Assembly (NCBI GenBank): GCA_026389335.1
Contig: JAPLIB010000085.1
Coordinates: 57,977-121,976 of the forward strand
Length of the DNA: 64,000 nt
From: Cyanobacteriota bacterium
Lineage (GTDB): Bacteria; Cyanobacteriota; Cyanobacteriia; PCC-6307; Cyanobiaceae
Direction: 5' to 3'
Made by a program: the position numbers and the translations under genes
The notes under the pieces: generated by a model
Told to the model about the DNA's origin: nothing
Database searches by the model: none
Seen by the model: the letters and a program-made list of their open reading frames with translations, nothing else
Shown here: positions 1-64,000 of the stretch, in pieces
Layout: the number at the start of each line of letters is the position of its first letter
Numbering within the stretch: the stretch's first letter is position 1

Positions 1-823
1 GGAGGTGGCGCTGCAGCGCTTGCTGGCCCAGGCCTGTCCTGGCCATCCCTATGGCGAGCCGATCCTCGGCCAGCGCCAGGCGCTGCTGGCCCATGATCCG
101 GCCGCCATGGCCGCCTTCCATCAGCGGCTCTATGGCGGTGGTCGCTGCGTGCTGGCCCTCAGTGGCGCCGTTGCCGATGGCCAGCTGGCCCGTCGGATCG
201 CCACCGGGGCCCTGGCGGATCTGGCCCCGGTGGCGGCGGCCCCAGCACCGGTGCCGTTGCGTTTGATCCAGGGGGAAGAACGCCTGGTGCTGCCGCGGCT
301 GGAGGCGGCCCGGCTGCTGATGGCCTGGTGGCAACCGGCCGCCGACGATCTGGAGGGGGTGCTGGGCGCTGATCTGGCCACCACCGTGCTGGCCGAGGGG
401 CGCCGCAGCCGTCTGGTGGAACGGCTGCGGGAGCAACTCCGCATCGTCGAAAGCATCGACGTTGATCTGCATGCGATGGAATCCGGCAGCCTGGCCCTGC
501 TGGAGGCGGTCTGTGAACCGGAGGAGCTGCCGGAGGTCCGCCTTGCCATCAGCCAGGTCTGGAGCGAACTGATGGCCGAGGAGATCGGCGCTGCGGAGTG
601 GCAGCGAGCCCAGCGATTGGTGGCCAACGCCTATCGTTTTGGCCTGGAGTCGGCTGGCAGTGTGGCCGGCCTGATCGGCAACAGTTCGCTCTGGGGCCGG
701 CGCCAATCCCTGCAGCACCATCTGGAGCTGCTGCAGCTCTGGTCACCGCAGCGGCTGCGGGAGCAGGCGCTGGCACGGCTTGATCCAGCCCAGGCCTACA
801 TCCTCGAGGCGGTGCCGGCATGA
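1..823 (+). CDS. M16 family zinc peptidase subunit, 5' truncated by window edge
   Basis: The reading frame is open from the first bases, so the true start lies upstream and only about the last 273 residues are visible. The visible part resembles the middle and C-terminal halves of M16 (pitrilysin / processing peptidase) proteins. The HxxEH zinc motif, if present, would lie in the missing N-terminus. The segment RSRLVERLREQ corresponds to the C-terminal R/Y-motif region but lacks the usual GLaY sequence. The next gene overlaps it by the ATGA junction and carries the intact R/Y motif, so the two probably form an M16B heterodimer with this one as the likely catalytic subunit. That division of labour is inferred, because the catalytic end is off the window. 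Confidence 0.8.
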   Translation, partial: EVALQRLLAQACPGHPYGEPILGQRQALLAHDPAAMAAFHQRLYGGGRCVLALSGAVADGQLARRIATGALADLAPVAAAPAPVPLRLIQGEERLVLPRLEAARLLMAWWQPAADDLEGVLGADLATTVLAEGRRSRLVERLREQLRIVESIDVDLHAMESGSLALLEAVCEPEELPEVRLAISQVWSELMAEEIGAAEWQRAQRLVANAYRFGLESAGSVAGLIGNSSLWGRRQSLQHHLELLQLWSPQRLREQALARLDPAQAYILEAVPA

Positions 824-2127
824 CCCCAACCCAACGCTCCCCGCTGGCGGAGTCCCTGAGCCTGGCCGGGGGGCTACCTGTGCGCCTGCTGCGGCGCCAG
901 GGGCCTGCCATTCTTTCGGCCCGGCTGGCGATCCGCGGCGGCAGCAGCAGCGATCCCGAGGGCGGCCGCGGGGCCCATCAGTTGCTTGCCGGCCTGATGA
1001 CCCGCGGCTGCGGCGATCTCGATGCCGAGGCCCTGGCCGATCTGGTGGAAGGGGCCGGGGCCGGCCTGCGGGCTGAGGCCCTGGAGGATGCCCTGGTGAT
1101 CGGGCTCAAGTGCGCCGCCGCCGATGCCGCCAGCCTGCTGCCCCTGCTGCTGGCCATGGTGCGCCAACCGCAACTGAGCCCGGACCAGCTGGATCTGGAG
1201 CGCCAGCTGAACCTGCAGACCCTGCAACGCCAGCGGGAAGACCCCTTCCAGCTCGCCCACGACCAGTTGCGCCACAGCCTTTATGGCGCCGGTCCCTATG
1301 GCCACGATCCCCTGGGCGTGGAGCCAGACCTGGAATCCCTCTCAGCAGACGATCTGCAGCCGTTGGTGGCCAACCTGGGCCGTAGTGGGGCCGTGCTGGT
1401 GCTCAGCGGCGAGATCCCCGACGATCTGTCCGAATTGCTGGAAGCGGGCCTGGGGGGGGAACCCTGGCCCACCGTTCTGCAAAGCGCGGCGGCCTGGTCG
1501 ACCCGGCCCGGTGCAGCCCCCGCGACGCGACTGGCGCAGCAGGAGCAGGACACCGAGCAACTGGTGCTGATGCTGGGCAGCGCCACGCTGCCCCTGGGCC
1601 ATCCCGATGCGGTGGCCCTGCGCCTGCTCCAGGCCCATCTGGGCCTGGGCATGTCCTCGCGTCTGTTCGTGACGATGCGGGAGGAGCGCGGCCTTGCCTA
1701 CGACGTCGGTGTGCACCTACCGGCTCGCTGCGGCGCGGCGCCCTTCGTGATGCACCTCTCCACCTCAGCCGATCGGGCCGAGGAAGCCACCGATTGTCTG
1801 CTGCAGGAATGGCAGCGGGTGCGGCAGCAACCGCTGGATCCAACCGAGCTGGCCCTGGCCCTGGCCAAGTATCGCGGCCAGGATGCGATGGGCCGGCAGA
1901 CCTGCTCCCAGCTGGCCGAACGCCTGGCCCTGGTGCTCAGCCATGGTCTGCCGAGCAACCATGTGGAGCGCTGCCTGGAGCAGGCGTTGCAGCTGTCCGC
2001 CGAGGCGATCCGCCAGGCCGCCGACACCTGGCTCGGCCAGCCAGCTCTGAGCTTGGTCGGTCCGGCCCCAGCTCTGGCTGCCGCCACCAGGGCCTGGCAT
2101 GGTCATGCGCTCAGCGGCCTGGGCTGA
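820..2127 (+). CDS. M16 family peptidase-like subunit, zinc motif lost
   Basis: The 435-residue protein has M16 architecture. At the place where HxxEH is expected the sequence is GAHQLLAGLMTRG, so the second zinc ligand and the catalytic Glu are missing. The C-terminal half keeps a good R/Y motif (MREERGLAYDVG), which in M16B heterodimers is supplied by the non-catalytic partner to bind substrate. It starts at the ATG of an ATGA overlap with the preceding M16 gene, so the two are co-translated. Its 3' end overlaps the convergent sipA gene by 17 bp. I read it as the regulatory or substrate-binding half of a heterodimeric peptidase. The natural substrate cannot be told from sequence. Confidence 0.85.
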   Translation: MTPTQRSPLAESLSLAGGLPVRLLRRQGPAILSARLAIRGGSSSDPEGGRGAHQLLAGLMTRGCGDLDAEALADLVEGAGAGLRAEALEDALVIGLKCAAADAASLLPLLLAMVRQPQLSPDQLDLERQLNLQTLQRQREDPFQLAHDQLRHSLYGAGPYGHDPLGVEPDLESLSADDLQPLVANLGRSGAVLVLSGEIPDDLSELLEAGLGGEPWPTVLQSAAAWSTRPGAAPATRLAQQEQDTEQLVLMLGSATLPLGHPDAVALRLLQAHLGLGMSSRLFVTMREERGLAYDVGVHLPARCGAAPFVMHLSTSADRAEEATDCLLQEWQRVRQQPLDPTELALALAKYRGQDAMGRQTCSQLAERLALVLSHGLPSNHVERCLEQALQLSAEAIRQAADTWLGQPALSLVGPAPALAAATRAWHGHALSGLG

Positions 2128-2527
2128 ACTCCGTTCCTTCACGGCGCAGATCCCGGGCTGCGATTAAAAAAGTGCCGCGGCGAAAACGCACCGCCAGCTG
2201 GTTCAGGGCGCGGATCTCCACCACCTGGCCCTGTTCGCCAACATCGACCACATCGGGGGGACGCAGCATCGGCATCGGATCGGCGCTCTTGAGATAGGAG
2301 AGCTGACCCTCCAGGCACACCCGCTCGCCGATCTGGAACGCTGCTGGAGCTGGGGCTGGCGCCACCGATGCAGTTGCTGATGCCGCTGCCGCCGAATCTG
2401 CCGCGCCTGAAGTCTCTGGGACGGCAGAGGGATCCGGGCCTGCGGCGGCCGCCGCCGTCACTGCGGGATCCCCAGACACCAGCCGGGCGGGATCGCTGCT
2501 GTTGCTGCTCACACCGACGCCGGTCAA
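2111..2527 (-). CDS. sipA: SipA-like regulatory protein (DUF3148) with Ala/Pro-rich N-terminal extension
   Basis: The last ~75 residues match the cyanobacterial SipA/DUF3148 family, a small SH3-like protein known to bind the histidine kinase NblS (Hik33). Typical stretches are FQIGERV, ADPMPMLRPPDVV and VGEQGQVV. SipA is normally about 75-80 residues. This ORF adds about 62 Ala/Pro/Ser-rich, probably disordered residues in front. The extension may be real or the annotated start may be too far upstream, but no better start adjoining the domain was obvious. The gene is convergent with the M16 pair and divergent from bioY, so it is probably monocistronic. By family, the role is modulation of high-light and nutrient-stress signalling. 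Confidence 0.8.
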   Translation of the reverse strand: MTGVGVSSNSSDPARLVSGDPAVTAAAAAGPDPSAVPETSGAADSAAAASATASVAPAPAPAAFQIGERVCLEGQLSYLKSADPMPMLRPPDVVDVGEQGQVVEIRALNQLAVRFRRGTFLIAARDLRREGTEFSPGR

Positions 2528-2593
2528 AATCGATTCCCCCTTCTCAGTTGAACCTAGCTGCAGCAGGATGGGCGCGCGCCTGAGATCAATTCG

Positions 2594-3163
2594 TTGCGAG
2601 CTTTAGCCACCTGGAGCGGCGCCATCGCCGGTTTGCTGCTGATTGTGGTGGGAGGCCTGGTGCCGACGGCCTTCCCCTTCCACGATGCTGCGGGCTGGAG
2701 CCTCAGGCCTCTGGGCATCACCCTCCAGGTGCCGGCCTTGCTGCTCACGGCTCTGGTGGCAGGTCCCCGCAGCGCCCTGTTGGCAGCGGTTGCCTATCTG
2801 AGCGTGGGCCTGTTCCAGCTGCCGGTCTTCCATGAAGGCGGCGGTGTCGGCTACCTGCTGGATCCCGGTGCTGGCTATCTGGCCGGCTTCGTGCCGGCGG
2901 CCTGGGTGAGCGGCCGCCTGGCACGCCAGCCCGACATGGGTGATCCACTCAGCCTCGCCGTGGTGGCGGGCCTCGGGCTGCTCGTGATCCAGCTCTGCGG
3001 ACTCACCAATCTGGTGATCGGCGCCGCCATGGGACGCTGGGGCAGTGGCGTGCTGCCACTGGTGATCGGCTACAGCCTCGCCCTGCTGCCGCAGTTGCTG
3101 CTCTGCTGTGCCGTGTCGGTGCTCGCCTGGCTGCTGCGGCGCATCCTGCTGATCGAATCATGA
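2594..3163 (+). CDS. bioY: Biotin transporter, BioY family
   Basis: This is a 189-residue hydrophobic protein with about six membrane segments, the size and pattern of BioY, the substrate-binding S component of biotin ECF transporters. The family signature is visible as GPRSALLAAVAYLSVG, LPVFHEGGGVGYLLDPGAGYLAGF. The start is TTG at 2594; an ATG slightly upstream (2568) is out of frame. The stop overlaps the lspA ATG (ATGA), giving the first member of a four-gene overlapping run with lspA, the PBP and a GTPase. No ECF ATPase or EcfT gene is in the window, so it either uses shared ECF modules or works alone. Confidence 0.9.
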   Translation: MRALATWSGAIAGLLLIVVGGLVPTAFPFHDAAGWSLRPLGITLQVPALLLTALVAGPRSALLAAVAYLSVGLFQLPVFHEGGGVGYLLDPGAGYLAGFVPAAWVSGRLARQPDMGDPLSLAVVAGLGLLVIQLCGLTNLVIGAAMGRWGSGVLPLVIGYSLALLPQLLLCCAVSVLAWLLRRILLIES

Positions 3164-3654
3164 GACAGCACCCCAGCGGGCGCTCAAGCCTGGCTCGGCG
3201 GCTCTGGCCCTGGCTAGTGGCCGGGGCCGTAGTGCTGCTGGACCAGCTCAGCAAGGCCTGGGCGCTCCAGCAGCTGGCTCCAGGCCAGACGCTGCCCTGG
3301 TTGCCGGGGCTGCTGCAGCTGCAGCGGGTGGGCAATACGGGCGCTGCCTTCAGCCTGCTGAGCGGCAACAGTGCCGGGCTCGGCCTGATCAGCGCTCTGG
3401 TGACGCTGCTGGTCGGGGCCTGGTTGCTGCTGCGGCCGCCGCCGCGGCGCTGGTTGGCCCTGGCTGTGGCCTTCCTGCTGGCTGGTGCCCTGGGCAATGG
3501 TCTCGATCGCTGGCGGCTCGGTTTCGTGGTGGATTTCCTCGAGTTCGTACCGATCCACTTCCCGATCTTCAACGTCGCTGATGTGGCGATCAACGCGGCG
3601 CTGGTCTGCTTCGCCATCGACTGGTTGCGCAGCGGCAGACACCTCGATGACTGA
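3160..3654 (+). CDS. lspA: Lipoprotein signal peptidase (signal peptidase II)
   Basis: The 164-residue integral membrane protein has four predicted membrane segments and is the standard LspA size. Family motifs are present in order: DQLSKAW near the N-terminus, NTGAAFSLL, then GNGLDRWRLGFVVDFLEF and FNVADVAIN, the last two carrying the catalytic aspartates. It removes signal peptides of prolipoproteins after diacylglyceryl transfer, in the cytoplasmic membrane. It is translationally coupled on both sides: 4 bp overlap with bioY and 8 bp overlap with the FHA-PBP gene. Confidence 0.95.
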   Translation: MRQHPSGRSSLARRLWPWLVAGAVVLLDQLSKAWALQQLAPGQTLPWLPGLLQLQRVGNTGAAFSLLSGNSAGLGLISALVTLLVGAWLLLRPPPRRWLALAVAFLLAGALGNGLDRWRLGFVVDFLEFVPIHFPIFNVADVAINAALVCFAIDWLRSGRHLDD

Positions 3655-5788
3655 AGCCCTGCTGGAGATCCAGCTCCCCGGGGAGCCCACACGCCGCCAG
3701 CCCCTGCTGGGAGGCTGCTATCGGCTGGGCCGCGATCGCAACGCCGAAATCGTCGTCGCCCATGCCGCCGTCAGCCGCCACCATGCGCTGCTGGAGCAAT
3801 GCAGCGGCCATTGGCTACTGCGCGATCAGGCGTCCACCAATGGCCTCTGGTGGCACGGCACCCGGATCCAGGAGCTGCTGCTGCGCGATGGCGACAGGGT
3901 GCGCTTCGGCCCCAGCCATCTGCCCGACCTGCCCGAGATCAGCTTCATCAGCCAGCCCCGGCCCCGGCTGGCGGCGGTTGTGCAAGGGGGTGCCCTGGCG
4001 CTGGCTGGGGCGGCTGGCGGTGGCCTGCTGCTGCTGCTGCTCTCCCTGCTGCAGATCCCGATCCGCGGCAGCCTCGCCACCGTGCATGGCCCCCTGGTGC
4101 TCTACGACCGCAACAGCCGGCCGATCGCCTCGGTGAATGACCAGCGGCACCACGAGCTCGGGCAACTGAGCCAGTACCCCAAGGTGTTGACGGAGGCACT
4201 GCTGGCCAGTGAAGACACCCGTTTCTGGTGGCATCCAGGGGTGGATCCCATCGGCACCGGCCGTGCCCTGCTGGCGAACCTGGTGGGCGGTCGGGTGCTG
4301 GAGGGGGGCAGCACCCTCACCCAGCAGCTGGCCCGCAGCCTCTATCCCGAACAGGTGGGCCAGGGGGAAACCCTGGCGCGCAAATGGCGTGAGTTGCTGG
4401 TGGCTTTGCAGCTGGAGGCGCGCTACAGCAAACAGGAGCTGCTGCTGAATTATCTGAATCGGGTGTTCCTCGGCAGCGGCTGGGGCTTCGAGGACGCCTC
4501 CCGCCAGCTGTTCGGCAAACCCGCCGCCAGGCTGGAGCTCGCCGAAGCGGCCCTGTTGGTCGGCCTGCTGCCGTCCCCCAACGGTTACGACCCCTGCTTC
4601 GATCCCCAGGCGGCCCTGGCGGCGCGCAACCAGGTGCTGGCCAAGATGGCCGATACCGGTCGGATCAGCACCGATCTGGCCCGTTCCGCCCGGCGCCAGC
4701 CGATCCAGCTGGCCCCCCAGGCCTGCCGCTCCCAGGAGCGCCGGGCGGCGCCCTTTTACACCGACCAGGTGCGGCGTGATCTTGACAAGCTCGTGGGGGC
4801 GGACGTGGCCGCCGAAGGCAATTTCCTGATCGAGACCCACCTCGATCCCTCCCTGCAGGAGCTGGTGGAGCGCTTGCTGCGCCAGCAGATCGATGCCTCC
4901 CGCTCGCTGGGGGTGAGCCAGGGGGCCGTGGTGGTGCTCGACAGCCGCAACGGCGGCATCCTGGCCATTGCCGGCGGCCGCGACTACCGCCAGAGCCAGT
5001 TCAACCGGGCCACGATGGCGTTGCGGCAACCGGGCAGCACCTTCAAGCTGGTGCCCTATCTGCTGGCCCTGGAACGGGGCAGCAAGCCCAGTGACCGGGT
5101 GGACTGCGGCCCATTGGAATGGCGCGGACAGCGGTTCAGCAGTGGTTGTGGCGGCCAGCTCAGCCTGCGCCAGGCTCTGGCGATCAGCAGCAACACCGCC
5201 GCCCTGAGGCTGGCCCGCCGGGTGGGCCTGGAGGCTGTGGTGCGGAAGGCCCGGGACCTGGGCATCAGCTCGCCGCTCAACCCGGTGCCGGGCCTGGCCC
5301 TGGGCCAGAGCGAGGTGACCCTGCTGGAACTCACCGGCGCCTATGGCGCCATCGCCGAGGACGGCGTCTGGCATGCCCCCAGCACGATCCGCCAGCTCAC
5401 CGATGCCGAGACCTGTGCCCCCTCGCTCAAGGGCAACTGCCGCAACCCGAAGCCGCCAACCGCCAACCCACCCACCTCCCTGCGCAGCGCCAGCGCCGCC
5501 GGCCGGCGTGTAGCCAGCCCGGCCAACGCCAAGGCGATGCGCAGCCTGCTGCAGTCGGTGGTGAGCAGTGGCACGGGCACGGCGGCCTACGTGGGGGGCG
5601 GAGCCGGCGGCAAGACCGGCACCACCAATGACGGCCGCGATCTGTGGTTCATCGGCTTCCTGCCCCAGCGCCACTGGGTGATGGGCATCTGGCTCGGCAA
5701 CGACAACAACGCCCCGACCCAAGCCAGCAGCGCCCTGGCCGCCTCCCTCTGGGCGGAGATCGTGCGCTCCTCCAGTCCGGCACCCTGA
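3647..5788 (+). CDS. Class A penicillin-binding protein (PBP1A family) with N-terminal FHA domain
   Basis: The start is taken at ATG 3647 rather than the longer ORF start, because the FHA domain begins immediately there; the product is 713 residues. Residues ~20-95 form an FHA phosphothreonine-binding domain (LGRDRNAEI, VSRHHALLE, STNGLWW). One membrane anchor follows at ~110-140. Next comes a GT51 transglycosylase (LLASEDTRFW with Glu189, GGSTLTQQLAR), then a transpeptidase with STFK (Ser464), SSN (514-516) and KTGT (Lys656). It polymerises and cross-links peptidoglycan. The FHA domain suggests control by a Ser/Thr kinase. It is coupled to lspA upstream and to the GTPase gene downstream (ATG inside its stop). 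Confidence 0.95.
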   Translation: MTEALLEIQLPGEPTRRQPLLGGCYRLGRDRNAEIVVAHAAVSRHHALLEQCSGHWLLRDQASTNGLWWHGTRIQELLLRDGDRVRFGPSHLPDLPEISFISQPRPRLAAVVQGGALALAGAAGGGLLLLLLSLLQIPIRGSLATVHGPLVLYDRNSRPIASVNDQRHHELGQLSQYPKVLTEALLASEDTRFWWHPGVDPIGTGRALLANLVGGRVLEGGSTLTQQLARSLYPEQVGQGETLARKWRELLVALQLEARYSKQELLLNYLNRVFLGSGWGFEDASRQLFGKPAARLELAEAALLVGLLPSPNGYDPCFDPQAALAARNQVLAKMADTGRISTDLARSARRQPIQLAPQACRSQERRAAPFYTDQVRRDLDKLVGADVAAEGNFLIETHLDPSLQELVERLLRQQIDASRSLGVSQGAVVVLDSRNGGILAIAGGRDYRQSQFNRATMALRQPGSTFKLVPYLLALERGSKPSDRVDCGPLEWRGQRFSSGCGGQLSLRQALAISSNTAALRLARRVGLEAVVRKARDLGISSPLNPVPGLALGQSEVTLLELTGAYGAIAEDGVWHAPSTIRQLTDAETCAPSLKGNCRNPKPPTANPPTSLRSASAAGRRVASPANAKAMRSLLQSVVSSGTGTAAYVGGGAGGKTGTTNDGRDLWFIGFLPQRHWVMGIWLGNDNNAPTQASSALAASLWAEIVRSSSPAP

Positions 5789-7392
5789 TGCTGCCCCGTC
5801 GCCTCTGGCTCTGGATCGGCCTGGGCCTGCTGCTGTTGCTGCTGGCGGGCCTGGTGCTGCAGGCCGTCAACCAGCTGATCTGGCAGCTCAGCTACTGGTT
5901 GCCCGGCTGGTTGATCGGCCCCTTGCTGCTGCTGCTGCTGGGCGTGGTGCTGCTGGCCGTGATCCAGTTCGGCTGGCCCTGGTGGCAGGCCATGGCCCGG
6001 CGGGGGCCCGGCGGCCGACCAGCCCAGACGCCCCACCTGCCCTCCGGCAGCAAACGGGAGGCCGCCGAACGCAACCTGGCCTCGATTGATCGCACCCTGG
6101 AGCGCATCCGCGATGAGGTGGAGCGCCAGGCCCTGCAGCAGGAGCGTCAACGCATGCAGCAGGAGCTGGAACGGGGCGATCTGGTGATCACCCTGTTCGG
6201 CAGTGGCTCCACCGGCAAAACTTCCCTGATCCGCGCCCTGCTGCGGGAGCTGGTGGGCGAGGTGGGTGCGCCGATGGGCTCCACCACCGAATCGGCCCGC
6301 TATCGCCTGCGGCTGAAGCCATTGCCCCGGGCCGTGATCCTCGAAGACACCCCTGGCATCCTCGAAGCGGGCGGCGCCGGGCGGGAGCGCGAACGGCGGG
6401 CCCGCCATCTGGCGGTGCGGGCCGATCTGCTGCTGCTGGTGGTCGATGGCGATCTGCGCGCCACCGAAATGGAGGTGTTCAACGTGTTGGCCAGCCTCGG
6501 TAAACGCTTGCTGCTGGTGCTCAACAAATGCGATCTGCGCGGTGAACAGGAGGAACAACGGCTGCTGGCCCTGCTGCGCCAGCGCTGTTCCGGCCGTATT
6601 GCCGCCGCCGATGTGATTCCGGCCAGTGCCTCGCCCCAGAGCGTGCCGATGCCGGGCGGCAAGCCCCGCCAACCGCGGCCGGAGGTGGAGGCGTTGCTGC
6701 GGCGCCTGGCCGCCGTCCTGCAGGCCGATGGCGAGGAGTTGATCGCCGACAACCTGCTGTTGCAATGCCGCCAGCTGGGCGAGACCAGCCGGGCCCTGCT
6801 CGATCGCCAACGTCGCCAGGATGCGGAGTCGATCGTCGATCGCTACGTCTGGATCGGCGCCGGCGTGGTGGCGCTCACGCCCCTGCCAGGGGTGGACCTG
6901 CTGGGTGCCGCAGCGGTGAATGCCCAGATGGTGATGGAGATCGGCAAGGTGTATGGCGTCAGCCTCAGCCGCGATTCAGCCCAGGATCTGGCCCTCTCCG
7001 TGGGCCGCACCCTGGCCGGCCTCGGCCTGGTGAAGGGCGGCGTGGCCCTGATCAGCAGTGTGATCAGCCTCAGCCTGCCGGTTCTGCTGGTGAGCCGGGC
7101 GATTCAGGCGGTGAGTGCCGCCTGGCTTACCCGGGTGGCCGGACGCAGCTTCATCGTCTTCTTCCAGCAGGACCAGGACTGGGGCGATGGCGGACTGCAG
7201 TCGGTGCTGCAACGCGAATACGACCTCAATCGCCGCGAGGATGTGCTGCGGACCTTCCTCAAGACCGCTGTCAACCGGGTGGTGGAGCCGCTGCAACACC
7301 GCCAGGTGCGCTTGCCACCCCGTCCACCAGAACGAAGCCAAGCGCCTCAGGCGGAGGGGGGCGCAGCGGACCGCGACTATCGAGAACCGTGA
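5788..7392 (+). CDS. Membrane-anchored GTPase with DUF697 domain
   Basis: The start is set at ATG 5788, overlapping the PBP stop, which gives 534 residues beginning with two strong hydrophobic segments. The GTPase core shows a P-loop GSGSTGKTS, switch TTES, DTPG (G3) and NKCD (G4). The C-terminal third is hydrophobic and matches the DUF697 type (AAAVNAQMVMEIGKVYGVSL), common in cyanobacterial and chloroplast-related GTPases. The function is unknown. Translational coupling to PBP1 suggests an envelope or division-related role, but that is only context. The 3' end overlaps a convergent small membrane-protein gene by about 120 bp, so the last ~40 residues are constrained on both strands. Confidence 0.85.
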   Translation: MLPRRLWLWIGLGLLLLLLAGLVLQAVNQLIWQLSYWLPGWLIGPLLLLLLGVVLLAVIQFGWPWWQAMARRGPGGRPAQTPHLPSGSKREAAERNLASIDRTLERIRDEVERQALQQERQRMQQELERGDLVITLFGSGSTGKTSLIRALLRELVGEVGAPMGSTTESARYRLRLKPLPRAVILEDTPGILEAGGAGRERERRARHLAVRADLLLLVVDGDLRATEMEVFNVLASLGKRLLLVLNKCDLRGEQEEQRLLALLRQRCSGRIAAADVIPASASPQSVPMPGGKPRQPRPEVEALLRRLAAVLQADGEELIADNLLLQCRQLGETSRALLDRQRRQDAESIVDRYVWIGAGVVALTPLPGVDLLGAAAVNAQMVMEIGKVYGVSLSRDSAQDLALSVGRTLAGLGLVKGGVALISSVISLSLPVLLVSRAIQAVSAAWLTRVAGRSFIVFFQQDQDWGDGGLQSVLQREYDLNRREDVLRTFLKTAVNRVVEPLQHRQVRLPPRPPERSQAPQAEGGAADRDYREP

Positions 7393-7534
7393 TCAAGAGC
7401 AGGTAGAGCACCCCGATCAGAATCGAAATCGCCCCGGTGACGATCGCAACCCAGCGGGAGCTGCCCTTCGCCTTGGCTGCCGCCTGCGCCTGTCTGACGG
7501 GCGCTTCAGCGATCTTGTCCTTCGGTTCAGCCAT
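7271..7534 (-). CDS. Small single-pass membrane protein, conserved hypothetical
   Basis: The 87-residue product has a charged Lys/Ala-rich N-terminus, one clear membrane helix (VAIVTGAISILIGVLYLLLITVL), then SRGPLRPPPPEALG and a Gly/Ala/Pro tail. The helix-plus-PPPPEALG pattern looks like a small protein family of picocyanobacteria as I remember it, but no function is known. It lies 3 bp downstream of the decarboxylase gene on the same strand and is probably co-transcribed. It overlaps the 3' end of the convergent GTPase gene by 122 bp, mostly with its low-complexity C-terminal tail, so the tail may be a by-product of the overlap. Confidence 0.6.
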   Translation of the reverse strand: MAEPKDKIAEAPVRQAQAAAKAKGSSRWVAIVTGAISILIGVLYLLLITVLDSRGPLRPPPPEALGFVLVDGVASAPGGVAAAPPPG

Positions 7535-7537
7535 CGA

Positions 7538-9052
7538 TCAGATCCTCCTCGGCAAAACGACCTGCTCAGCAGCGCCATCCGGCAGGTTGGCCTGCACAAC
7601 CTGAGCCAGACGCTCCAGATGGCTGGCTTGGGTGTGGGGATTGCCCAACACCGCCTTGAGGTGATGGTGGCCGTGATACCAAGGTCTGGAGAGCATCAGC
7701 TGCTGCGCCAGCAGGGCCTGGCGGGTGTGGCTGGACCAGGCGGCCGCAGCCTCGCCATCGAGGCCCCGCGGCCGGAAGGCCAGCAGATGCAGGGGTCCGC
7801 CCAGCAGCTGCAGACGTGGTTCGGCCGCCAGCAGGTTTTCCAGCTGCTGCCGCCGCTGAATCGCCCCGTCCACCAGGGCCGTGATGCCGTTCAACCCCAA
7901 CTGGCGTAAACCGAGCCAGAGCTTGAGGATTTCAGCCGGCCGGCTGCCTTGCAGGCCGGATTCGCCGCCATGGCTGGCACCCCAGCTGGGTTCCATGTAG
8001 GGCAGCCCGGTGGCGAAGGCCGCCTGCAACTGGGCCGGCTCCGCCAGCAGCAGCAGGGAGGAGGTCTTGGTGATGCCGAGCAGCTTCTGGGGATTGACGG
8101 TGATCGAATCGGCGAGCTCTAGCCCCACCAGGTGTTGGCGTTGCGAGGGAGCCAGGGCAAAGACGGCCCCAATCGCCCCATCGACATGCAACCAATGGCC
8201 ATGGCGGCGGCACTGGGCGGCAATGGCGTCCAGGGGATCGATGGCCCCACGAACCGTGGTGCCGGCCGTGGCCACCACCGCCAGCACCGGGATGCCTGCG
8301 GCAGCGAGCTGATCGAGCCGCTCCCCCAGGGCCGCGGCATCGAGTCGGCCCTGGCCATCCACCGGCAGGCGCTGCAAGGCGTTGGCCGGCAGTCCCATCA
8401 CGGTCATCGCCTTGTCGAAGGAGACATGGGCATCGACGCTGCAGAGCACCACCGCATCCGGGCGGCAGCCGAGACCGCGGCTGCGGCGAGCGGTGACCAG
8501 GGCCATCAGGTTGCTGAGTGAACCGCCGCTGGCCGCCACCCCACCGGCCTGGTCGCCGAGGCCGAGGCGCTGGGCCAGCCAGGAGCAAAGGCTGCGCTCC
8601 AAGCGCGTGAGGCTGGGGGAGAGCTCTTCGGCCAGCAGATTGTTGTTCAGTCCGGCACAGATCAGATCGGCGGCGATCGAGGCCGCCAGGGGTGGGGGAT
8701 CGAGATGGGCGAGGGCGCCGGGGTGGTTGGGGTTGAAGGCTCCCTCCATCACCAGCTGCAGATCGGCCAGCAACCGCTCCGCCGGCAGACCCTGCAGTTC
8801 CGGTTCCACGGCTGGCAACACGCTCAGGGCCGGCAGCGGCGATCCCGTTTCGGCCTGGCCGAGCCACTGGCAGAGCAGGCTCGAGGCTTGATGCAGAAAG
8901 CGTTCGAGCTGGGGATCGAGTCCGGTGGGAGCGGCAAAGCCCTGGAGCTCGGCAAAGCCGTTCAGCTCGGCGGCGTCCGCGAGAACGGGGGAGGGGGAAA
9001 GCCGTTGAACGGAGGGCGCGCTGGCCAACGGGGCTGGTCGGTGTCGGGGCAT
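7538..9052 (-). CDS. PLP-dependent group II decarboxylase (glutamate / diaminobutyrate decarboxylase-like)
   Basis: The long ORF is trimmed to ATG 9052, giving 504 residues; the upstream extension would run through the divergent tadA gene. Motifs of group II PLP decarboxylases are seen: NPNHPGALAHLDPP, ASGGSLSNLMAL, HVDGAIGAVFAL, and the Schiff-base Lys in VNPQKLLGITKTSSLLL. Substrates in this family include L-2,4-diaminobutyrate, glutamate, aspartate and aromatic amino acids; sequence alone does not decide here. The gap to tadA is 39 bp, so the two share a promoter region. The small membrane-protein gene follows 3 bp later. Confidence 0.85.
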   Translation of the reverse strand: MPRHRPAPLASAPSVQRLSPSPVLADAAELNGFAELQGFAAPTGLDPQLERFLHQASSLLCQWLGQAETGSPLPALSVLPAVEPELQGLPAERLLADLQLVMEGAFNPNHPGALAHLDPPPLAASIAADLICAGLNNNLLAEELSPSLTRLERSLCSWLAQRLGLGDQAGGVAASGGSLSNLMALVTARRSRGLGCRPDAVVLCSVDAHVSFDKAMTVMGLPANALQRLPVDGQGRLDAAALGERLDQLAAAGIPVLAVVATAGTTVRGAIDPLDAIAAQCRRHGHWLHVDGAIGAVFALAPSQRQHLVGLELADSITVNPQKLLGITKTSSLLLLAEPAQLQAAFATGLPYMEPSWGASHGGESGLQGSRPAEILKLWLGLRQLGLNGITALVDGAIQRRQQLENLLAAEPRLQLLGGPLHLLAFRPRGLDGEAAAAWSSHTRQALLAQQLMLSRPWYHGHHHLKAVLGNPHTQASHLERLAQVVQANLPDGAAEQVVLPRRI

Positions 9053-9091
9053 TCTGCCCCGTGCCAGGGCGCCCACGGCTACAAGGGAGGG

Positions 9092-9562
9092 ATGGAGCAG
9101 CGTCAGCGGGATGAATTCTGGATGGAGCGCCTGCTGCGCCAGGCGGAGCGGGTGGGCCGGCAGGGGGAGATTCCGGTGGCGGCAGTGATCCTCGATCGCC
9201 ATGGCCATGGCCTCGGCTGGGGCAGCAACCGCCGCCATCGCCAGCAGGATCCTCTCGGCCACGCCGAGCTGGTGGCCCTGCGTCAGGCGGCGGCCCTGCG
9301 CGGGGACTGGCGCTTCAACGACTGCAGCCTGCTGGTGACCCTCGAACCCTGCCCGATGTGTGCCGGCGCCCTGATCCAGGCGCGGGTGGGACGGGTGGTG
9401 TTCGCCGCCAGCGATGCCAAGCGCGGCGCCCTCGGCGGCTGCCTCAACCTGGCCGCCGACCCCAGCGCTCACCACCACATGACGATCGTGGCGGGCGTTC
9501 GGGGCCAGGCCGCCCAGCAGCAACTCAGCGACTGGTTTCGCCGCCGCCGCGCCCAGCGTTGA
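9092..9562 (+). CDS. tadA: tRNA-specific adenosine deaminase
   Basis: The true start is ATG 9092 with a GGAGG ribosome-binding site just before it; the longer ORF is antisense to the decarboxylase. The product is 156 residues. The zinc/catalytic motifs are GHAELVAL (HAE) and EPCPMCAGA (PCxxC), and the C-terminal RVVFAASDAKRGALGG is typical of TadA. It converts A34 to inosine in tRNA-Arg(ACG), which allows decoding of CGN codons. It is an essential housekeeping enzyme acting in the cytoplasm. Confidence 0.93.
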   Translation: MEQRQRDEFWMERLLRQAERVGRQGEIPVAAVILDRHGHGLGWGSNRRHRQQDPLGHAELVALRQAAALRGDWRFNDCSLLVTLEPCPMCAGALIQARVGRVVFAASDAKRGALGGCLNLAADPSAHHHMTIVAGVRGQAAQQQLSDWFRRRRAQR

Positions 9563-9601
9563 ACCACCGATTGACTGGCCTCCCCAAGGGGCTGACCAAC
9601 C

Positions 9602-10792
9602 TCAGCCGACGGACACCATCGCCGGAGCGCTGGCCTGGAATGCGGGCAGCTCCTCTTCCAGCAGCTTCAGCAGCCGATCGACATTCTCCGGGGTGCTGTT
9701 GTAGCCCATCAGGCCGATGCGCCACACCTTGCCGGCCAGAGCACCAAGGCCGCCGCCGACTTCGATGCCATGGGTATCCAACAGATGGCGGCTGAACGCC
9801 TTGCCATCCACCCCTTCGGGGATGCGCACGGTGGTGAGGGTGGGCAAACGCAGCTCAAGCGGCACATGCAGGGTGAGACCCAACCGCTCCAGACCGGCCC
9901 AGAGCCGTTCGGCATTGCGGCGGTGGCGGCTCCAGGCGTTGTCCAGACCTTCTTCAGCCAACAGACGCAGCGCTTCGCGCATGCCGAAGTTCATGTTCAC
10001 CGGGGCGGTGTGGTGATACACCCTGTCGCTGCCCCAGTACTGGTTGAGCAGGGAGACGTCGAGATACCAATTGGGTACTTTGCCGCTGCGGGCAGCCAGC
10101 TTGGCTTCGGCTCGCGGACCCATGGTGAAGGGGCCGAGGCCGGGGGGGCAGCTGAGACCCTTCTGGCTGCAGCTGTAGGCCAGATCGACCTTCCACTCGT
10201 CCAGTAGCAGCGGCACGGCCCCCAGGGAGGTGACGGTGTCCAGCAACAGCAGGCAGTCGTGTTGGCGGCAGAGCGCGCCAATGCCCTCCATGGGCTGGCA
10301 GACGCCGGTGGAGGTTTCGGCATGGACCATCGCCAGAATCGCCGGCTTGTGGGCGATCAGGGCCTGCTCCAGCTCCGCAAGGTTGAAAGCCTCGCCCCAG
10401 GGGCGCTCGATCGTCACCACCTCGGCCCGGTAACGACCGGCCATGTCCACCAGGCGCAGGCCGAAATATCCCATCACCGCCACCAGCACCTTGTCGCCAG
10501 GTTCGATGGTGTTGGCCAGGGTGGCCTCCATGGCGGCGCTGCCGGTGCCGCTCATCGGAATCGTGAGCCGGTTGTCGGTCTGCCAGGCGTAGCGCAGCAG
10601 TTCCTGCACTTCCCCCATCAGCTCGATGTAGAGGGGATCGAGATGGCCGATGGGGGGCCGGGCGAGAGCCTCAAGCACCGTGGGATGGGCGTTGGAGGGG
10701 CCTGGACCGAGCAGCAGACGTTCGGGGGTGGCGATCGGATCCAGCTGGAGCCGATGGCTGGAATTGACAGGAGGCTGCGCGGAAAGAACCAA
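9602..10792 (-). CDS. Class V aminotransferase, alanine/serine-glyoxylate aminotransferase type
   Basis: The 396-residue PLP enzyme starts at TTG 10792. Family features are LLLGPGPSNAHP, SGTGSAAMEA, HAETSTGV, LLLDTVTSLG and the PLP lysine in CSQKGLSCPPGLGPF. This matches alanine-glyoxylate / serine-glyoxylate aminotransferases, which in cyanobacteria make glycine from photorespiratory glyoxylate. It lies downstream of apcF on the same strand with a 173-bp spacer that contains imperfect short repeats, so it may have its own promoter. The amino-donor preference cannot be read from sequence. Confidence 0.88.
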   Translation of the reverse strand: MVLSAQPPVNSSHRLQLDPIATPERLLLGPGPSNAHPTVLEALARPPIGHLDPLYIELMGEVQELLRYAWQTDNRLTIPMSGTGSAAMEATLANTIEPGDKVLVAVMGYFGLRLVDMAGRYRAEVVTIERPWGEAFNLAELEQALIAHKPAILAMVHAETSTGVCQPMEGIGALCRQHDCLLLLDTVTSLGAVPLLLDEWKVDLAYSCSQKGLSCPPGLGPFTMGPRAEAKLAARSGKVPNWYLDVSLLNQYWGSDRVYHHTAPVNMNFGMREALRLLAEEGLDNAWSRHRRNAERLWAGLERLGLTLHVPLELRLPTLTTVRIPEGVDGKAFSRHLLDTHGIEVGGGLGALAGKVWRIGLMGYNSTPENVDRLLKLLEEELPAFQASAPAMVSVG

Positions 10793-10965
10793 GACCGGAG
10801 CGGCGGCGGACGGGTGCGGTGAGATTAGGGAACGATGGACCCAAGCGCTGAAGCCAGTGGCTTTGCCAGTAGCAAGCAGGCCTTGGCAAGTAGTTCAGGG
10901 GCAAGCAAGCCAGCGGCTGGGGGCTGCCGTTGGCTTGTCGAACAGCGGTGGGTTCGGCGAGGTGT

Positions 10966-11487
10966 TCAGCGAGCGCGGATGTTGCTGCTGGCCAGCCCTC
11001 GCACCAGGTGCTCGAAGGGCACCCGCACCACGGCGGCAGCATCAGCCACACCGGCATCGGCCAGCATCTCGCTCACCACTTCAGCCAGCAGGGCGATGCC
11101 ACGCACCGTCGGACCGGTGGGCACACCCAGACTCTTGTAGGTGTCATCAAGGCCGTTGAGCACCCGTTCGTCGAGGATCGTCAGATCGTCGGCGATCAAG
11201 GCGTAGCTGGCGTAGCGCAGGAAGTAGTCGAGGTCGCGCAGGCAGGCGGCCAGGCGCCGGGTGGTGTAAGCGTTGCCGCCGGGAAGGATCAGCTCGGGAT
11301 CTTCCAACCACAGGCGCTGGGAAGCCTCACGCACGATCGTGGTGGCTTCACGGTTGATCAGCTCCACAGCCGCCAGGCGAATCCTGGACTGGGCGAAGTA
11401 ACCATCGAGGCGATCGATGGCCGCCCGATCGAAGTAACGGCCCAGCTGGTCATAACGGCCGATCAGGCCACTGATGGCATCGCGCAT
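10966..11487 (-). CDS. apcF: Allophycocyanin beta-18 subunit (phycobilisome core)
   Basis: The start is chosen at ATG 11487 (MRDAISG), which matches the usual MRDAV start of ApcF; the ORF track's GTG is 7 codons upstream. The 173-residue globin-like phycobiliprotein has the bilin-binding cysteine in AACLRDLDY (Cys82) and Asn72 in PGGNAYTTRR, the usual site of gamma-N-methylation in beta-type subunits. GVPTGPTVRGI near the C-terminus is typical of ApcF. The protein sits in the core trimer that contacts ApcE and helps pass energy to the photosystems. Its presence shows that the organism builds phycobilisomes. The gene is divergent from glnA across 270 bp. Confidence 0.92.
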   Translation of the reverse strand: MRDAISGLIGRYDQLGRYFDRAAIDRLDGYFAQSRIRLAAVELINREATTIVREASQRLWLEDPELILPGGNAYTTRRLAACLRDLDYFLRYASYALIADDLTILDERVLNGLDDTYKSLGVPTGPTVRGIALLAEVVSEMLADAGVADAAAVVRVPFEHLVRGLASSNIRAR

Positions 11488-11665
11488 GGTCGGATCAAAT
11501 CGACGCACCTGGGGCGGAAGCTAGCACTTGCAAACCGCCACAATCCTTTGCCTGGAGTGGATCTGGGCAAGTTGACAGAAACGGTTACGCAGCCACCACA
11601 GCTCTGACGCGGCGCTGCCTTAGCCATGGCGCCGGGACGGCCACCCAGGCTGAACCGGCAATTCT

Positions 11666-11708
11666 GTTGCAACGGATACAAAATTGAAACGGTATCGCTC
11701 CGTACCTT
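11666..11708 (+). promoter_or_regulatory. NtcA-activated type promoter of glnA
   Basis: The sequence reads GTT-N8-TAC (11666-11679), a 23-nt spacer, then TACCTT (11703-11708), which fits the TAN3T -10 element. The canonical NtcA-activated class II arrangement is GTA-N8-TAC, 22-23 nt, TAN3T; only one base of the operator deviates. The -10 lies 49 bp before the glnA ATG. NtcA is the cyanobacterial CRP-family nitrogen regulator, and glnA is its classic target. The match is read directly, and binding is inferred. Confidence 0.8.
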
Positions 11709-11757
11709 CCAGCCTGCCGCCCCTCGGGAGCGGCCATCCCCAGCTTCTTTCCGTGCC

Positions 11758-13176
11758 ATGGCCAAATCCGCCCAGGACGTTCTGCGTCAGATCAAGGACG
11801 AAGGCATCGAGCTGATCGACCTGAAGTTCGTCGATCTGCATGGCAAGTGGCAGCATCTCACCGTCTGTAACGACCTGATCGATGCAGCCGCCTTCAGCGA
11901 AGGCGTGGCCTTCGACGGCTCCTCGATCCGCGGCTGGAAGGCCATCAATGAATCAGACATGGCGATGGTGCCAGATCCGAACACCGCCTGGATCGATCCC
12001 TTCTACAGCCATAAAACTCTGAGCTTGATCTGCTCGATCCAGGAGCCGCGCAGCGGCAAGCCCTATGGCCGCTGCCCCCGGGCCCTGGCTCAGAAAGCGC
12101 TGGAATACCTGGGCTCCACCGGGCTGGCCGACACCGCTTATTTCGGTCCTGAACCTGAGTTCTTCATCTTCGATGACGTCCGCTACAAGAGCAGTAACGG
12201 CAGCAGCTTCTACAGCGTCGACTCAATTGAAGCCGCCTGGAACACCGATCGCCAGGAAGAAGGCGGCAACCTCGCCTACAAGATTCTGCTGAAGGAAGGC
12301 TATTTCCCAGTCGCGCCCAATGACACTCTGCAGGACATCCGCAGCGAGATGTTGCTTACCATGGCCTCCCTCGGTGTGCCGGTGGAGAAGCAGCACCATG
12401 AGGTGGCAACGGCCCAGCATGAGCTCGGCATCAAGTTCGCCGAACTCATTAATGCGGCTGACAACGTGATGATTTACAAATATGTGGTACGTAATATCGC
12501 TAAAAAATATGGAAAAACGGCCACCTTCATGCCCAAGCCGGTGTTTGCCGACAACGGCAGCGGCATGCACGTGCATCAGAGCCTCTGGAAAGCCGGTCAG
12601 CCCCTGTTCTTCGGCGAAGGCACCTACGCCAACCTGTCCCAGACCGCCCGCTGGTACATCGGCGGCCTGCTCAAGCATGCCCCCAGCTTCCTGGCCTTCA
12701 CTAACCCCACCACCAACAGCTACAAGCGTCTGGTGCCGGGCTTCGAGGCACCGGTGAACCTGGTGTATTCCCAGGGAAATCGCTCCGCCGCCGTCCGGAT
12801 CCCGCTCACCGGCCCCAATCCCAAGGCCAAGCGGCTCGAGTTCCGTTCCGGTGATGCCCTGGCCAATCCCTACATTGCCTTCTCGGCGATGTTGATGGCC
12901 GGCATCGACGGCATCAAGAATCAGATCGATCCGGGCGATGGCACGGATGTCGATCTGTTCGATCTGTCGGCTGAAGAGCTCGCCAGGATCGCCACGGTTC
13001 CCGCCTCCCTCAACGGCGCCCTCGAAGCGCTCGATGCAGACAAGGACTACCTGCTGGCCGGTGGCGTCTTCAGTGAAGACTTCATCAATAACTGGATCGC
13101 CCTCAAGTACGAGGAAGTGCAGCAGCTGCGCCAGCGCCCCCACCCCCATGAGTTCGTGATGTACTACGACGCCTGA
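11758..13176 (+). CDS. glnA: Type I glutamine synthetase
   Basis: Start ATG 11758 (MAKSAQDVL) gives 472 residues, the usual GSI length. Visible signatures are [24 protein letters not shown] and [16 protein letters not shown]. It condenses ammonium and glutamate to glutamine. At the E. coli adenylylation-site region (NLYDLP) this protein reads DLFDLS with Phe401, so it cannot be adenylylated there. This agrees with cyanobacterial control by small inactivating factors, though none of those is in the window. A short AT-rich patch lies near 12,465-12,520 within otherwise GC-rich coding sequence. An NtcA-type promoter precedes the gene and an intrinsic terminator follows. Confidence 0.97.
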
Positions 13177-13219
13177 GGCCAGGGGCGTTCCGTTGACTCT
13201 GAGCAGCGCCTCATCGCTG

Positions 13220-13244
13220 GCCCCGGCTGACACCGGGGCTTTTT
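13220..13244 (+). terminator. Rho-independent terminator of glnA
   Basis: A perfect 7-bp stem GCCCCGG / CCGGGGC with a 6-nt loop is followed by TTTTT, 43 bp after the glnA stop. It separates glnA from the downstream methyltransferase gene. Confidence 0.85.
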
Positions 13245-13323
13245 GCTGGCCTGCCGGCTAGGGCTGCCCTCGGTTCGCGGTTGAACCTGTTGAAATGGGG
13301 CATCTGTTCCCCGCCCCGCTTCC

Positions 13324-14382
13324 GTGCCCGAAACGCTCACCAAGCTGGCTTACCAGACGATGCAGCAGGGCAAGAGCCTGATGGGCCTGGCCCATAAGGA
13401 GGCCAGCAGCCGCTTGATGGGATTGCTGGCACCGGAGGGCAAACCGAAAACCGAACCGCTGCCGGCTGAGCTGCTTGATCGTCTGCGTCAGGCCATGGAG
13501 CAGCTCACCGAACGGGACTGGCAGGAGGCGCAGCAGGGCCTCTATCCCACTTCGCTGCTGTTCGATGCCCCCTGGCTCGATTGGGCGGCGCGCTATCCGC
13601 TGCTGTGGCTCGATCTGCCGCTCACCTGGCGGCGGCGGCAGGAGCGCAAGGTGCGCGATCTGCCCAGCGATGTGAACCACGAGGCCTACCCGGACTACTA
13701 CCTCCAGAACTTTCACCACCAGACCGACGGCTACCTCAGCGACCACTCCGCCGCGCTCTATGACCTGGGGGTGGAGATTCTCTTCAACGGCACCGCTGAC
13801 CCGATGCGACGCCGTATTTTGCGCCCCCTGCGGCGCGGTCTTGAGGCCTTTGCCCATCGTCCAACCAGCTCGCTGCGGGTGCTGGATGTGGCCACCGGCA
13901 CCGGCCGCACCCTGCGCCAACTGCGCGGCGCGCTGCCCCAGGCCCAGCTGGTAGGGCTGGATCTTTCCAGTGCCTATCTGCGTCAGGCCAACCGCTGGCT
14001 GTCCCAGCTCAATGGCGAGCTACCCCAACTGGTGCAGGGCAATGGGGAGGCCATGCCCTTCGCCGATGGCTGCTTCCAGGCCGTGAGCTGCGTCTTCCTG
14101 CTGCATGAACTGCCGGCCCAGGCCCGTCAGAACGTCATCGACGAAGCCTTCCGGCTGCTCGAACCCGGTGGGGTGCTGGTGCTGGCCGATTCGGTGCAAC
14201 TGCAGGATTCACCCGAATTCAAGGTGGCGATGGAAAACTTCCGCCGTGTTTTCCACGAGCCCTACTACCGCGACTACCTCAGTGACTCGATCGAAACGCG
14301 GCTCAGCCAGGCGGGGTTCGAGGCGATCACGGCCGAGTCCCACTTCATGACCCGGGTGTGGTGTGCTCGCAAACCGGCTTAG
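13324..14382 (+). CDS. Class I SAM-dependent methyltransferase
   Basis: The start is GTG 13324, giving 352 residues. An N-terminal ~170-residue region (SLLFDAPWLDW, NHEAYPDYYLQNFHHQTDGYLS) precedes a Methyltransf_11-type Rossmann domain with VLDVATGTGRTL (motif I), VGLDLS, AMPFADGCFQAVSC and LLEPGGVLVLAD. The substrate is unknown. The two-part layout resembles conserved methyltransferases shared by cyanobacteria and plastids. It has its own transcription unit after the glnA terminator. The stop overlaps the convergent hypothetical gene by 4 bp. Confidence 0.82.
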   Translation: MPETLTKLAYQTMQQGKSLMGLAHKEASSRLMGLLAPEGKPKTEPLPAELLDRLRQAMEQLTERDWQEAQQGLYPTSLLFDAPWLDWAARYPLLWLDLPLTWRRRQERKVRDLPSDVNHEAYPDYYLQNFHHQTDGYLSDHSAALYDLGVEILFNGTADPMRRRILRPLRRGLEAFAHRPTSSLRVLDVATGTGRTLRQLRGALPQAQLVGLDLSSAYLRQANRWLSQLNGELPQLVQGNGEAMPFADGCFQAVSCVFLLHELPAQARQNVIDEAFRLLEPGGVLVLADSVQLQDSPEFKVAMENFRRVFHEPYYRDYLSDSIETRLSQAGFEAITAESHFMTRVWCARKPA

Positions 14383-14669
14383 CGCTGCAGCAGCCAGGCC
14401 AGGAACAAGCCCATTCCGCCCCAGCGCAGCCCCCGCCAGAAGCGCTCGCCGCCCTGGCGCGATGATCCGAGCCCCTCGGGCAGGGGATTGAGCAGGCGCT
14501 GGGCCAGGGCGAGGCGCTGGCGCCGTCGCCGCAGCAAGGACCCGGAGGGTTCCGCCGGCGGTCGCCTCAGGCCGAGGCTCAGCACGGCGGCCAGGTGATG
14601 CAGCACCCCGGGGGGGCTGAGGCGAGGCTGCCAGCGGCGGCTGGACGAGCGCGGGGAAGGGCGGGGCAT
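14379..14669 (-). CDS. Small hypothetical protein, basic, C-terminal hydrophobic segment
   Basis: I do not recognise this gene. From ATG 14669 it encodes 96 residues rich in Arg, Pro and Leu, with a C-terminal hydrophobic stretch (GGMGLFLAWLL) that could be a membrane tail. The longer ORF start would run back through the divergent gene at 14720. It is convergent with the methyltransferase gene. Coding evidence is only an open frame in high-GC DNA. Confidence 0.4.
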   Translation of the reverse strand: MPRPSPRSSSRRWQPRLSPPGVLHHLAAVLSLGLRRPPAEPSGSLLRRRRQRLALAQRLLNPLPEGLGSSRQGGERFWRGLRWGGMGLFLAWLLQR

Positions 14670-14719
14670 GGCGACGGCCTCAGCGGCAGACCCGAAGCAG
14701 CCCACCCATAGGCGCCAGG

Positions 14720-15067
14720 ATGGTGCTTGAACCCCATGCGCGTCCAGTGGTGAGTGCCTTGACCCAGATCGATCCCAGCGCCGGGCCGAACCGACAACAG
14801 TGGCCCGAAGGAGCACTGGAGCTGGCCCAGAGCCTGCAGCGGCAGCTGGTGATCCACGATCGCGACTGGCATGCCCTGAAATCCCAGCGCTGTCGTCGGG
14901 CCAGCGAACAGGTGGCCGCCGCCCTCGTGCAGCTACTGGCCGCCGACCATCCGGCGGATCGGGCCACCAGCCCGGCCCGGCTGGAAGCGATCGCCTTGCT
15001 GGAGCATGCGATCGGCTGGTTGAAGGCCGAGGTCAGTGATCCGGGCTGCCCCAGCCACGGCCGCTGA
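14720..15067 (+). CDS. Conserved cyanobacterial hypothetical (resembles DUF6439)
   Basis: The 115-residue soluble protein is mostly helical. The stretch LQRQLVIHDRDWHALKSQRCRRASEQVAAALVQLL and the final LLEHAIGWLKAEV match, as I recall them, a small cyanobacteria-only family (DUF6439). No catalytic motif is visible and the function is unknown. A GTG at 14750 is an alternative start. Its 3' end overlaps the convergent anti-sigma-like gene by 35 bp. Confidence 0.6.
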   Translation: MVLEPHARPVVSALTQIDPSAGPNRQQWPEGALELAQSLQRQLVIHDRDWHALKSQRCRRASEQVAAALVQLLAADHPADRATSPARLEAIALLEHAIGWLKAEVSDPGCPSHGR

Positions 15068-15476
15068 ACAGGGCACGGGCGGCCGGCTCCGGCCGGCGCA
15101 CGGCCAGTTGCAGCCGATTGCCGCGCCGACTCCAACGCACGTCGTCGAAACAGTGGTGGATCAGAAAGAGCCCCCGGCCAGCCAGGGCATCCACAGCCTC
15201 CGGCAGGGCGTACTGCCGGGCCGGCTTCGGCACCCCAGGGCCCTCATCTTGGATCTGCCAGACCAGCCAGCGGGGCGTCTGGATCAGCCGCACCCGCAGG
15301 CATTTGCCGGGATCACAGCCGTTGCCGTGGCGCACCGCATTGACCAAAGCCTCATGCAGGCCCAGCTGTAGTTCGGCCAGGCGGGCCCCACAGTCCACCG
15401 GCTCCAGCAGCACCTCCACCAGGGGGGCCAACTGCAGCGTCGATGGCGTGATGAAATCGGCCCAGCGCAACGGCAT
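15033..15476 (-). CDS. RsbW-like anti-sigma factor / HATPase serine kinase
   Basis: The 147-residue protein is a single GHKL ATPase domain of the anti-sigma type. The N box is LHEALVNAVRHGN, G1 is DEGPGV and G2 is AGRGLFLI. Such proteins phosphorylate STAS-domain antagonists in partner-switching systems. It lies 42 bp downstream of gun4 on the same strand. The only STAS protein in the window is 33 kb away (48070-48420). Pairing of the two is possible but unproven. Confidence 0.85.
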   Translation of the reverse strand: MPLRWADFITPSTLQLAPLVEVLLEPVDCGARLAELQLGLHEALVNAVRHGNGCDPGKCLRVRLIQTPRWLVWQIQDEGPGVPKPARQYALPEAVDALAGRGLFLIHHCFDDVRWSRRGNRLQLAVRRPEPAARALFSGRGWGSPDH

Positions 15477-15518
15477 ATGCAGAGTCAGCCTGCAGGCATC
15501 TGTGGCACTGTTTTGACC

Positions 15519-16280
15519 TTAACCCGATGGGCGGCCTGAGGCGGCGTTGCTGCGCTGCAACAAGGCCGGGTGCTGGAGCAGCGCATCCATCAGTCGCACG
15601 CCCCGCAGTTGATTGACTAGCGGCATGTGACCCTCCGGCGCCGCCAGCGACCAGGTGAAGGAACCGGGATAGCGGGTCCAGCGACCTTTATGTTTCCAGC
15701 CCAGCCGGGCCCAGAGCCGTTCCCATTGACCGTTGCAGCCCTGCAGCAGCCGGCCCTGCACCGAAAAGCCGAAGCGGCCGCGGGAATAGCAGATCCAGAG
15801 CCGATCGAGTGATTCCAGATCGACGGCGGGGATCGCCGCCACCTCGCTGAAGAACACGTAGCCCCGCTGTTCCGCGCCGGAACCAGCCAGTTGGCGCAGC
15901 ATGGTGCTGGTGAGCCGATCGGCATCCTCGAACTGCTGCAGCATCAGGTGCCGCTGCAGCGGGGCGTAATCAAGGCCGGCAGCACTGCTCACCGCCAGCC
16001 AACCGTCGGGATAGCGGGCCAGAAAAGCCTCACCCTCGCCAGCCTCACCCTCGCTAGCCGGACCGGCCGCCAGCAGCAGCTGCACCAGCAGTCCGGCGGC
16101 CCAGTCATCGCCTGTGGCATCCAGCCGATCCAGTTGATCGGGGATCAGGGGCAGCAGGTCGTCGCGGCGCTGCTCGATCGACTCCACCAGGCTGCGGCGC
16201 TGGCGCGGCGAGCCGGAGAGAAAGCGTTCGAGCAGCTGATCGGCGCGGGCGGTGCTGGTGACCGGGGGACCGGAGAGCAT
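15519..16280 (-). CDS. gun4: Gun4 Mg-chelatase activator
   Basis: Start ATG 16280 gives 253 residues. The N-terminal ~95 residues are helical, as in cyanobacterial Gun4. The C-terminal GUN4 domain is clear: [67 protein letters not shown]. Gun4 binds protoporphyrin IX and Mg-protoporphyrin and stimulates Mg-chelatase ChlH, directing tetrapyrroles to chlorophyll. It is divergent from psb28 across 141 bp, putting chlorophyll supply and photosystem II assembly genes back to back. Confidence 0.92.
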
Positions 16281-16421
16281 GGAGAACGGTCTGCCGAAGG
16301 GACATGCGGCCGGGGGCCGTCGGCTTCGGCCCACTATGTCAGGGCAATCAGAATCCCGGCAAACCAGCCGCAGGGGTCTGGGGGGATGGCCCTGCCTAGG
16401 ATCCCCTTTTCGCCAAAGGTC

Positions 16422-16799
16422 ATGGGCGCCGCCATTCAGTTTTTTCGGGGTGTGGACGAACTGGTTGTGCCCGACATCCGGCTCACCCGCTCCCGTGATG
16501 GCCGAACCGGCCAGGCCCTGTTTGTGTTCGAGGAGCCGGTGGCCCTGGCACCGGAAACCATGGGCGACATCACCGGCATGTTTTTGGTGGACGAGGAGGG
16601 GGAACTGGTGAGCCGCGAGGTCAAGGCCCGCTTCGTCAATGGCAAGGCCTTTGCGCTCGAAGCCACCTACACCTGGAAAACCACCGCCGATTTCGAACGC
16701 TTCATGCGCTTCGCCCAGCGCTACGCCGACGGCCATGACCTGGGCTTTGCCGGCAAGGACGACGACGGGGCCGAAGACGTGGGGGACGCGGACGCTTGA
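16422..16799 (+). CDS. psb28: Photosystem II assembly protein Psb28
   Basis: From ATG 16422 the product is 125 residues. It shows the Psb28 signature [43 protein letters not shown] and FMRFAQRYA. Psb28 binds CP47 transiently during PSII assembly and repair on the thylakoid membrane. It has an acidic tail of about 15 residues beyond the usual end. Its stop overlaps the TTG start of the following permease gene. Confidence 0.95.
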
Positions 16800-17869
16800 A
16801 ATTCGGCCAGTGGCTGGGACTGATCGGCCTGGCGGCAGCGCTGCTGCTGCTCTGGAGCCTGCGGCACGCCGTGTTGTTGATCTTTGCGGCCGTGGTGCTG
16901 GCCATGGCCCTTTGCACCCTGGTGGGAGCCGTGCGGCGGCGGTTCGGCTTGCCGCGACTGGCGGCCCTGCTGCTGAGCCTGCTGGGTCTGGCTCTGGTGC
17001 TGGCGGTGGCTGGCGCCGTGATCGTGCCCCCGTTCGTCGACCAGTTCAGCCAACTGATCGAGAAGCTGCCCCAGGCCGCCAGCCTGTTGCTGTCCCTGCT
17101 GCACCAGGGGCTGCAGCGGGCGGCGGGCATGATCTACGGCAACGCCGATGCCAGTCTCGGCTGGCTCAGCGACAGCTTCAGCGCCCCAGCAGAGGCAGGC
17201 AGTGGTCTGGCCAACGGCCTCGGCGGCGGTCTGCTCAAGCTGCTGGGTTTTGCCGGAAACGTAGGCACCGCCTTGGTGCAGACCCTGTTTGTGGTGGCCG
17301 TCGCCCTGATGGTGGCCGCCCAGCCCGATGCCTACCGGGACGTGCTGCTGCTGCTGGCGCCCTCGTTTTACCGCCGCCGCCTGCGGCAGGCGCTGCTGCA
17401 CTGCGGTGACGCCCTCAGCGCCTGGATGGTGGGGGTGCTGATCAGCTCTGTTTGTGTTGGCACGTTGGCCGCCATCGGCTTGTCGCTGCTGGGGGTGAAG
17501 CTGGTGGCCGCCAATGCGGTGCTGGCCGGCCTGCTCAACGTGATTCCCAATGTGGGACCCACCCTCAGCACCCTGTTTCCGATGTCCGTGGCCCTGCTGG
17601 AAGAGCCGTGGAAGGCGCTGGCGGTGCTGGTGCTGTACGTCGTGGTTCAGAGCCTCGAGAGCTATGTGATCACCCCCTCAGTGATGCATCACCAGCTGAG
17701 GCTGCTCCCTGGCTTCACCCTGATGGCCCAGCTGCTGTTCACGGTGGTGTTCGGGCCCCTGGGACTGCTGCTCGCCCTCCCGCTGGCGGTGTGCCTGCAG
17801 GTGCTGATCAGGGAGCTGCTGATTCACGACATCCTCGATCCCTGGAAGCTGCAGTGGAGGGGCCGATGA
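16796..17869 (+). CDS. AI-2E/PerM family transporter (first of tandem pair)
   Basis: The 357-residue protein has about seven to eight membrane helices. Typical PerM/AI-2E-family features are [20 protein letters not shown] and [27 protein letters not shown]. Members export autoinducer-2, indole or Na+/H+; the substrate here is unknown. The TTG start overlaps the psb28 stop and its own stop overlaps the next paralogue (ATGA), so psb28 and the two permeases are probably one transcript. Confidence 0.85.
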
Positions 17870-18873
17870 AGGCCCGCACCCTGCTGGGAGCTCTGGCTCT
17901 GGTGGTGCTCTCCCTCCTGGTATGGGAGCTGCGCTGGGTGCTGCTGGTCCTTTTTGGCGCTGTGGTGCTGGCGGTGGCCCTGGATGTGCCGATCAGCCTG
18001 CTGCGCCGCATCTTGCGCCTCAACCGACCCGCAGCCCTGGCGATCGTGTTGGTGCTGCTGGTGCTGGTGGGCTGGCAGATCTCCAATCTGCTGCTGCCCG
18101 AGGTGATTCAGCAGATCCAGCAGTTGATCCAGCTGTTTCCGGTGCTCACCCGCCGCCTGGCGGCCCTCGGCGGCCAGGTGCCCTGGCTGCCCGACCTGGA
18201 GCGGCAACTCAGTTCCGGCACCTACTGGGAGCGGTTGCAGCCACTTGGCGCCCAGGTGCTGGGGTTGGCTGGCGGTGCGGCCAACACCAGCATCCAGCTG
18301 CTGCTGATGGCCCTGCTGGCGATCCTGATGGCCCTCGATCCCCGCAGCCATCAGCGGCTGGTGGTGGCGGCGACGCCGGCCTTCTACCGCGCTCGCATGG
18401 CGACCCTGCTGAGCGAATGTCGCGAGGCGCTGGGGGGCTGGCTGGCCGGCATGACTCTGTCTTGCCTGGTGGTTTTCCTTACCACCTGGGCGGGCCTGGC
18501 CCTGCTCAAGGTGCCCCTGGCCCTGCTCAGCGGCCTGGTGTGTGGGCTGCTCACCTTTGTGCCCACGATTGGGCCTACCGCCGCAACCCTGTTGCCGCTA
18601 GCGGTGGCCCTGCTGGTGTCACCGGCAAAGGTGCTGCAGGTGCTGGTGCTGCGTCTCGTGCTTCAGAACGCTGAGGCGTTCCTGCTCACGCCGGTGCTGT
18701 TGAAGCGCACCGTCAACCTGCTGCCCACGGTGGCCCTGATGTCGCAGTTGTGCCTGGGCGCCCTGCTGGGGCTGCCCGGTCTGCTGCTGGCCCTGCCCCT
18801 GGTAGTGGTGCTGCAGGTGCTCTGCGAAGAAGTGTTGGTTCGAGACATCATGGATCGCTGGGACGGGCACTGA
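17866..18873 (+). CDS. AI-2E/PerM family transporter (second of tandem pair)
   Basis: The 335-residue product starts at ATG 17866. It shares the layout of its neighbour: FVPTIGPTAATLLPLAVALL aligns with [13 protein letters not shown] of the first copy, and AEAFLLTPVLLKRTVNLLPTVALMSQL with its C-terminal block. The two look like an old tandem duplication that has diverged strongly in sequence. Whether they form a heteromer is unknown. Its 3' end overlaps a convergent small membrane-protein gene by 26 bp. Confidence 0.85.
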   Translation: MKARTLLGALALVVLSLLVWELRWVLLVLFGAVVLAVALDVPISLLRRILRLNRPAALAIVLVLLVLVGWQISNLLLPEVIQQIQQLIQLFPVLTRRLAALGGQVPWLPDLERQLSSGTYWERLQPLGAQVLGLAGGAANTSIQLLLMALLAILMALDPRSHQRLVVAATPAFYRARMATLLSECREALGGWLAGMTLSCLVVFLTTWAGLALLKVPLALLSGLVCGLLTFVPTIGPTAATLLPLAVALLVSPAKVLQVLVLRLVLQNAEAFLLTPVLLKRTVNLLPTVALMSQLCLGALLGLPGLLLALPLVVVLQVLCEEVLVRDIMDRWDGH

Positions 18874-19102
18874 TGTCGCCGACCTGGCGCTGCCGCTTCC
18901 CATAGCGACGCCAGAGGGAGGGTTGGGCCAGCAACACCACCACCGCCAGCGGATGGGAGCGGATGGCAGTGACCAGCGTGGTGACGGTGAAGTGGTCCAG
19001 CAACAATTGCAGATCAATGCGCAGGTCGCCCAAGGCCAACAACAGCAGCAGCGGCGGTAACAGCGACCAAGAGCGCTGACCCTGGGGCGATGGCGACTTC
19101 AT
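18848..19102 (-). CDS. Small membrane protein downstream of secF, conserved hypothetical
   Basis: Start ATG 19102 overlaps the secF stop, giving 84 residues. Two hydrophobic stretches (LLPPLLLLLALGDLR, PLAVVVLLAQPSLW) flank DHFTVTTLVTAIRSHP, and the tail is basic. A protein of this pattern follows secF in other picocyanobacteria, as far as I recall. The function is unknown, but coupling to secDF suggests a role close to protein export or membrane insertion. Confidence 0.65.
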   Translation of the reverse strand: MKSPSPQGQRSWSLLPPLLLLLALGDLRIDLQLLLDHFTVTTLVTAIRSHPLAVVVLLAQPSLWRRYGKRQRQVGDISARPSDP

Positions 19103-20091
19103 CGGCGCGAGAGCACGGGGAGCAAGGTGGGCGCCAGGCCGATGCTGGACCAACTGCCCACGGCGATGCCGATGATCAAAGCCACGGCAAACCAGAACAG
19201 GCTGCTGCCGCCGAAAAACAGCAGACCAAACAGGGGCAGCAGGGTGGTGAGCGAGGTATAAAGCGAGCGGGTGAGGGTGGCATCGACGGCCACATCCACC
19301 TGGTCAATCAATGGCAGATCGGCCAGCAGTTTGCGCTGCTCGCGAATGCGGTCGTAGATCACGACCGTATCGGTGACCGAATAGCCCGCCACCGTGATCA
19401 GGGAGACAGCAAACAGTGAATCCACCTCAATCCCCTGCAAAAGCCCCAGCCAGGCGAAGACGCCACAGGTGATCAACACGTCGTGGGCGAGGCAGAGCAA
19501 GGCCAGAAAGGCAAAGACGCCGTTGTACATGAAGCTGATATAGACAGCAATCGCGGCGAAACTGACCAGCAGGGACACAATGCTGCCCTGCAACAGTCGG
19601 GAGCCCAGGGTGGGGCCGATGGTGTTGATCGAGGTGGCACTGGTCTTGAGCGGCCCGGTGACCGGCGTCAGCTCCTCGATCAGAGCTGTGCTCTGGTCGG
19701 CGCTCAGAGCCGGTAGCCGCAGTAGCAGCGAGCGGCCGCCATCAAGCACCTGCACCGCAGAACTGCTGAGATTGGGGCTGGTCTCCCCGGGGACAGGCGG
19801 CAGCGAAAGGTCGCCGAGGCGTTGCTGGAGCTGGGACACACTGAGTTCAGCGCAGGCGTTCTGGCAGCGGCGCTCCACCTGGATCTGGGTGCCACCGGTG
19901 AAATCAAGGCCCGGCTTCAGCGGCGACGCGATGGCCGGATTCAGCCAGCAGAGCGCCAAGCCCAACAGGCTGAGGCCGCAGGCGATCGCGGAGGCGATCC
20001 AGGCCAGACGCCGATGGCGGCTGATGCGCATGTAGCGGATCGGAATCGCCGCGAGAATGGGGGCGGGAACTGGGGCTGGGGAGGAAAGCAT
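19099..20091 (-). CDS. secF: Protein translocase subunit SecF
   Basis: The 330-residue protein starts ATG 20091. SecF signatures are LDFTGGTQIQV in the first periplasmic/lumenal region and, in the RND-type membrane half, VFAFLALLCLAHDVLITCGVFAWLGL and GYSVTDTVVIYDRIREQRK. It works with SecD to drive late stages of Sec translocation using the proton gradient, in plasma or thylakoid membranes. It lies 21 bp downstream of secD. An internal Met (MRISRHRR) is an alternative start. Confidence 0.95.
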   Translation of the reverse strand: MLSSPAPVPAPILAAIPIRYMRISRHRRLAWIASAIACGLSLLGLALCWLNPAIASPLKPGLDFTGGTQIQVERRCQNACAELSVSQLQQRLGDLSLPPVPGETSPNLSSSAVQVLDGGRSLLLRLPALSADQSTALIEELTPVTGPLKTSATSINTIGPTLGSRLLQGSIVSLLVSFAAIAVYISFMYNGVFAFLALLCLAHDVLITCGVFAWLGLLQGIEVDSLFAVSLITVAGYSVTDTVVIYDRIREQRKLLADLPLIDQVDVAVDATLTRSLYTSLTTLLPLFGLLFFGGSSLFWFAVALIIGIAVGSWSSIGLAPTLLPVLSRR

Positions 20092-20112
20092 CAGGGGCAG
20101 GCAGGGTCGGGA

Positions 20113-21615
20113 TCAGGCCGCCGATGCGGGCAACTGGGCAGCGGGCAGGAAATAGGTGGGGCGGCGCAGGGCCGGATAGCTCATCAGCAGCCTCAGCAGA
20201 CTGCGGGTGCAGGTAAGGGCCGTGAACAGGCTCAACAGCAGGCCGATCGCCAGGGTGACAGCGAATCCCTTGACCAGGCCGGTGCCGAGGAAAAACAGGG
20301 CGGTACAACTGATCAGACCGGTGATGTGGCCATCAAAGATCGAAGAGAAGGCCCGGGCAAAGCCGGTGTCGATCGAGCGGATCAGGGTGTTGCCGGAGCG
20401 CAGCTCCTCCTTCACCCGCTCAAAGATCAGCACATTGGCATCCACCGCCATCCCCACCGAAAGGATGAAGCCGGCGATGCCGGGCAAGGTGAGGGTTACC
20501 GGGATCAGGGAATAGACCGCCAGGTTATAGAGCGCATACAGGCTGAGAGCCAGCACCGAAACCACGCCCGGCAGGCGATAGACGAGCACCATGAATACCC
20601 CTACCAGCACCAGGCCGGATAGGGCGGCCAGCAGGCTGGTGCGGATGTTTTCGGCGCCGAGGGAGGGGCCGATGGTGCGCACCTCCACGATCTTCACCGG
20701 CAGGGGCAGGGAGCCACCGCGCAGCTGCACCTCCAGATCCCTGGCCTCATCGGCGGTGAAGTTGCCGGTGATGCTGGCGGCGCCACCGGCGATGCCAGCG
20801 GCCTTGAACTCCGCGCCGACACTGGCCTCGCTGATCGAACGGCCGTCGAGCACGATGCCAAGCAGGCGGCCGGTGCCGGCGATCGCTTGGGTGAGGGACG
20901 CGAATTTCTCGCCACCCTCACGATTGAAGCCCAGGGTCACGTCCCAGGCGTTACCGGTGGCGTTCTGCTGCCGGCCGGCACTGGTGAGGTCCTTGCCACT
21001 GAGCAGGGTGGGGCCATAGAGGGCGACAACACGGCGATTCACCTCAGCCAGCAGCACCTCGATCTGATCGGTTTCACTGCTGCCTTCCGGCACGCTGAGA
21101 CCGAGGGCCCGCAGGGACTTGGCCAGGTCTTCCGGAGCCAGTTGGGGCTTGGGCGGCGGGGGCGGCAGGCCGCTCTCGGTGCTCGTGGTTTTAGGTTGCT
21201 TGGCGGCCAGCACGGCCTCCGCCTGGCGCTTGAGCTGCAGCAGCCCCTGCATCTCCTTTTCGGTGCCGGGCTTCTGGGCCTTGAACTCAAGCAGGGCCGT
21301 GCTGCCCAGCACCTTGGCGGCCCGGCCGGGATTCTGCTCTCCTGGCAGTTGCAGGATCAGCTGGTCGGTGCCGATGGTCTGCAGGGTGGACTCCGCCACC
21401 CCCAATCCATTGATGCGCCGCTCCAGCACCTCCTTGACAGCTTCCAGCTGTTCGCTTTCCACCTTCAAGATGGCGCCGGCCGGCATCACCTGGAGGGTGA
21501 GCTGGCTGCCGCCGCGCAGGTCCAGGCCCAGTTGCAGGCCGTAGGTGGCCAGCAAGACGCCGCTGGCGATGGCGAGCACCAAAATAAAGGCGACCCAGCC
21601 CTGTTGGCGTGCCAT
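20113..21615 (-). CDS. secD: Protein translocase subunit SecD
   Basis: Start ATG 21615 (MARQQGW) gives 500 residues; the ORF-track start would extend into pdhB. The sequence contains GLDLRGGSQLTLQV after the first helix, a large P1 domain with the conserved LELKAQ-type region (LLEFKAQKPG), and the C-terminal six-helix block with VGMAVDANVLIFERVKEELRSG. A Pro-rich insert (GLPPPPPKPQ) lies in the P1 domain. One base separates it from the pdhB stop, so pdhB-secD-secF are coupled. Confidence 0.95.
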   Translation of the reverse strand: MARQQGWVAFILVLAIASGVLLATYGLQLGLDLRGGSQLTLQVMPAGAILKVESEQLEAVKEVLERRINGLGVAESTLQTIGTDQLILQLPGEQNPGRAAKVLGSTALLEFKAQKPGTEKEMQGLLQLKRQAEAVLAAKQPKTTSTESGLPPPPPKPQLAPEDLAKSLRALGLSVPEGSSETDQIEVLLAEVNRRVVALYGPTLLSGKDLTSAGRQQNATGNAWDVTLGFNREGGEKFASLTQAIAGTGRLLGIVLDGRSISEASVGAEFKAAGIAGGAASITGNFTADEARDLEVQLRGGSLPLPVKIVEVRTIGPSLGAENIRTSLLAALSGLVLVGVFMVLVYRLPGVVSVLALSLYALYNLAVYSLIPVTLTLPGIAGFILSVGMAVDANVLIFERVKEELRSGNTLIRSIDTGFARAFSSIFDGHITGLISCTALFFLGTGLVKGFAVTLAIGLLLSLFTALTCTRSLLRLLMSYPALRRPTYFLPAAQLPASAA

Positions 21616-21616
21616 A

Positions 21617-22627
21617 TCAGATCCGACCGCTCTTGAGCTGGCGAGCGGCCTCAACAATCTGGTGCGGCTGGATGATCGTCAGATTCTCGAGGTTGCCGTT
21701 GTAAGGCGTGGGGATGTCCTGGGAGGACAGGCGCACCGGCCTGGCATCGAGATCATCGAAGCAGTGTTCGGTGATCAGGGCGAGCAGCTCGGCGCCGATG
21801 CCGCCGGTTTTCATGCATTCCTCCACCACCAGCACCTTGTGGGTCTTGCGAATCGAGGTGGCGATGGTGTCCATGTCAAAGGGCTTGAGGCTCACCAGAT
21901 CGATCAGCTCCACATCCACCCCTTCGGCCTCAAGCTGTTCCATCGCCTTGAGGCAGTGATAGCGCATGCGCGAATAGGTGAGAATGGTGATGTCCTTGCC
22001 GCTTCGCACCACTTCGGCCTGGTCGAGGGCGCAGATGTAATCGCCTTCCGGAATATCCTCGGAGAGGTTGTACAGCAACACGTGCTCGAAGAACAGCACC
22101 GGGTTGTTGTCGCGAATGGCGGCCTTCATCAGGCCCTTGGCGTTGGTGGGGGTGCTGACGGCGACGATCTTGATGCCAGGCACAGCATGAAAATAGGCCT
22201 CGAGCCGCTGGCTGTGTTCCGCGCCGAGCTGGCGACCGACCCCACCGGGGCCCCGCACCACGGTGGGAATCGTGTAGTTGCCGCCGCTGGTGTAGCGGAG
22301 CATGCCCATGTTGTTGGAGATCTGGTTGAAGGCCAGCAACAGGAAGCCCATGTTCATGCCCTCCACGATCGGCCGCAGGCCGGTCATTGCTGCGCCGACA
22401 GCCATGCCGGTGAAGCTGTTCTCAGCGATCGGCGTATCGAGCACGCGCAGCTCGCCGTACTTCTCGTATAGATCCTTGGTGACTTTGTAGGAGCCGCCGT
22501 ACTGACCGACGTCCTCTCCCATCACGCAGACATAAGGATCCCGTGCCATCTCTTCATCGATGGCCTCGCGCAGGGCGTTGAACAGGAGGGTTTCGGCCAC
22601 GGCAGAAAGGCTCGGGGACTGGCGCAC
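21617..22627 (-). CDS. pdhB: Pyruvate dehydrogenase E1 component, beta subunit
   Basis: The start is GTG 22627; the product has 336 residues. Typical E1-beta sequences are [56 protein letters not shown] and [15 protein letters not shown]. With the alpha subunit it decarboxylates pyruvate using thiamine diphosphate. pdhA is not in the window, as is usual for cyanobacteria where pdhA and pdhB are apart. The stop is 1 bp from secD. Confidence 0.95.
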
Positions 22628-22670
22628 CGTTGAGAGCGGAGCGGGCTCAACTTAGCCTCCTCGGCCCTCA

Positions 22671-22763
22671 GCCACCGGCCGCGAACGTGCTCAGCAGCAG
22701 CACCGACAGCAACATGCCCGGCAGCAGCAGCGCCACCAACAGGCCGAGATCGTGGGGAGTCAT
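22671..22763 (-). CDS. Possible 31-residue single-helix membrane peptide
   Basis: This ORF is too short for the track. ATG 22763 opens MTPHDLGLLVALLLPGMLLSVLLLSTFAAGG and stops with TGA, which is almost entirely one membrane helix. It sits in the 172-bp gap between the DUF3082 gene and pdhB on the same strand. Size and the LVALLLPG pattern recall tiny photosystem subunits such as PsaM, but the C-terminus does not match and no good ribosome-binding site is seen. It could be real or chance. Confidence 0.4.
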
Positions 22764-22799
22764 GGGGATGAAGCGGCAGCGGCCATTGCAGGCGGCAGC

Positions 22800-23318
22800 T
22801 TAGGAAGGCCTAGCCGCCACGGCCGGTCGCAGGCTGCGCAGGAAGGTGAGCAGCAGGCCGATGCCGATGAAGGCGAAGCTGAAGGTGGCCAGAAAACACA
22901 TGCCGACGATCAGGGTCTTGAGGGCGGTGGCGATGCTCTGGGCGATCTGGGCGTCGTAGTGGGGAGGATGCTCGGCGTAGTAGCCCACGACGCGGCCGCT
23001 CAACCCCAGACACACCCAGGCCAGCAGGCCGCTGGTGAGGGCGCCGGAAAGGAAGCTCAGTGGCCCCTTGCGCGGGGCTACTGGTCCAGCCGTTTCATTG
23101 GACAACGAGGCCGCCGCCGCTGCATCGGCAACTGTTGTGTTGGTAGGCGCGGTCTGAGCAGAGGCGACGTTTTCAGCCCCAGGATTGAAAGCGGTGGCGT
23201 CGGTAGCCGCAGCATCGCCAGCCTTGGGATGGGCCGTCCCTGCTGCTGCTGAGGGCTGCCCCTCCGGTCTGGCCGGAGCCGGATCACCGGCCTGGGTCGC
23301 TGCGGGGTCGGAAGACAT
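22800..23318 (-). CDS. DUF3082 membrane protein
   Basis: Start ATG 23318 gives 172 residues. The first ~85 are Ala/Thr/Asn-rich and low complexity. The C-terminal half matches DUF3082: LSGALTSGLLAWVCLGLSGRVVGYYAEHPP, then ALKTLIVGMCFLATFSFAFIGIGLLLTFLRSL, with about two or three membrane helices. The family is restricted to cyanobacteria and plants and has no assigned function. It lies 8 bp after ispE and upstream of pdhB, a gene order I know from other picocyanobacteria. Confidence 0.8.
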   Translation of the reverse strand: MSSDPAATQAGDPAPARPEGQPSAAAGTAHPKAGDAAATDATAFNPGAENVASAQTAPTNTTVADAAAAASLSNETAGPVAPRKGPLSFLSGALTSGLLAWVCLGLSGRVVGYYAEHPPHYDAQIAQSIATALKTLIVGMCFLATFSFAFIGIGLLLTFLRSLRPAVAARPS

Positions 23319-23326
23319 GGGGGGTC

Positions 23327-24277
23327 TCAGGCGGGAAAGGCGGCCCCTTCCAGGGTGACACCGGCTGGGCGGAACCCGCAGCACCAGCTCTCGAAACCGG
23401 CCGCGTCCAGGTCTGGGCTGATCTGCGCCCGGGCGGCTTCAGCCCCATCCCCGTGGGGGTAGAGAGCAAACAGGCTCGGGCCGGAGCCACTCATCGCCAC
23501 CGCCAGCGGATCCCCCGCCCGGCGCAGCAGCTCCAGCCCCTGGACCACGCTCTCCACCTCCGGTGCCACCACCGTCTGCAGGTCGTTGCGCAGCAGCGGC
23601 ACCGGCCCCTCGCCACGCAGGGCCTGGACCAGAGGGCCCTGCCGCAGACTCTGGCGCCGCTGCTCGAAGTCCTCCTCACAGCTGAGGTAGAAGTCGCCGC
23701 GCATCTCACGGCAGCGGCCGTAGGCCCAGGGAGTGGAAACGCTGACGGCCGGCTGCTTGATCAACAGCACCGCCCAGGAGCGCTCCTGCTCTGGATTCAC
23801 CGTCTCCAGCAGCTCGCCCCGACCGAAGCAGAGGCGGCTGCCTCCCTCCAGACAAAAGGGCATGTCGGAGCCCAGTTCGGCGGCAAAGTCCAGCAGCGCC
23901 TCGTGGCTGAAGCCCAAGCCCCAGAGGCTGTTCAGACCCAGCAGGGCTGCGGCACCGTCGCTGGAGCCCCCCGCCAGGCCGGCGCCGATGGGAATGCGCT
24001 TCAGCAGCTCAATCTGGGCCCCCAGCTCCGGTAGACCGGCGCGGGCCTTGAGCAGCTCCGCGGCCCGCACGATCAGATTGCGGCCATCGGTGGGCAGCTC
24101 GGCGTGATCGCAGGCCAGGTGGATCTGGCCATCGGCCGTGGGCGCCAGCGTGAGCTGATCGCCGAGATCGAGGCTCTGCATCACCATCGCCAGCTCGTGG
24201 TAGCCATCACCGCGCAGGCCCAGCACCTCCAGGTGCAGGTTGATCTTGGCGGGGGCAAAGACGGTGAGAGGGGCCAT
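23327..24277 (-). CDS. ispE: 4-diphosphocytidyl-2-C-methyl-D-erythritol kinase
   Basis: The 316-residue GHMP kinase has [23 protein letters not shown] at the N-terminus and the ATP-binding motif [21 protein letters not shown], plus [13 protein letters not shown] near the C-terminus. It phosphorylates CDP-methylerythritol in the MEP isoprenoid pathway, which feeds carotenoids, phytol and quinones. It lies 3 bp after rsmA, so the two are co-transcribed. Confidence 0.95.
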
Positions 24278-24280
24278 CGA

Positions 24281-25123
24281 TCAGCCGGCAGGGGCGGCGC
24301 TGTTGAGCCGATTCAAACCGTTGGCCAGCGCCACCCAGGCCTGGGGGGCCAACTCCTGGGGCCGTTGCTCCAGGTTCAACCCCAGCTCCTGGGCCAGCTG
24401 CAGCAGCTGGGGCGCCGGCAGCAGGCCGGCCAGGCTGTTGCGCAGCATTTTGCGGCGCGCCGCAAAGCAACGCCGCAGCAGCAGCTCCACCTGGCGGGCA
24501 CTCGCCGCCGGCAGCAACTGCTCTGCCGCCAGGGGCTCCAGCAGAATCACCTCCGACATCACCTTCGGGGGTGGGACAAAACAGCGGGGCGGCACGGCGC
24601 AGATTGCGCTGCAACGGGCCAGCAGCTGCATCCGCACGCTCAGGGCCGAGTAGGCGCTGCTGCCGGGGGTGGCCCTGATCCGCTCCCCCACCTCCTGCTG
24701 CACCAGCAGCACCAGCCGCTGATAGGGGGGCAGCACGGGCCGATCCAGGCGACCCACCAGGCGCTCCAGCAGCGGCCCGGTGATGTTGTACGGGATGTTG
24801 GCCACCACCTTGCCTGGCAGCTCCACACCAGCCGGTGGCAAGGGCACGGTGAGCACATCCCCCTCGATCAACTGGAAGCGCGGATCCGCACCGAACTGAA
24901 CCCCCAGACCCACCACCAGATCCCGATCCAGCTCCACCGCCAGCAGGGCCGCCAAGGGCGTGGCCAGCAGCCGTTCGGTGAGTGCGCCGCGACCAGGCCC
25001 CACTTCCAGCACCCGATCGCCGGGCACGAGCTCGGCGGCGGCGACGATGCGATCCAGCACCGAGCCATCCACCAGCCAGTGCTGGCCGAAGCGTTTACGG
25101 GCCCGATGGGCGCCAAACGACAT
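24281..25123 (-). CDS. rsmA: 16S rRNA dimethyladenosine transferase
   Basis: The 280-residue RsmA/KsgA starts ATG 25123. Motifs are KRFGQHWLVDGSVLDRI, VLEVGPGRGALTERLL, VVANIPYNITGPLL (NIPY catalytic motif) and a C-terminal helical domain. It dimethylates two adjacent adenosines in helix 45 of 16S rRNA. It heads the minus-strand cluster rsmA-ispE-DUF3082-pdhB-secD-secF. Confidence 0.95.
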   Translation of the reverse strand: MSFGAHRARKRFGQHWLVDGSVLDRIVAAAELVPGDRVLEVGPGRGALTERLLATPLAALLAVELDRDLVVGLGVQFGADPRFQLIEGDVLTVPLPPAGVELPGKVVANIPYNITGPLLERLVGRLDRPVLPPYQRLVLLVQQEVGERIRATPGSSAYSALSVRMQLLARCSAICAVPPRCFVPPPKVMSEVILLEPLAAEQLLPAASARQVELLLRRCFAARRKMLRNSLAGLLPAPQLLQLAQELGLNLEQRPQELAPQAWVALANGLNRLNSAAPAG

Positions 25124-25200
25124 CTGCAGGCCTCAGTTGTCCCCAGATTGCTCCCAGCTGGGTCTGGGTTGACTAAACAGACACCATTGCCACGCCTCTG

Positions 25201-25542
25201 ATGCCGCCTCTGCTCACCGCGATCCGCACCTCCATCCGCAGCACTGCGATCCGCCCGGCTTGCGTGCTGCTGCTGGGGCTCAGCCTGGCGGCCGGCCCAG
25301 CCCTGGCTGGCAGCATCACGGCCGATTCGGTGATGGACAAAGCGGGCGCCCGTCAGGACGCCATGGAGCAGGTGCCCAAGGGCGCCACGATCACCAGGAC
25401 CAGGTGCCAGGAGATTGAGATCGGCATGGACAACATCCGCTACCGCTGCACCGTCTGGTACGTCAAGCCGCCGATGGTTGCGCCGACCCCCGCGCCGTCC
25501 CCCGCCCCGGCTCCCGGTAGCAGCAGCACACCCGGCAGCTGA
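25201..25542 (+). CDS. Small exported hypothetical protein
   Basis: The 113-residue product starts at ATG 25201. An N-terminal signal peptide is evident (ACVLLLGLSLAAGPALA, probable cleavage after ALA). The mature part is about 70 residues with two cysteines (RCQEIEIGMDNIRYRCTVWY) that could form a disulfide, then a Pro/Ala/Ser tail. A protein of this kind occurs in other Synechococcus-like genomes, but I cannot assign a function. It is probably lumenal or periplasmic. Confidence 0.6.
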   Translation: MPPLLTAIRTSIRSTAIRPACVLLLGLSLAAGPALAGSITADSVMDKAGARQDAMEQVPKGATITRTRCQEIEIGMDNIRYRCTVWYVKPPMVAPTPAPSPAPAPGSSSTPGS

Positions 25543-25568
25543 ACGCCGCTCGCGGGCGAGCAGGGCCT

Positions 25569-25934
25569 TCAGTTCTCGATCCGAATCCAGAACACCGGCT
25601 GCCTGGCCGGTGGCAACGTCACCAGGGCGGCCACCTGCTCCACCGGCGTGTCGCCCCAGTGGGGATGGGCGGCCAGCCAGCAGCTCCAGGCCCGCTGCAA
25701 CCGCAAGCGCTTACCTGGGCCCAGGGCGGCGCGGCCACCGCCATCGGCGCCCCGGCGCTGGCGAGCCTTGACTTCCACCAGCAGCAACCGGCCCGGTTTG
25801 GCCATCACCAGGTCGATTTCGCCCCAGCGGCAGCGCCAATTGCGATCCAGTAGCTGCCAGCCGCGCGCCAGCAGCAGCCGCAGCACCCGCTGCTCGGCCC
25901 AGGCCCCCTGGCGTTGCGCTTGGGTGCGGCTCAT
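25569..25934 (-). CDS. YraN family protein (UPF0102, endonuclease-like fold)
   Basis: The 121-residue product has the UPF0102 core: GAWAEQRVLRLLLARGWQLLDRNWRCRWGEIDLVM and LLLVEVKARQR, with the E-x(n)-D-x(n)-EVK arrangement of PD-(D/E)xK nucleases. The family is widespread and its biological role is unsettled. It is convergent with the small exported-protein gene. Confidence 0.88.
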   Translation of the reverse strand: MSRTQAQRQGAWAEQRVLRLLLARGWQLLDRNWRCRWGEIDLVMAKPGRLLLVEVKARQRRGADGGGRAALGPGKRLRLQRAWSCWLAAHPHWGDTPVEQVAALVTLPPARQPVFWIRIEN

Positions 25935-26044
25935 GCAGACGAATAAGCCGGTCCCTGCAGGGTTCCCAGCTCCTGTCAGGTGGGCTGGCGGGCAGGGGGG
26001 GCACGCTGACCTGCCTAGGCTTGGATCAGCCCGTACCTGATGCC

Positions 26045-26593
26045 ATGGCGTTGATCGCCGCGACCCCTGCCCAGCCCTCCGCTGTCGGCGCCCGCTGGCA
26101 CCTCAGCCGCACCCGCTTCCACCGGGGGCTGCTTGGTCTGCTGCTGGCGAGTGTGCTGCTGCTGGGGGCCAGTGCCCCGGCAGCGGCGGCGATGGACTAC
26201 GCCAAGCAGGTGCTGATCGGCGCCGACTTCCGTGGCGCCGACCTGAAGGCGGTGACCTTCAACCTCACCAACCTGCGCGACGCCGATTTCCACGGCGCCG
26301 ATCTGCGCAACGCCAGCCTGTTCGGCGCCAAGCTCCAGGATGCGGACATGGGCGAAGCCGATCTGCGGGACGCCACCTTGGATTCGGCCGTGTTTGATGG
26401 CACGGACCTGCGCAATGCCCGCCTCGATGACGCCTTCGCCTTCAACACCAAGTTCAGCAACGTGCTGATCGAGGGAGCCGATTTCACCAACGTGCCACTG
26501 CGGGGCGATGCCCTCAAGACGCTGTGCGCGATCGCCAGTGGCACCAACCCCAGCAGCGGCCGCGCCACCCGCGACACACTGGGCTGCGTTTGA
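26045..26593 (+). CDS. Exported pentapeptide-repeat protein (probable thylakoid lumen)
   Basis: From ATG 26045 the product is 182 residues; a TTG 24 bp upstream is an alternative. A signal peptide (LLGLLLASVLLLGASAPAAAA) is followed by consecutive pentapeptide repeats of the A(D/N)Lxx type: LIGADFRGADLKAVTF, LRDADFHGADLRNASLFGAKLQDADM, LRDATL, LRNARLDDA. The C-terminal ~30 residues contain two cysteines (LCAIASG ... LGCV). Such beta-helical proteins occur in the thylakoid lumen of cyanobacteria and plants. Function is unknown. Confidence 0.8.
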   Translation: MALIAATPAQPSAVGARWHLSRTRFHRGLLGLLLASVLLLGASAPAAAAMDYAKQVLIGADFRGADLKAVTFNLTNLRDADFHGADLRNASLFGAKLQDADMGEADLRDATLDSAVFDGTDLRNARLDDAFAFNTKFSNVLIEGADFTNVPLRGDALKTLCAIASGTNPSSGRATRDTLGCV

Positions 26594-26613
26594 CCCCCAG
26601 TTGAGCTGGCGCC

Positions 26614-27102
26614 ATGAGCTTCGATGCCCGCAGCCGGGAACGCCTGGAAGCCCTTGGGCGCCAGCTGCCCAAACCCCTGCCCCTGCCTGAGCCCGCCAGG
26701 CCCCAGACCGGGCCCGATGCCCCCCGCCATGCGCTGGAAACCGAGCAGGATCCGGAGCAGCTGTTCCGGGAGCTGATGGCCGCCAGTGCCGACGGCAGCG
26801 TGCCGCCGCATCTGCTGGAACGGCTGCGGGAGCTGGAGGAGTCCCGCCGGCGTCTCGCCCGCGCCGGCGTTCAGAACATCAGCAGCGCCCCTGGTTCGGC
26901 CCGTCCCCCCCAGAGCAGCCCGACCGGCGCCGCAGGGCGCGCGCCGAACCGCAGCAGCCGGCCCAGCCAGGGCGAGACGCGCAGCAGCCGTCCCCGCAAC
27001 AACCGGCCTGGCAACGCTCCCCCCCGCAATGCCGAGGAGGAGTCGCTGTACACCGCCTTCCAGCAGCTGCTGCTCGAAGGCGACGACGACCTGGCGGACT
27101 GA
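26614..27102 (+). CDS. Conserved hypothetical protein, disordered middle
   Basis: The 162-residue product has two ordered-looking ends, SFDARSRERLEALGRQLPKPLPLP with an acidic helical stretch (EQLFRELMAAS, LLERLRELEESRRRLAR), and EEESLYTAFQQLLLEGDDDL at the C-terminus. They are joined by about 60 residues rich in Ser, Pro, Arg and Asn. Proteins of this layout exist in picocyanobacteria, but no function is known to me. It follows the pentapeptide gene by 20 bp. Confidence 0.6.
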   Translation: MSFDARSRERLEALGRQLPKPLPLPEPARPQTGPDAPRHALETEQDPEQLFRELMAASADGSVPPHLLERLRELEESRRRLARAGVQNISSAPGSARPPQSSPTGAAGRAPNRSSRPSQGETRSSRPRNNRPGNAPPRNAEEESLYTAFQQLLLEGDDDLAD

Positions 27103-27270
27103 GCCGCCACGCCGCACCGGGTTCGCCCACGGCCCAGCGCGGTGATGGCCGCCGATCGATGCGGGCGGCTGAACCACCCCTGGGGTCCGTCAGGCCCTGG
27201 GGCGACCCAGAAAACCAGGACGGATCGGAACCTGATCCATCGGGGTTCCTGGGCTTTGTGCCGTCAGGAT

Positions 27271-27341
27271 GTTCGGCTGAGGGCCTTCGGCTCAGAACCG
27301 TTTGCTCAGAACCGTCTGCTCAGAGTTTTCGCTTCAGAGCC
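27271..27341. repeat. Degenerate ~14-bp tandem repeat, intergenic
   Basis: About five imperfect copies run head to tail, for example TTCGGCTCAGAACCG, TTTGCTCAGAACCG and TCTGCTCAGAGTT. They lie in the 260-bp gap between two convergent genes (27102 and 27363). Confidence 0.6.
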
Positions 27342-27362
27342 TGTCGCGCCTGGCGACGCGAT

Positions 27363-28283
27363 TCAGCCGTCTTCCGGAGGCTCCAGCTGAATCGTGCTGT
27401 GGGCGATGCCCAGCTCGGCCAGCCGTTGCTTGGCCTCGTGCAGCAGGGCCAGGTCGTCGATGCTGCCGAGCCGGCGCTTGAGATGGGCGGTCATGGCGTT
27501 CTGGGAGGTGCTCATGCCCCACACGTGCAGATGGTGCACCTCCAGCACTCCCGGCAAGTGGCGCAAGAGGCCGTCCACCTCGGCCAGATCGATGCCGGCG
27601 GGCACGGCATCGAGGGCCACAACCAGGGCATCCCGCAGCAGCTGCCAACCACTCCAGGCCACCGCCAGCCCCACGCCGATGGCAGTGGCGGCATCGAGCC
27701 AGTTCCAGCCGGTGAGGTGTACCAGCAGGGCGCTCACCAGTACGGCGGCGGACACCGCCGCATCGGTGAGCAGATGCACCACGGCGGCGCGGCGATTGAG
27801 ATCGTGGCTGTGGTCGCTGCCGAACAGACGGGCCGAGCCCAGATTCACGGCGATCCCCACCGCCGCCGCCACCGCCACCGGTCCCCCCACCACGGCCACC
27901 GGTTCCATCAGCCGCTGCAGACCCTCGACGATCACCACAGCGGCGGCCATCAGGATCAGCACCGCATTGATCAGCGAGGCCAATTGGGTGCTGCGGCCGT
28001 AGCCGTAGGTGAAGCGCGCTGTGGGCGGCCGGGTGCTGAGGCGTTCGGCCCCCCAGCCGAACAGCAGACCGGCGACATCGCCGAGATTGTGAACCGCATC
28101 GCCGATCAGGGCCAGGGAGCCAAAGGCCAGGCCGATCGCCAGCTGCAGCCCCGAAAGGGCGCTGTTGAGGATGATGCTCCAGCGGAAGGCCGCCGCCGAG
28201 CCGGGCCGATGCTGATGTTGGCGCGGATGGGGCTGGCGCTGGATCTGCACCGCCGGATGGACGTGCTCGTGTCGGGTACCCAT
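27363..28283 (-). CDS. Cation diffusion facilitator family metal transporter
   Basis: Start ATG 28283 gives 306 residues. The N-terminus is His-rich (HEHVHP, HPRQHQHRPG). Six membrane helices are expected, with metal-site motifs DAVHNLGD in helix 2 and HLLTDAA in helix 5, the His/Asp set usual for zinc-type CDF proteins. The cytoplasmic C-terminal domain (GVLEVHHLHVWGMS) is present. It exports Zn2+ or related divalent ions using protons. It lies 8 bp downstream of the GDT1-type gene, so the two form a metal-transport operon. Confidence 0.9.
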   Translation of the reverse strand: MGTRHEHVHPAVQIQRQPHPRQHQHRPGSAAAFRWSIILNSALSGLQLAIGLAFGSLALIGDAVHNLGDVAGLLFGWGAERLSTRPPTARFTYGYGRSTQLASLINAVLILMAAAVVIVEGLQRLMEPVAVVGGPVAVAAAVGIAVNLGSARLFGSDHSHDLNRRAAVVHLLTDAAVSAAVLVSALLVHLTGWNWLDAATAIGVGLAVAWSGWQLLRDALVVALDAVPAGIDLAEVDGLLRHLPGVLEVHHLHVWGMSTSQNAMTAHLKRRLGSIDDLALLHEAKQRLAELGIAHSTIQLEPPEDG

Positions 28284-28291
28284 GGGAAGCG

Positions 28292-28927
28292 TCAGGTGAG
28301 GGCCTGGCCCAGGGCCGCCAGACCAAACAGGAGGAACAGGCCGCCACTGAGGCGATAGAGCAGGCGCTCGCTGATGCGACCGCCGATCCAGCGGCCGGCA
28401 CCCACCGCCAGCCAGGTGACCAAAGCATGGCCGGCGAGGGTGCCGGCGAGCAGCGCCGTGAAACCAAAGCCCGGCGCCGTGGCCAGGAAGATCGTGGTGA
28501 ACTGGGTGCGATCGCCCAGCTCGGCGATGAACACCAGGGCAAAGGCTTCCCAGATCACGGCCCAAGGGGTGGTGATCGTCTGGTGTTTTTCGGCCTCATT
28601 CACCGCCGCCTCCGCATCCTCAGCCTCCTCAGCGGCGGCGCCGCTGCCCATCGCCTGGGCATCGATCAGCAACTTGAGGCCAAAGGCCAGAAACAGCACC
28701 GCCGCCAGCCAGGGCACCAGGGCCTGGGGCAGCAGTTCCCGCAGGCCGTAGCCCAGGGCCAGGGAGATCAGGGTGACGGCCGCCAGGGCGGCGAAGGCAC
28801 CGATGAACACCCAGCGGGCCCGATGCCGGGCCGCCAGGATCAACGCCATGAAAAAGGTCTTGTCACCCAGCTCCGCCAGGGTGATGGCCGTGAAGCTCGA
28901 CCCAAAGGCCGCCAGAGAAGGTTGCAC
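28292..28927 (-). CDS. GDT1/TMEM165 (UPF0016) family Mn/Ca transporter
   Basis: The ORF is open far upstream, but the conserved protein begins at GTG 28927 (QPSLAAFGSSFTAI); the longer form would run through the divergent umuD gene. The 211-residue product contains the two family motifs LAELGDKTFF and IAELGDRTQF, one in each three-helix half. Cyanobacterial homologues (Mnx) move Mn2+ out of the cytoplasm into the thylakoid lumen, supporting the oxygen-evolving complex. It is operonic with the CDF gene. Confidence 0.85.
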   Translation of the reverse strand: MQPSLAAFGSSFTAITLAELGDKTFFMALILAARHRARWVFIGAFAALAAVTLISLALGYGLRELLPQALVPWLAAVLFLAFGLKLLIDAQAMGSGAAAEEAEDAEAAVNEAEKHQTITTPWAVIWEAFALVFIAELGDRTQFTTIFLATAPGFGFTALLAGTLAGHALVTWLAVGAGRWIGGRISERLLYRLSGGLFLLFGLAALGQALT

Positions 28928-29060
28928 TACGGCTGCGGAGCTGAACTGCCCCAGCTTGCCGCCTCGCCCTGCCGCCGTAGATGGCACAACGCCCCAGCCA
29001 GCAGCAACGGCGCGAACCCATCCTGATTCCAGTACGCATGAACTACTCTGGCGCTGTTGG

Positions 29061-29651
29061 GTGCCGCGCCTGGGTAGGGGGCCGGGCCGATCGCCTTTGA
29101 GGTCGCGTTTGAGGTCGCTTTTGAATTCGCCTTTGAGTCCGCGCTTGATCCCCAGCCTGGAGCCCGATCTGGAGCCCGCACCGGCATCGGGCCTGGAGGC
29201 CAGCCTGAAGCCACCAGCCGCCGCCCTGTCACAAGCGCAGGCCGATCCGTCCGCGGTGCCCACGAACCGTGAGGGGATCGACCTGGCTCGCATGCTGATC
29301 CGCGATCCGGCCCACACGCTGCTGTTGCGCGTAGCCGGCGATTCGATGCAGGGAGCCGGCATCCGTCACGGCGATCTGCTGGTGGTGGATCGCGCCCGGG
29401 AGCCAACGGCCGGGTCGATCGTGGTGGCGCGCTTCGGTGGCCAGTTCACGCTCAAGCGCCTCTGCCAGAGCCAGGGTCGCCGCTGGCTGGAGGCGGCCCA
29501 TCCCGACTATCCGCCGATCGCGCTGGAGCCGCCGGCCGGGCAGGGCGAGCCGCCCGACGACAGCGCGGTTGGCAGCAGCGCTGCTCCCTGGGCCGACGGC
29601 TGCGAGGTGCAGCTCTGGGGTGTGGCCGTGCATGTGATTCACCCCCTCTGA
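29061..29651 (+). CDS. umuD: UmuD-like S24 peptidase, translesion polymerase accessory protein
   Basis: The S24 domain is clear: IDLARMLIRDPAHTLLL, then AGDSMQGAGIRHGDLLVVDR with the catalytic Ser, and the catalytic Lys in GGQFTLKRL; it ends GVAVHVIHPL like UmuD. The start is uncertain; GTG 29061 (in frame, 196 residues) is the best upstream choice. No Cys-Gly or Ala-Gly dipeptide is present at the spacing where UmuD self-cleaves. The N-terminal ~55 codons are a 12-bp tandem repeat. umuC follows 28 bp later. By family, the processed form supports DNA polymerase V in SOS mutagenesis. Confidence 0.8.
   Translation: MPRLGRGPGRSPLRSRLRSLLNSPLSPRLIPSLEPDLEPAPASGLEASLKPPAAALSQAQADPSAVPTNREGIDLARMLIRDPAHTLLLRVAGDSMQGAGIRHGDLLVVDRAREPTAGSIVVARFGGQFTLKRLCQSQGRRWLEAAHPDYPPIALEPPAGQGEPPDDSAVGSSAAPWADGCEVQLWGVAVHVIHPL
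29091..29198 (+). repeat. Phased 12-bp degenerate tandem repeat in the umuD 5' region
   Basis: About nine consecutive 12-mers stay in register: TCGCCTTTGAGG, TCGCGTTTGAGG, TCGCTTTTGAAT, TCGCCTTTGAGT, CCGCGCTTGATC, CCCAGCCTGGAG, CCCGATCTGGAG, CCCGCACCGGCA and TCGGGCCTGGAG. The array encodes most of the low-complexity N-terminus of UmuD. Confidence 0.75.
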
Positions 29652-29679
29652 CAGCACCAGCTCTGATGCGCCATACCCG

Positions 29680-30972
29680 ATGACCCGCGCCACCGTATTG
29701 ATCGATGGCAACAACTTCTATGCCTCCTGCGAGGCGGTGCTCGATCCGAGCGTGATCGGCCGGCCGCTGGTGGTGCTCTCCAACAACGACGGCTGCATTG
29801 TGTCCCGCAGCGCCGAGGCGCGGGCCCTGGGCATCCCCATGGGCAGCCCCTACTTCAAGCTGCGCCAGCAGCTGCAACGGCACGGGGTGATCGTGCGCAG
29901 CTCCAACTACGGCCTCTACGCCGACATGAGCCAGCGGCTGATGGCCACCCTGGAGGTGTGGGTGGAGGAGCTGGAGATCTATTCAATTGATGAGGCCTTC
30001 GGTCTGCTGCACCGCCCGGCAGCCACCAACGGCCAGCCGGGCGATCTGCGGGACTGGGGGCAACGCTTGCGCCAGCGGGTTCGCCGCGATCTGGGCCTGC
30101 CGGTGGCCGTGGGCATCGCCCCCACCAAGGTGCTGGCCAAGCTGGCCAACCGCATCGCCAAGCGCGATCCGCTCCAGGGTGGTGTGTTCGACCTCGGCGC
30201 GCTCGACGACCCCAGCCCCTGGTTGGAGGCGACCGCCGTGGAGGATGTGTGGGGCATCGGCCGCCAACTCTCGCGCTGGTGCCGCCTGCGGGGCATCGCC
30301 CATGCCCGCGCCCTGCGCGACATGCCGCCGGGGGAGTTGCGGCGCCGCTGTGGCGTGGTGGGGCTGCGGCTGCAGCAGGAGCTGCAGGGCCACCCCTGCC
30401 TACCGCTGGTGAGCCTGCCGCCAGCGAAGCAGGAAACCTGTGTCAGCCGCAGCTTCAGCCAGCCCGTCACCAGCCTGGTGGAGTTGCGCCAGGCGATCGC
30501 CACCTATCTGAGCCGGGCCGCCGAAAAGCTGCGCCGCCAACGGCAGCGGGCCGGAGCGATCACCGTGTTCGTGCGCAGCAGCCCCTTCGATGGCAGCAGC
30601 TTCTACAGCAATGCCGCCACCGCGGTGCTGCTGCTGCCCAGCAACGACACCGGCGTGCTGCTGGCCGCTGCCTTGCCCTTGACGGACAGCTTGTATCGAC
30701 GCCATAAACCGCTGCAGAAGGCGGGGGTGCTGCTGCAGCAATTGCAGCCAGACAGCCTGCTGCAATATCACCTGCTGGCGCCGCTGGAGCCCCAGCAGCA
30801 ACGGCGCCGCGAAGTCTTGATGGCCACCGTGGATGGGCTCAACCGCCGCTTTGGCAGCGGCACGGTGCAGTGGGCCGCCTGTGGTCTGCAACCGGTCTGG
30901 GCGATGCGCCGCTCGCGGCTGTCGCGGGCGGCCACCACCCGGCTCAGCGAGGTACCGCTGGTGCGGGCCTGA
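29680..30972 (+). CDS. umuC: DNA polymerase V catalytic subunit (Y family)
   Basis: The 430-residue protein is the usual UmuC length. The palm/finger motifs are LIDGNNFYASCEAVLDP, VVLSNNDGCIVSRS and IYSIDEAF (catalytic Asp-Glu), followed by VAVGIAPTKVLAKLAN and the HhH-type region VEDVWGIGRQL. It performs error-prone synthesis across lesions when activated by UmuD' and RecA. It is in an operon with umuD. Confidence 0.95.
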   Translation: MTRATVLIDGNNFYASCEAVLDPSVIGRPLVVLSNNDGCIVSRSAEARALGIPMGSPYFKLRQQLQRHGVIVRSSNYGLYADMSQRLMATLEVWVEELEIYSIDEAFGLLHRPAATNGQPGDLRDWGQRLRQRVRRDLGLPVAVGIAPTKVLAKLANRIAKRDPLQGGVFDLGALDDPSPWLEATAVEDVWGIGRQLSRWCRLRGIAHARALRDMPPGELRRRCGVVGLRLQQELQGHPCLPLVSLPPAKQETCVSRSFSQPVTSLVELRQAIATYLSRAAEKLRRQRQRAGAITVFVRSSPFDGSSFYSNAATAVLLLPSNDTGVLLAAALPLTDSLYRRHKPLQKAGVLLQQLQPDSLLQYHLLAPLEPQQQRRREVLMATVDGLNRRFGSGTVQWAACGLQPVWAMRRSRLSRAATTRLSEVPLVRA

Positions 30973-31050
30973 GTCCGCACCGGATCACTTGGAGCGCTTG
31001 TCCTGGCGCGAGGCAGTTCGTCGCCACGCAGGCCCTTGCACAAACCGGGC

Positions 31051-31353
31051 TCAGCCGGGTAACACGGCAGGGAGCTGGGCCACGGCCGTGTCGATCATGC
31101 TGGCGCTGACGAGGATCGTCTCGAGGGCGTCCTCGTTATCAAGAAAGGCCTCGAAGCTGGCATGGCGCTCTAGGTGGGGTTCGGCACCGGCTTCAGCGCA
31201 GGCCACCGCCCAGTCGCCATCGTCGGGCTTCACCAGCACGTAGCAGGCCAGAGCCTCCTGCAGATCGCCGCCGTCGCCGATCGCCTCGCCGTGCCAGTAC
31301 ACCTCGTAAAAATCCTCGGCCGGTGCCCTGTCCAAGGCCATCTCAGCGTTCAT
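31051..31353 (-). CDS. Hypothetical acidic protein
   Basis: The 100-residue product is acidic (FYEVYWHGEAIGDGGDLQEALACYVLVKPDDGDWAV) with no signal peptide, membrane helix or known motif. Amino-acid composition is that of a normal globular protein, which supports coding. The function is not recognised. It lies 53 bp downstream of the GGDEF gene on the same strand. Confidence 0.55.
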   Translation of the reverse strand: MNAEMALDRAPAEDFYEVYWHGEAIGDGGDLQEALACYVLVKPDDGDWAVACAEAGAEPHLERHASFEAFLDNEDALETILVSASMIDTAVAQLPAVLPG

Positions 31354-31406
31354 CCAGATCAGCGACCATCATCCGCGACCACAGCGTCCAACATCAGCAT
31401 CCACGA

Positions 31407-32405
31407 TCAACGACCATGCAGCAGGCTGGCAATCTGATTGCGGCCGTTGCTCTTGGCCAGCTCCAGGGCCCTGGAGCCGCGCTGCATCAGGTCGGCGAAA
31501 CTATGATCAGCCTGGCCGAGGCTGGTGAGGCCACCACTGATGTGCAGCTTAAAATCCGTGTGGCTGTACACCCCAGGAATCGCCGCCACCGCCTGGCGCA
31601 GATGATCGGCCAGGGCCATCGCCTGGTCGTGATCCATGCCTACCAGCAACAGCGCAAACTCACCATCGCCGAGGCGGGCGGCGAAATCCACCTCACGTAA
31701 ATAGGTACGGCTGAGATTCACCAAATCCAGCAATAACTTATCGCCGGCTGGATGGCCCCAGCGGCTGTTCACCTGGCGCAGATTGTCGATGTCGAAGCAC
31801 AGCAGCGACAGGGGCTGGCCCTCCAGGCGGGCCCGTTTGTACTCGCGATTGCCGATCGCCAGGAAGGTTTGGCGTAGCGGTAGGCCGGTGATCGGGCAGA
31901 GCATGGCGATGCGGCGCAGCTCGATCTCACGCATCACCAGCTCCGAGAGCAGCTGCAGCTGGTGGATCTGCTCGCTGCTGGGCTGGCGCGGCTGCTGATC
32001 GATCACGCACAGGGTGCCGAGGTTATGGCCATCGGGGCTGCGCAGCGGTGCACCGGCATAGAAGCGGACGTGGGGCTCGTCGATCACCAGAGGATTGGTG
32101 CTGAAGCGCTCATCGGCCCGGGCATCGGGTACCACCAGCACGCCGCTGGCGGCAATGGCGTGGGCGCAGAAGGCCATGGTGCGCGGCGTTTCGCTCGCCT
32201 CCAGGCCCTTGCGGGTGAGAAACCACTGGCGATCCCTCTCCACCAGGGAGATCAACGACATCGGTGCCTGGAAGATCGAACTGGCCAGCTCCACGATGCG
32301 ATCGAAGTGCTCGTCGCTGGCCAGGCCAATCACGCCATGGCGCTCAAGATCACGCAGGCGCTGCTCCTCATCGGCGGGAATCGGATAGGCCGGATAGGGG
32401 GCCAC
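31407..32405 (-). CDS. GAF-GGDEF domain protein with altered active site
   Basis: The 332-residue product has an N-terminal GAF sensor domain (ASSIFQAPMSLISLVERDRQWFLTRKG, GAPLRSPDGHNLGTLCVID) and a C-terminal GGDEF domain (TGLPLRQTFL, SLLCFDIDNLRQVNSRWGHPAGDKLL). The signature reads RLGDGEFALLL instead of RxGGDEF, so the second and third positions are exchanged and the metal-binding Asp/Glu is lost at its normal place. An RxxD inhibitory-site motif (REVD) is kept five residues before it. It may be a c-di-GMP receptor rather than a cyclase. No EAL domain is present. Confidence 0.88.
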   Translation of the reverse strand: MAPYPAYPIPADEEQRLRDLERHGVIGLASDEHFDRIVELASSIFQAPMSLISLVERDRQWFLTRKGLEASETPRTMAFCAHAIAASGVLVVPDARADERFSTNPLVIDEPHVRFYAGAPLRSPDGHNLGTLCVIDQQPRQPSSEQIHQLQLLSELVMREIELRRIAMLCPITGLPLRQTFLAIGNREYKRARLEGQPLSLLCFDIDNLRQVNSRWGHPAGDKLLLDLVNLSRTYLREVDFAARLGDGEFALLLVGMDHDQAMALADHLRQAVAAIPGVYSHTDFKLHISGGLTSLGQADHSFADLMQRGSRALELAKSNGRNQIASLLHGR

Positions 32406-32493
32406 AGACAGATCTCCCTGCAGGGGTTCAGGCTAGGCGGACCGGTGCCGCCTCAGCGGCCTTGGCAACGAACCGCAGGCGCAGCACTGAGCC

Positions 32494-34701
32494 TCAGGCG
32501 GCGGCGGCAGGGGTAAGAATTTCGTCGTAGCCGGCGCAGCGGCGCTGATCAAGATCCTGCAGATAGCGGCGCTCGCTGTAATAGGCCTCCTGAAAGCGCA
32601 GGGCATCGGCGTTGAGCTCGCTGAACAGTCCTTCGATGCGCATCTCCATCGAAAGCGATGCATCCCTGGGGGGCAACGCTGGCGCCGTTGCCGGCCAGGG
32701 GGAAGCGTCGCCGCTGGCATCAACAGGCCGCACCAGCGGCTCCCCATCGCTGCCGAGATGTTCCTGCTCCAGCAGGGTGGCCAGGCAGTGCTCCAGGGTG
32801 CGCAGTCGTTGCGAGCCCCAGGCAGCAAGCAGGTGGCGGCAGCGTTTTTCCGTGGCCAGGCGGGCTCGCATCGCAATCGCCCCCCGCAGCAACAGCAGGG
32901 GCTGGCTCAGAGACAAGCGCTGCACTTCGGTGGGCTGCAGCAGGGGGGTGAGCCGGGGCAACAGCTCATTGCCCTCCACCAGCAGCTGATCGAACAGCAG
33001 TCGCGGCAGATCGAGATCGGCCAGATCATGGCCCGGATCCAGGCCGCGGCTGATCGCCTCCAGCCGTCCGGCGCCGAGATTATCTTCCTCCAGTTCGGCG
33101 ATCGCTGCCCAGAGCCGGCGATGGGGCTGCAAGGCGAAATCCTCCTGCTCCCATAAGCGCAATTGCTGGCGCATGGCGGCACGATCGCGGCCGCAATGGA
33201 GATAAAGGCGCAGCAGATCCGCCTCGGCCCGCTCCTGTACCGAAGCGGCCCCGGGCTGTTCCCAGCGGGCGGAGCGCCCATGCCAGCGCTGGCCCTTCAC
33301 CTGCTGACGCAGGTCGTCCTCGAGGCTCTGGGCGAGGCGGGCCTGGCCGCCGGAGAGCCGTTCGGAAACCTGCTGCAGATAGCGGCTGCGCACGGCGCTC
33401 TGGGGCAACTTGCCCAGCAGGGCCACCAAAGCCGAAACGGCCTGCTGAAACTGATCAGCCTGGGCCAGATCCCGGCCCTCGAGCACCTGGTCGATCTGCC
33501 AGTCGAGCCACAGGGGCGAGCCATCGAGCAGGGCGCGGTACTCGCCGGCCCCATGCTGCTTGAGGAAGTCATCCGGATCCTTGCCGGCGGGCAGCTGCAG
33601 CACCCGCAGTTCCAGTTGGCCCTGCAGCGCCAGCTGCTCGACTTCGCCGATGGCCCGCTGGGCCGCGCGCACGCCGGCGCCATCACTGTCGAAGTTGAGA
33701 ATCAGCCGTTTGCTGTCACAGCAGCGGCAGAGCTGGGTGATCTGCTGGCTGCTGAGGGCCGTGCCCAGGGCTGCCACCGTGTTGGTAATGCCAGCGGCAT
33801 GGAGGGCGATCACATCGAAGTAGCCCTCCACCACCACGGCCCGATCGGCCTTGCGGATGGGCTCGGCAGCCCGATCGAGGCCAAACAGGTGCTTGCCCTT
33901 TTCGAACACCTCCGTTTCCGGCGAGTTGAGGTATTTGGGTTCGGCCCCATCGAGGCTGCGACCACCAAAGCCGATCACCCGGCCCTGCCGATCCCGGATC
34001 GGCACCATCAACCGATGGCGGAAGCGATCGTAAAAGCCATCGCCGCCCTTGCGCGCCACCACCAGACCAGCGGCCTCCAGCAGCTCCGGGCCCAGGCCCT
34101 CCACCTGCTGTAGATGGCGCAGCAGACCATCCCAGCGCTCCGGGGCATAGCCGAGCGCAAACGCCTCGATGGTGGGTTCCGCCAGAGCGCGGGCTTCCAG
34201 CAGATAGCTGAGGGCACCGGCCCCTTCCGGCGAACGCAGGCAGCTCTGGAACCAGCCCGCCGCCAGGGCCAGCACCCGGTGCATTTGTTCGCGGCGTGAC
34301 AGCTGCTGACGCAGCCGCTCCTGCTGGGGACCATCGAGGGTTTCCACCGGCAGCTGATATTTGCGCGCCAGCTCCAGCACCACGTCAGCGAAGCTGAGCC
34401 GCTGGAACTCCATCAGGAACTTGATGGCGTTGCCGCCGGCGCCACAGGAGAAGCAGTAATAAAACTGCTTGGCCGGTGACACCGTCATCGACGGCTTGCT
34501 GTCGTCGTGAAAGGGGCAGATGCCGACGAACTCGCGGCCCTTCTTGTTGAGCACCACGTGCTCTCCCACCACATCAACGATGTCAGCCCGTTCCTTGACG
34601 GCCTCGATCGTGCGGGGGTGGAGGCGGGGAAGGGACAGGGGGAAACGGACGCAGGGTGGACCACTACCCCTGGTGGGGCCGTGCCATCCATTGTGAACCA
34701 T
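32494..34701 (-). CDS. dnaG: DNA primase
   Basis: The 735-residue protein starts ATG 34701, with about 25 extra residues before the usual RLHPRTIEAVKERADIVDVV. The zinc-binding domain reads CPFHDDSKPS and YYCFSCGAGGNAIKF. The TOPRIM core has VVVEGYFDVIAL and LILNFDSDGAG. The C-terminal helicase-binding region is longer than in E. coli. It makes RNA primers at replication forks together with DnaB. Confidence 0.95.
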   Translation of the reverse strand: MVHNGWHGPTRGSGPPCVRFPLSLPRLHPRTIEAVKERADIVDVVGEHVVLNKKGREFVGICPFHDDSKPSMTVSPAKQFYYCFSCGAGGNAIKFLMEFQRLSFADVVLELARKYQLPVETLDGPQQERLRQQLSRREQMHRVLALAAGWFQSCLRSPEGAGALSYLLEARALAEPTIEAFALGYAPERWDGLLRHLQQVEGLGPELLEAAGLVVARKGGDGFYDRFRHRLMVPIRDRQGRVIGFGGRSLDGAEPKYLNSPETEVFEKGKHLFGLDRAAEPIRKADRAVVVEGYFDVIALHAAGITNTVAALGTALSSQQITQLCRCCDSKRLILNFDSDGAGVRAAQRAIGEVEQLALQGQLELRVLQLPAGKDPDDFLKQHGAGEYRALLDGSPLWLDWQIDQVLEGRDLAQADQFQQAVSALVALLGKLPQSAVRSRYLQQVSERLSGGQARLAQSLEDDLRQQVKGQRWHGRSARWEQPGAASVQERAEADLLRLYLHCGRDRAAMRQQLRLWEQEDFALQPHRRLWAAIAELEEDNLGAGRLEAISRGLDPGHDLADLDLPRLLFDQLLVEGNELLPRLTPLLQPTEVQRLSLSQPLLLLRGAIAMRARLATEKRCRHLLAAWGSQRLRTLEHCLATLLEQEHLGSDGEPLVRPVDASGDASPWPATAPALPPRDASLSMEMRIEGLFSELNADALRFQEAYYSERRYLQDLDQRRCAGYDEILTPAAAA

Positions 34702-34776
34702 CCCACCACCAATGGGGCATCACCAGCCCAAGGGCCTGGAGTGGCAGCGTTGGACCGCTGATCGGAGGCGCCACTG

Positions 34777-35703
34777 GTGCAGGAGCGGGGCAGGGCGGAA
34801 CGGAGTGAGCCAGGGCTGGCAACACCTGCGGCGGCGGTGCTGGGCTTATTGCTGGCCGCCTTCAGCTTCAGCCTGATGACCGTCTGCGTGAAAGGGGCTG
34901 GCGACCGCCTGCCGGTGGCGGAGGTGGTGCTGGCACGGGCGCTGGTGAGCCTGGGCCTGAGCTGGTGGCTGCTACGCCGGGCGGCAATCAACCCCTGGGG
35001 GCAGCGGCGCCGCTTGCTGGCGCTGCGCGGGCTGCTTGGCAGTGTGGCCCTGGCCTGCGTCTACGGCGCCGTGACCCGCTTGCCCCTGGCAACGGCCACC
35101 CTGCTGCAGTACCTCTACCCCACCTTCACCGCCCTGCTCGCCTGGCTGAGCCTGGGGGAGCTACTGAGCCGCCGCATGCTGCTGGGCTGCGGTTGCGGCT
35201 GGCTCGGGGTGCTGGTGGTAGCCCAGGGCACCAATCCAGCTATGGCTGGCTTGACGATCTGGCACTCCCTGTTCCATCCGCTGGCCTGGTCCGGCTCGCC
35301 GGCGGTGATCGGCCTGCTGCTGGGCTTGCTCGGGGCTCTGCTCACGGCCCTGGCCTATGTGAGTGTGCGCGAACTCGGGCGCAGCGAGCACCCGCTGGTG
35401 ATCGTGTTCTGGTTTCCGCTGATGGCCCTGCCGCTCACGTTGCCCTGGGTGCTGCTCGATCCCGTGCTGCCCAATGGCATCGAACTGCTGTGGTTGCTGG
35501 GGGTGGGGCTGTTTACCCAGCTCGGTCAGATCGGCCTCACCCATGGGTTGACCCAAATGCCGGCGGCCCGAGCCACGACGATCGGCTATGCCCAGGTGCT
35601 GTTTGCGGCGTTCTGGGGCTGGTTGCTGTTCGGCGAGTCCATCAGCAGCACAACGGCACTCGGCGCCTTGCTGATCCTGGCCGCCGCCCTGATGAGCCGC
35701 TGA
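34777..35703 (+). CDS. EamA/DMT family permease
   Basis: The 308-residue product starts at GTG 34777 and has ten hydrophobic segments in two repeated EamA halves. Typical stretches are LLAAFSFSLMTVCVKGAGDRLPVAEVVLARAL and TRLPLATATLLQYLYPTFTALLAWLSLGE, repeated as MPAARATTIGYAQVLFAAFWGWLLFGE. These permeases export metabolites or amino acids, and the substrate cannot be predicted. It is divergent from dnaG by 75 bp. Confidence 0.88.
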   Translation: MQERGRAERSEPGLATPAAAVLGLLLAAFSFSLMTVCVKGAGDRLPVAEVVLARALVSLGLSWWLLRRAAINPWGQRRRLLALRGLLGSVALACVYGAVTRLPLATATLLQYLYPTFTALLAWLSLGELLSRRMLLGCGCGWLGVLVVAQGTNPAMAGLTIWHSLFHPLAWSGSPAVIGLLLGLLGALLTALAYVSVRELGRSEHPLVIVFWFPLMALPLTLPWVLLDPVLPNGIELLWLLGVGLFTQLGQIGLTHGLTQMPAARATTIGYAQVLFAAFWGWLLFGESISSTTALGALLILAAALMSR

Positions 35704-35846
35704 ACAGATCCTGCCCAGCGACCGGGACCGTGCTTCGACGCTGGCCGGCCGAGCCCCCATCCCCCCGACAGCACGGCATTCAGAAGCTGGCATGGAGTCT
35801 AGGCCTAAGCTCAGGGCCTAGGAATTGCGTTACATCCAACTTTCTG

Positions 35847-37274
35847 ATGATTCTCTACTGGCAGACTTTTCTGAACATCGGAGCGGCTGGGTCTGAGGCG
35901 ATCGCCATGGCCTCAGCGCCGGTCCAGATCAATCCTTCCAGCCTGATTCCCGATCAACTCCACCACAGCGGCGTGCCCCTGTCCGTTGTGATGGTGGTGA
36001 TCGGTAGCATGTTTCTGATCACTTTGGCCATCAGTCGCTTCAGCCTCAGGCTGGGTGTACCGGCGATTCTCGGAGTCTTGCTCTTTGGCCTGCTGATCGA
36101 TCCTGGAGAGTCCCCATTCACCCCGGTCACCATTGAGTGGTTGCATACGCTCAGCCTGTCAATGCTGCTGTTTTATGCAGGGCTGAAAACCGAGCTGCGT
36201 TCGATTCGTGGGTTTCTCGAATACGGCATTGTGCTGGCGATCGGTGGCGCCATCCTCTCGTCGCTGATTCTGGGGTTGATCATCTGGTTCATGGGCTCAT
36301 CCACCGCCTCCAGCCTCAGCCTGGGCTTCAATCAACTGCCTCTGGCGGTGGCGATGTTGATCGCGGCCTGCCTGGGATCAACCGATGCCGGCGCCACCAT
36401 CGCCGTGCTCAATGCCAGCGGCCCGATTCTGCCGAAGCGACTGCAGGCACTACTGGAGTTTGAGGCTTCTGTCAACGATCCAGCCGCCATTCTGTTTCTT
36501 GGCCTGGTGGTGGGTCTGACCACCATCGGCTCTGGTGCCAATCCGGATGCAGTTCTGATCCAGCAACTGCAATACTTTCTGCAAAAAGTTGGATCCGGCC
36601 TTGTTGTTGGCCTGATTGTCAGTTATATAGCGCGCTTCAGTCTGGAGCGACTGGTGCATGATCAGGCCCAGCTGTTGGTATTGGGCGTGGCGATTGCCCT
36701 GCTGTCCTATGGCATCGCCGATTTGCTGGGTGGCTCAGGCTTCATTTCTGCCTATATCTGCGGTGTTTTTCTCTCCAATCACAATTATCAAAACACCAAT
36801 ATCAGCACCTATTCTTTGCAGCAAAGTTTGCTGCCATTCAACTCGATGACCGAGATCGCCGTTTTCCTGATATTTGGGGTCGAAATGTTACCAGTCAAGC
36901 TGTTGAACGTCGTTCCTCTGGGCCTCGTTTCGGCCCTGGTTCTGATGTTGGTAGCCCGTCCAATCAGTGTGTTGCTGTTTCAGTGGCTGTCGCCTTTCAG
37001 CCTCAAGGAAAGCCTGTTGATCTCCTGGTGCGGCTTGCGAGGCGCTGTGCCCCTTGCCCTGAGCTTTGCGGTCACCGACACGATCCCCAGGATCCGTGCA
37101 ATCAATCCCACGCAATTGAAGGATCTGCTCAACAATGCCGAAGGCATCATTTTTTGCGTGGTGATCATCAACCTTATGGTGCAGGGCCTCAGCCTGCGCC
37201 CGCTGGCGCGCTGGCTGGGGCTGAGTGCTGATGGCGAGGAGGCTCTTGCCGTCGTTCCCGTGCCTGAAGAATGA
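35847..37274 (+). CDS. CPA1-type Na+/H+ antiporter (NhaP-like)
   Basis: Start ATG 35847 gives 475 residues; ATG 35907 (MASAPVQ) is a reasonable alternative. About 12 membrane helices are seen. CPA1 features are LLFYAGLKTELRSIR, AACLGSTDAGATIAVLN and EASVNDPAAILFL (the ND pair of the ion site), with ISWCGLRGAVPLALSFA near the end. It exchanges Na+ or K+ for protons. The coding DNA is visibly more AT-rich than its surroundings, especially 36,540-36,900, which suggests recent acquisition or relaxed codon bias. It has a 143-bp upstream gap and no obvious partner gene. Confidence 0.9.
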   Translation: MILYWQTFLNIGAAGSEAIAMASAPVQINPSSLIPDQLHHSGVPLSVVMVVIGSMFLITLAISRFSLRLGVPAILGVLLFGLLIDPGESPFTPVTIEWLHTLSLSMLLFYAGLKTELRSIRGFLEYGIVLAIGGAILSSLILGLIIWFMGSSTASSLSLGFNQLPLAVAMLIAACLGSTDAGATIAVLNASGPILPKRLQALLEFEASVNDPAAILFLGLVVGLTTIGSGANPDAVLIQQLQYFLQKVGSGLVVGLIVSYIARFSLERLVHDQAQLLVLGVAIALLSYGIADLLGGSGFISAYICGVFLSNHNYQNTNISTYSLQQSLLPFNSMTEIAVFLIFGVEMLPVKLLNVVPLGLVSALVLMLVARPISVLLFQWLSPFSLKESLLISWCGLRGAVPLALSFAVTDTIPRIRAINPTQLKDLLNNAEGIIFCVVIINLMVQGLSLRPLARWLGLSADGEEALAVVPVPEE

Positions 37275-37295
37275 TCTCTCGTACCTGGGGAGTGA

Positions 37296-37793
37296 TCAGC
37301 CCAGGCCCATGGCCCTCCGCGCGCCGGGCAGGGGCAGGGGATCGGTGATCCAGTCCTGGCTGCTGCCGTCGCTGCTGCCGATCGGCCGGGCCAGGCGCCA
37401 GCTCTGACCCCGTTCGCCCTGCTGCAGAAACAGCTCGAAGCCACTGTCCACCCGAATCGGGTCACCGGCTAATCGCCAGTCAAAGCGCCCGGCCAGCTTC
37501 AGGCCGGCAGCCCCTCCGATCTGGATCGGCTGCTGCAGCTCCACCCGCACCCGACTCACCTCCGGCAAGCCCACCGCTTCCAGATCAAGAGCCTGGGCCA
37601 CCTGGGCCTGGGTGAGCTGGATCTGCAGGGCCAGGGCCTCAAGCAGCACCGAACGCGGCGGCTGGGCCCGCAGCCCGCAGCCCGCCAGGCCCAAGGGCAG
37701 CAGCAACGCCAGGGTCAGAGCCAGGGCCGTGAGCCTGTGCCCAAGGGCGTGGTGCCAGCTCAGACGGCAAGGGCTAGGCAGGGCGGGCAGCAT
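37296..37793 (-). CDS. Putative lipoprotein, conserved hypothetical
   Basis: From ATG 37793 the product is 165 residues; the upstream ORF start would overlap ruvA. The N-terminus has a basic stretch then LALTLALLLPLGLAGCGL, a good lipobox with the lipidated cysteine. The mature part (LQIQLTQAQVAQAL, VRVELQQPIQIGGAAGLKLAGRFDWRL) resembles small membrane-bound cyanobacterial lipoproteins of unknown role. It is divergent from ruvA across 22 bp. Confidence 0.7.
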   Translation of the reverse strand: MLPALPSPCRLSWHHALGHRLTALALTLALLLPLGLAGCGLRAQPPRSVLLEALALQIQLTQAQVAQALDLEAVGLPEVSRVRVELQQPIQIGGAAGLKLAGRFDWRLAGDPIRVDSGFELFLQQGERGQSWRLARPIGSSDGSSQDWITDPLPLPGARRAMGLG

Positions 37794-37815
37794 GGGGGCC
37801 GGTGCACGGGATTCC

Positions 37816-38469
37816 ATGATCGGCTGGCTCCAGGGACAACTGGCCGAACCATGGCAGCAGGCCAACCGTTGTGGGGCGCTGTTGATCTGCCAGGGGGTGG
37901 GCTACGAACTGCAGTTCAGCCCAAGGCACTGGCGCGCCTTGCCCCAGGTGGGTGCCGAGCTGGCCCTGCATGTGCATCACAGCATCCGCGAGGACGGCTG
38001 GACCCTCTATGGCTTTCCATTGCGGCACGAGCGGGATCTGTTTCGGGAACTGGTGGCCGTCAGTGGCGTCGGTCCCCAGATGGCCCTGGGATTACTGGGA
38101 ATCATGACGGCCGAGGTGTTGGTGCGGGCGATCGTCCAGGCAGATCTGCGGCGCCTGGCCGAGGCGCCGGGGGTGGGCAAGCGCACAGCCGAGCGCCTTT
38201 CGGTGGAACTGCGCAGTCGGCTGCAGGAGCGCTTCTGCTCCCTGGTGGAGCTGCCGGAGAGCTTTGACGATTTACTGGATGGCGCGGTGAACCTGCCCCA
38301 GGGCGCCGGCCGCGATGATGTGCAGATCACCCTGGGCGCCCTGGGGTACGAGCCCCTGGAAATCCAGCGGGCCTTGCGGGCCGTGGCGGCCCAGGGATTG
38401 ACCGCCGCCGCCGACGGCGATGAGTGGATCGGCGAGTGTCTGCGCTGGCTGTCCCGCTCCGCCGCCTGA
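37816..38469 (+). CDS. ruvA: Holliday junction branch migration protein RuvA
   Basis: Start ATG 37816 (MIGWLQGQL) gives 217 residues. Domain I contains LLICQGVGYELQFS and the acidic-pin region FPLRHERDLFRELVAVSGVGPQMALGLL, and domain II has the second helix-hairpin-helix LAEAPGVGKRTAERLSVEL. The C-terminal domain III (DDVQITLGALGYEPLEIQRALRAV) binds RuvB. It targets RuvB to Holliday junctions. Confidence 0.95.
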   Translation: MIGWLQGQLAEPWQQANRCGALLICQGVGYELQFSPRHWRALPQVGAELALHVHHSIREDGWTLYGFPLRHERDLFRELVAVSGVGPQMALGLLGIMTAEVLVRAIVQADLRRLAEAPGVGKRTAERLSVELRSRLQERFCSLVELPESFDDLLDGAVNLPQGAGRDDVQITLGALGYEPLEIQRALRAVAAQGLTAAADGDEWIGECLRWLSRSAA

Positions 38470-38565
38470 TGCCGCCGAGGGGCCAGGGCAGTGAAAGCGT
38501 GCAGCTGACACGGTAAAGTCGTTGTTTGAATTGCCAGGGCTTCGGCCTCCGCTCGCTTTTCGCCC

Positions 38566-38835
38566 ATGCCGCTCACCATCACCAAGAAGCAAGAACTGAT
38601 CAACGGTCATCAGACCCACGGCACCGATACGGGCTCGGTGGAAGTGCAGGTGGCGATGTTGAGTGAGCGGATCAGCCAGCTCAGCGGCCATCTGCAAAAA
38701 AACATCCACGATTTCTCTTCCCGCCAGGGACTGCTGAAGATGATCGGGCGCCGTAAGCGGCTGCTGAGCTATCTGCGCAGCCAGAGCCAGGAGCGCTACA
38801 CCGTGCTGATTGCCAAGCTGGGCATCCGCGGCTGA
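38566..38835 (+). CDS. rpsO: 30S ribosomal protein S15
   Basis: The 89-residue S15 has the standard length and sequence blocks: [44 protein letters not shown]. It binds the central domain of 16S rRNA early in 30S assembly. It follows ruvA by 96 bp and precedes the PAM68 gene by 10 bp, probably in one transcript with the latter. Confidence 0.97.
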
Positions 38836-38845
38836 GCTCGTCTTC

Positions 38846-39283
38846 ATGGCTCCGCAGCGGAATCCCAAATCCTTTGGTTCGGCGCGAGCCGCCAAGGGCA
38901 GCAACGGCAAAGCCGAGGCCAAGGCCAGCAATGACAAAGTAGCGGCCAAGGCCAGGCCCGCACGGCAGCAGGCGATTCCCGATGCGGTGGCCAATCGCAT
39001 GGCCCGGCGCATCGCCATCGCCACGGGCATTCCCACCGTGATGGGCATGTCCGTGTTCATCGGCAGTTATCTGGTGGTGAGCCGCGGTCTCCTGGAGATT
39101 CCCACCGGCATCACCCTGGTGGCCTCCGGCGGCTGCTTTCTGCTGGGGCTGCTCGGACTCAGCTACGGCGTGCTCTCTTCCAGCTGGGAAGACGGCGCCG
39201 GCAGCCTGTTGGGAACCGAGCAGATCGGCCTCAACATCGGCCGGCTCAGGCAGTCCGTCAAGGCGATGCGCGAAGGCTCCTGA
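38846..39283 (+). CDS. PAM68-family photosystem II assembly protein (DUF3464)
   Basis: Start ATG 38846 gives 145 residues. A Lys/Ala-rich N-terminus of ~50 residues leads to IPDAVANRMARRIAIATGIPTVMGMSVFIGSYLVV and a second helix ITLVASGGCFLLGLLGLSYGVLSSSWE, then GTEQIGLNIGRLRQSVK. This is the PAM68 pattern of plants and cyanobacteria, which assists early PSII (D1/CP43) assembly and pigment insertion in the thylakoid membrane. Confidence 0.9.
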   Translation: MAPQRNPKSFGSARAAKGSNGKAEAKASNDKVAAKARPARQQAIPDAVANRMARRIAIATGIPTVMGMSVFIGSYLVVSRGLLEIPTGITLVASGGCFLLGLLGLSYGVLSSSWEDGAGSLLGTEQIGLNIGRLRQSVKAMREGS

Positions 39284-39311
39284 AATCCTCCCCTTGAATC
39301 AGGGGGGATTT
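39283..39311 (+). terminator. Hairpin terminator after the PAM68 gene
   Basis: AAATCCTCCCC and GGGGGGATTT form a ~10-bp stem with one G-T pair and an ~8-nt loop, ending in TTT, starting at the PAM68 stop codon. It lies between the convergent PAM68 and dnaE genes and may act on both strands, though the T tracts are short. Confidence 0.6.
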
Positions 39312-39351
39312 CACTTGAACAGAATCAGCTGCAGCGATCGCTGCTGAGGCT

Positions 39352-42300
39352 TCAGGCCGCCGGCCCGATCGGAGAGCGCAGGCTCACCCTGAAATCAGCG
39401 GCCGCCAGGGTTTTGACGGCAGCTGGAGCATCAGCCACGCAGAACTGGGGTCCGAGGCGCACCCAGCGAGATTCGCTGCCCTGACGCACCAGCGCCACCA
39501 CCGGCACCCGCACCCCAGCCTCATCCAGGGCGGGGCGATGGCGGGTGAGGCATTCGCGCAGGCGATGCTGAATGGCGATGTCGCCGGCCTGGTTGGGATC
39601 GAGTTCCACCTGCAGCAGTTGCAGATCATCGATGCTGCGGCAGTCATCGACGATCAGCTGCACCCGTTCATCGCGGCGATCCACCGTTGCCCACACCAGC
39701 AGCCGGGCATCCACCATCAGGTGGTCGGCCAGGCGGGCATAGGTCTTGGGAAACACCACCGCCTCACAACTGCCGGTGAGATCCTCCAGCTGCAGCACCG
39801 CCATGCGATCCCCCTTGCGGGTGTTCACCTGGCGCAGTTCCGGCACCATCGCCACAATGCTCACCTTGGCCTTGTCGGCCTGTTCTTCCAGCCGGCCCAG
39901 GCCGATCGGTGACAACAGGCTGACCTGAGTGGAGAGCTGGCGCAGTGGATGGTCGGAGATGTAGAAGCCCAGTAACTCCTTCTCCAGCTTCAACTTTTCG
40001 GTGGGGGGATAATCGGCCACTGGGGCCGCCCTCGGTGCCGTGCTCTGATCAGCGGCGCCAGGGGCGGCAGTGGCGCCAGCCAGCAGATCGAAGAGATTGC
40101 CCTGGCCGCTGGCCCGATCGCGGGCGCGGGAGTTGGCCCAGTCGAGAATCAGATCGAGATCGGCCATCAATTGGGCCCGATTGGCGCCGGCCTCGAGGCC
40201 ATCGAGGGCACCACAGTGAATGAGGGATTCCATCGCCCGGCGATTGAGCTGCTGGGTGGGCAGACGATCACAGAGATCCGCCAGGGACGCGAACGAACCA
40301 TCGGCATTTCGTTGCTCGATCAGCAGGCGAATCGCCCCTTCGCCGAGATTGCGCACCGCCGAAAGACCAAACAAGATCCGATCTCCCAGCGGCGTAAAAT
40401 CAATGCCGGAGGCATTGACATCCGGCGGCAACACTTCGATGCCCATTGCCTGGCAATTGGCGATGTAACGCTGCACCTTTTCGGTCTGCCCGGCATTGAC
40501 GGTGAGCAGGGCCGCCATATAGGCCACCGGATAATGGGCCTTGAGATAGGCCGTCTGGTAGGTGACGGCGCCATAGGCGGTGGAATGGCTCTTGTTGAAA
40601 CAGTATTCAGCGAACAACACCATCTGCTCAAACAGACCTTCCGCCACCTTCGGGTCCACGCCGCGATCGCTGGCGCCCTGCACAAACAGGCTCTGGTGCT
40701 TCTCCATCTCCGACTTCTTCTTTTTGCCCATGGCGCGCCGCAGCAAATCGGCCTCACCCAGGGAATAGCCGGCCAGATCCTGAGCAATCTTCATGATCTG
40801 CTCCTGATACACCATGATCCCGTAGGTTTCCTTCAGGATCGGTTCCAGCTTGACATGGGCCACATCAATCGCTTCACGACCGTGCTTGCGATTGATGAAT
40901 TTGGGGATCAGGCCCGCATCGAGAGGTCCCGGCCGGTATAGGGCGAGGATGGAGGAGATATCCTCGAGAGAGGAAGGCTTGAGATCGCGCACGATCTGGC
41001 GCATTCCACTGGATTCAAGTTGAAAAATACCCTCCAGATCACCGCGGGCCAGCAGAGCGAAGGTACCGGCATCGTCCTCGGGCAGGGCATCAGGATCGAG
41101 ACGCGTACCACTGCTCTTATGCACAAGATCGATCGTCTTCTCGATCATCGTGAGGTTCTTGAGGCCAAGGAAGTCCATCTTCAGCAGCCCCATCGCCTCC
41201 ACATCTTCCATGTAGTACTGGGTGATCACCTGGCCATCGTTGTTGCGCTGCAGCGGCACCAATTCATCGAGGGGTTCGGCGGCGATCACCACACCAGCAG
41301 CGTGGACGCCAAAAGTTTTGTTGGTGCCCTCGATGCGCATGGCCAGATCGACCCAGTGGCGCACCTTGGGATCGCCTTCATACTTTTCGCGAAACTCTGG
41401 CGCCGGTGATTCGGCACCGATCATCTCCTTGAGTTTGGCAGGCTTGCCCCGCACCACCGGGATCAATTTGGCCAGCCGATCAGCCTCGCCATAGGGAATA
41501 TCCAACACCCGCGCCACATCCTTGAGCACGGCCTTGGAGGTCATGCGGTTGAAGGTGATGATCTGGGCCACCTTGTCTTCGCCATAGCGGCGGGTGACGT
41601 ACTCGATCACCTCGCCGCGACGCTCGATGCAGAAGTCGGTGTCAATATCCGGCATCGACTTGCGTTCCGGATTGAGGAAGCGCTCAAACAGCAGCCCATG
41701 CCTGACGGGATCGATGTTGGTGATGCCGAGGGCATAGGCCACCAGCGAGCCGGCGGCCGAGCCCCGGCCTGGACCCACGGCAATGCCGCTATCGCGGGCG
41801 AAACGGATGTAGTCCCACACCACCAGAAAGTAGGTGGGGAAGCCCATCTGCTCCATCACCTGCAGCTCGAAGGCAAGGCGATCGCCATAGAGTGAATCGA
41901 AGGGTTGTCCATCATCAAGAGCAAGGCGAACCCGCAGACCCTGTTCACTCACCTCGGTGAGATAGCTCACAGCGGTGTGGCCTTCAGGGATCGGGAAGCG
42001 CGGCATCTGATAGCGGCCGAGGATGTCATAGTCCTCCACCTTTTCAGCCACCTTCACCGTGTTGGCAATCGCTTCAGCAATCACCTCGGGCTCGAGATGA
42101 TCGCTGAACAGGCGGGCCATCTCGGCCTCACTTTTGATGTATTCAGTACCGGTGTAGCGCAGGCGTTTCACATCAGTGATCAGCTTGCCGGTGAGCACGC
42201 AGAGCAGGGCATCGTGGGCCTCCACATCTCCCACACTCAGATAATGGGCATCGTTGGTGGCAATCAGCGGAATCCCGAGCTCCGTACCGATGCGGGCCAT

Positions 42301-42873
42301 CTCCGTGTTGACGATGCGATCTTCAAGGCCGCCGTGATCTTGAATCTCAAGGTAGAAGTTGTCGCCGAACGTCTGCTGATACCAGCCGGCCACCTCGCGC
42401 GCCACCTCGGGCCGCCCGCTCAGGATCGCTTGGGGTATCTCACCACCAAGGCAGGCCGTGGCCACGATCAGCCCCTCGCTGTACTGCTGCAACAGCGGCT
42501 TGTCGATGCAGGCCCGCGAAAAGATGCCACGGCCGCGCATGCCGCGCAGATGGCTGATGCTGGTGAGCTTCACCAAGTTGCGGTAGCCGACCGCATTCTT
42601 GGCCAGTACCACCAGGTGATATCGCCGTTCTTTCTTTGGCTGTGGATCCGTGATCGAGCCGTTGATCACATACATCTCATTGCCGATGATCGGCTTGATG
42701 CCGGCCTTCGTGCACAGCTTCAGCAATTCGATGGCGCCGTACATGACGCCGTGATCGGTGAGGGCCAGGGCCGGCATGCCCAGGGCCACGGCCCGCTCCA
42801 CCATGGCCGGCAGCTGGGAGGCCCCGTCGAGGAGGCTGTAGTCGCTGTGGTTATGGAGGGGAACGAACGCCAA
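39352..42873 (-). CDS. dnaE: DNA polymerase III alpha subunit (intein-free DnaE)
   Basis: The conserved protein begins [20 protein letters not shown], so TTG 42873 is the preferred start (1173 residues); the frame stays open to ATG 43008, which would add 45 poorly conserved residues. PHP domain motifs, the catalytic MPDIDTDFC and a C-terminal OB region are present. The junction [15 protein letters not shown], where many cyanobacteria carry the split DnaE intein, is uninterrupted and the gene is in one piece. It is the replicative polymerase. Confidence 0.95.
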
Positions 42874-43219
42874 GGAGGGGGAGCTTGGGGGTGGGCTCAG
42901 GTTAAGGCCACACGCAACATTCAGTGCCCCAACCGCTGCTTGGTCCCCAGGTGGCACCAGATGTGGCGTTGCCCGTGCAGCTCCGGGCCTGGGAGCGGCT
43001 GGCGCCATGGTGGCAGCAGGGGCTCGGGTGGTCAGGGGTTCGGGCGGTTTGGCCTTGGCCGGGTCTGGGGGTGTGGCAGAGCCAGAACCCCGGCTGAGCT
43101 ACCTCCGGGACACGGCGCCGGTACAGCAGGGGCATGCACAGGGTGTGAGCCCGCGGCCAGGTAGCGACATCGGCTCGCCCCGGCCTGGGATGGGCTGGAC
43201 CCCGGAATGCTGACAGCGC
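42874..43219. other. Gap between gatA and dnaE
   Basis: This 346-bp stretch holds no gene that I can support. The first 135 bp stay open in the dnaE frame and could be a 5' extension. The rest is GC-rich, with no clear terminator or repeat. Confidence 0.5.
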
Positions 43220-44704
43220 TCAGGCCGCCAGTGCGGCCGTGGGCCGCCGGGCCATCACCCCTGCCGCTTGCTCGTAGTGATGGGCCAGCTGCAACAGCCG
43301 GGCTTCCTGCAGCACCCCAGCGATCAACTGCAGGCCGATCGGCAGGCCCTGGTCGTCGAAACCACAGGGCACATTGATCGCCGGCAAGCCTGCCATGTTG
43401 GCCGGGATCGTGAGCAGATCGGCCAGATACATGGCCAGGGGATCTTCGGCATGGGCGCCGAAGCGGAAGGCGGTGGTGGGGGAGGTGGGGCTGAGCAGCA
43501 GATCCACCTGGGCAAAGGCACGATCGAAGTCCTGACGGATCAGGGTGCGCACCTGCTGGGCCTTGCGGTAGTAGGCATCGACATAGCCGGCTGAGAGGGC
43601 ATAGGTGCCGATCAGGATGCGGCGTTGCACCTCATCACCGAAGCCCTCGGCGCGGCTGCGGGCCGTCATCATCGCCAGGTTGTCGGCGCCACCGGCTTCG
43701 GCCAGGGCCCGGTGCCCGTATTTGACGCCGTCGTAGCGGGCCAGGTTGGCGGAGGCCTCCGACGGGGCGATCACGTAATAGGTGGCGATGCCGTCGTTGA
43801 AGCGGGGGCAACTGATGTCCACCAGCTCACAGCCGAGCTGCTCCAGCTGGGCCGCTGCCGCCAGCACGGAGGCCTTCACCTGGGGATCGAGCCCCTCGGC
43901 CTCGAAGCACTCCCGGATCAGGCCCACCCGCAGGCCCTTGACGGGCTGCTCCAGGGCCCGGCAGTAATCCGGCACCGGAGTGGTGAGGCAGGTGGCATCG
44001 CGCCGATCGGCACCGGCAATCACCTGCAGGATTTCGGCACTATCGGCAACGCTGGTGCTGAAGGGGCCCACCTGATCGAGGGAACTGGCGAAGGCCACCA
44101 GCCCCCAGCGACTCACCCGGCCATAGGTGGGCTTGAGACCCACCACGCCGCAGAAGGAGGCCGGCTGGCGGATCGAACCGCCGGTGTCGGAGCCGAGCGA
44201 GGCGAGGCATTCGCCGGCGGCTACCGCCGCGGCACTGCCACCGGAACTGCCCCCCGGCACCCGCTCGGGATTCCAGGGATTTCGGCTGGGGCCGAAGGCT
44301 GAGGTCTCGGTGGAGCTGCCCATGGCGAACTCATCGAGGTTGGTCTTGCCCAGCAGCACCGCTCCGGCATTCCAGAGCCGTTCGGTGACGGTGGACTCGT
44401 AGGGAGGCACGAACGTCTCCAGCATGCGGCTGGAGCAGGTGGTGCGGATCCCCTTGGTGCAGAGGTTGTCCTTGATCGCCAGCGGGATGCCTGCCAGCGG
44501 CGGCAGGGATTCACCGGCAAGACGGGCGGCATCGATGCGATCGGCATCGGCGCGGGCCCGTTCGGCCGTGATCTCCAGGAAGGCGTGAACCGTGGGATCG
44601 ACCGCGGCAATCCTCGCCAGATGCTGATCGGTCAGCTCCCGTGCCGAAACCTCTCCCCGTTGCAGTTTCCCGCGCCATTCGGCGATCCCCATCCACCCGC
44701 ACAC
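43220..44704 (-). CDS. gatA: Asp/Glu-tRNA amidotransferase subunit A
   Basis: The 494-residue amidase-family protein (ATG 44704; MGIAEW at 44692 is an alternative start) has the [12 protein letters not shown] triad: [29 protein letters not shown] and [16 protein letters not shown]. With GatB and GatC it amidates mischarged Glu-tRNA(Gln), and Asp-tRNA(Asn) where needed. It is upstream of dnaE on the same strand. Confidence 0.95.
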
Positions 44705-44737
44705 CAGCTGGCCTGGACGCTATCAGCTGACCTGCAT

Positions 44738-45031
44738 TCAGGCCGAAGCCTCGGAGCTGCTGACCAGATCAGCGGCCTCGGTGAGGGGTTCCTGGCGGTT
44801 GGTGCGCAGGCAGGTGGATTCGAGCGTGCCGGGAGCTTCTGAGCGCAGATCGGCCAGGAATGTCGGCAGGGCGGCTTCAAGAGTGCTGCGGCGCATGAAC
44901 GGCCCGAACCAGTAGATGGCATCAGGAGAATGGGTTTCCACCCGTGCCCACCAGGCCATCCCCATCCCATTGGCGAGGTTGCGCATGGGCCAGAGGAGGG
45001 AATTCATGGGCGAAGGTTTCAAGGGCTCCAT
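44738..45031 (-). CDS. DUF1816 domain protein
   Basis: From ATG 45031 the product is 97 residues; ATG 45007 is an alternative. The core WWARVETHSPDAIYWFGPFMRRSTLEAALPTFLADLRSE matches the cyanobacterial DUF1816 pattern (WWxxIxTxxPxCxYYFGPF). Small proteins of this family are sometimes linked to phycobilisome-related genes, but the function is unknown. It lies 33 bp upstream of gatA on the same strand. Confidence 0.75.
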   Translation of the reverse strand: MEPLKPSPMNSLLWPMRNLANGMGMAWWARVETHSPDAIYWFGPFMRRSTLEAALPTFLADLRSEAPGTLESTCLRTNRQEPLTEAADLVSSSEASA

Positions 45032-45424
45032 TCTGACCAGATCGTCGGCCCCGAACCGGTCGGTGTGAAGGCGACGATGCAGCGCTTTGCTTTGGCCTAC
45101 TTCCCCTGTTGGCTTCCGGGTCGGATCGGCGTATAGCGATCTCAGTGGCGCGGTGCCGAGATAGGGATCCAACAGCGGTCCAGACCTGTCCGGGAAACGT
45201 CCTGGGGTGACGGCTGAATCAGCACGGACCAGGTGCGGCTGCGGGCTGCAGCTGGCAAGCCCGCAGCCAGCAACAAGCCGGGGGCGCCCTGCCGAAGCGC
45301 GGCAGGCGCATCCAAAAGTCACCCGAATCCGGCCCCGGCAACGGCAGCCAGGGGGGAGCGCTGCTAATCGGCCCCGCTTAAAGGCAGGGCCATGGGCCAG
45401 GGATCACGGTGCGGTGACCAGCCC
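45032..45424. other. 393-bp gap with strong inverted repeat
   Basis: No gene is supported here. It contains a perfect 10-bp inverted repeat GCTGCGGGCT (45238-45247) / AGCCCGCAGC (45258-45267) with a 10-nt loop and, about 30 bp on, CCTGCC-GAAGCGC-GGCAGG. Neither is followed by a T run on either strand, so they do not look like terminators. A structured RNA or a protein-binding site is possible. Confidence 0.5.
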
Positions 45425-47647
45425 TCAGAGCTGGATATCCGCCGCGAACGAAGACACTCCATCGACCAGGGACTCGGCAGCGGCGCTGGCCTGGGGGCCG
45501 GAGGCTTCGGCGGCGATGCGGGCATGCCACTGAGGCTCTTCGCCCTGGGGCGGAGCGCCGCTGGGAGCCGCGTGATGGCCAGGAGCCTCAAGCACCGCTT
45601 CGGTCTCCAGAAGCGGCGCTGGCTCCTGATCTGGCCTCGCCGGAACGGAGTCCTGGGACGGGGCACCAGCCTCGTACTGGGAGGCGAGCTCAGGCCGATC
45701 CTGCGGCTCCTCGGTCGCTTGCTCGTCGGCAGCGGCCTCAGCCGCGATCTCAGCTGCGAGATCAGGCACGACGGCTGAAGCCGCGTCACGCTCGGCGCCA
45801 GGGATGACGGCAGCGTCACTTTCTGGCTTGCCCTCAGCCTCGAGCTGGGGCTCCTGCCCGGACGCCAGAACGGGACTCCCGAGCGGACTACCAGCAGGCT
45901 CGATCCCCTGGGCTGAATCCGCAGCCTCAGCCGCAGGGCTGAACAGATCGGCCTCGAAGGCCTCTGCATCCAGAGCGGCATCCAGAGCGAACTCCCGTGC
46001 CTCTTCAGGCCCGTCGAACGCCTCAGTGTCTGCCGCTACCAGCTCCGGCATCGCCGGGGTCGCCATCGCTGGGGCCGGCAGGGAAGGCCGCACCAGCCGC
46101 GGTGCCGGGCTGGTGCCATGCAGCCCCCGCATCCAGCCGCGTCGGGCGATCTCGTAGAGCAACAGGGCTGTGGCCACCGACGCGTTGAGACTCGGGGTGG
46201 CGCCCCGCAGGGGAATGCGCACCAGCTGGTCGCAGTTGCGGCGGGTCAGCATCGATAGGCCATCGCCCTCCGAACCGGTGACGATCACCAGGGGACCATC
46301 CAGATCGGCCTCCTCGAGGCTGATGTTGCCCTCCTCCGCCAGGCCGATCACCCGATAGCCCTCGTCTTTCAACGTTTCCAGGGAGCGGTTGAGGTTCACC
46401 ACCCGGGCCACGGGCAGATGTTCCAGTGCCCCGGCTGCCACCTTGGCCACCGAGCCGGTGAGGCCGGCATTGCGTCGCTGGGGCAGCACCATGCCGTGGG
46501 CGCCGAGGGCTTCGGCACTGCGCACGATGGCGCCGAGATTCTGGGGATCGGTGAGGCCATCAACGGCCAGCAGCAGCGGCGATTCCCCGATCTCCCGGCA
46601 GCCGTCAATCAGGGTGGCGAGGTCGAGGGTTTCGGCGGCTGCCGGTTGCAGCACGATTCCCTGGTGCACGGCACCACCGCTGATCTGGCCGAGGCGGGCC
46701 CAGGTGACCTCCTCTACCAGCACCCCGGAGGCCTTGGCATCACGCAGCAGCTGCAGGAAGCGGGGGCTGAAACGCATCTCCGGCGTGCACCAGATGCGAT
46801 GGATCGGTCGACCGCTCTCCAGGGTGGCCTGGGTGGAGTGACGGCCCCAGATCAGATCGCTGGGCGCGGCCGATGAAAAGGTGTCGGTCTCCAGGGGCGC
46901 CCCGGCCGCATCGCGGGGCTGATCGCGGACGGGGCGCCGGGGCGGCGCGCCGAAGTCAGGTCTGGCTTCACCGCGACCAGCGGAGCGAAACAGAACCGGT
47001 CGGCCCGCAGGCAGGCGACCCGCCGCTGGCCGGGGGCGACGATCGCGATCCGGAGGGCCGCCCTCCGCAGGGCGGCGGTCCGCAGGGCGGCGGTCCATGG
47101 GGCGACGATCGGTTGGCCGTCGGTCGCTGAAGCGGCGCTCACTGGGGCGTGCGTCCGCGGGGCGGTCCTCCGAGGAGCGACGATCGATGGGACGGCGATC
47201 CGTCGGGCTGCGATCGGTCGGGCGGCGATCGGTGGCGGGGCGTTCGCCGAAGCGGCCTTCTTCGGAACGGCGAGGCAGCGGCGGGCGACCGGGGGAACGC
47301 TCAAAGCGCGCCGGGCCACCGGCTGACTCGCCACCACGACGCTCCCGGGGTTTCCATTCGCCGGTCGGGCGCTCCCGATCGGGGCTGGGGCGATCACTGC
47401 CGGCGCGATCCGGGCTGGAGCGATCGGCACTGAAACGGCTGCCGCCTTCACGGCCGTAGCGGGGACGCTCGCCGGGGCCCTCACTGCGACTGCCCTCCGG
47501 CCGGCTCCAGCGCGGACTACTGGTGCCGCCGGGCCGGAAGGAGGACCCAGCCGGTCGCCCGCCGGCACGGCTGCCGGAGGCTCCGGCCGGACGGCGGGGG
47601 GCCCGATCCGGACGGGAGTCAGGGCGGCGATCAGGACGGGGACTCAT
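45425..47647 (-). CDS. TrmH/SpoU family rRNA methyltransferase with long basic N- and acidic C-terminal extensions
   Basis: Start ATG 47647 gives 740 residues. The SpoU core, roughly residues 275-540, begins LIWGRHSTQATLESGRPIHRIW and contains AVDGLTDPQNLGAIVRSAEALG, LVIVTGSEGDGLS and IPLRGATPSLNASVATALLLYE, which is RlmB-like (2'-O-methylation of 23S rRNA). In front are ~270 residues of Arg/Asp/Pro/Ser repeats (DRRPTDRSPTDRRPIDRR). Behind are ~200 acidic, Ala/Glu-rich residues. RlmB alone is about 250 residues. Such oppositely charged tails could drive self-association or RNA condensation; that is inference. The start overlaps the Mini-III gene by 17 bp. Confidence 0.88.
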   Translation of the reverse strand: MSPRPDRRPDSRPDRAPRRPAGASGSRAGGRPAGSSFRPGGTSSPRWSRPEGSRSEGPGERPRYGREGGSRFSADRSSPDRAGSDRPSPDRERPTGEWKPRERRGGESAGGPARFERSPGRPPLPRRSEEGRFGERPATDRRPTDRSPTDRRPIDRRSSEDRPADARPSERRFSDRRPTDRRPMDRRPADRRPAEGGPPDRDRRPRPAAGRLPAGRPVLFRSAGRGEARPDFGAPPRRPVRDQPRDAAGAPLETDTFSSAAPSDLIWGRHSTQATLESGRPIHRIWCTPEMRFSPRFLQLLRDAKASGVLVEEVTWARLGQISGGAVHQGIVLQPAAAETLDLATLIDGCREIGESPLLLAVDGLTDPQNLGAIVRSAEALGAHGMVLPQRRNAGLTGSVAKVAAGALEHLPVARVVNLNRSLETLKDEGYRVIGLAEEGNISLEEADLDGPLVIVTGSEGDGLSMLTRRNCDQLVRIPLRGATPSLNASVATALLLYEIARRGWMRGLHGTSPAPRLVRPSLPAPAMATPAMPELVAADTEAFDGPEEAREFALDAALDAEAFEADLFSPAAEAADSAQGIEPAGSPLGSPVLASGQEPQLEAEGKPESDAAVIPGAERDAASAVVPDLAAEIAAEAAADEQATEEPQDRPELASQYEAGAPSQDSVPARPDQEPAPLLETEAVLEAPGHHAAPSGAPPQGEEPQWHARIAAEASGPQASAAAESLVDGVSSFAADIQL

Positions 47648-48041
47648 GGGCGGACGGACACAGGGTGGGTGGGGGTTCCTCCAGCTGATCCAGCAGCTCG
47701 GCCAGCCGTCCCGGATTGCGAAGAAAGAGCCATCCCAGCATCGTCTCAAATCCCGTGGCCTGCCCATAGGTGCCGGGATTCCCCCGGCGCGGTCCGCGAC
47801 CGGCCCGATTACGGCCCCGCCGCACCTGCTCCAGCTCCTCGGCTCGCAACAGGCCACCAAGGCGCTGCAGAGCTCGCGCCTGGGCCTCGGCCTTCACCTC
47901 CGCCACCACGGCCCGATGCAGATCAGCACTGCGTCCTGGGCTGGAACAATGGCGCAGACGCTGGTGTAGATCCCACACCGCATCGCCCAGCCAGGCCAGC
48001 TGCAGAGCCCCGAGTTCGAGGCTGGGAATGGGGGGCTCCAT
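47631..48041 (-). CDS. mrnC: Mini-ribonuclease III
   Basis: From ATG 48041 the product is 136 residues; ATG 48092 is an alternative that would overlap the STAS gene. It is a single RNase III domain without a dsRNA-binding domain: LQLAWLGDAVWDLHQRLRH with the catalytic Asp, and TGFETMLGWLFLRNPGRLAELL with the second acidic motif. Mini-III matures 23S rRNA ends in bacteria that have it. It lies directly before an rRNA methyltransferase gene, which fits a ribosome-maturation pair. Confidence 0.9.
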   Translation of the reverse strand: MEPPIPSLELGALQLAWLGDAVWDLHQRLRHCSSPGRSADLHRAVVAEVKAEAQARALQRLGGLLRAEELEQVRRGRNRAGRGPRRGNPGTYGQATGFETMLGWLFLRNPGRLAELLDQLEEPPPTLCPSAHESPS

Positions 48042-48069
48042 GGCCGCCAGCCAGCGACTGGCGGGGGGC

Positions 48070-48420
48070 TCAGGCCGCGGTGAGCCGGCCAAGCGCTGTG
48101 TCGAGATCAGGTTGAAGATGCAGGAATTCTTCCAGGCGCACCAGCTTCACGGTCTGCACGACCCTGGCATTGCCGACCACCAGGAACTGGGTGCCGGCCT
48201 CGTTGCACTGCTTGGCCAGTTGCACCAAGGCACCGAGCCCGGAGGAATCGATGAAGTCGATGCGGCTGAGGTCAATCACCAGGGCGAGCTTGCCTGGGCC
48301 TTGCTCGCTGGCGATGAACGCATTGAAGTGCTTGTCGGAATAGGCATCCAGCTGTCCCGTGAAGCTGAACAGCAGGCAGGACGCCTGCCGCTCACAGCCC
48401 CCTCGAAGCGAGACGGTCAA
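48070..48420 (-). CDS. STAS-domain anti-anti-sigma factor
   Basis: The 116-residue STAS domain shows LLFSFTGQLDAYS, LALVIDLSRIDFIDSSGLGALVQL with the phosphorylatable Ser in DSSGLG, and FLVVGNARVVQTVKLVRLEEFL. TTG 48420 is the start used. In partner switching the unphosphorylated form binds an RsbW-like kinase. The only such kinase in this window is at 15033-15476. The local neighbours are carA upstream and Mini-III downstream. Confidence 0.88.
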   Translation of the reverse strand: MTVSLRGGCERQASCLLFSFTGQLDAYSDKHFNAFIASEQGPGKLALVIDLSRIDFIDSSGLGALVQLAKQCNEAGTQFLVVGNARVVQTVKLVRLEEFLHLQPDLDTALGRLTAA

Positions 48421-48546
48421 TCGCTGCAGGTCAGAGATGGCTCAGTCCCCTTCGAACGCTGTGGGCTGAAGTGTAGGGACGTCCTGGCTGAATGACTCAA
48501 CCGCAACAGAACGTCCCCGAACTGCAGACAATCGACCTGCGGTCTT

Positions 48547-49764
48547 TCAGCGACGTTGGGCCATCAGGGCGGTGAAACGCTGAAAGTGATGGTCGCTGTC
48601 GTGGGGGCCGGGGCTGGCCTCCGGGTGGTACTGCACCCCGAAGACGGGCTGATCGGCCAGGGCCAGCGCCGCCACGGTGCGGTCATTGAGGTTGTGGTGG
48701 GTGATCGTCACCCGGTCGGCCGGCAGGGAGTCGGCATCGAGAGCAAAGCCATGGTTCTGGCTGGTGATCTCCACGTTCCCCGGGGAGCCGCAGGGATGGT
48801 TGAGGCCGCGATGGCCATAGCCGAGCTTGTAGGTGCGCCCCCCCAGGGCCAGGCCGAGAATCTGATGCCCCAGACAGATGCCGAACAGGGGCAGCTGACG
48901 CTGGAGCAGCAGCTCCCGGGCCAGGGCGATGCCACTGGTCACCGCCGCCGGATCGCCAGGGCCATTGGACAGAAACACCCCTTCGGGCTGCTGGGCCAGC
49001 ACCGCGTCGACGGTGGCATCCGCTGCCAGCACCGTGACCTCACAGCCATGGGCGACCAGCCGCTCGAGGATGGCCCGCTTGATGCCGAAGTCGATGGCCA
49101 CCACCCGGTAGGGCGTGGCCGGCTGGGGCTGGAGGCGGGTGTCGAAACCGGCGGCGCAGAGGCTCGACCAGTGATATAGCTCCTTGGTGCTGACGCCGGC
49201 CGCCAGATTCAGACCTGCCATGGACGGAGCCAGGCGCACCTGCCGCAGCAGCTCGGTGGGGGCGAGACCCTCACTGCTGATGATGCCGTTGATCGCACCG
49301 CCTTCGCGCAGATGGCGCACCAGGGCGCGGGTGTCCACGCCGCGGATTCCCACCACGCCGTGGCGCCGCAACCAGGGCTCGAGGGCTTCCTCGGCACGCC
49401 AGTTGCTGGCCAGCGGCGACAGCTCCCGGGCGATCACGCCGCGCACCTGGGGCCGGCTGGCCTCGAGGTCCTGCGCGTTGACACCCGTGTTGCCCAATTC
49501 GGGGTAGGTAAAGGCGACGAGCTGCCCCGCATAGCTGGGGTCGGTCATCACCTCCTGATAGCCGGTCATGCCGGTGTTGAACACCACTTCGCCGACGACC
49601 GTGCCCCTGGCGCCGAAGGCCAGACCGCGCAGCAGGGTGCCATCGGCCAACAACAGCACCGCCGGCACCGCCGTCTCGGCCGCGGAGTTGGCCGCACTCT
49701 GCGGCTGGGGCCCAACGGCAACGGAAGATAGGGACACGGCCGGGCGCTCAACTGGCTCGATCAT
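48547..49764 (-). CDS. carA: Carbamoyl-phosphate synthase small subunit
   Basis: The 405-residue product carries the CarA N-terminal domain ([28 protein letters not shown]) and a class I glutamine amidotransferase domain with [25 protein letters not shown] (catalytic Cys) and [13 protein letters not shown] (catalytic His). It supplies ammonia from glutamine to CarB for arginine and pyrimidine synthesis. The first ~30 residues are an Ala/Ser/Val-rich extension. Its ATG overlaps the trpD stop by 4 bp. Confidence 0.95.
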
Positions 49765-50804
49765 CCCGCAGCAGGGTGGGCCAGGGCCGCACGCAGGGCT
49801 TCCAGCCGCTGCCAGGGTCGACCGCTCTGCAGACAGTCCCTCGCCTGCGGCAGCGCCTCAGCCACCGAAGCCGCCAGGCCGCAGGTCCAGAGCACCAGGG
49901 CGGTGTTGAGGGCCACCACATCGCTACGGGCCTGGTCCCCTTCGCCCTGGAGCACCGCTTCGAGCAGGCGCCGGTTCTGCTCCAGGTCGCCGCCGCCGAT
50001 GGCCGCCATGGGGGCCTGATCCAGGCCGAGGGCGACCGGATCAAGCCACTCCTGTCGCACGACGCCGTTCTCCAGCAGGCGCAGTTCACTGGGCCCAGAC
50101 AGGGTGGCCTCATCGAGGCCGCCATGGCCATGGACAACGATGGCGCGACTCTGCCCCAGGCGCCGCAGCGCCTCGGCCATCGGATCGAGCAGATCGGCCC
50201 GGGCCACCCCCAGCACCTGACAATCGGGCTGCAGCGGGTTGACCAGGGGCCCCAGCAGGTTGAACACGGTGCGCACCCCCAGGGCCCGACGCAGCGGCAC
50301 CAGGCCGACCAGGGCCGGATGCCAGCCCGGGGCAAACAGAAAGGTGACCCCCGCCGCGGGCAGGGCGGCGATCACCCGTTCGGCAGGGGCCTGGAGCTCG
50401 ACTCCAAGGGCTTCGAGCACATCGGCGGAGCCCACCCGGCCGCTGGCACTGCGATTGCCATGCTTGGCGACATGGGCACCGCAGGCAGCGGCGGTGAAGG
50501 CCACGGCGGTGGAGATATTGAAACTGTCAACGCCGGCGCCACCGGTGCCGCAGGTGTCGACCAGATGCAGTTGGGGGCGGGGGGCCGGCAGGGGGCAGTG
50601 GTCGCGCAGCACCTGGGCCATGGCGGCCAGCTCCTCGCCCCGCATGCCTTTGCAGCGCAGGGCCGCCAGCAAGGCACCGGTGAGCGCCGGATCGATCTGC
50701 TCACCGATCCAGCCCCGCATCAGCTGATCGGCCTGCTGGCGGTCGAGATCACGGCCCTCGATCAGCTGCTCCAGCAGCTGGGGGAAGGACAAGGCGGCAC
50801 CCAT
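49761..50804 (-). CDS. trpD: Anthranilate phosphoribosyltransferase
   Basis: The 347-residue protein starts ATG 50804. Signatures are [16 protein letters not shown] (PRPP loop), [24 protein letters not shown] and [15 protein letters not shown]. It catalyses the second step of tryptophan synthesis. It is translationally coupled to carA. About 180 bp upstream lies a strong intrinsic terminator preceded by extensive inverted repeats, so trpD-carA expression may be controlled by a leader RNA. Confidence 0.95.
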
Positions 50805-50984
50805 GGCAGCTGAGCTGGCTGGCCCCGACGCTATGTCGTCAACCGCTGAATCGCCGCAACTGCGCCTGGCAACGCTGGGTCCGGGGTGAATGCCAAGCCA
50901 AGGATCGTGTCCTGGAAGCGCGTTGAGGCCGGCCGATGGGGTGCCGGTCCGGGCGGGGCAACGGCTGACGGATCGGGTCCAACC

Positions 50985-51017
50985 AAAAAAAAAGCCCGGG
51001 TGCTAAGCACGCCGGGC
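50985..51017 (-). terminator. Strong rho-independent terminator upstream of trpD
   Basis: Read on the minus strand, GCCCGG-C-GTGC-TTA-GCAC-CCGGGC is followed by nine T residues. The stem is 10 bp with one bulge. It ends a minus-strand transcript about 180 nt before the trpD start codon and about 210 nt after the DUF3288 stop. Confidence 0.85.
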
Positions 51018-51180
51018 CGGGTGATGGGGACAGCTCTACTATCACCCGAGGAGGGCCGATCTGGCGACTGCGACCCACGCGATCGAACCCAGGCCACGCC
51101 CCAGTTGCAGGTTCCAGAGGCTGCTGGCTGACCCGGAAGCCTCTGGGGCGTGGCCATCCGGTTCCAGGAAAGGTCCGGCC
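51018..51180 (-). ncRNA. Candidate structured RNA (independent sRNA or trpD leader)
   Basis: On the minus strand upstream of the terminator are nested complementary segments. GGCCACGCCCCAG (51143-51155) pairs perfectly with CTGGGGCGTGGCC (51092-51104), enclosing AGCCTCTGG / CCAGAGGCT (51138-51146 / 51114-51122). CGGGTGAT / ATCACCCG (51041-51048 / 51018-51025) forms another hairpin. A rod-like fold ending in an intrinsic terminator fits a small RNA or an attenuator. I do not recognise it as tmRNA, RNase P RNA or SRP RNA; 6S RNA cannot be excluded. The 5' end is not defined. Confidence 0.5.
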
Positions 51181-51227
51181 CCAGCTGCGTGCAGCCAGCT
51201 GGGTCTGAGCAGCCGCCCGGCAGGGAT

Positions 51228-51536
51228 TCAGGGGGAATCGGTATCGGCCGTGTCAAATCCCGAGCCGACCGCCTCGGCCACCGGCGCCGGACCGGGACGG
51301 AATCCGGCGGCCCAGATGGCCCGGGTGCGCTGATGCAGGCCGTCGCGATCGAGGCCCCACAGCCGCAGCACCCGTTCGAGATCGTCCTGGAGGTCGGTGG
51401 CTCCGGGAAAACCCTCGTAGCGCATCAGCAGCCGGGCGGCATCCACCAGCTGCTCGTCGCCCGGGGGATCGGCAGCCAGCAACCGGTCGATGCTCTGGCG
51501 GTCGATGGCATGGAGGGGGTGGCTCTGCTCGTCCAT
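51228..51536 (-). CDS. DUF3288 family protein
   Basis: From ATG 51536 (MDEQSHPL) the product is 102 residues. The core DRQSIDRLLAADPPGDEQLVDAARLLMRYEGFPGATDLQDDLERVLRLWGL matches the small cyanobacteria-only DUF3288 family. It is helical and soluble and has no known function. It is divergent from the ABC exporter across about 105 bp. Confidence 0.75.
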   Translation of the reverse strand: MDEQSHPLHAIDRQSIDRLLAADPPGDEQLVDAARLLMRYEGFPGATDLQDDLERVLRLWGLDRDGLHQRTRAIWAAGFRPGPAPVAEAVGSGFDTADTDSP

Positions 51537-51642
51537 GGCAGGGGGCATCCAGGGGATCAGCAGCGTGGAGGCTGGCACGAACACGGCTGGGGGATCGCTG
51601 GGATCCCGGCCGGCTGCTTAGGTTGAGTCCCTCGATGGCCGG

Positions 51643-53400
51643 ATGAGCAGCATGAGCGCGATAAGGCTCGGCCTGATCGTCAGGTACCTGCGCCCTTATC
51701 GCCGCACCCTCGCGCAGGGGGCAGTGGCGCTGCTGGTGGTGAACCTCCTCGGTGTCGCCATCCCCCTGCAGGTTCGCAACATCGTCAACGATCTGCACCA
51801 GGGCTTCACCCTGAATGCGGTGTTGCGCCAAGCGGCGCTGATCGTGCTGATGGCCACCACGATGGGGGTGGTGCGGCTGTGGTCGCGGATGTTGGTGTTC
51901 GGGGTGGGACGCCAGGTGGAGGCGAACCTCAAGCAGCAGATCTTTGATCACGTGCTCACCCAGGAACCGGGTTGGGTGCAGAGCACCGGCAGCGGCGAGG
52001 TGATCAGCCGCGCCACCAGTGATGTGGAAAACGTGCGGCGCCTGCTGGGTTTCGCCGTGCTCAGCCTCACCAACACCGGCCTGGCCTATGCGCTCACCTT
52101 GCCGGCGATGCTGGCGATCGATCCCGGCCTGAGCCTGGCGGCCCTGGGGCTCTATCCGCTGATGTTGATGGTGGTGCGGCTGTTCGGCGGCCGCATGATG
52201 CGCCAGCAACGGCTTCAGCAGGAGGCTCTCGCCGACCTCAGCGATCTGATCCAGGAGGATCTCTCAGGCATCGGCGCGATCAAGATTTACGGCCAGGAGC
52301 GCACCGAACTGGAAGCTTTCCAGGTTCGCAACCGCACCTTTCGTGATGCGGCCCTGGCCCTCGGTCGCACCCGCAGCACCCTGTTCCCGCTGCTGGAGGG
52401 GATCTCTTCGGTCAGCCTGCTGGTGCTGATCGCCTTCGGCAGCGGCCAGATCGAAAGCGGCCGCCTGACGATCGGCGGATTGGTGGCTCTGATTCTCTAC
52501 GTGGAGCGGCTGGTGTTCCCCACGGCGTTGCTGGGTTTCACGCTCAACACCTTCCAGACCGGCCAGGTGAGCCTGGAGCGGGTGGAAGCCCTGCTGAGCC
52601 GCCGCCCCGGGATTGTCTCCCCCAGTGCACCGCAGGCACCGGCCAGCCCCGCCCGCGGCGCGATCGAAGCCCGCGACCTCACCGTTCAGTACGCGGGTGC
52701 CAGCCGGGCGGCCCTGGTGGATCTGAACTTTGCGATCCAGCCCGGCGAACTGGTGGCTGTGGTGGGCCCCGTGGGCTGTGGCAAAACCACCCTGGCCCGG
52801 GCCCTGGGCCGGATGGTGGAGGTCCCCAGGGGCAGCCTGTTTCTCGATGGTGTTGATGTGCGGTCGCTGGCCCTGGCCGATCTGCGCCGCGAGGTGGCGC
52901 TGGTGCCCCAGGAGGGCTTCCTGTTCACCGCCAGCCTGGCCGACAACCTGCGCTATGGCGATCCGGATGCGGCGATGGAGCAGGTGGAGCAAGCGGCCCG
53001 CCAGGCGCGGTTGGAAGGGGATATCAAGGGTTTCCCCGATGGCTACGACACCCTGGTGGGTGAGCGGGGCATCACCCTCAGTGGCGGCCAACGCCAGCGC
53101 ACCGCCCTCGGCCGTGCCCTGCTGCTGCAGGCCCCGCTGCTGGTGCTCGATGACGCCCTGGCCAGCGTCGACAACACGACAGCCGCCGAGATCCTGCGTT
53201 CGATCCGCCAGCAGCGCAATCGCACGGTGCTGATGATCAGCCATCAGCTCTCGGCGGCGGCGGCCTGTGATCGCATCCTGGTGCTGGAGGAGGGCCGGCT
53301 GGTGCAGGAAGGTCCCCATCTGGAGCTGGTGGAACAAACGGGCACCTACCGGCGCCTGTGGGAACGGGAACAGGCCAGTGAACGGCTGCAGGCGGCCTGA
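51643..53400 (+). CDS. ABC-type multidrug/lipid exporter half-transporter
   Basis: The 585-residue protein has six membrane helices then an ATPase domain: Walker A GPVGCGKTT, Q-loop VPQEGFLF, signature LSGGQRQR, Walker B LLVLDDALASVD and switch MISHQ. The residue after the Walker B Asp is Asp rather than Glu, as in MdlA/YheI-type half-transporters that act as one half of a heterodimer. No partner half-transporter is adjacent. The start ATG 51643 is followed by a second Met at codon 4. Confidence 0.9.
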   Translation: MSSMSAIRLGLIVRYLRPYRRTLAQGAVALLVVNLLGVAIPLQVRNIVNDLHQGFTLNAVLRQAALIVLMATTMGVVRLWSRMLVFGVGRQVEANLKQQIFDHVLTQEPGWVQSTGSGEVISRATSDVENVRRLLGFAVLSLTNTGLAYALTLPAMLAIDPGLSLAALGLYPLMLMVVRLFGGRMMRQQRLQQEALADLSDLIQEDLSGIGAIKIYGQERTELEAFQVRNRTFRDAALALGRTRSTLFPLLEGISSVSLLVLIAFGSGQIESGRLTIGGLVALILYVERLVFPTALLGFTLNTFQTGQVSLERVEALLSRRPGIVSPSAPQAPASPARGAIEARDLTVQYAGASRAALVDLNFAIQPGELVAVVGPVGCGKTTLARALGRMVEVPRGSLFLDGVDVRSLALADLRREVALVPQEGFLFTASLADNLRYGDPDAAMEQVEQAARQARLEGDIKGFPDGYDTLVGERGITLSGGQRQRTALGRALLLQAPLLVLDDALASVDNTTAAEILRSIRQQRNRTVLMISHQLSAAAACDRILVLEEGRLVQEGPHLELVEQTGTYRRLWEREQASERLQAA

Positions 53401-53589
53401 AGGGGCCAGGAGCGCAGGCGCAGCCTGGGGCTGCTCAGCGCCCAGGAGGCCGATCCGATCCGTGAGTGTCAGATTGCGCCGTCCCGTCCGGCAACTCCGG
53501 CCCCGGCTCAGGTCCGTGGGGCTGGTTGCACCAGATGGAATCAGATTGGTCTGGATCGCCCATTTTGATTCGGATGCTTCAGGTCGGTT

Positions 53590-53840
53590 CAGATGATCCA
53601 GGTTCGTTTTGATGATCCAGATCGCTTCGGATGGTCCAGATCCAGATCGGATCCATCACAGACACCAGATCGGATCGATCAGACCAGATTCAGACCAGAT
53701 CGGATTGGATTGGATTTGATCAGAGTGGATCGGATTGGATTGGATTGGATCAGATCAGATCAGATCAGATCGCAGAAAATCTGATCAGATCGCGAAAAAT
53801 CAGATCGTGTAGACCGGAGAAGACAGGATCCGATCTCAGC
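53590..53840. repeat. GATC-rich degenerate repeat tract
   Basis: Short variants of GATCAGATC, GGATCGGATT and GGATTGGATT run head to tail, including perfect runs such as GATCAGATCAGATCAGATC. About twenty GATC tetramers occur in ~250 bp. The strand is purine/T-rich and C-poor. Confidence 0.8.
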
Positions 53841-53841
53841 T

Positions 53842-53963
53842 CTTGATTACCCAGAGCGCCTCGCCAATCCCGGATCAGTCCCAGCTAAGGCTTTATTCAT
53901 GTGGCGGGAACACGGCAGACCATGGGCAGCACGCCCCGCCAGGGTGTGAACTGGGTAATCAAG
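53842..53963. repeat. Nested inverted-repeat element
   Basis: A perfect 13-bp inverted repeat CTTGATTACCCAG (53842-53854) / CTGGGTAATCAAG (53951-53963) encloses a second pair TGGCGGG / CCCGCCA. The 122-bp unit could fold into a two-stem RNA or be a small MITE-like element. No flanking target duplication is obvious. Confidence 0.55.
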
Positions 53964-54054
53964 TCTCAGCCTGGTCTGGCTCGTGGGCCGGGCAGGCCGG
54001 GGCAGGGCCCAATCCAGATCGGCAGGGTTGAACGCGAGGAGTTGCTCGCAACGG

Positions 54055-54158
54055 GTTGATCGGTGCGGTTGATCAGTGCGGTTGATCTCAGCCGGTTGAT
54101 CGGAGTGGCTGGATCAGTGCGGCTGGATCAGAGCCAGTTGATCTGAACAGTTGTTGAG
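54055..54158. repeat. 13-14-bp degenerate tandem repeat
   Basis: Seven to eight copies run in register: GTTGATCGGTGCG, GTTGATCAGTGCG, GTTGATCTCAGCCG, GTTGATCGGAGTG, GCTGGATCAGTGCG, GCTGGATCAGAGCCA and GTTGATCTGAACA. The array ends about 55 bp before the next gene. Confidence 0.75.
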
Positions 54159-54213
54159 GCTTGACCCCGAAGCGCAGCTCGGGGGGCTTACGTGAGTCAT
54201 ACCAACCGGTCGC

Positions 54214-54486
54214 ATGACCTCCATGGATCCCAACAGGGCCTTCAACATCCGCTGCACCCTGAGCTTCGGGGACATTTACGGCCAGATCATGATCTGGATG
54301 GGGGTGATCTTCGCCAGCCTCGCCTCCGGCCTGGCCTTGATGGGAGCCAGCAAACCGATCTTTGCCCTGGTGGGCGTGGGCCTGATCCTCGTGCTCTCGT
54401 TGCCCTTTCTGCTGTTCGCCTTCACCACCACCCTGCTGAACCACATCGCCCTGGTGCCTGACGCAAACGAGCGGCGGACTACTTAG
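54214..54486 (+). CDS. Small two-helix membrane protein, conserved hypothetical
   Basis: The 90-residue product starts ATG 54214 (or 54223). A short polar N-terminus (DPNRAFNIRCTLSFGDIYGQ) precedes two membrane helices (IMIWMGVIFASLASGLALMG, FALVGVGLILVLSLPFLLFAFTTTLL). I do not recognise a named family. Good hydrophobic periodicity and position directly upstream of msrA support coding. Confidence 0.65.
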   Translation: MTSMDPNRAFNIRCTLSFGDIYGQIMIWMGVIFASLASGLALMGASKPIFALVGVGLILVLSLPFLLFAFTTTLLNHIALVPDANERRTT

Positions 54487-54511
54487 GCTCGAAGATCTTT
54501 GCGTTCCTGCC

Positions 54512-55240
54512 TTGTTCGGCCTGTTTCCCAAAGCCGCCACGCCTGAAGCCGGGGCGATGCGCGAGCAACTGCAGGGTGTGGCCCACGCCGTGCTCGGCAC
54601 GGAGATCAGCGCAGCCGCAGCCGAGGGTCAGCAGGAGGCCCTGTTCGGCTGCGGCTGCTTCTGGGGGGCAGAGAAAGGGTTCTGGCGTCTGCCCGGGGTG
54701 GTGACCACCGCCGTCGGCTACGCCGGTGGCGCCAGCGAGAACCCCAGCTATGACCAGGTCTGCGGCGGCCGTACGGGCCACGCTGAGGTGGTGCGGGTGG
54801 TCTGGGACAGCCAGCGACTGCATTTCAGCGATCTGTTGAAACTGTTCTGGGAATGTCACGACCCCACCCAGGGCAATCGCCAGGGCAACGATCGCGGCAG
54901 CCAGTACCGCTCGGCGATCTTCGTCGACGATGCGAGCCTGCTGCAGCTGGCCGAGGCGAGTCGCCTCAGCTACGCAGCCGGGCTGGCCGCGAAGGGATTC
55001 CCGGCCATCACCACCGAGATCGCCAGCGACATACCCCTGTTTTATGCCGAGGCGTACCACCAGCAGTACCTGGCCAAACCGGGATGCCGGCCTTACTGTT
55101 CCGCCCAGCCGACTGGAGCCACCCTGGCTGATTTTCCAGGCGCCGATTACCGCTTACCGCCCTCCGTATGGACTGCCTATGACTGGTCCGTGCCCCATTG
55201 CGTTCTGCGCGGCGACAACACGCCGATCGTGCTCCCCTGA
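54512..55240 (+). CDS. msrA: Peptide methionine sulfoxide reductase A
   Basis: The 242-residue product starts at TTG 54512. The active site is GCGCFWGAEKGFW (GCFWG with catalytic Cys), followed by GYAGGASENPSYDQVCGGRTGHAEVVRVVWD and HDPTQGNRQGNDRGSQYRSAIF. The C-terminus has cysteines at PGCRPYCSA, possible resolving residues. An N-terminal ~45-residue extension precedes the domain. It reduces methionine-S-sulfoxide in oxidised proteins. Confidence 0.95.
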   Translation: MFGLFPKAATPEAGAMREQLQGVAHAVLGTEISAAAAEGQQEALFGCGCFWGAEKGFWRLPGVVTTAVGYAGGASENPSYDQVCGGRTGHAEVVRVVWDSQRLHFSDLLKLFWECHDPTQGNRQGNDRGSQYRSAIFVDDASLLQLAEASRLSYAAGLAAKGFPAITTEIASDIPLFYAEAYHQQYLAKPGCRPYCSAQPTGATLADFPGADYRLPPSVWTAYDWSVPHCVLRGDNTPIVLP

Positions 55241-55258
55241 GTGCTAGCGCCGTTTCCC

Positions 55259-55594
55259 ATGGCCCCGATCAGCTCGCGTCTGGCTCTGTGCACCTGCTTG
55301 CTGCTGGCCCCACTGGCCAGCCCTGGGCAGGCGATGCAATCCCCCTGGTGGGAAAACTATGACCAGAAGGAACGCTTCGTCTGCCCCGATCGCGGTGCCT
55401 TGGTGTTGGAACGCAATGAGTCCCAGGCCTCCCTGATCAGTGGCCGCTCCAGCTCAATCCTGTTCCGCGAAGCCAGCGATAACCCCGGCCTCATCTATGG
55501 CAACGGGACCCTGCGGGTGATCCTGCGCGGCGACGAACTCACCCTGGAGCAACTGCCCCAGCGCCTCATCTGCCTGCGTACCGAAGACGTATGA
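55259..55594 (+). CDS. Exported small protein, MliC-like (lysozyme-inhibitor fold) candidate
   Basis: From ATG 55259 the product is 111 residues with a signal peptide (LALCTCLLLAPLASPGQA). The mature part, RFVCPDRGALVLERN, LISGRSSSILFREAS and LRGDELTLEQLPQRLICL, has the beta-rich, two-cysteine pattern of MliC/PliC domains (YxC ... G...LxG...L...C). The match is by eye and moderate. It is followed by overlap of its stop with the next ORF's ATG. Confidence 0.6.
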   Translation: MAPISSRLALCTCLLLAPLASPGQAMQSPWWENYDQKERFVCPDRGALVLERNESQASLISGRSSSILFREASDNPGLIYGNGTLRVILRGDELTLEQLPQRLICLRTEDV

Positions 55595-55755
55595 CTCCCT
55601 TGTCCGATCGTGTTGTGATCGTGGCTTTGATCGCCACGGTGGCCCTGGTGTTTGCCCTGGTGTTCTGGACCGTGAGGCTCCATCCCGCCCCGGATCAACA
55701 GCTCCAGTGGCGCCAGGGTCCCGCCCGCCTCCAGCCAGGCGGATCCACGATCTGA
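55591..55755 (+). CDS. 54-residue single-pass membrane protein
   Basis: This ORF is shorter than the track cutoff. ATG 55591 overlaps the preceding stop (ATGA) and its own stop overlaps the next ATG (TGATG), so it is translationally linked on both sides. It encodes a short polar start, one membrane helix (VVIVALIATVALVFALVFWTV) and a polar tail of ~25 residues. The function is unknown, but the double overlap strongly suggests a real gene. Confidence 0.65.
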   Translation: MTPLSDRVVIVALIATVALVFALVFWTVRLHPAPDQQLQWRQGPARLQPGGSTI

Positions 55756-56144
55756 TGACCAACGCGCTGCCGCCAACCGAGCCGTTGGACCAACCGGAAC
55801 TGCCGGCGGATTCTGATCCGCCGCCGCACCGTCATCCTCCCCGCCAGCTCCATCCCTTGCCGCGGGGGCTGGTGGAGCTCTACGGCCTGCTGGCTGTGCT
55901 GTTCGTGCTTGTACCCGAATGGATGGCCGGCAGCGCCCTGTTCGGCTTCCGCGATGGCCGCGAGGGGTCCAATCTGCCGGCACCCTCGGGCGCCTGGCGG
56001 CGGCTGCCGGAGCTGCGGCTGGCGGCGATGGACACGGCCCAGCTGCGCCGGCTGGCGCAGCAACAACGCTTGGCTGGCTACGGCCGACTGAACCGGGAGC
56101 AACTCACGAGCAAGCTGCTGAAACGGCTGAAACGGCTGGCCTGA
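55755..56144 (+). CDS. Membrane protein with C-terminal SAP/Rho-N-like helical motif
   Basis: From ATG 55755 the product is 129 residues. A Pro/Asp/His-rich N-terminus (~35 residues) precedes one membrane segment (VELYGLLAVLFVLVPEWM). The C-terminal LRLAAMDTAQLRRLAQQQRLAGYGRLNREQLTSKLLKRL resembles the helix-extended-helix SAP/Rho-N motif (LRxLAxxxxLxGYxRxxKxxLI). The role is unknown. It closes the run 54.2-56.1 kb of small coupled genes. Confidence 0.65.
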   Translation: MTNALPPTEPLDQPELPADSDPPPHRHPPRQLHPLPRGLVELYGLLAVLFVLVPEWMAGSALFGFRDGREGSNLPAPSGAWRRLPELRLAAMDTAQLRRLAQQQRLAGYGRLNREQLTSKLLKRLKRLA

Positions 56145-56177
56145 GGGGGCAAGGTCGCTGTGATAACTTCAGGGCGC

Positions 56178-56251
56178 CGGGGCGTAGCGCAGCTTGGTAG
56201 CGCACCACTTTGGGGTAGTGGGGGTCGCAGGTTCAAATCCTGTCGCTCCGA
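56178..56251 (+). tRNA. tRNA-Pro (anticodon GGG)
   Basis: A full cloverleaf can be drawn. The acceptor CGGGGCG pairs with CGCTCCG (one G-T pair), the D arm is GCGC...GCGC, the anticodon stem is CCACT/AGTGG with loop TTGGGGT (anticodon GGG at positions 34-36), and the T arm is GCAGG-TTCAAAT-CCTGT. The discriminator is A and CCA is not encoded. It reads CCC/CCU codons, which are abundant here. Confidence 0.92.
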
Positions 56252-56281
56252 TTCAGTTCCAGCCTTGAACCCCAGTCAGAG

Positions 56282-56309
56282 AGCCGCTTCTTCCCAGAGG
56301 CGGCTTTTC
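56282..56309 (+). terminator. Rho-independent terminator after tRNA-Pro
   Basis: AGCCGCTT and AGGCGGCT form an 8-bp stem (one G-T pair) around CTTCCCAG, followed by TTT-C-T, 30 bp downstream of the tRNA. Confidence 0.75.
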
Positions 56310-56593
56310 TGTTGGGGCGCTTATTGGTCATGCTTGGACCTGAGTTTGCGGCAGCAGCAGTCTGAACGGGGATGACTGCAACGAAGCCGCCAACTCAGCT
56401 CGGCCATCCAGCCCAGGCAGCACGGATTTGTCCCTGCCGTTGAGCAAAGGCTGACCTGGCCAAATCCCTCCCATGGTTGGGGTTGCGTCTGACGGAGTAA
56501 CGGTGCAGCAAGCGACCGGGACAGTAGAAAAACCAGGCGTGGGTTGGGCGGGAGAAAGCAAACCACTAGCCTGGGAGCCACTCTCCAGTTTTG

Positions 56594-58741
56594 ATGCCCC
56601 GCTACGCCTGCGTCGAACAGCACTCCGAGGAAGACTGCGGGGCGGCCTGTCTGGCCACGGTGGCCCGCCAATACGGCAAGCGACTGCCACTTTCAAGAAT
56701 TCGCGAGCTGGTGGGCACCGGCCAGGACGGCACCACTTTGCTGGGTCTGCGGCGGGGAGCCGATGCCCTCGGCTTCCAGGCCCGCGCCGTTCGGGCCAAT
56801 GCCCAACTGCTCGAGCAACTTGAGGCGATCCCCCTGCCGGCCATCTGCCACTGGAATGGCAATCACTGGGTGGTGCTGCATGGGCGCCGTGGACGCCAAT
56901 GGGTGATTGCTGATCCGGCCGTGGGCGTGCGCTTCCTCAGCCGGGAGCAACTGCTCCAAAATTGGACTAACGGCGTGATGCTGTTGCTCCAGCCCGACCA
57001 GGAGCGACTGGAGGAGCAACAGGAGGCGCCTCGCAATTCCTTTGGACGCTTTCTGCAGCAGGTGCTGCCCTATCGGGGGCTGGTGCTTCAGGTGCTGGCC
57101 ATCAACGCTGTGATTGGCCTGCTGGCGCTCACCACGCCGTTGCTGATGCAGTTCCTCACGGATGATGTCTTGGTGAGGAGGGATAGTCAACTGCTCGCCA
57201 GCCTGGGCCTGGGCATGTTGCTGCTCTTTGTCTTTCGGGCCCTGATGGAGCTCATCCAGGGACAACTGGTGAGCCATTTCTCACAGCGCCTGCTGCTGGC
57301 GACTGTGATGCAGTACGGACACAAGCTACTGCGATTGCCGATTGCCTGGTTCGATAGTCACCGTAGCGGCGAGGTGGTGAGCCGTATCGGTGATGTCTCC
57401 CGCATTAATCAGATTGTGGGACAATTGGTGATCAGCCTGCCCAGCTCCCTGTTCATCGCCGTGATTTCGCTGATGGTGATGCTGCAGTACAGCCAGGCGC
57501 TCACCGTCGCCTCACTCCTGGCGTTTGGCGTGGTCAGTGTTGTGGGTCTGATGTATGTGCCGTCCCTGCAGCAGATGACACGCCGCATGATCGTCGAATC
57601 GGCCGACAACCAGGGGTTTTTGGTGGAAACGGTTCGCGGTGCTCGCGTGCTCAAGACGACGGAAGCTCTACCCCAGGCCTGGGAGGAGTACCAGAGCAAT
57701 TTCGGCCGTATTTCCAATCTTTCCTGGCGCATGCAACGGCTGGGACTGTTCAGCTCGACCACTAATAGTCTGCTGTCAAACCTCACCACCCTGGGCTTGC
57801 TTTGGTATGGCAGCAGTTTCGTTATCGCTGGCCAACTGAGCATTGGCCAGCTGCTCGCCTTCAACGGTTTCAGCATCAATGTGCTTGGATTTTTAGAAAC
57901 CTTGATCGGCTTCACCGACGAGTTCATCACTGCTCAGGTGGTGTTTCGTCGGCTCGCCGAGGTGCTGGATGCTGATGTTGAGGATGCCGGTGCGGCCCAG
58001 AAGCCTGCGGTGCTGCTACCCCGCGGTTGCTCGTTGAGCTGCAACCATGTGAGCTTTCACCACCCTGGCAGGGTGGAGTTGATGAACGATCTCTGCCTGA
58101 CGATTCCAGGTGGGCGTTGCACAGCGCTGATCGGAGAATCGGGCTGCGGCAAGAGCACGCTGGTGAAGATGCTTGCCGGCCTCTACTTTCCCCAGGCCGG
58201 CACCATCCATTACGGCCCCTACGGGCTCCGGGATCTGTCGTTGGAATGCCTGCGGCAGCAGGTGGCCTTGGTGCCCCAGGAGGCAGAATTCTTCAATCGC
58301 TCCATCCTGGCTAACTTCCGTTTTGCCTATCCAGGCATGGACTTTGAGGCCGTGGTGGCTGCCTGTCAGCTCGCCATGGCCGATGACTTCATTCGCGACC
58401 TACCGGATGGCTACCAGACCGTGCTCGGAGAATTCGGTGCCAATCTTTCCGGAGGCCAGAGGCAGCGCCTGGCGATCGCCCGCGCTCTGGTGAGTGATCC
58501 AGAGGTGCTGCTGCTGGATGAGTCCACTGCTGCCCTTGATCCGGTGATGGAGCAACGGCTGCTGGATCGACTGCTGGCCCATCGCTCCTCGCGGACCACC
58601 TTGATGGTGAGCCATCGACCCAGCGTGATCATTCGCTGCGACTGGGTGGTGCTACTGCGAAACGGGCGCGTGGCTTTCCAGGGAGTGCCTGGGGAGATGG
58701 GCAAGGTCGCCGATCTCGTTCCTTACCTGCCCGCCGCATGA
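56594..58741 (+). CDS. Peptidase-containing ABC exporter (PCAT; C39 peptidase-membrane-ATPase)
   Basis: Start ATG 56594 gives 715 residues. Residues 1-~135 are a C39 peptidase with an intact active site: Cys15 in EEDCGAAC, His91 in GNHWVVLHG, Asp107 in IADPAVG. Six membrane helices follow (~160-440), then the ATPase: Walker A GESGCGKST (Lys520), LSGGQRQR, VLLLDESTAALD and MVSHRPS. PCATs cut double-glycine leaders and export the cargo, as in bacteriocin and cyanobacterial Nif11/prochlorosin systems. It is coupled to the HlyD gene. No stand-alone precursor peptide is adjacent; the only Gly-Gly leader seen is on the glycosyltransferase at 60959-62887. Confidence 0.93.
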   Translation: MPRYACVEQHSEEDCGAACLATVARQYGKRLPLSRIRELVGTGQDGTTLLGLRRGADALGFQARAVRANAQLLEQLEAIPLPAICHWNGNHWVVLHGRRGRQWVIADPAVGVRFLSREQLLQNWTNGVMLLLQPDQERLEEQQEAPRNSFGRFLQQVLPYRGLVLQVLAINAVIGLLALTTPLLMQFLTDDVLVRRDSQLLASLGLGMLLLFVFRALMELIQGQLVSHFSQRLLLATVMQYGHKLLRLPIAWFDSHRSGEVVSRIGDVSRINQIVGQLVISLPSSLFIAVISLMVMLQYSQALTVASLLAFGVVSVVGLMYVPSLQQMTRRMIVESADNQGFLVETVRGARVLKTTEALPQAWEEYQSNFGRISNLSWRMQRLGLFSSTTNSLLSNLTTLGLLWYGSSFVIAGQLSIGQLLAFNGFSINVLGFLETLIGFTDEFITAQVVFRRLAEVLDADVEDAGAAQKPAVLLPRGCSLSCNHVSFHHPGRVELMNDLCLTIPGGRCTALIGESGCGKSTLVKMLAGLYFPQAGTIHYGPYGLRDLSLECLRQQVALVPQEAEFFNRSILANFRFAYPGMDFEAVVAACQLAMADDFIRDLPDGYQTVLGEFGANLSGGQRQRLAIARALVSDPEVLLLDESTAALDPVMEQRLLDRLLAHRSSRTTLMVSHRPSVIIRCDWVVLLRNGRVAFQGVPGEMGKVADLVPYLPAA

Positions 58742-59961
58742 CCGATCCCGCCCTGCCCATCGACCCTGAATCTGCCGCCGCCAAGCCAGCGCCCCTGGCC
58801 GCTCGCGAGCAGGCAGCGGCGGGACCGCTCGGATTTGCCGCTGGAGATCTCATCCCAATCCAGGAGGCGACTCTGGATGATTTCCTGCCCCCATTGAGCC
58901 CGTTGTTGCGCTGGGCAGGTGTGCTGATGGTCGCCAGCTTCCTGGGCAGCGTGGGGCTGATGGCGATCTGGCCGTACCGCGTTGTGGTTCGGGGCCAGGG
59001 CAGCCTGAGGCCCCAGGGCGAAACCACGGTGATCAATGCCCCCTTCTCCGGCCGGGTGCAACGCATCGCCGTGCGACCGGATCAGATGTTGAGCAGGGGT
59101 CAATTGCTGGCCGAACTTGATCCAATTGATCTGCTGGGCCGCCGCAATCAGCTCAAGGAGAGCCAGGTTGCCCTGACCCGGCAGGCTGAGGCGCTGCGGC
59201 TTGAGGCCGGCTCCAAGGCCAGGGAAACACGTCTGGACGTGGGCAAGAACCAGGCGGCCTTACAACTGGCCGAGTCCGAATACCGCCGCTATCAACAATT
59301 GGTGTCCTCCGGAGCGGCCTCCCGCTCCCAACTCGATGAAAAGCTGGCATCGTTCCAGGTGGCCAGCCGGGAACTGGCCAAGGCCCGGGAGGCTATCGAT
59401 GCCCAAACCATGCGCAGCCGCGCTGAACTGGCCCAGCAGAGCCGGCAACTGGCGGACGCCAGAGCGGAGCTGGGCCAGGTCGGCAGGGAGCTGGGACGCA
59501 CCGCCCTGCGGAGTCCGGTGGCCGGGGTGGTGCTGTCTCTGGGTCTGCGCAATCCACAGCAGATCGTCGCGACAGGCCAGGAACTGATGCGTATCGCCCC
59601 CAGCCATGGGGCCCTGGAAGTCAAGGTGATTGTGCCGGGAGAGAAGATCGACGCCGTGCAAAAGGGTCAGCGAGCTGATCTCCGCATCAGTGCCTGCCCC
59701 TATCCAGACTTCGGCACAATGCGGGCCCAGGTTGTCTCAATTGCACCCGATTCAGTGCGCGCGCCCCAGCCGGCTGGGGACGCGACGACTGCTGGCCGGG
59801 GCTATGAGGTGACGCTGGTGCCGGCACAGCAGCAGATGCGGGTCCGTGGTCGCAGCTGCCAACTGCGACAGGGTATGGATCTCAGCGCGGACATCACCAC
59901 CCGCAAGGAAACGGTGCTGCGGTTCCTGCTGCGCCAGGCCCGGCTCACGGTCGGCCTCTGA
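58738..59961 (+). CDS. HlyD-family membrane fusion protein
   Basis: The 407-residue product begins with the ATG inside the PCAT stop (ATGA). A cytoplasmic N-terminus of ~55 residues and one membrane helix (LLRWAGVLMVASFLGSVGLMAIW) lead to a biotinyl-lipoyl half-motif (INAPFSGRVQRIAVRPDQMLSRGQLLAELDP), a long coiled coil (~135-265) and the second lipoyl half (TALRSPVAGVVLSLGLRNPQQIVATGQEL) with a beta-barrel domain. It links the PCAT to an outer-membrane TolC channel, which is not in the window. Confidence 0.92.
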   Translation: MTDPALPIDPESAAAKPAPLAAREQAAAGPLGFAAGDLIPIQEATLDDFLPPLSPLLRWAGVLMVASFLGSVGLMAIWPYRVVVRGQGSLRPQGETTVINAPFSGRVQRIAVRPDQMLSRGQLLAELDPIDLLGRRNQLKESQVALTRQAEALRLEAGSKARETRLDVGKNQAALQLAESEYRRYQQLVSSGAASRSQLDEKLASFQVASRELAKAREAIDAQTMRSRAELAQQSRQLADARAELGQVGRELGRTALRSPVAGVVLSLGLRNPQQIVATGQELMRIAPSHGALEVKVIVPGEKIDAVQKGQRADLRISACPYPDFGTMRAQVVSIAPDSVRAPQPAGDATTAGRGYEVTLVPAQQQMRVRGRSCQLRQGMDLSADITTRKETVLRFLLRQARLTVGL

Positions 59962-60015
59962 ACCCCAGGAGCGGCAGGCTGGCCTGGAACGCTGAGGTGG
60001 CTCGGAACGGTGCCG

Positions 60016-60155
60016 CAAACTGCTGAGACAAGATGCTGAGACAAACTGCTGAGGCAAACTGCTGAGGCAAAGCCCTGAAGCAAAGCCCTGAAGCAAACCG
60101 GTGAAGTAAAAACAGTGAACTTCAAACAGTGAACTAAAATGGTGAAATCAAACGG
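60016..60155. repeat. Phased 13-14-bp degenerate tandem repeat
   Basis: Seven 13-mers run in register: CAAACTGCTGAGA, CAAGATGCTGAGA, CAAACTGCTGAGG (twice), CAAAGCCCTGAAG (twice) and CAAACCGGTGAAG. About three 14-mers (for example TTCAAACAGTGAAC) follow. The array fills most of the gap between the HlyD and methyltransferase genes. Confidence 0.8.
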
Positions 60156-60197
60156 CAAGCCGGAGTCTGGACACTTAGCTTGGTACAAGGTTGACCG

Positions 60198-60920
60198 ATG
60201 ACAATGATGGATGCATTAACGCGACTTGGCGAACCTTTTCTGGGCGATCTGCAATCGCTCTATGCCAATCAACCCCAGACAGGCCTCGATGGCAAGAGCT
60301 ACGCTATCGATGCGTCAACAAGGATCTCCGTTGAGGAGGGATTATTTCTGCATGACAGCTGTCGCAACGCCGCGATGACGGCCACGTTGGAAGTTGGCAT
60401 GGGCTATGGATTCAGTACCACCTTTTTGCTGGCTGCCCTGGATGCCAATGGTGGCGGTCGCCACATTGCCATAGATCCCTATCAGCACAGCGACTGGGAT
60501 GGCATTGGTGAAAGTCGTATGGCCTCACTGCTGCCGCGCACACAGAATCTGAAACATCACGATTTCACCCTGATTCACGATCGCTCCGACCATGCCGCAA
60601 TTGACCTGGAACGCAGCGGAGCAAGTTTCGATCTACTGTTCATCGATGGCTATCATCGTTTCGATGATGTGCTGATTGATGTTTATCTATTGACTAGATT
60701 ATGCCGCCCCGATGGCCTGATTGTATTGCACGATCTGTGGCTTCCCAGCGTGCAGGCTGTGCAATCATTTCTCTGTCACAATCGCCCTGATCTGCAGCCC
60801 ATCCCGACGAGTTGCACCAATCTGGCGGTCTTCCGTCGCCGTGATACAGACCAACGCAACTGGGATCATTTTGTGCCTTTCCCGATGGCATTCGAGATCG
60901 AGATGGCCAGCGAGAGCTGA
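60198..60920 (+). CDS. Class I SAM-dependent methyltransferase (Methyltransf_24 type)
   Basis: The 240-residue product starts ATG 60198 (a second Met is at codon 3). The SAM-binding motif is LEVGMGYGFSTTFLLAAL; IAIDPYQ follows, then DLLFIDGYHRFDDVLIDVYLLTRLCRPDGLIVLHD, typical of Methyltransf_24 proteins found in glycan and natural-product clusters. The DNA is more AT-rich than the flanking housekeeping genes. It may modify the glycan or cargo handled by the cassette; that is inference. It is convergent with the Nif11-glycosyltransferase gene. Confidence 0.85.
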   Translation: MTMMDALTRLGEPFLGDLQSLYANQPQTGLDGKSYAIDASTRISVEEGLFLHDSCRNAAMTATLEVGMGYGFSTTFLLAALDANGGGRHIAIDPYQHSDWDGIGESRMASLLPRTQNLKHHDFTLIHDRSDHAAIDLERSGASFDLLFIDGYHRFDDVLIDVYLLTRLCRPDGLIVLHDLWLPSVQAVQSFLCHNRPDLQPIPTSCTNLAVFRRRDTDQRNWDHFVPFPMAFEIEMASES

Positions 60921-60958
60921 AGCGACGCGTCCGAGCCGGCTCTCGCCGCCGGGCCGGA

Positions 60959-62887
60959 TCAAGCGGCCGGCAGCCAGTCGATCTGGCCGAGCTTGGCCAA
61001 CCACACCAGGCTCAGCCAGAGCTGGTGGCGGCGGCTTTCGGGAAAACTGGCCAGCAGCTGCTCGACGCTGTGATCAGCCCCATCCGCCAGAAGGTCGAGC
61101 AAGGCGCCATTCTCCTGCCCCGTTCCGCGCAGGCCCTGGAAGAAGTGATCCAAGGCCACCGAAGGTTGATCTGTGCCGGAGGGGGTGGTGAGCACCCGGC
61201 GCACCATCAGCTGGGGATCCAGCGTGGCCGTGGCGAAATGGGCGAAATCATGGAATGGATCGCCACGCAACGGCCGCCGCTGGCGTCTGGCCACCAACGC
61301 ATCTGCCGCAGCCGCACCGTGGCGGCGCCGTTCGCTGAGATGATCAAACAATTCCAGATACTGGGAGACGATCCGGGACCAGTCGAACTGCTCTTGAGCA
61401 CGCCGGCGACCGGCCGTGCCCATGGCAGTCCGCAGACTGGGAGAACGGATCAACTGCAACAGGGCCTCGGTGGTGCGACCGATATGAACGGCCATATGTT
61501 GAGCCACCGAGCCCATATAGAACGGCCAATCCAGAATCTCCAGGGCTTCGAGATTGGCCAGCATTGAACCCTGGGGTACGGGCCCGGGGCCCAGGGTCGG
61601 GATCAGGAAACCATCAATACCATCGCGCACGATCAAGCGGTAACCATCCCAATCGCTGAGCACCACCGGGACCCCTGCCGCCATCGCCTCCAGCGGAGCC
61701 TGGCCGAAGGTTTCCAGAATCGTGTCGGAAAGGAGCAAGAAGATGTCAGCGCCGGCCCAGCACTCCGCCACCAGGTCCGGATCATTGCCATCGAGAATCA
61801 GCACGTTCACATCCGGGGCACAGAGGCGCGCCGCGTCCCGGTAGCGGGTTTCATCGTCTTCGCCAAGCGGAAACCAGCCAGCCATCACGAAGTGCAGACG
61901 AAGGTTCGGACGTTCTGCCGCCGAAACCTGAGCCGCAGCCTGTAAAGCCCGCAGCATCGCCTGCGGAAAGGCCTTGTCAAAACAGGACAGGCGCCCGAGG
62001 TGGAACACCATCACATCGCCGTCCTCGATGGCATGGCTCTGGCGGAACCGGCGACGCGCCTCGGCATCGCCACCTTGGGCAGCCAGCCGCTCGGCATCCA
62101 CGCCCAGGGGAATCATGGGCAGCTGGGGCCGCGTCAACCGCTGCAGGCCGAGGCGTTGGCGCAGATCGTCCTCCCAGTCATCGAGGTTGGCCACCACCGC
62201 TGCGTGCAGGCTCGGGGAGGTGCAGATGAGCGCATCCCACTCCTGCAGCGGAGCCAGCAGGGAGGCGAGCATTTTCTCGCGATGTACGGGAGAGGCAAAG
62301 GCAAAGATCGAACCGACGATGCTGTAGGCCTGTCCATGGCCAGCCTGCTGACGGATCCAGGCCAGATCGCTGAGATAGGGCTGGCCGGAGAGCAACATGC
62401 CAGTCTGCGCGGCAATGCCACTGTTCAGCACTGATCCCACGGTGATGGCACAGCCGCTCGAGCCGTTCGGCAGGAATTCCCGCTGCAGGGCCTGGCTGGA
62501 GAGGGGCTGGTGACCGAGAACATCAATCTGCCGGTAGCCGCCATGGCTGGCCAGGGCCCTGAAGGCCCCAGCATTGGCGATTAGGCGGCCGTAGGGATTT
62601 GGGGGCGGCGCGATGGTGCCGGATGGCAAATAGATCGCCAACCGATCGCGCACCGCCACAGAACGACCGACCCCACCGATGACGGCATCCAGGTCTTGCT
62701 CATCGAAATCGTCAGCTAGCGGCGCGCCGATCCGAAAATCGCGGAGCTCTTCAGCGCTGAGTGCAAAACCGGCGCCATTGGCAATGGCAGCCGCCTGCTC
62801 CGGGTTGGTGGCCTGCTCGAGCGCACTGCGCAATTCTGGTGTGGCCTCCACCGCCACGATGAAATCCAGCAGCGTGTCGGAGGGCAT
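60959..62887 (-). CDS. GT4-like glycosyltransferase with N-terminal Nif11-type leader ending in Gly-Gly
   Basis: Start ATG 62887 gives 642 residues (TTG 62914 is an alternative). Residues 1-72 match a Nif11-type leader: LLDFIVAVEATPELRSALEQA, AAIANGAGFALSAEEL, then DEQDLDAVIGG, with Gly71-Gly72 at the canonical cleavage position. After that come a GT-B glycosyltransferase (LAIYLPSGTIAPPPNPYGR) and a GT4 C-terminal half with MVFHLGRLSCFDKAFP and the E-x7-E motif ETFGQAPLE (Glu392, Glu400). About 150 helical residues follow. Nif11 leaders normally precede small RiPP cores; here the cargo is a whole enzyme. The C39 transporter 2.2 kb away is a plausible processing exporter. Confidence 0.85.
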   Translation of the reverse strand: MPSDTLLDFIVAVEATPELRSALEQATNPEQAAAIANGAGFALSAEELRDFRIGAPLADDFDEQDLDAVIGGVGRSVAVRDRLAIYLPSGTIAPPPNPYGRLIANAGAFRALASHGGYRQIDVLGHQPLSSQALQREFLPNGSSGCAITVGSVLNSGIAAQTGMLLSGQPYLSDLAWIRQQAGHGQAYSIVGSIFAFASPVHREKMLASLLAPLQEWDALICTSPSLHAAVVANLDDWEDDLRQRLGLQRLTRPQLPMIPLGVDAERLAAQGGDAEARRRFRQSHAIEDGDVMVFHLGRLSCFDKAFPQAMLRALQAAAQVSAAERPNLRLHFVMAGWFPLGEDDETRYRDAARLCAPDVNVLILDGNDPDLVAECWAGADIFLLLSDTILETFGQAPLEAMAAGVPVVLSDWDGYRLIVRDGIDGFLIPTLGPGPVPQGSMLANLEALEILDWPFYMGSVAQHMAVHIGRTTEALLQLIRSPSLRTAMGTAGRRRAQEQFDWSRIVSQYLELFDHLSERRRHGAAAADALVARRQRRPLRGDPFHDFAHFATATLDPQLMVRRVLTTPSGTDQPSVALDHFFQGLRGTGQENGALLDLLADGADHSVEQLLASFPESRRHQLWLSLVWLAKLGQIDWLPAA

Positions 62888-62982
62888 CGATGGCTCGGGT
62901 ACGTTTGGAAGCAAGCGTAGGCAGGCGCAGATAAGCCTTCACACCTGCCTTCAGAATGGTGGCTCGCTCACCACCATGTTGG

Positions 62983-63738
62983 ATGTCTCGTGCTCTGGTT
63001 GTGGTCACCTGGTGCGGATCGGGCCCGCCCCTCTCCAGGCTCGAGTTGGATGCGGAGCCCGATTTTGAACTGGTCTGCTTTGATTACAGCGGCACGCAGA
63101 CTGTCAAATGGCTACCGGAAACAGGAGTGCGTCTGCTGACTCGAGCAACCGAATGCAAAGGCCAGATCCTGGATGCCCTGGCAGAGACTCTGGCCTCAAC
63201 AGAGGTTGTCTATGACTATATCAGCGTGATCGACGACGATGTTGAGATCAGCTTATCCGCGATCAATCAAGCCTTGCGCATCGGCCGGCGGCTGGGCTTG
63301 CTCACGTTCAGCCCCTCGCTGACAAAGGATTCCCTAGGCTACCACAGCCACATGTTCCAGCGGGAGGGCTTCCTTTATCGCCGGGTGCTGTGGGTGGAGA
63401 TCATGATGCCGTTCATCGCCATGGATTTATTTATGGCTGCGGCCCCCTACTATTCCCTGGCCATCAGTGCCGCCGGGATTGATTGTTTCATATATCCCGT
63501 ATTGGCGCGGCTGTTATCGCTCGAGGGTGGCCATGCCGTGTTCGACTGTGTCGTAGCCGCCCATCGCCGCGAGGTGACGTCTGGCCAACGGCGCTTCTCG
63601 AACGGCTGTACGGCGATGGAGGAAGCCGGGCAGCTGCGTTGGCTGTGTCAACAGCTACTGGCTGAGCAGAAACCCGAACTCCTGCTGGACCGAGACCTAC
63701 GGCTGCTGCTCGGATTGGCTGGCCACTCCTGCGTATGA
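62983..63738 (+). CDS. DUF707-like putative glycosyltransferase
   Basis: From ATG 62983 (MSRALVVVTW) the product is 251 residues. An Asp triad DDD at 84-86 in YDYISVIDDDVEISLSAINQALRI resembles the metal-binding DxD of GT-A enzymes, and the order DDDVEI, LTFSPSLTKDS, YRRVLWVEIMMPFIAMDLFM and GIDCFIYPVLAR follows the DUF707 pattern. It is divergent from the Nif11-glycosyltransferase gene across 95 bp, suggesting shared control and a joint role in glycan synthesis. Confidence 0.65.
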   Translation: MSRALVVVTWCGSGPPLSRLELDAEPDFELVCFDYSGTQTVKWLPETGVRLLTRATECKGQILDALAETLASTEVVYDYISVIDDDVEISLSAINQALRIGRRLGLLTFSPSLTKDSLGYHSHMFQREGFLYRRVLWVEIMMPFIAMDLFMAAAPYYSLAISAAGIDCFIYPVLARLLSLEGGHAVFDCVVAAHRREVTSGQRRFSNGCTAMEEAGQLRWLCQQLLAEQKPELLLDRDLRLLLGLAGHSCV

Positions 63739-63964
63739 CGGCCGCCAACAGGGACAGACTACAAGAGCTGGAAGAACGGGTCTGAGCTGTCGCCGGCTCA
63801 AGCGCCACAATCAGGCGAAGAACATGGTAAAATCATGCTGTTGATTCATATTTGTCCCGGCGTATCCGTTCAGGGGTCGTGATGCTCGCCGCGAACGGTG
63901 GCCCCATTTGAGCCCTTGACGCCAGCTTGAACCCCGGTTGCATTTCAGGTAGAGATCGCCTGCG

Positions 63965-64000
63965 ATGACCATTCCTCCGGCCGGGATTTCAGAAGCAGAC
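63965..64000 (+). CDS. Possible start of a gene truncated by the window end
   Basis: ATG 63965 opens a frame (MTIPPAGISEAD) that runs off the window, 226 bp after the DUF707-like gene. Too little is visible to identify it or be sure that it is coding. Confidence 0.25.
   Translation, partial: MTIPPAGISEAD

Follow-up and report, generated by a model that had tools for sequence, protein, structure and literature searches.

Small RNAs (sRNAs) that act on sigma factor mRNAs are known from E. coli, where OxyS, DsrA and ArcZ control rpoS; the RNA predicted here is of unrelated sequence, however, and its pairing is predicted to be direct, over 13 nt at the start codon. No other photosynthetic cells in the oceans are as abundant as Prochlorococcus and Synechococcus. 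That these cells have few regulatory proteins is general knowledge and was the premise of Steglich et al. (PMC2518516), and some of the organisms concerned lack Hfq, according to a review of cyanobacterial sRNAs (PMC6202907). Yfr1, a cyanobacterial sRNA of about 54-65 nt with the motif ACUCCUCACAC at the guaB-trxA locus, resembles the new RNA in being very short, picocyanobacterial and trans-acting through a conserved single-stranded motif (PMC2190773, PMC6202907), but the new RNA carries GUCCCCAUCACC at the DUF3288-trpD locus, and the Yfr1 motif is absent from its sequences. Yfr2-Yfr5 (Cyano-1), Qrr and PrrF are, like the new RNA, multicopy families with one common motif at unrelated loci (PMC2518516, PMC6202907); the Yfr2 motif is complementary to Yfr1, whereas the new loci have no Rfam match to such families. 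Yfr28 of Prochlorococcus MED4 is also predicted to target a sigma factor mRNA, that of sigD PMM0577 (PMC7368042), but it is located at ftsZ and an ftsZ 5'UTR complements its first 46 nt, while the new RNA is found at trpD and elsewhere. Finally, Yfr103, an sRNA of 290-328 nt and unknown function, is likewise multicopy in marine Synechococcus and LL Prochlorococcus (PMC5069720); its paralogs are conserved over ~300 nt, whereas conservation among the new paralogs ends ~50 nt upstream of the 5'-terminal motif, here called the seed.

The window, the whole 64,000-nt stretch of Cyanobiaceae DNA that was analysed, contains on its minus strand, in this order, a DUF3288 gene (51228..51584, PF11691), a set of inverted repeats, a GC-rich hairpin, nine T residues, trpD (anthranilate phosphoribosyltransferase, 49761..50804, TIGR01245 above cut-off) and carA (carbamoyl-phosphate synthase small subunit, 48547..49764, TIGR01368 above cut-off). 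The features listed in a preliminary description of the DUF3288-trpD interval were all found on the minus strand by direct reading: a 13-bp inverted repeat (51092..51155) with arms GGCCACGCCCCAG (51155-51143) and CTGGGGCGTGGCC (51104-51092), a nested 9-bp pair, an 8-bp pair CCCAGCTG/CAGCTGGG within 51203-51180, the GC-rich hairpin (51018-50993), the T run (50993-50985), and the trpD ATG (50804) 180 nt past the end of that run. The whole interval folds at -127.5 kcal/mol vs -109.4 kcal/mol for dinucleotide shuffles (z -3.4; 0/200). A simple scan of the interval called no terminator; a bulge in the stem is the probable reason.

In a whole-genome search, nothing but the 3' part of the interval proved common to 35 other genomes of the genus. 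The conserved unit, 51067-50985 on the minus strand, consists of promoter-like boxes, the invariant 5' end GUCCCCAUCACC and the terminator. Among 88 distinct copies of this locus (copy 1) across the family, chosen by a pattern that included positions 0 onward and excluded those upstream, positions -120 to -41 carry about 0-0.3 bits each and the 3' part close to 2 bits per position, near-total conservation starting at G 51031. In the nearest relative, G028, the flanks are 89-96% identical and the 13-bp hairpin is missing. The proposal that the 13-, 9- and 8-bp repeats form part of a structured RNA is not supported: G028 and the 88 copies show the repeats to be lineage-specific and outside the RNA gene. 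Where the present genome has the 13-bp hairpin, the G028 locus (L051, contig C31) shows the upstream spacer partly duplicated, and the spacer adjoining the sRNA promoter is, to judge from this comparison, apparently a mutable site. A match in L002 to part of the upstream hairpin was considered as a repeat element and rejected, L002 forming a different hairpin.

The conserved unit reads as the gene of a 46-nt sRNA. We infer the transcript to be 51031-50986 (minus strand) from the onset of conservation at G 51031 and from the second copy in related genomes, whose similarity begins at the same G (query 200-249). At a canonical distance upstream of this putative start lies a -10 box, GATAGT (-12..-7, 51038..51043; GATA[GT]T in relatives, 1.5-1.8 bits per position), canonically spaced from a -35-like box, TCGCCA (-36..-31, 51062..51067; TCGCCAG/TTGGTCAG in relatives), over which the bits of the 88 copies rise from ~0 to 0.4-1.8. 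The predicted RNA (50986..51031) is near-invariant in the family and is recovered by the covariance model R1 with E 8.9e-13. It would consist of a 13-nt seed, GUCCCCAUCACCC (51019..51031), predicted to be unpaired and complementary to the start codon region of a sigma factor, followed by a terminator hairpin with a one-bulge stem (50993..51018) and the U run (50985..50993). These last 46 nt alone fold at -19.7 kcal/mol, better than shuffles (z -3.6). In 44 sequences, the terminator hairpin has compensatory changes: four of its ten pairs change on both sides and 93% of cells are paired, and its covariation score is reached by 0/500 shuffles. A further stem of copy 1, GGGTGAT/ATCACCC, was rejected as an RNA helix because its 5' arm mutates without compensation and also lies upstream of the putative start. 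Thus the free small RNA foreseen earlier is supported, not as a structured RNA of 160-200 nt but as a 46-nt RNA from the last third of the interval. The hairpin lies 45-250 nt past the DUF3288 gene on the same strand, as would an ordinary terminator of that gene with a tail conserved by chance, but a terminator needs neither an invariant 12-nt 5' tail and a conserved -10/-35 pair nor multicopy paralogs at unrelated loci, and we consider this reading extremely improbable.

No Rfam family matched the RNA above the gathering threshold. At gathering and relaxed thresholds the window and the related loci gave only tRNAs and chance matches, SPRY4-IT1, HBV epsilon, SorX and Chlorobi-1 being rejected as chance; covariance-model scores for 6S, Cyano-1/Yfr2, T-box and others were all below gathering. 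The MED4 RNA table of PMC2518516 has no entry of matching length and context, the available part of the review PMC6202907 makes no mention of the RNA, and a text search for the seed in the open-access literature returned no cyanobacterial sRNA paper; an existing name may stand in other literature. According to Steglich et al. (PMC2518516), their array could miss RNAs that are very short or lie near genes, and the size of the 46-nt RNA may be why the screens failed to find it. The RNA fits best as a new family within an established kind, the trans-acting base-pairing sRNAs, distinct from Yfr1, Yfr2, Yfr103, 6S and any Rfam family.

Wherever the downstream gene could be read, copy 1 directly precedes trpD on the same strand, a position that spans the Cyanobiaceae (Cyanobium, Synechococcus and Prochlorococcus). 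The distance from the U run to the trpD ATG is 6-10 nt in many low-GC and some high-GC relatives and 13-250 nt in the others, including the 180 nt of the present genome. This strict synteny, and the closeness of the trpD ATG in many relatives, would suit a transcription attenuator of trpD-carA, in which the short RNA is only a prematurely terminated leader and a tryptophan or pyrimidine signal regulates read-through. Against this, a single-hairpin RNA of 46 nt that contains no leader ORF has room for neither a leader peptide with Trp codons nor an alternative, antiterminating hairpin; seed and terminator reappear at loci that do not adjoin trpD; and attenuation leaves unexplained the complements in the sigma factor and DUF565 genes and the co-loss described below. 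An attenuator is therefore distinctly unlikely, and of the attenuated tryptophan/carbamoyl-phosphate leader suggested earlier only the position stands, i.e., a terminator 6-250 nt before trpD.

In the genus, a second copy is flanked on one side by a small ORF (MSQSKREQVV...) and on the other by a DUF565 gene (PF04483). It has a different promoter, TTGCCC-17 nt-TTTGCT, and in the present genome (L073) a single seed change, GTTCCCATCACCC. Additional paralogs, each with its own promoter and set in unrelated flanking sequence, share this 5' end in Prochlorococcus-type and marine Synechococcus-type genomes; some of the former have five to ten. What these paralogs have in common is limited to a promoter stretch of ~50 nt and an RNA stretch of 45 nt, and the seed is near-invariant even among copies otherwise alike only in their promoter-plus-terminator layout. 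Most of the small cyanobacteria checked, freshwater as well as marine, have the RNA gene. A seed followed by a U run within 42 nt is present in 112 of 131 family genomes, the reversed pattern being rare; the covariance model has hits in 80 of 121 family genomes, while about 210 genomes from other cyanobacterial families gave no hit. When exact copy 1 was sought across 84,980 species, Cyanobium, Synechococcus and Prochlorococcus were among the matches listed; the few scattered others among the matches listed are probably due to chance. One contig labelled Bifidobacterium breve (L335, CALPNT020000001.1) carries the cyanobacterial copy 1 locus, and the label is probably wrong. In four Prochlorococcus-type loci (L272, L273, L292, L301) two seeds lie 110-160 nt from each other, and the upstream seed often lacks a clear terminator. 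A weak R1 match in G171 was rejected as an unrelated terminator.

The reverse complement of the seed occurs at 12 places in the present genome, vs 2 for the reversed control, and a scan of seven genomes with the pattern GGTGATGGGGA gave 9-15 matches each, vs 1-2 for the control. Two sites recurred in a start or leader context, the start of a sigma factor gene and the leader of the DUF565 gene; the other recurring matches appeared to be coding. At the start codon region of a group-2 sigma factor, whose protein holds sigma-70 regions 1.2, 2, 3 and 4, lies GGGUGAUGGGGAC, a perfect 13-nt complement of the sRNA 5' end; in the present genome the full complement, GGGTGATGGGGAC, covers the ATG. Five other genomes of the genus have an identical sigma start, and this sigma gene also accounts for the exact GGGTGATGGGGACACC sites that were read in other genera. 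The seed/sigma-start duplex is predicted at -30.2 kcal/mol, bettered among 3876 windows of the 64 kb only by the opposite strand of the sRNA gene itself, and in five lineages the 14-nt 5' end pairs with its own sigma start at -24 to -30 kcal/mol.

To avoid circularity, sigma orthologs were then gathered by protein similarity alone, which gave 62 readable starts. In 52 of these GGTGATGGGGA stands at the start codon; four are variants, with GGGTCATGGGGA in G076 and G125 (group g41) and the GTG-start GGGTGTGGGGAC in G088 and G103; and six (G067, G121, G081, G126, G090, G080) are without the site. A distant mRNA complementary to the conserved seed, itself unpaired in the predicted fold, as a trans-acting sRNA needs, is thus found in an unbiased ortholog set. 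In low-GC genomes, where a G-rich string is unexpected, the start is typically AGGAGGCCAGGGTGATGGGGATCCCTCTGG. Codon 2 is the Gly codon GGG in all 23 sigma genes compared, although GGG makes up only 11% (low GC) to 17% (high GC) of their remaining Gly codons. The sRNA, by model or by seed plus U run, was detected in 49/52 genomes with the site and 4/4 with a variant, i.e., in 53/56, vs 0/6 without it. For the R1 model alone this co-occurrence has a Fisher p of 4.4e-4, and for the combined table a hypergeometric probability, worked by hand, of 1.4e-6, both figures ignoring shared ancestry. The six genomes that lack both span four genera, G080 being only 62% complete. G102, G107 and G123 keep the sigma site without a detected sRNA, and G158 keeps it with a changed copy 1 seed. 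A close ortholog of the sigma factor is missing from 22 of the 23 other cyanobacterial families that were tested, so the sRNA and its predicted target share their range. G081, which has neither sRNA nor sigma site, bears TCCCCATCACC within two high-copy insertion-sequence-like families; its seed matches (L461-L479) were for that reason rejected as sRNAs.

A clean compensatory change between seed and sigma target was not found. In g41, where the target is altered to GGGTCATGGGGAC, the distal seed drifts too (ATCACT, ATCCCC) and the core GTCCCCAT is retained; that is, the distal halves of seed and target drift together and GUCCCCAU/AUGGGGAC is kept. Position 13 of the sRNA and its partner base in the target are both variable, and they do not strictly agree. 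Part of the conservation at the sigma start could serve a structure of that region itself; the hairpins that can be drawn around the sigma AUG were not more stable than those of shuffles.

In genomes with copy 2, the DUF565 5'UTR contains an element, GGGCCGGGTGATGGGGATC[A/G]CC, 121-124 nt downstream of the copy 2 seed and behind a separate promoter-like TGTAGAC. This element is conserved across genera and is complementary to copy 1 over 11-18 nt, and the hairpin in which it lies is likely a second target of the sRNA. Its palindrome, GGTGATGGGGATCACC, and an imperfect dyad in copy 1, GGGTGATAGTGGAnnnGTCCCCATCACCC, over -10 and +1, might suggest that the GGTGATGGGGA/TCCCCATCACC motif is a DNA site for a transcription factor, placed in the sRNA promoters and in the DUF565 and sigma genes. 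But the left arm of the copy 1 dyad varies (GGGCGAT, GGGGGAT) while the right is constant, and copy 2 and the Prochlorococcus paralogs lack this left arm. Furthermore, in the RNA genes the motif always reads in the sense orientation and precedes a terminator, the two targets always carry its complement, and the A>G change in the DUF565 palindrome breaks the DNA symmetry while leaving a G-U pair intact in the hairpin GGUGAU-GGGG-AUCRCC, as expected for an RNA rather than a DNA palindrome. We hold a DNA site to be very unlikely. A CRP-type site, GTGAT-N4-ATCAC, in the DUF565 leader is not favoured either, since some genera have ATCGCC, and GGTGATGGGGATCACC was rejected as the holder of the DUF565 start codon because alignment places the start further downstream. 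In L038 and its relatives, a conserved outer stem, GCAGGG/CCCTGC, encloses the GGTGATGGGGATCACC hairpin, and the 5'UTR looks like a structured leader in its own right; there a pyrB-like gene lies convergent behind DUF565.

Taken together, the data make it likely that copy 1 encodes a 46-nt, multicopy, trans-acting antisense sRNA that blocks translation of the family-specific sigma factor and serves as the leader of trpD as well. RNA polymerase would start at 51031 and stop near 50985; the 46-nt product would have a free 5' end, and its seed would pair with the sigma mRNA around the AUG, most likely blocking ribosome binding and hence initiation; repression is the expected direction from the position of the site at the sigma start. 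Because paralogs with different promoters share the seed, several signals could feed into one target. Since the terminator precedes trpD, any transcription of trpD from copy 1 must read through, and failed termination would let the transcript run on into trpD-carA, making it also the 5' leader of that mRNA, as trpD is directly downstream; in some relatives there is no room for a separate promoter between copy 1 and trpD. The probable role of the RNA is to switch a master regulator, the sigma factor. If this is true, a near-universal multicopy sRNA whose match to a group-2 sigma start codon is strictly conserved would be a central control element of picocyanobacterial cells. A broader proposal is that an undescribed multicopy family of 40-48-nt sRNAs acts as the core post-transcriptional switch for a sigma factor that only picocyanobacteria have, the two being gained and lost together, and that premature termination before trpD releases the sRNA and so couples expression of tryptophan and arginine/pyrimidine synthesis genes to the sigma factor; in this full form it is rather unlikely.

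Elsewhere in the window, just past an ABC transporter gene, positions 53560-53850 contain what seem to be short, degenerate repeats (GATCGG / TTGGATCAGATC-like), and several frames there have low-complexity ORFs.

Follow-up and report, generated by a model that had tools for sequence, protein, structure and literature searches.

The window, the 64,000-nucleotide stretch analysed here, comes from the end of a contig of a cyanobacterial genome of the family Cyanobiaceae. It carries near its right edge a reverse-strand gene in which a Nif11-type leader with a double-glycine (GG) site is followed in frame by a full-length GT4 glycosyltransferase (GT). The gene and its surroundings comprise the following features:

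56178..56251, forward strand: tRNA-Pro(GGG), at a distance of ∼100 bases from the island's left edge (ARAGORN)
56351..63833: island common to sister species (blastn)
56591..58741, forward strand: peptidase-containing ABC exporter, C39 domain with Cys16/His92/Asp108 (PF03412, E 6.2e-37; PF00664; PF00005)
58738..59961, forward strand: HlyD-family periplasmic adaptor, in a 4-base overlap with the exporter gene (PF13437; TIGR01843 below cut-off)
60198..60920, forward strand: SAM methyltransferase, convergent with the GT (PF13578; homologues 48–57% identical beside GT homologues)
60959–62887, reverse strand: Nif11-GT fusion gene, 642 codons in a single open frame that runs without internal stops from the ATG at 62887 to the stop codon at 60959–60961
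60962..62653, reverse strand: GT4 glycosyltransferase domain, residues 79–642, EX7E motif at 392–400 (PF00534; conserved columns; GT-B match)
62654..62671, reverse strand: junction or linker VGRSVA, residues 73–78 (from the sequence; homologues start at about 75–83)
62672..62887, reverse strand: Nif11-type leader, residues 1–72, GG codons at 62672–62677 (PF07862; TIGR03798; prochlorosin-type profile; structural model)
62956..63738, forward strand: protein without family assignment, encoded divergently to the fusion gene (no Pfam match)

A preliminary description of the locus had read residues 1–72 as a Nif11 leader, and profile searches confirmed this reading. Residues 1–48 match PF07862 (Nif11; 35.2 bits, E 1.5e-8), and residues 1–72 cover positions 1–68 of the 68-position TIGR03798 model at 40.0 bits, above its curated cut-off of 32.3 bits (E 3.5e-10). 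A Nif11 profile built without the fusion sequence had the fusion (43.7 bits, E 1.8e-12) as its sole match when all six frames of the window were searched. By profile score the leader is of the prochlorosin type (44.2 bits versus 15.8 for the GEA type discussed below and 13.9 for another Nif11 type), and the source genome contains prochlorosin-type precursors accompanied by a gene of LanM length. The Gly71-Gly72 site is preceded by DLDAVI, and the last 12 leader residues, FDEQDLDAVIGG, have Val at −4, Leu at −7 and Phe at −12, in agreement with the hydrophobic residues required at these leader positions by the C39 protease LahT150 (PMC6363468). Because of this fit, a C39 domain could plausibly recognise the leader, which may thus be bound and cut by a C39 peptidase. 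In an AlphaFold2 model of the fusion protein (mean pLDDT 84.8), the leader forms helices at residues 4–48 (pLDDT ∼85–91), residues 54–77 around the GG site are disordered or of low confidence, and the enzyme is ordered from about residue 82.

A GT4 enzyme of ∼570 residues had been placed directly after the leader; the full-length GT4 is there, but the GT proper starts at about residues 79–82, after the linker VGRSVAVR. Its PF00534 match scores 67.4 bits against a cut-off of 26.4 (E 1.5e-18), and a Foldseek search with the model retrieved GT-B glycosyltransferases, including PimB′ (E 1.4e-14), MshA and others. In comparison with 47 homologues, none of the 51 invariant columns and only one of 88 near-invariant columns are broken in the window GT, and both E392 and E400 of the EX7E motif are invariant. 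The GT-B fold and EX7E are common to the GT4 enzymes PimB′, MshA, BshA and HepE, whereas the window GT has an extra C-terminal part and is the only one with an N-terminal leader. As far as sequence and model allow, the likeliest product is a GT that is active in the cytosol and bears a flexible leader at its N-terminus.

Codon-position coding composition is alike in the leader (0.75/0.44/0.69) and the GT part (0.71/0.48/0.75). A hidden core peptide at the junction was sought and rejected, as neither alternative frame encodes one. This result bears on the possibility that the gene is an assembly artefact merging two separate genes. Precursor and GT genes abut in some relatives (see below), so that a small error could join them, but with no core peptide in the other junction frames a single indel does not account for the fusion, and the gene sits inside a 122-kb contig. 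We regard such an artefact as very improbable and are highly confident that the fusion is genuine and a singleton.

Among 400 Cyanobiaceae genomes, 40 contain a match to the GT at E ≤ 1e-60, counting the window's own. The Nif11 N-terminus is absent from all of the ∼100 further homologues surveyed (24 Cyanobiaceae loci and 80 loci from a GTDB scan), and close homologues begin at about query residues 75–83, where the linker ends. When the open frames of the GT-bearing neighbourhood loci were all searched by profile, none of the Nif11 matches fell in the same frame as the GT. None of the three distant GT homologues on viral contigs has the leader; on plasmids there were only distant GT4 homologues, and the matches listed begin at residue 73 or later. 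Thus, conservation of the leader and its Gly-Gly in orthologues, whose absence the preliminary description had named beforehand as grounds for refutation, was not seen, and the Nif11-GT fusions that it proposed to look for in other genomes did not occur among the homologues surveyed.

Other long Nif11 frames of the genus were also considered as fusions of a GG leader to an enzyme. Among the ∼150 Nif11 matches listed, beyond which further fusions may exist, the seven non-window candidates that were read were rejected: three are Nif11-cupin proteins, two are tandem Nif11 frames and two are small peptides with open upstream frames. The Nif11-cupin proteins occur in three genomes of the genus (loci L025, at G000:C71 65529–65699, L041 and L043), and loci L035 and L042 carry several Nif11-like repeats in tandem, without an obvious GG site.

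The restriction of the fusion to a single genome is one of several observations that favour a neutral accident, in which a leader became attached to the GT through deletion or recombination. The enzyme would then work like those of its relatives, and the leader would be useless, be cut off by any C39 peptidase or be bypassed at GTG codon 77 or 79. Nif11 genes are numerous in the source genome (19 matches), homologues start at the linker end, and the GTG codons V77 (in the linker) and V79 (just after it) are possible starts for a stand-alone GT; in the tree, the window GT has a long terminal branch (0.68 versus a median of 0.33). However, the leader is complete, free of stops and above the curated cut-off, it has kept the GG site and the −4, −7 and −12 residues, and it is no fresh copy of any leader with which it was compared, the best identity being ∼28 of 72 residues at most. 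Such an accident is a serious possibility, nearly as likely as a functional leader.

In the tree, the window GT groups with GTs from a gene cassette of lake MAGs (support 98/93), next to which stand the GTs of genomes G100 and G159 (support for the wider group, 100/98). The cassette consists of a GT and a convergent methyltransferase, mostly accompanied by an esterase, a separate Nif11 peptide with a QPYWWQ-like tail and a protein without Pfam matches, and in some cases by NHLM exporters; such pairs, mostly with the esterase and the peptide, were seen in lake MAG loci L097–L104, L108, L125 and L128. The MAGs that carry it are assigned to Desulfobacteraceae, Geobacter, Acidobacteria, Actinomycetota and others, with binning errors possible, and its recurrence across phyla suggests either horizontal spread or such errors. 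The window itself has the GT of the cassette clade with the methyltransferase adjoining, a convergent pair also present in the closest GT relatives, and its ORF at 62956..63738 shares 38.6% identity with an FkbM fusion protein of the G100 cassette, in the N-terminal half of the latter (tblastn). No NHLM exporter lies beside the window GT up to the contig end, the adjoining exporter being of a different C39 type. The survey of exporter linkage suggested in the preliminary description did find Nif11 peptides and peptide exporters in linkage with GT relatives.

In three cyanobacterial relatives, Nif11-GG precursors abut or closely precede the GT. Those of G159 (L089) and G301 (L095), which have GEA-rich tails, end a few codons from the GT in another frame, and that of G100 (L087) ends ∼0.4 kb upstream of the GT on the same strand. 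The fusion is therefore a short step from the usual layout, although a simple in-place fusion is only a putative origin, since the leader is of the prochlorosin type and differs in this from the precursors adjoining the relatives' GTs. The same three cassettes favour the reading that the leader activates, in cis, a leader-dependent tailoring enzyme, as a natural equivalent of the engineered fusions LctCE and HalCE2; most GT relatives, however, are not adjacent to a GG precursor and the GT has no known leader-binding domain, which makes this reading improbable.

Nif11 precursors with short GEA-rich tails are found at 1590–1940 and 6693–6974 of L087, at ∼10726–11070 (reverse strand) of L089 and at ∼1396–1720 (reverse strand) of L095. 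The tails follow GG or AG, as in GG-EAFMSAGEALIGYSNVGEAGYQGPA and GG-EATASLGEALMGGFGAGEAV, and the genes adjoin those for GT4, methyltransferases, an esterase and NHLM exporters. They possibly represent an undescribed RiPP-like family.

The island at 56351–63833 is 96–98% identical to the corresponding regions of sister species (L211, L210), above the level of the flank (about 89–91%). With respect to the sister species G032, identity is 98.4% over 56351–60459 and 88.7–90.7% in the flank, and G032 lacks 60460–63258 (2.8 kb), which comprises most of the methyltransferase gene, the whole fusion gene and the 5′ part of the ORF at 62956. The last 140 bases of the window (63861–64000) recur unchanged at seven other contigs, and the genome has 14 matches to them. 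As this end repeat is multi-copy, the contig end probably marks a mobile element, and the setting of the fusion gene is seen only in part. Contig C78 was considered as a direct neighbour of the window and rejected, because the 140-base end repeat that it shares is multi-copy and has the same orientation on both contigs. A pattern search of 53400–64000 for other GG-leader peptides gave six matches, none of them leader-like and most antisense to or overlapping genes; a repetitive stretch at 53593–53846 contains short frames rich in RSDQI/RIGLD-like units.

The window exporter and its HlyD partner lie 2–4 kb from the fusion gene. Nif11 genes were found near relatives of this exporter in none of 20 loci, and in four of the loci inspected short non-Nif11 GG peptides lie alongside (L213 6048–6290, L217 1072–1452, L219 5808–6068 and L214 3864–4163), some of them with arginine- or glycine-rich tails. 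Clear matches point to four further C39 exporters in the genome, one of which, on contig C78, is of the NHLM type and is 64–67% identical in two ABC subunits to the exporter of the G100 cassette.

The intact leader, together with the intact C39 triad and the proximity of exporter and adaptor, would fit export of the GT itself, by C39 cleavage after Gly72 and transport from the cytosol, as the preliminary description had envisaged. The cytosolic location of the nucleotide sugars on which GT4 enzymes depend counts against export, as does the modelling of the GT as an ordered GT-B domain. The MccV exporter becomes sharply less efficient when its cargo reaches 116 residues (PMC10231218). For PCAT1, a cavity of 15,000 cubic angstroms with room for one cargo of ∼65 residues has been described (PMC6959990). 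A 570-residue cargo exceeds these limits and departs from the small cargo of C39/PCAT substrates, so that cargo size makes export of the GT distinctly improbable.

Our tentative preference is for a single-lineage fusion of a Nif11-GG leader to a GT4 enzyme in which the leader would recruit the enzyme to a leader-binding partner and would possibly be clipped; this grade concerns function, the reality of the singleton fusion being much surer. A prochlorosin-type leader sits where related cassettes carry, on the GT strand and directly ahead of the GT, a Nif11-GG precursor gene; it lacks core peptide and stop and so forms one protein with the GT. The leader would bring the GT to the C39 domain of either the window exporter or the C78 NHLM exporter, and clipping between Gly72 and Val73 would leave a near-native GT. 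The enzyme would stay in the cytosol throughout, and its export is no part of the proposal. Tethering of this kind is physically possible, since PCAT1 is able to keep another substrate bound through the leader while the cargo remains in the cytosol (PMC6959990). Recruitment is also supported by the model, with its separate helical leader, disordered GG stretch at 54–77 and ordered GT-B domain. It is weakened by the window exporter not being of the NHLM type, with non-Nif11 GG peptides beside its relatives in four of the loci inspected, by the presence of the fusion in one genome only, with the gene absent from sister species G032, and by the location of the NHLM exporter on another contig. Recruitment and clipping are both inferred.

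A docking role of the leader is more doubtful; in this reading the GT would be held on a C39 exporter, glycosylate cargo or peptide at the export site and then be freed by cleavage. The interpretation in the preliminary description thus retains its real Nif11-GG leader, conserved GT4 and adjoining C39 exporter (Cys16/His92/Asp108) and loses conservation of the fusion and export of the enzyme.

Nif11 leaders have been described on small precursors (Haft, 2010; PMC2887384). The TIGR03798/N11P precursors, including prochlorosins (PMC2887384; PMC10783134), resemble the fusion in the full-length leader, the GG site and the acidic and hydrophobic residues before it, but they are small, and the short core peptide characteristic of the family is absent from the window protein, which has 570 residues of GT4 in frame after GG. 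Joining of a precursor leader to a peptide-modifying enzyme is seen in LctCE and HalCE2 (PMC5141572), which are man-made and LanM-type, whereas the window fusion is natural and carries a GT4. RRE-glycosyltransferase fusions (PMC7470986) likewise combine a glycosyltransferase with a leader-related RiPP part, although that part is the leader-binding RRE and not the leader itself. The Nif11-cupin proteins (PMC10783134; also contig C71 of this genome) have a Nif11 domain ahead of another domain, but they are small, have a poorly conserved GG site and carry a cupin in place of a glycosyltransferase. Marine Synechococcus have Nif11/cupin clusters, and glycosyltransferases are common beside their Nif11 genes (PMC10783134). 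In the open-licence papers searched we found no report of a Nif11-GT fusion or of a natural RiPP leader on a full-length tailoring enzyme, and no description of the GT/methyltransferase/esterase/Nif11/NHLM cassette.

Even if the fusion is neutral, it has pointed to this cassette, which recurs in cyanobacteria and in lake MAGs of several phyla. If the leader does recruit the enzyme, the fusion would be a natural counterpart to engineered leader-enzyme fusions, and leaders would be able to direct enzymes as well as substrates.
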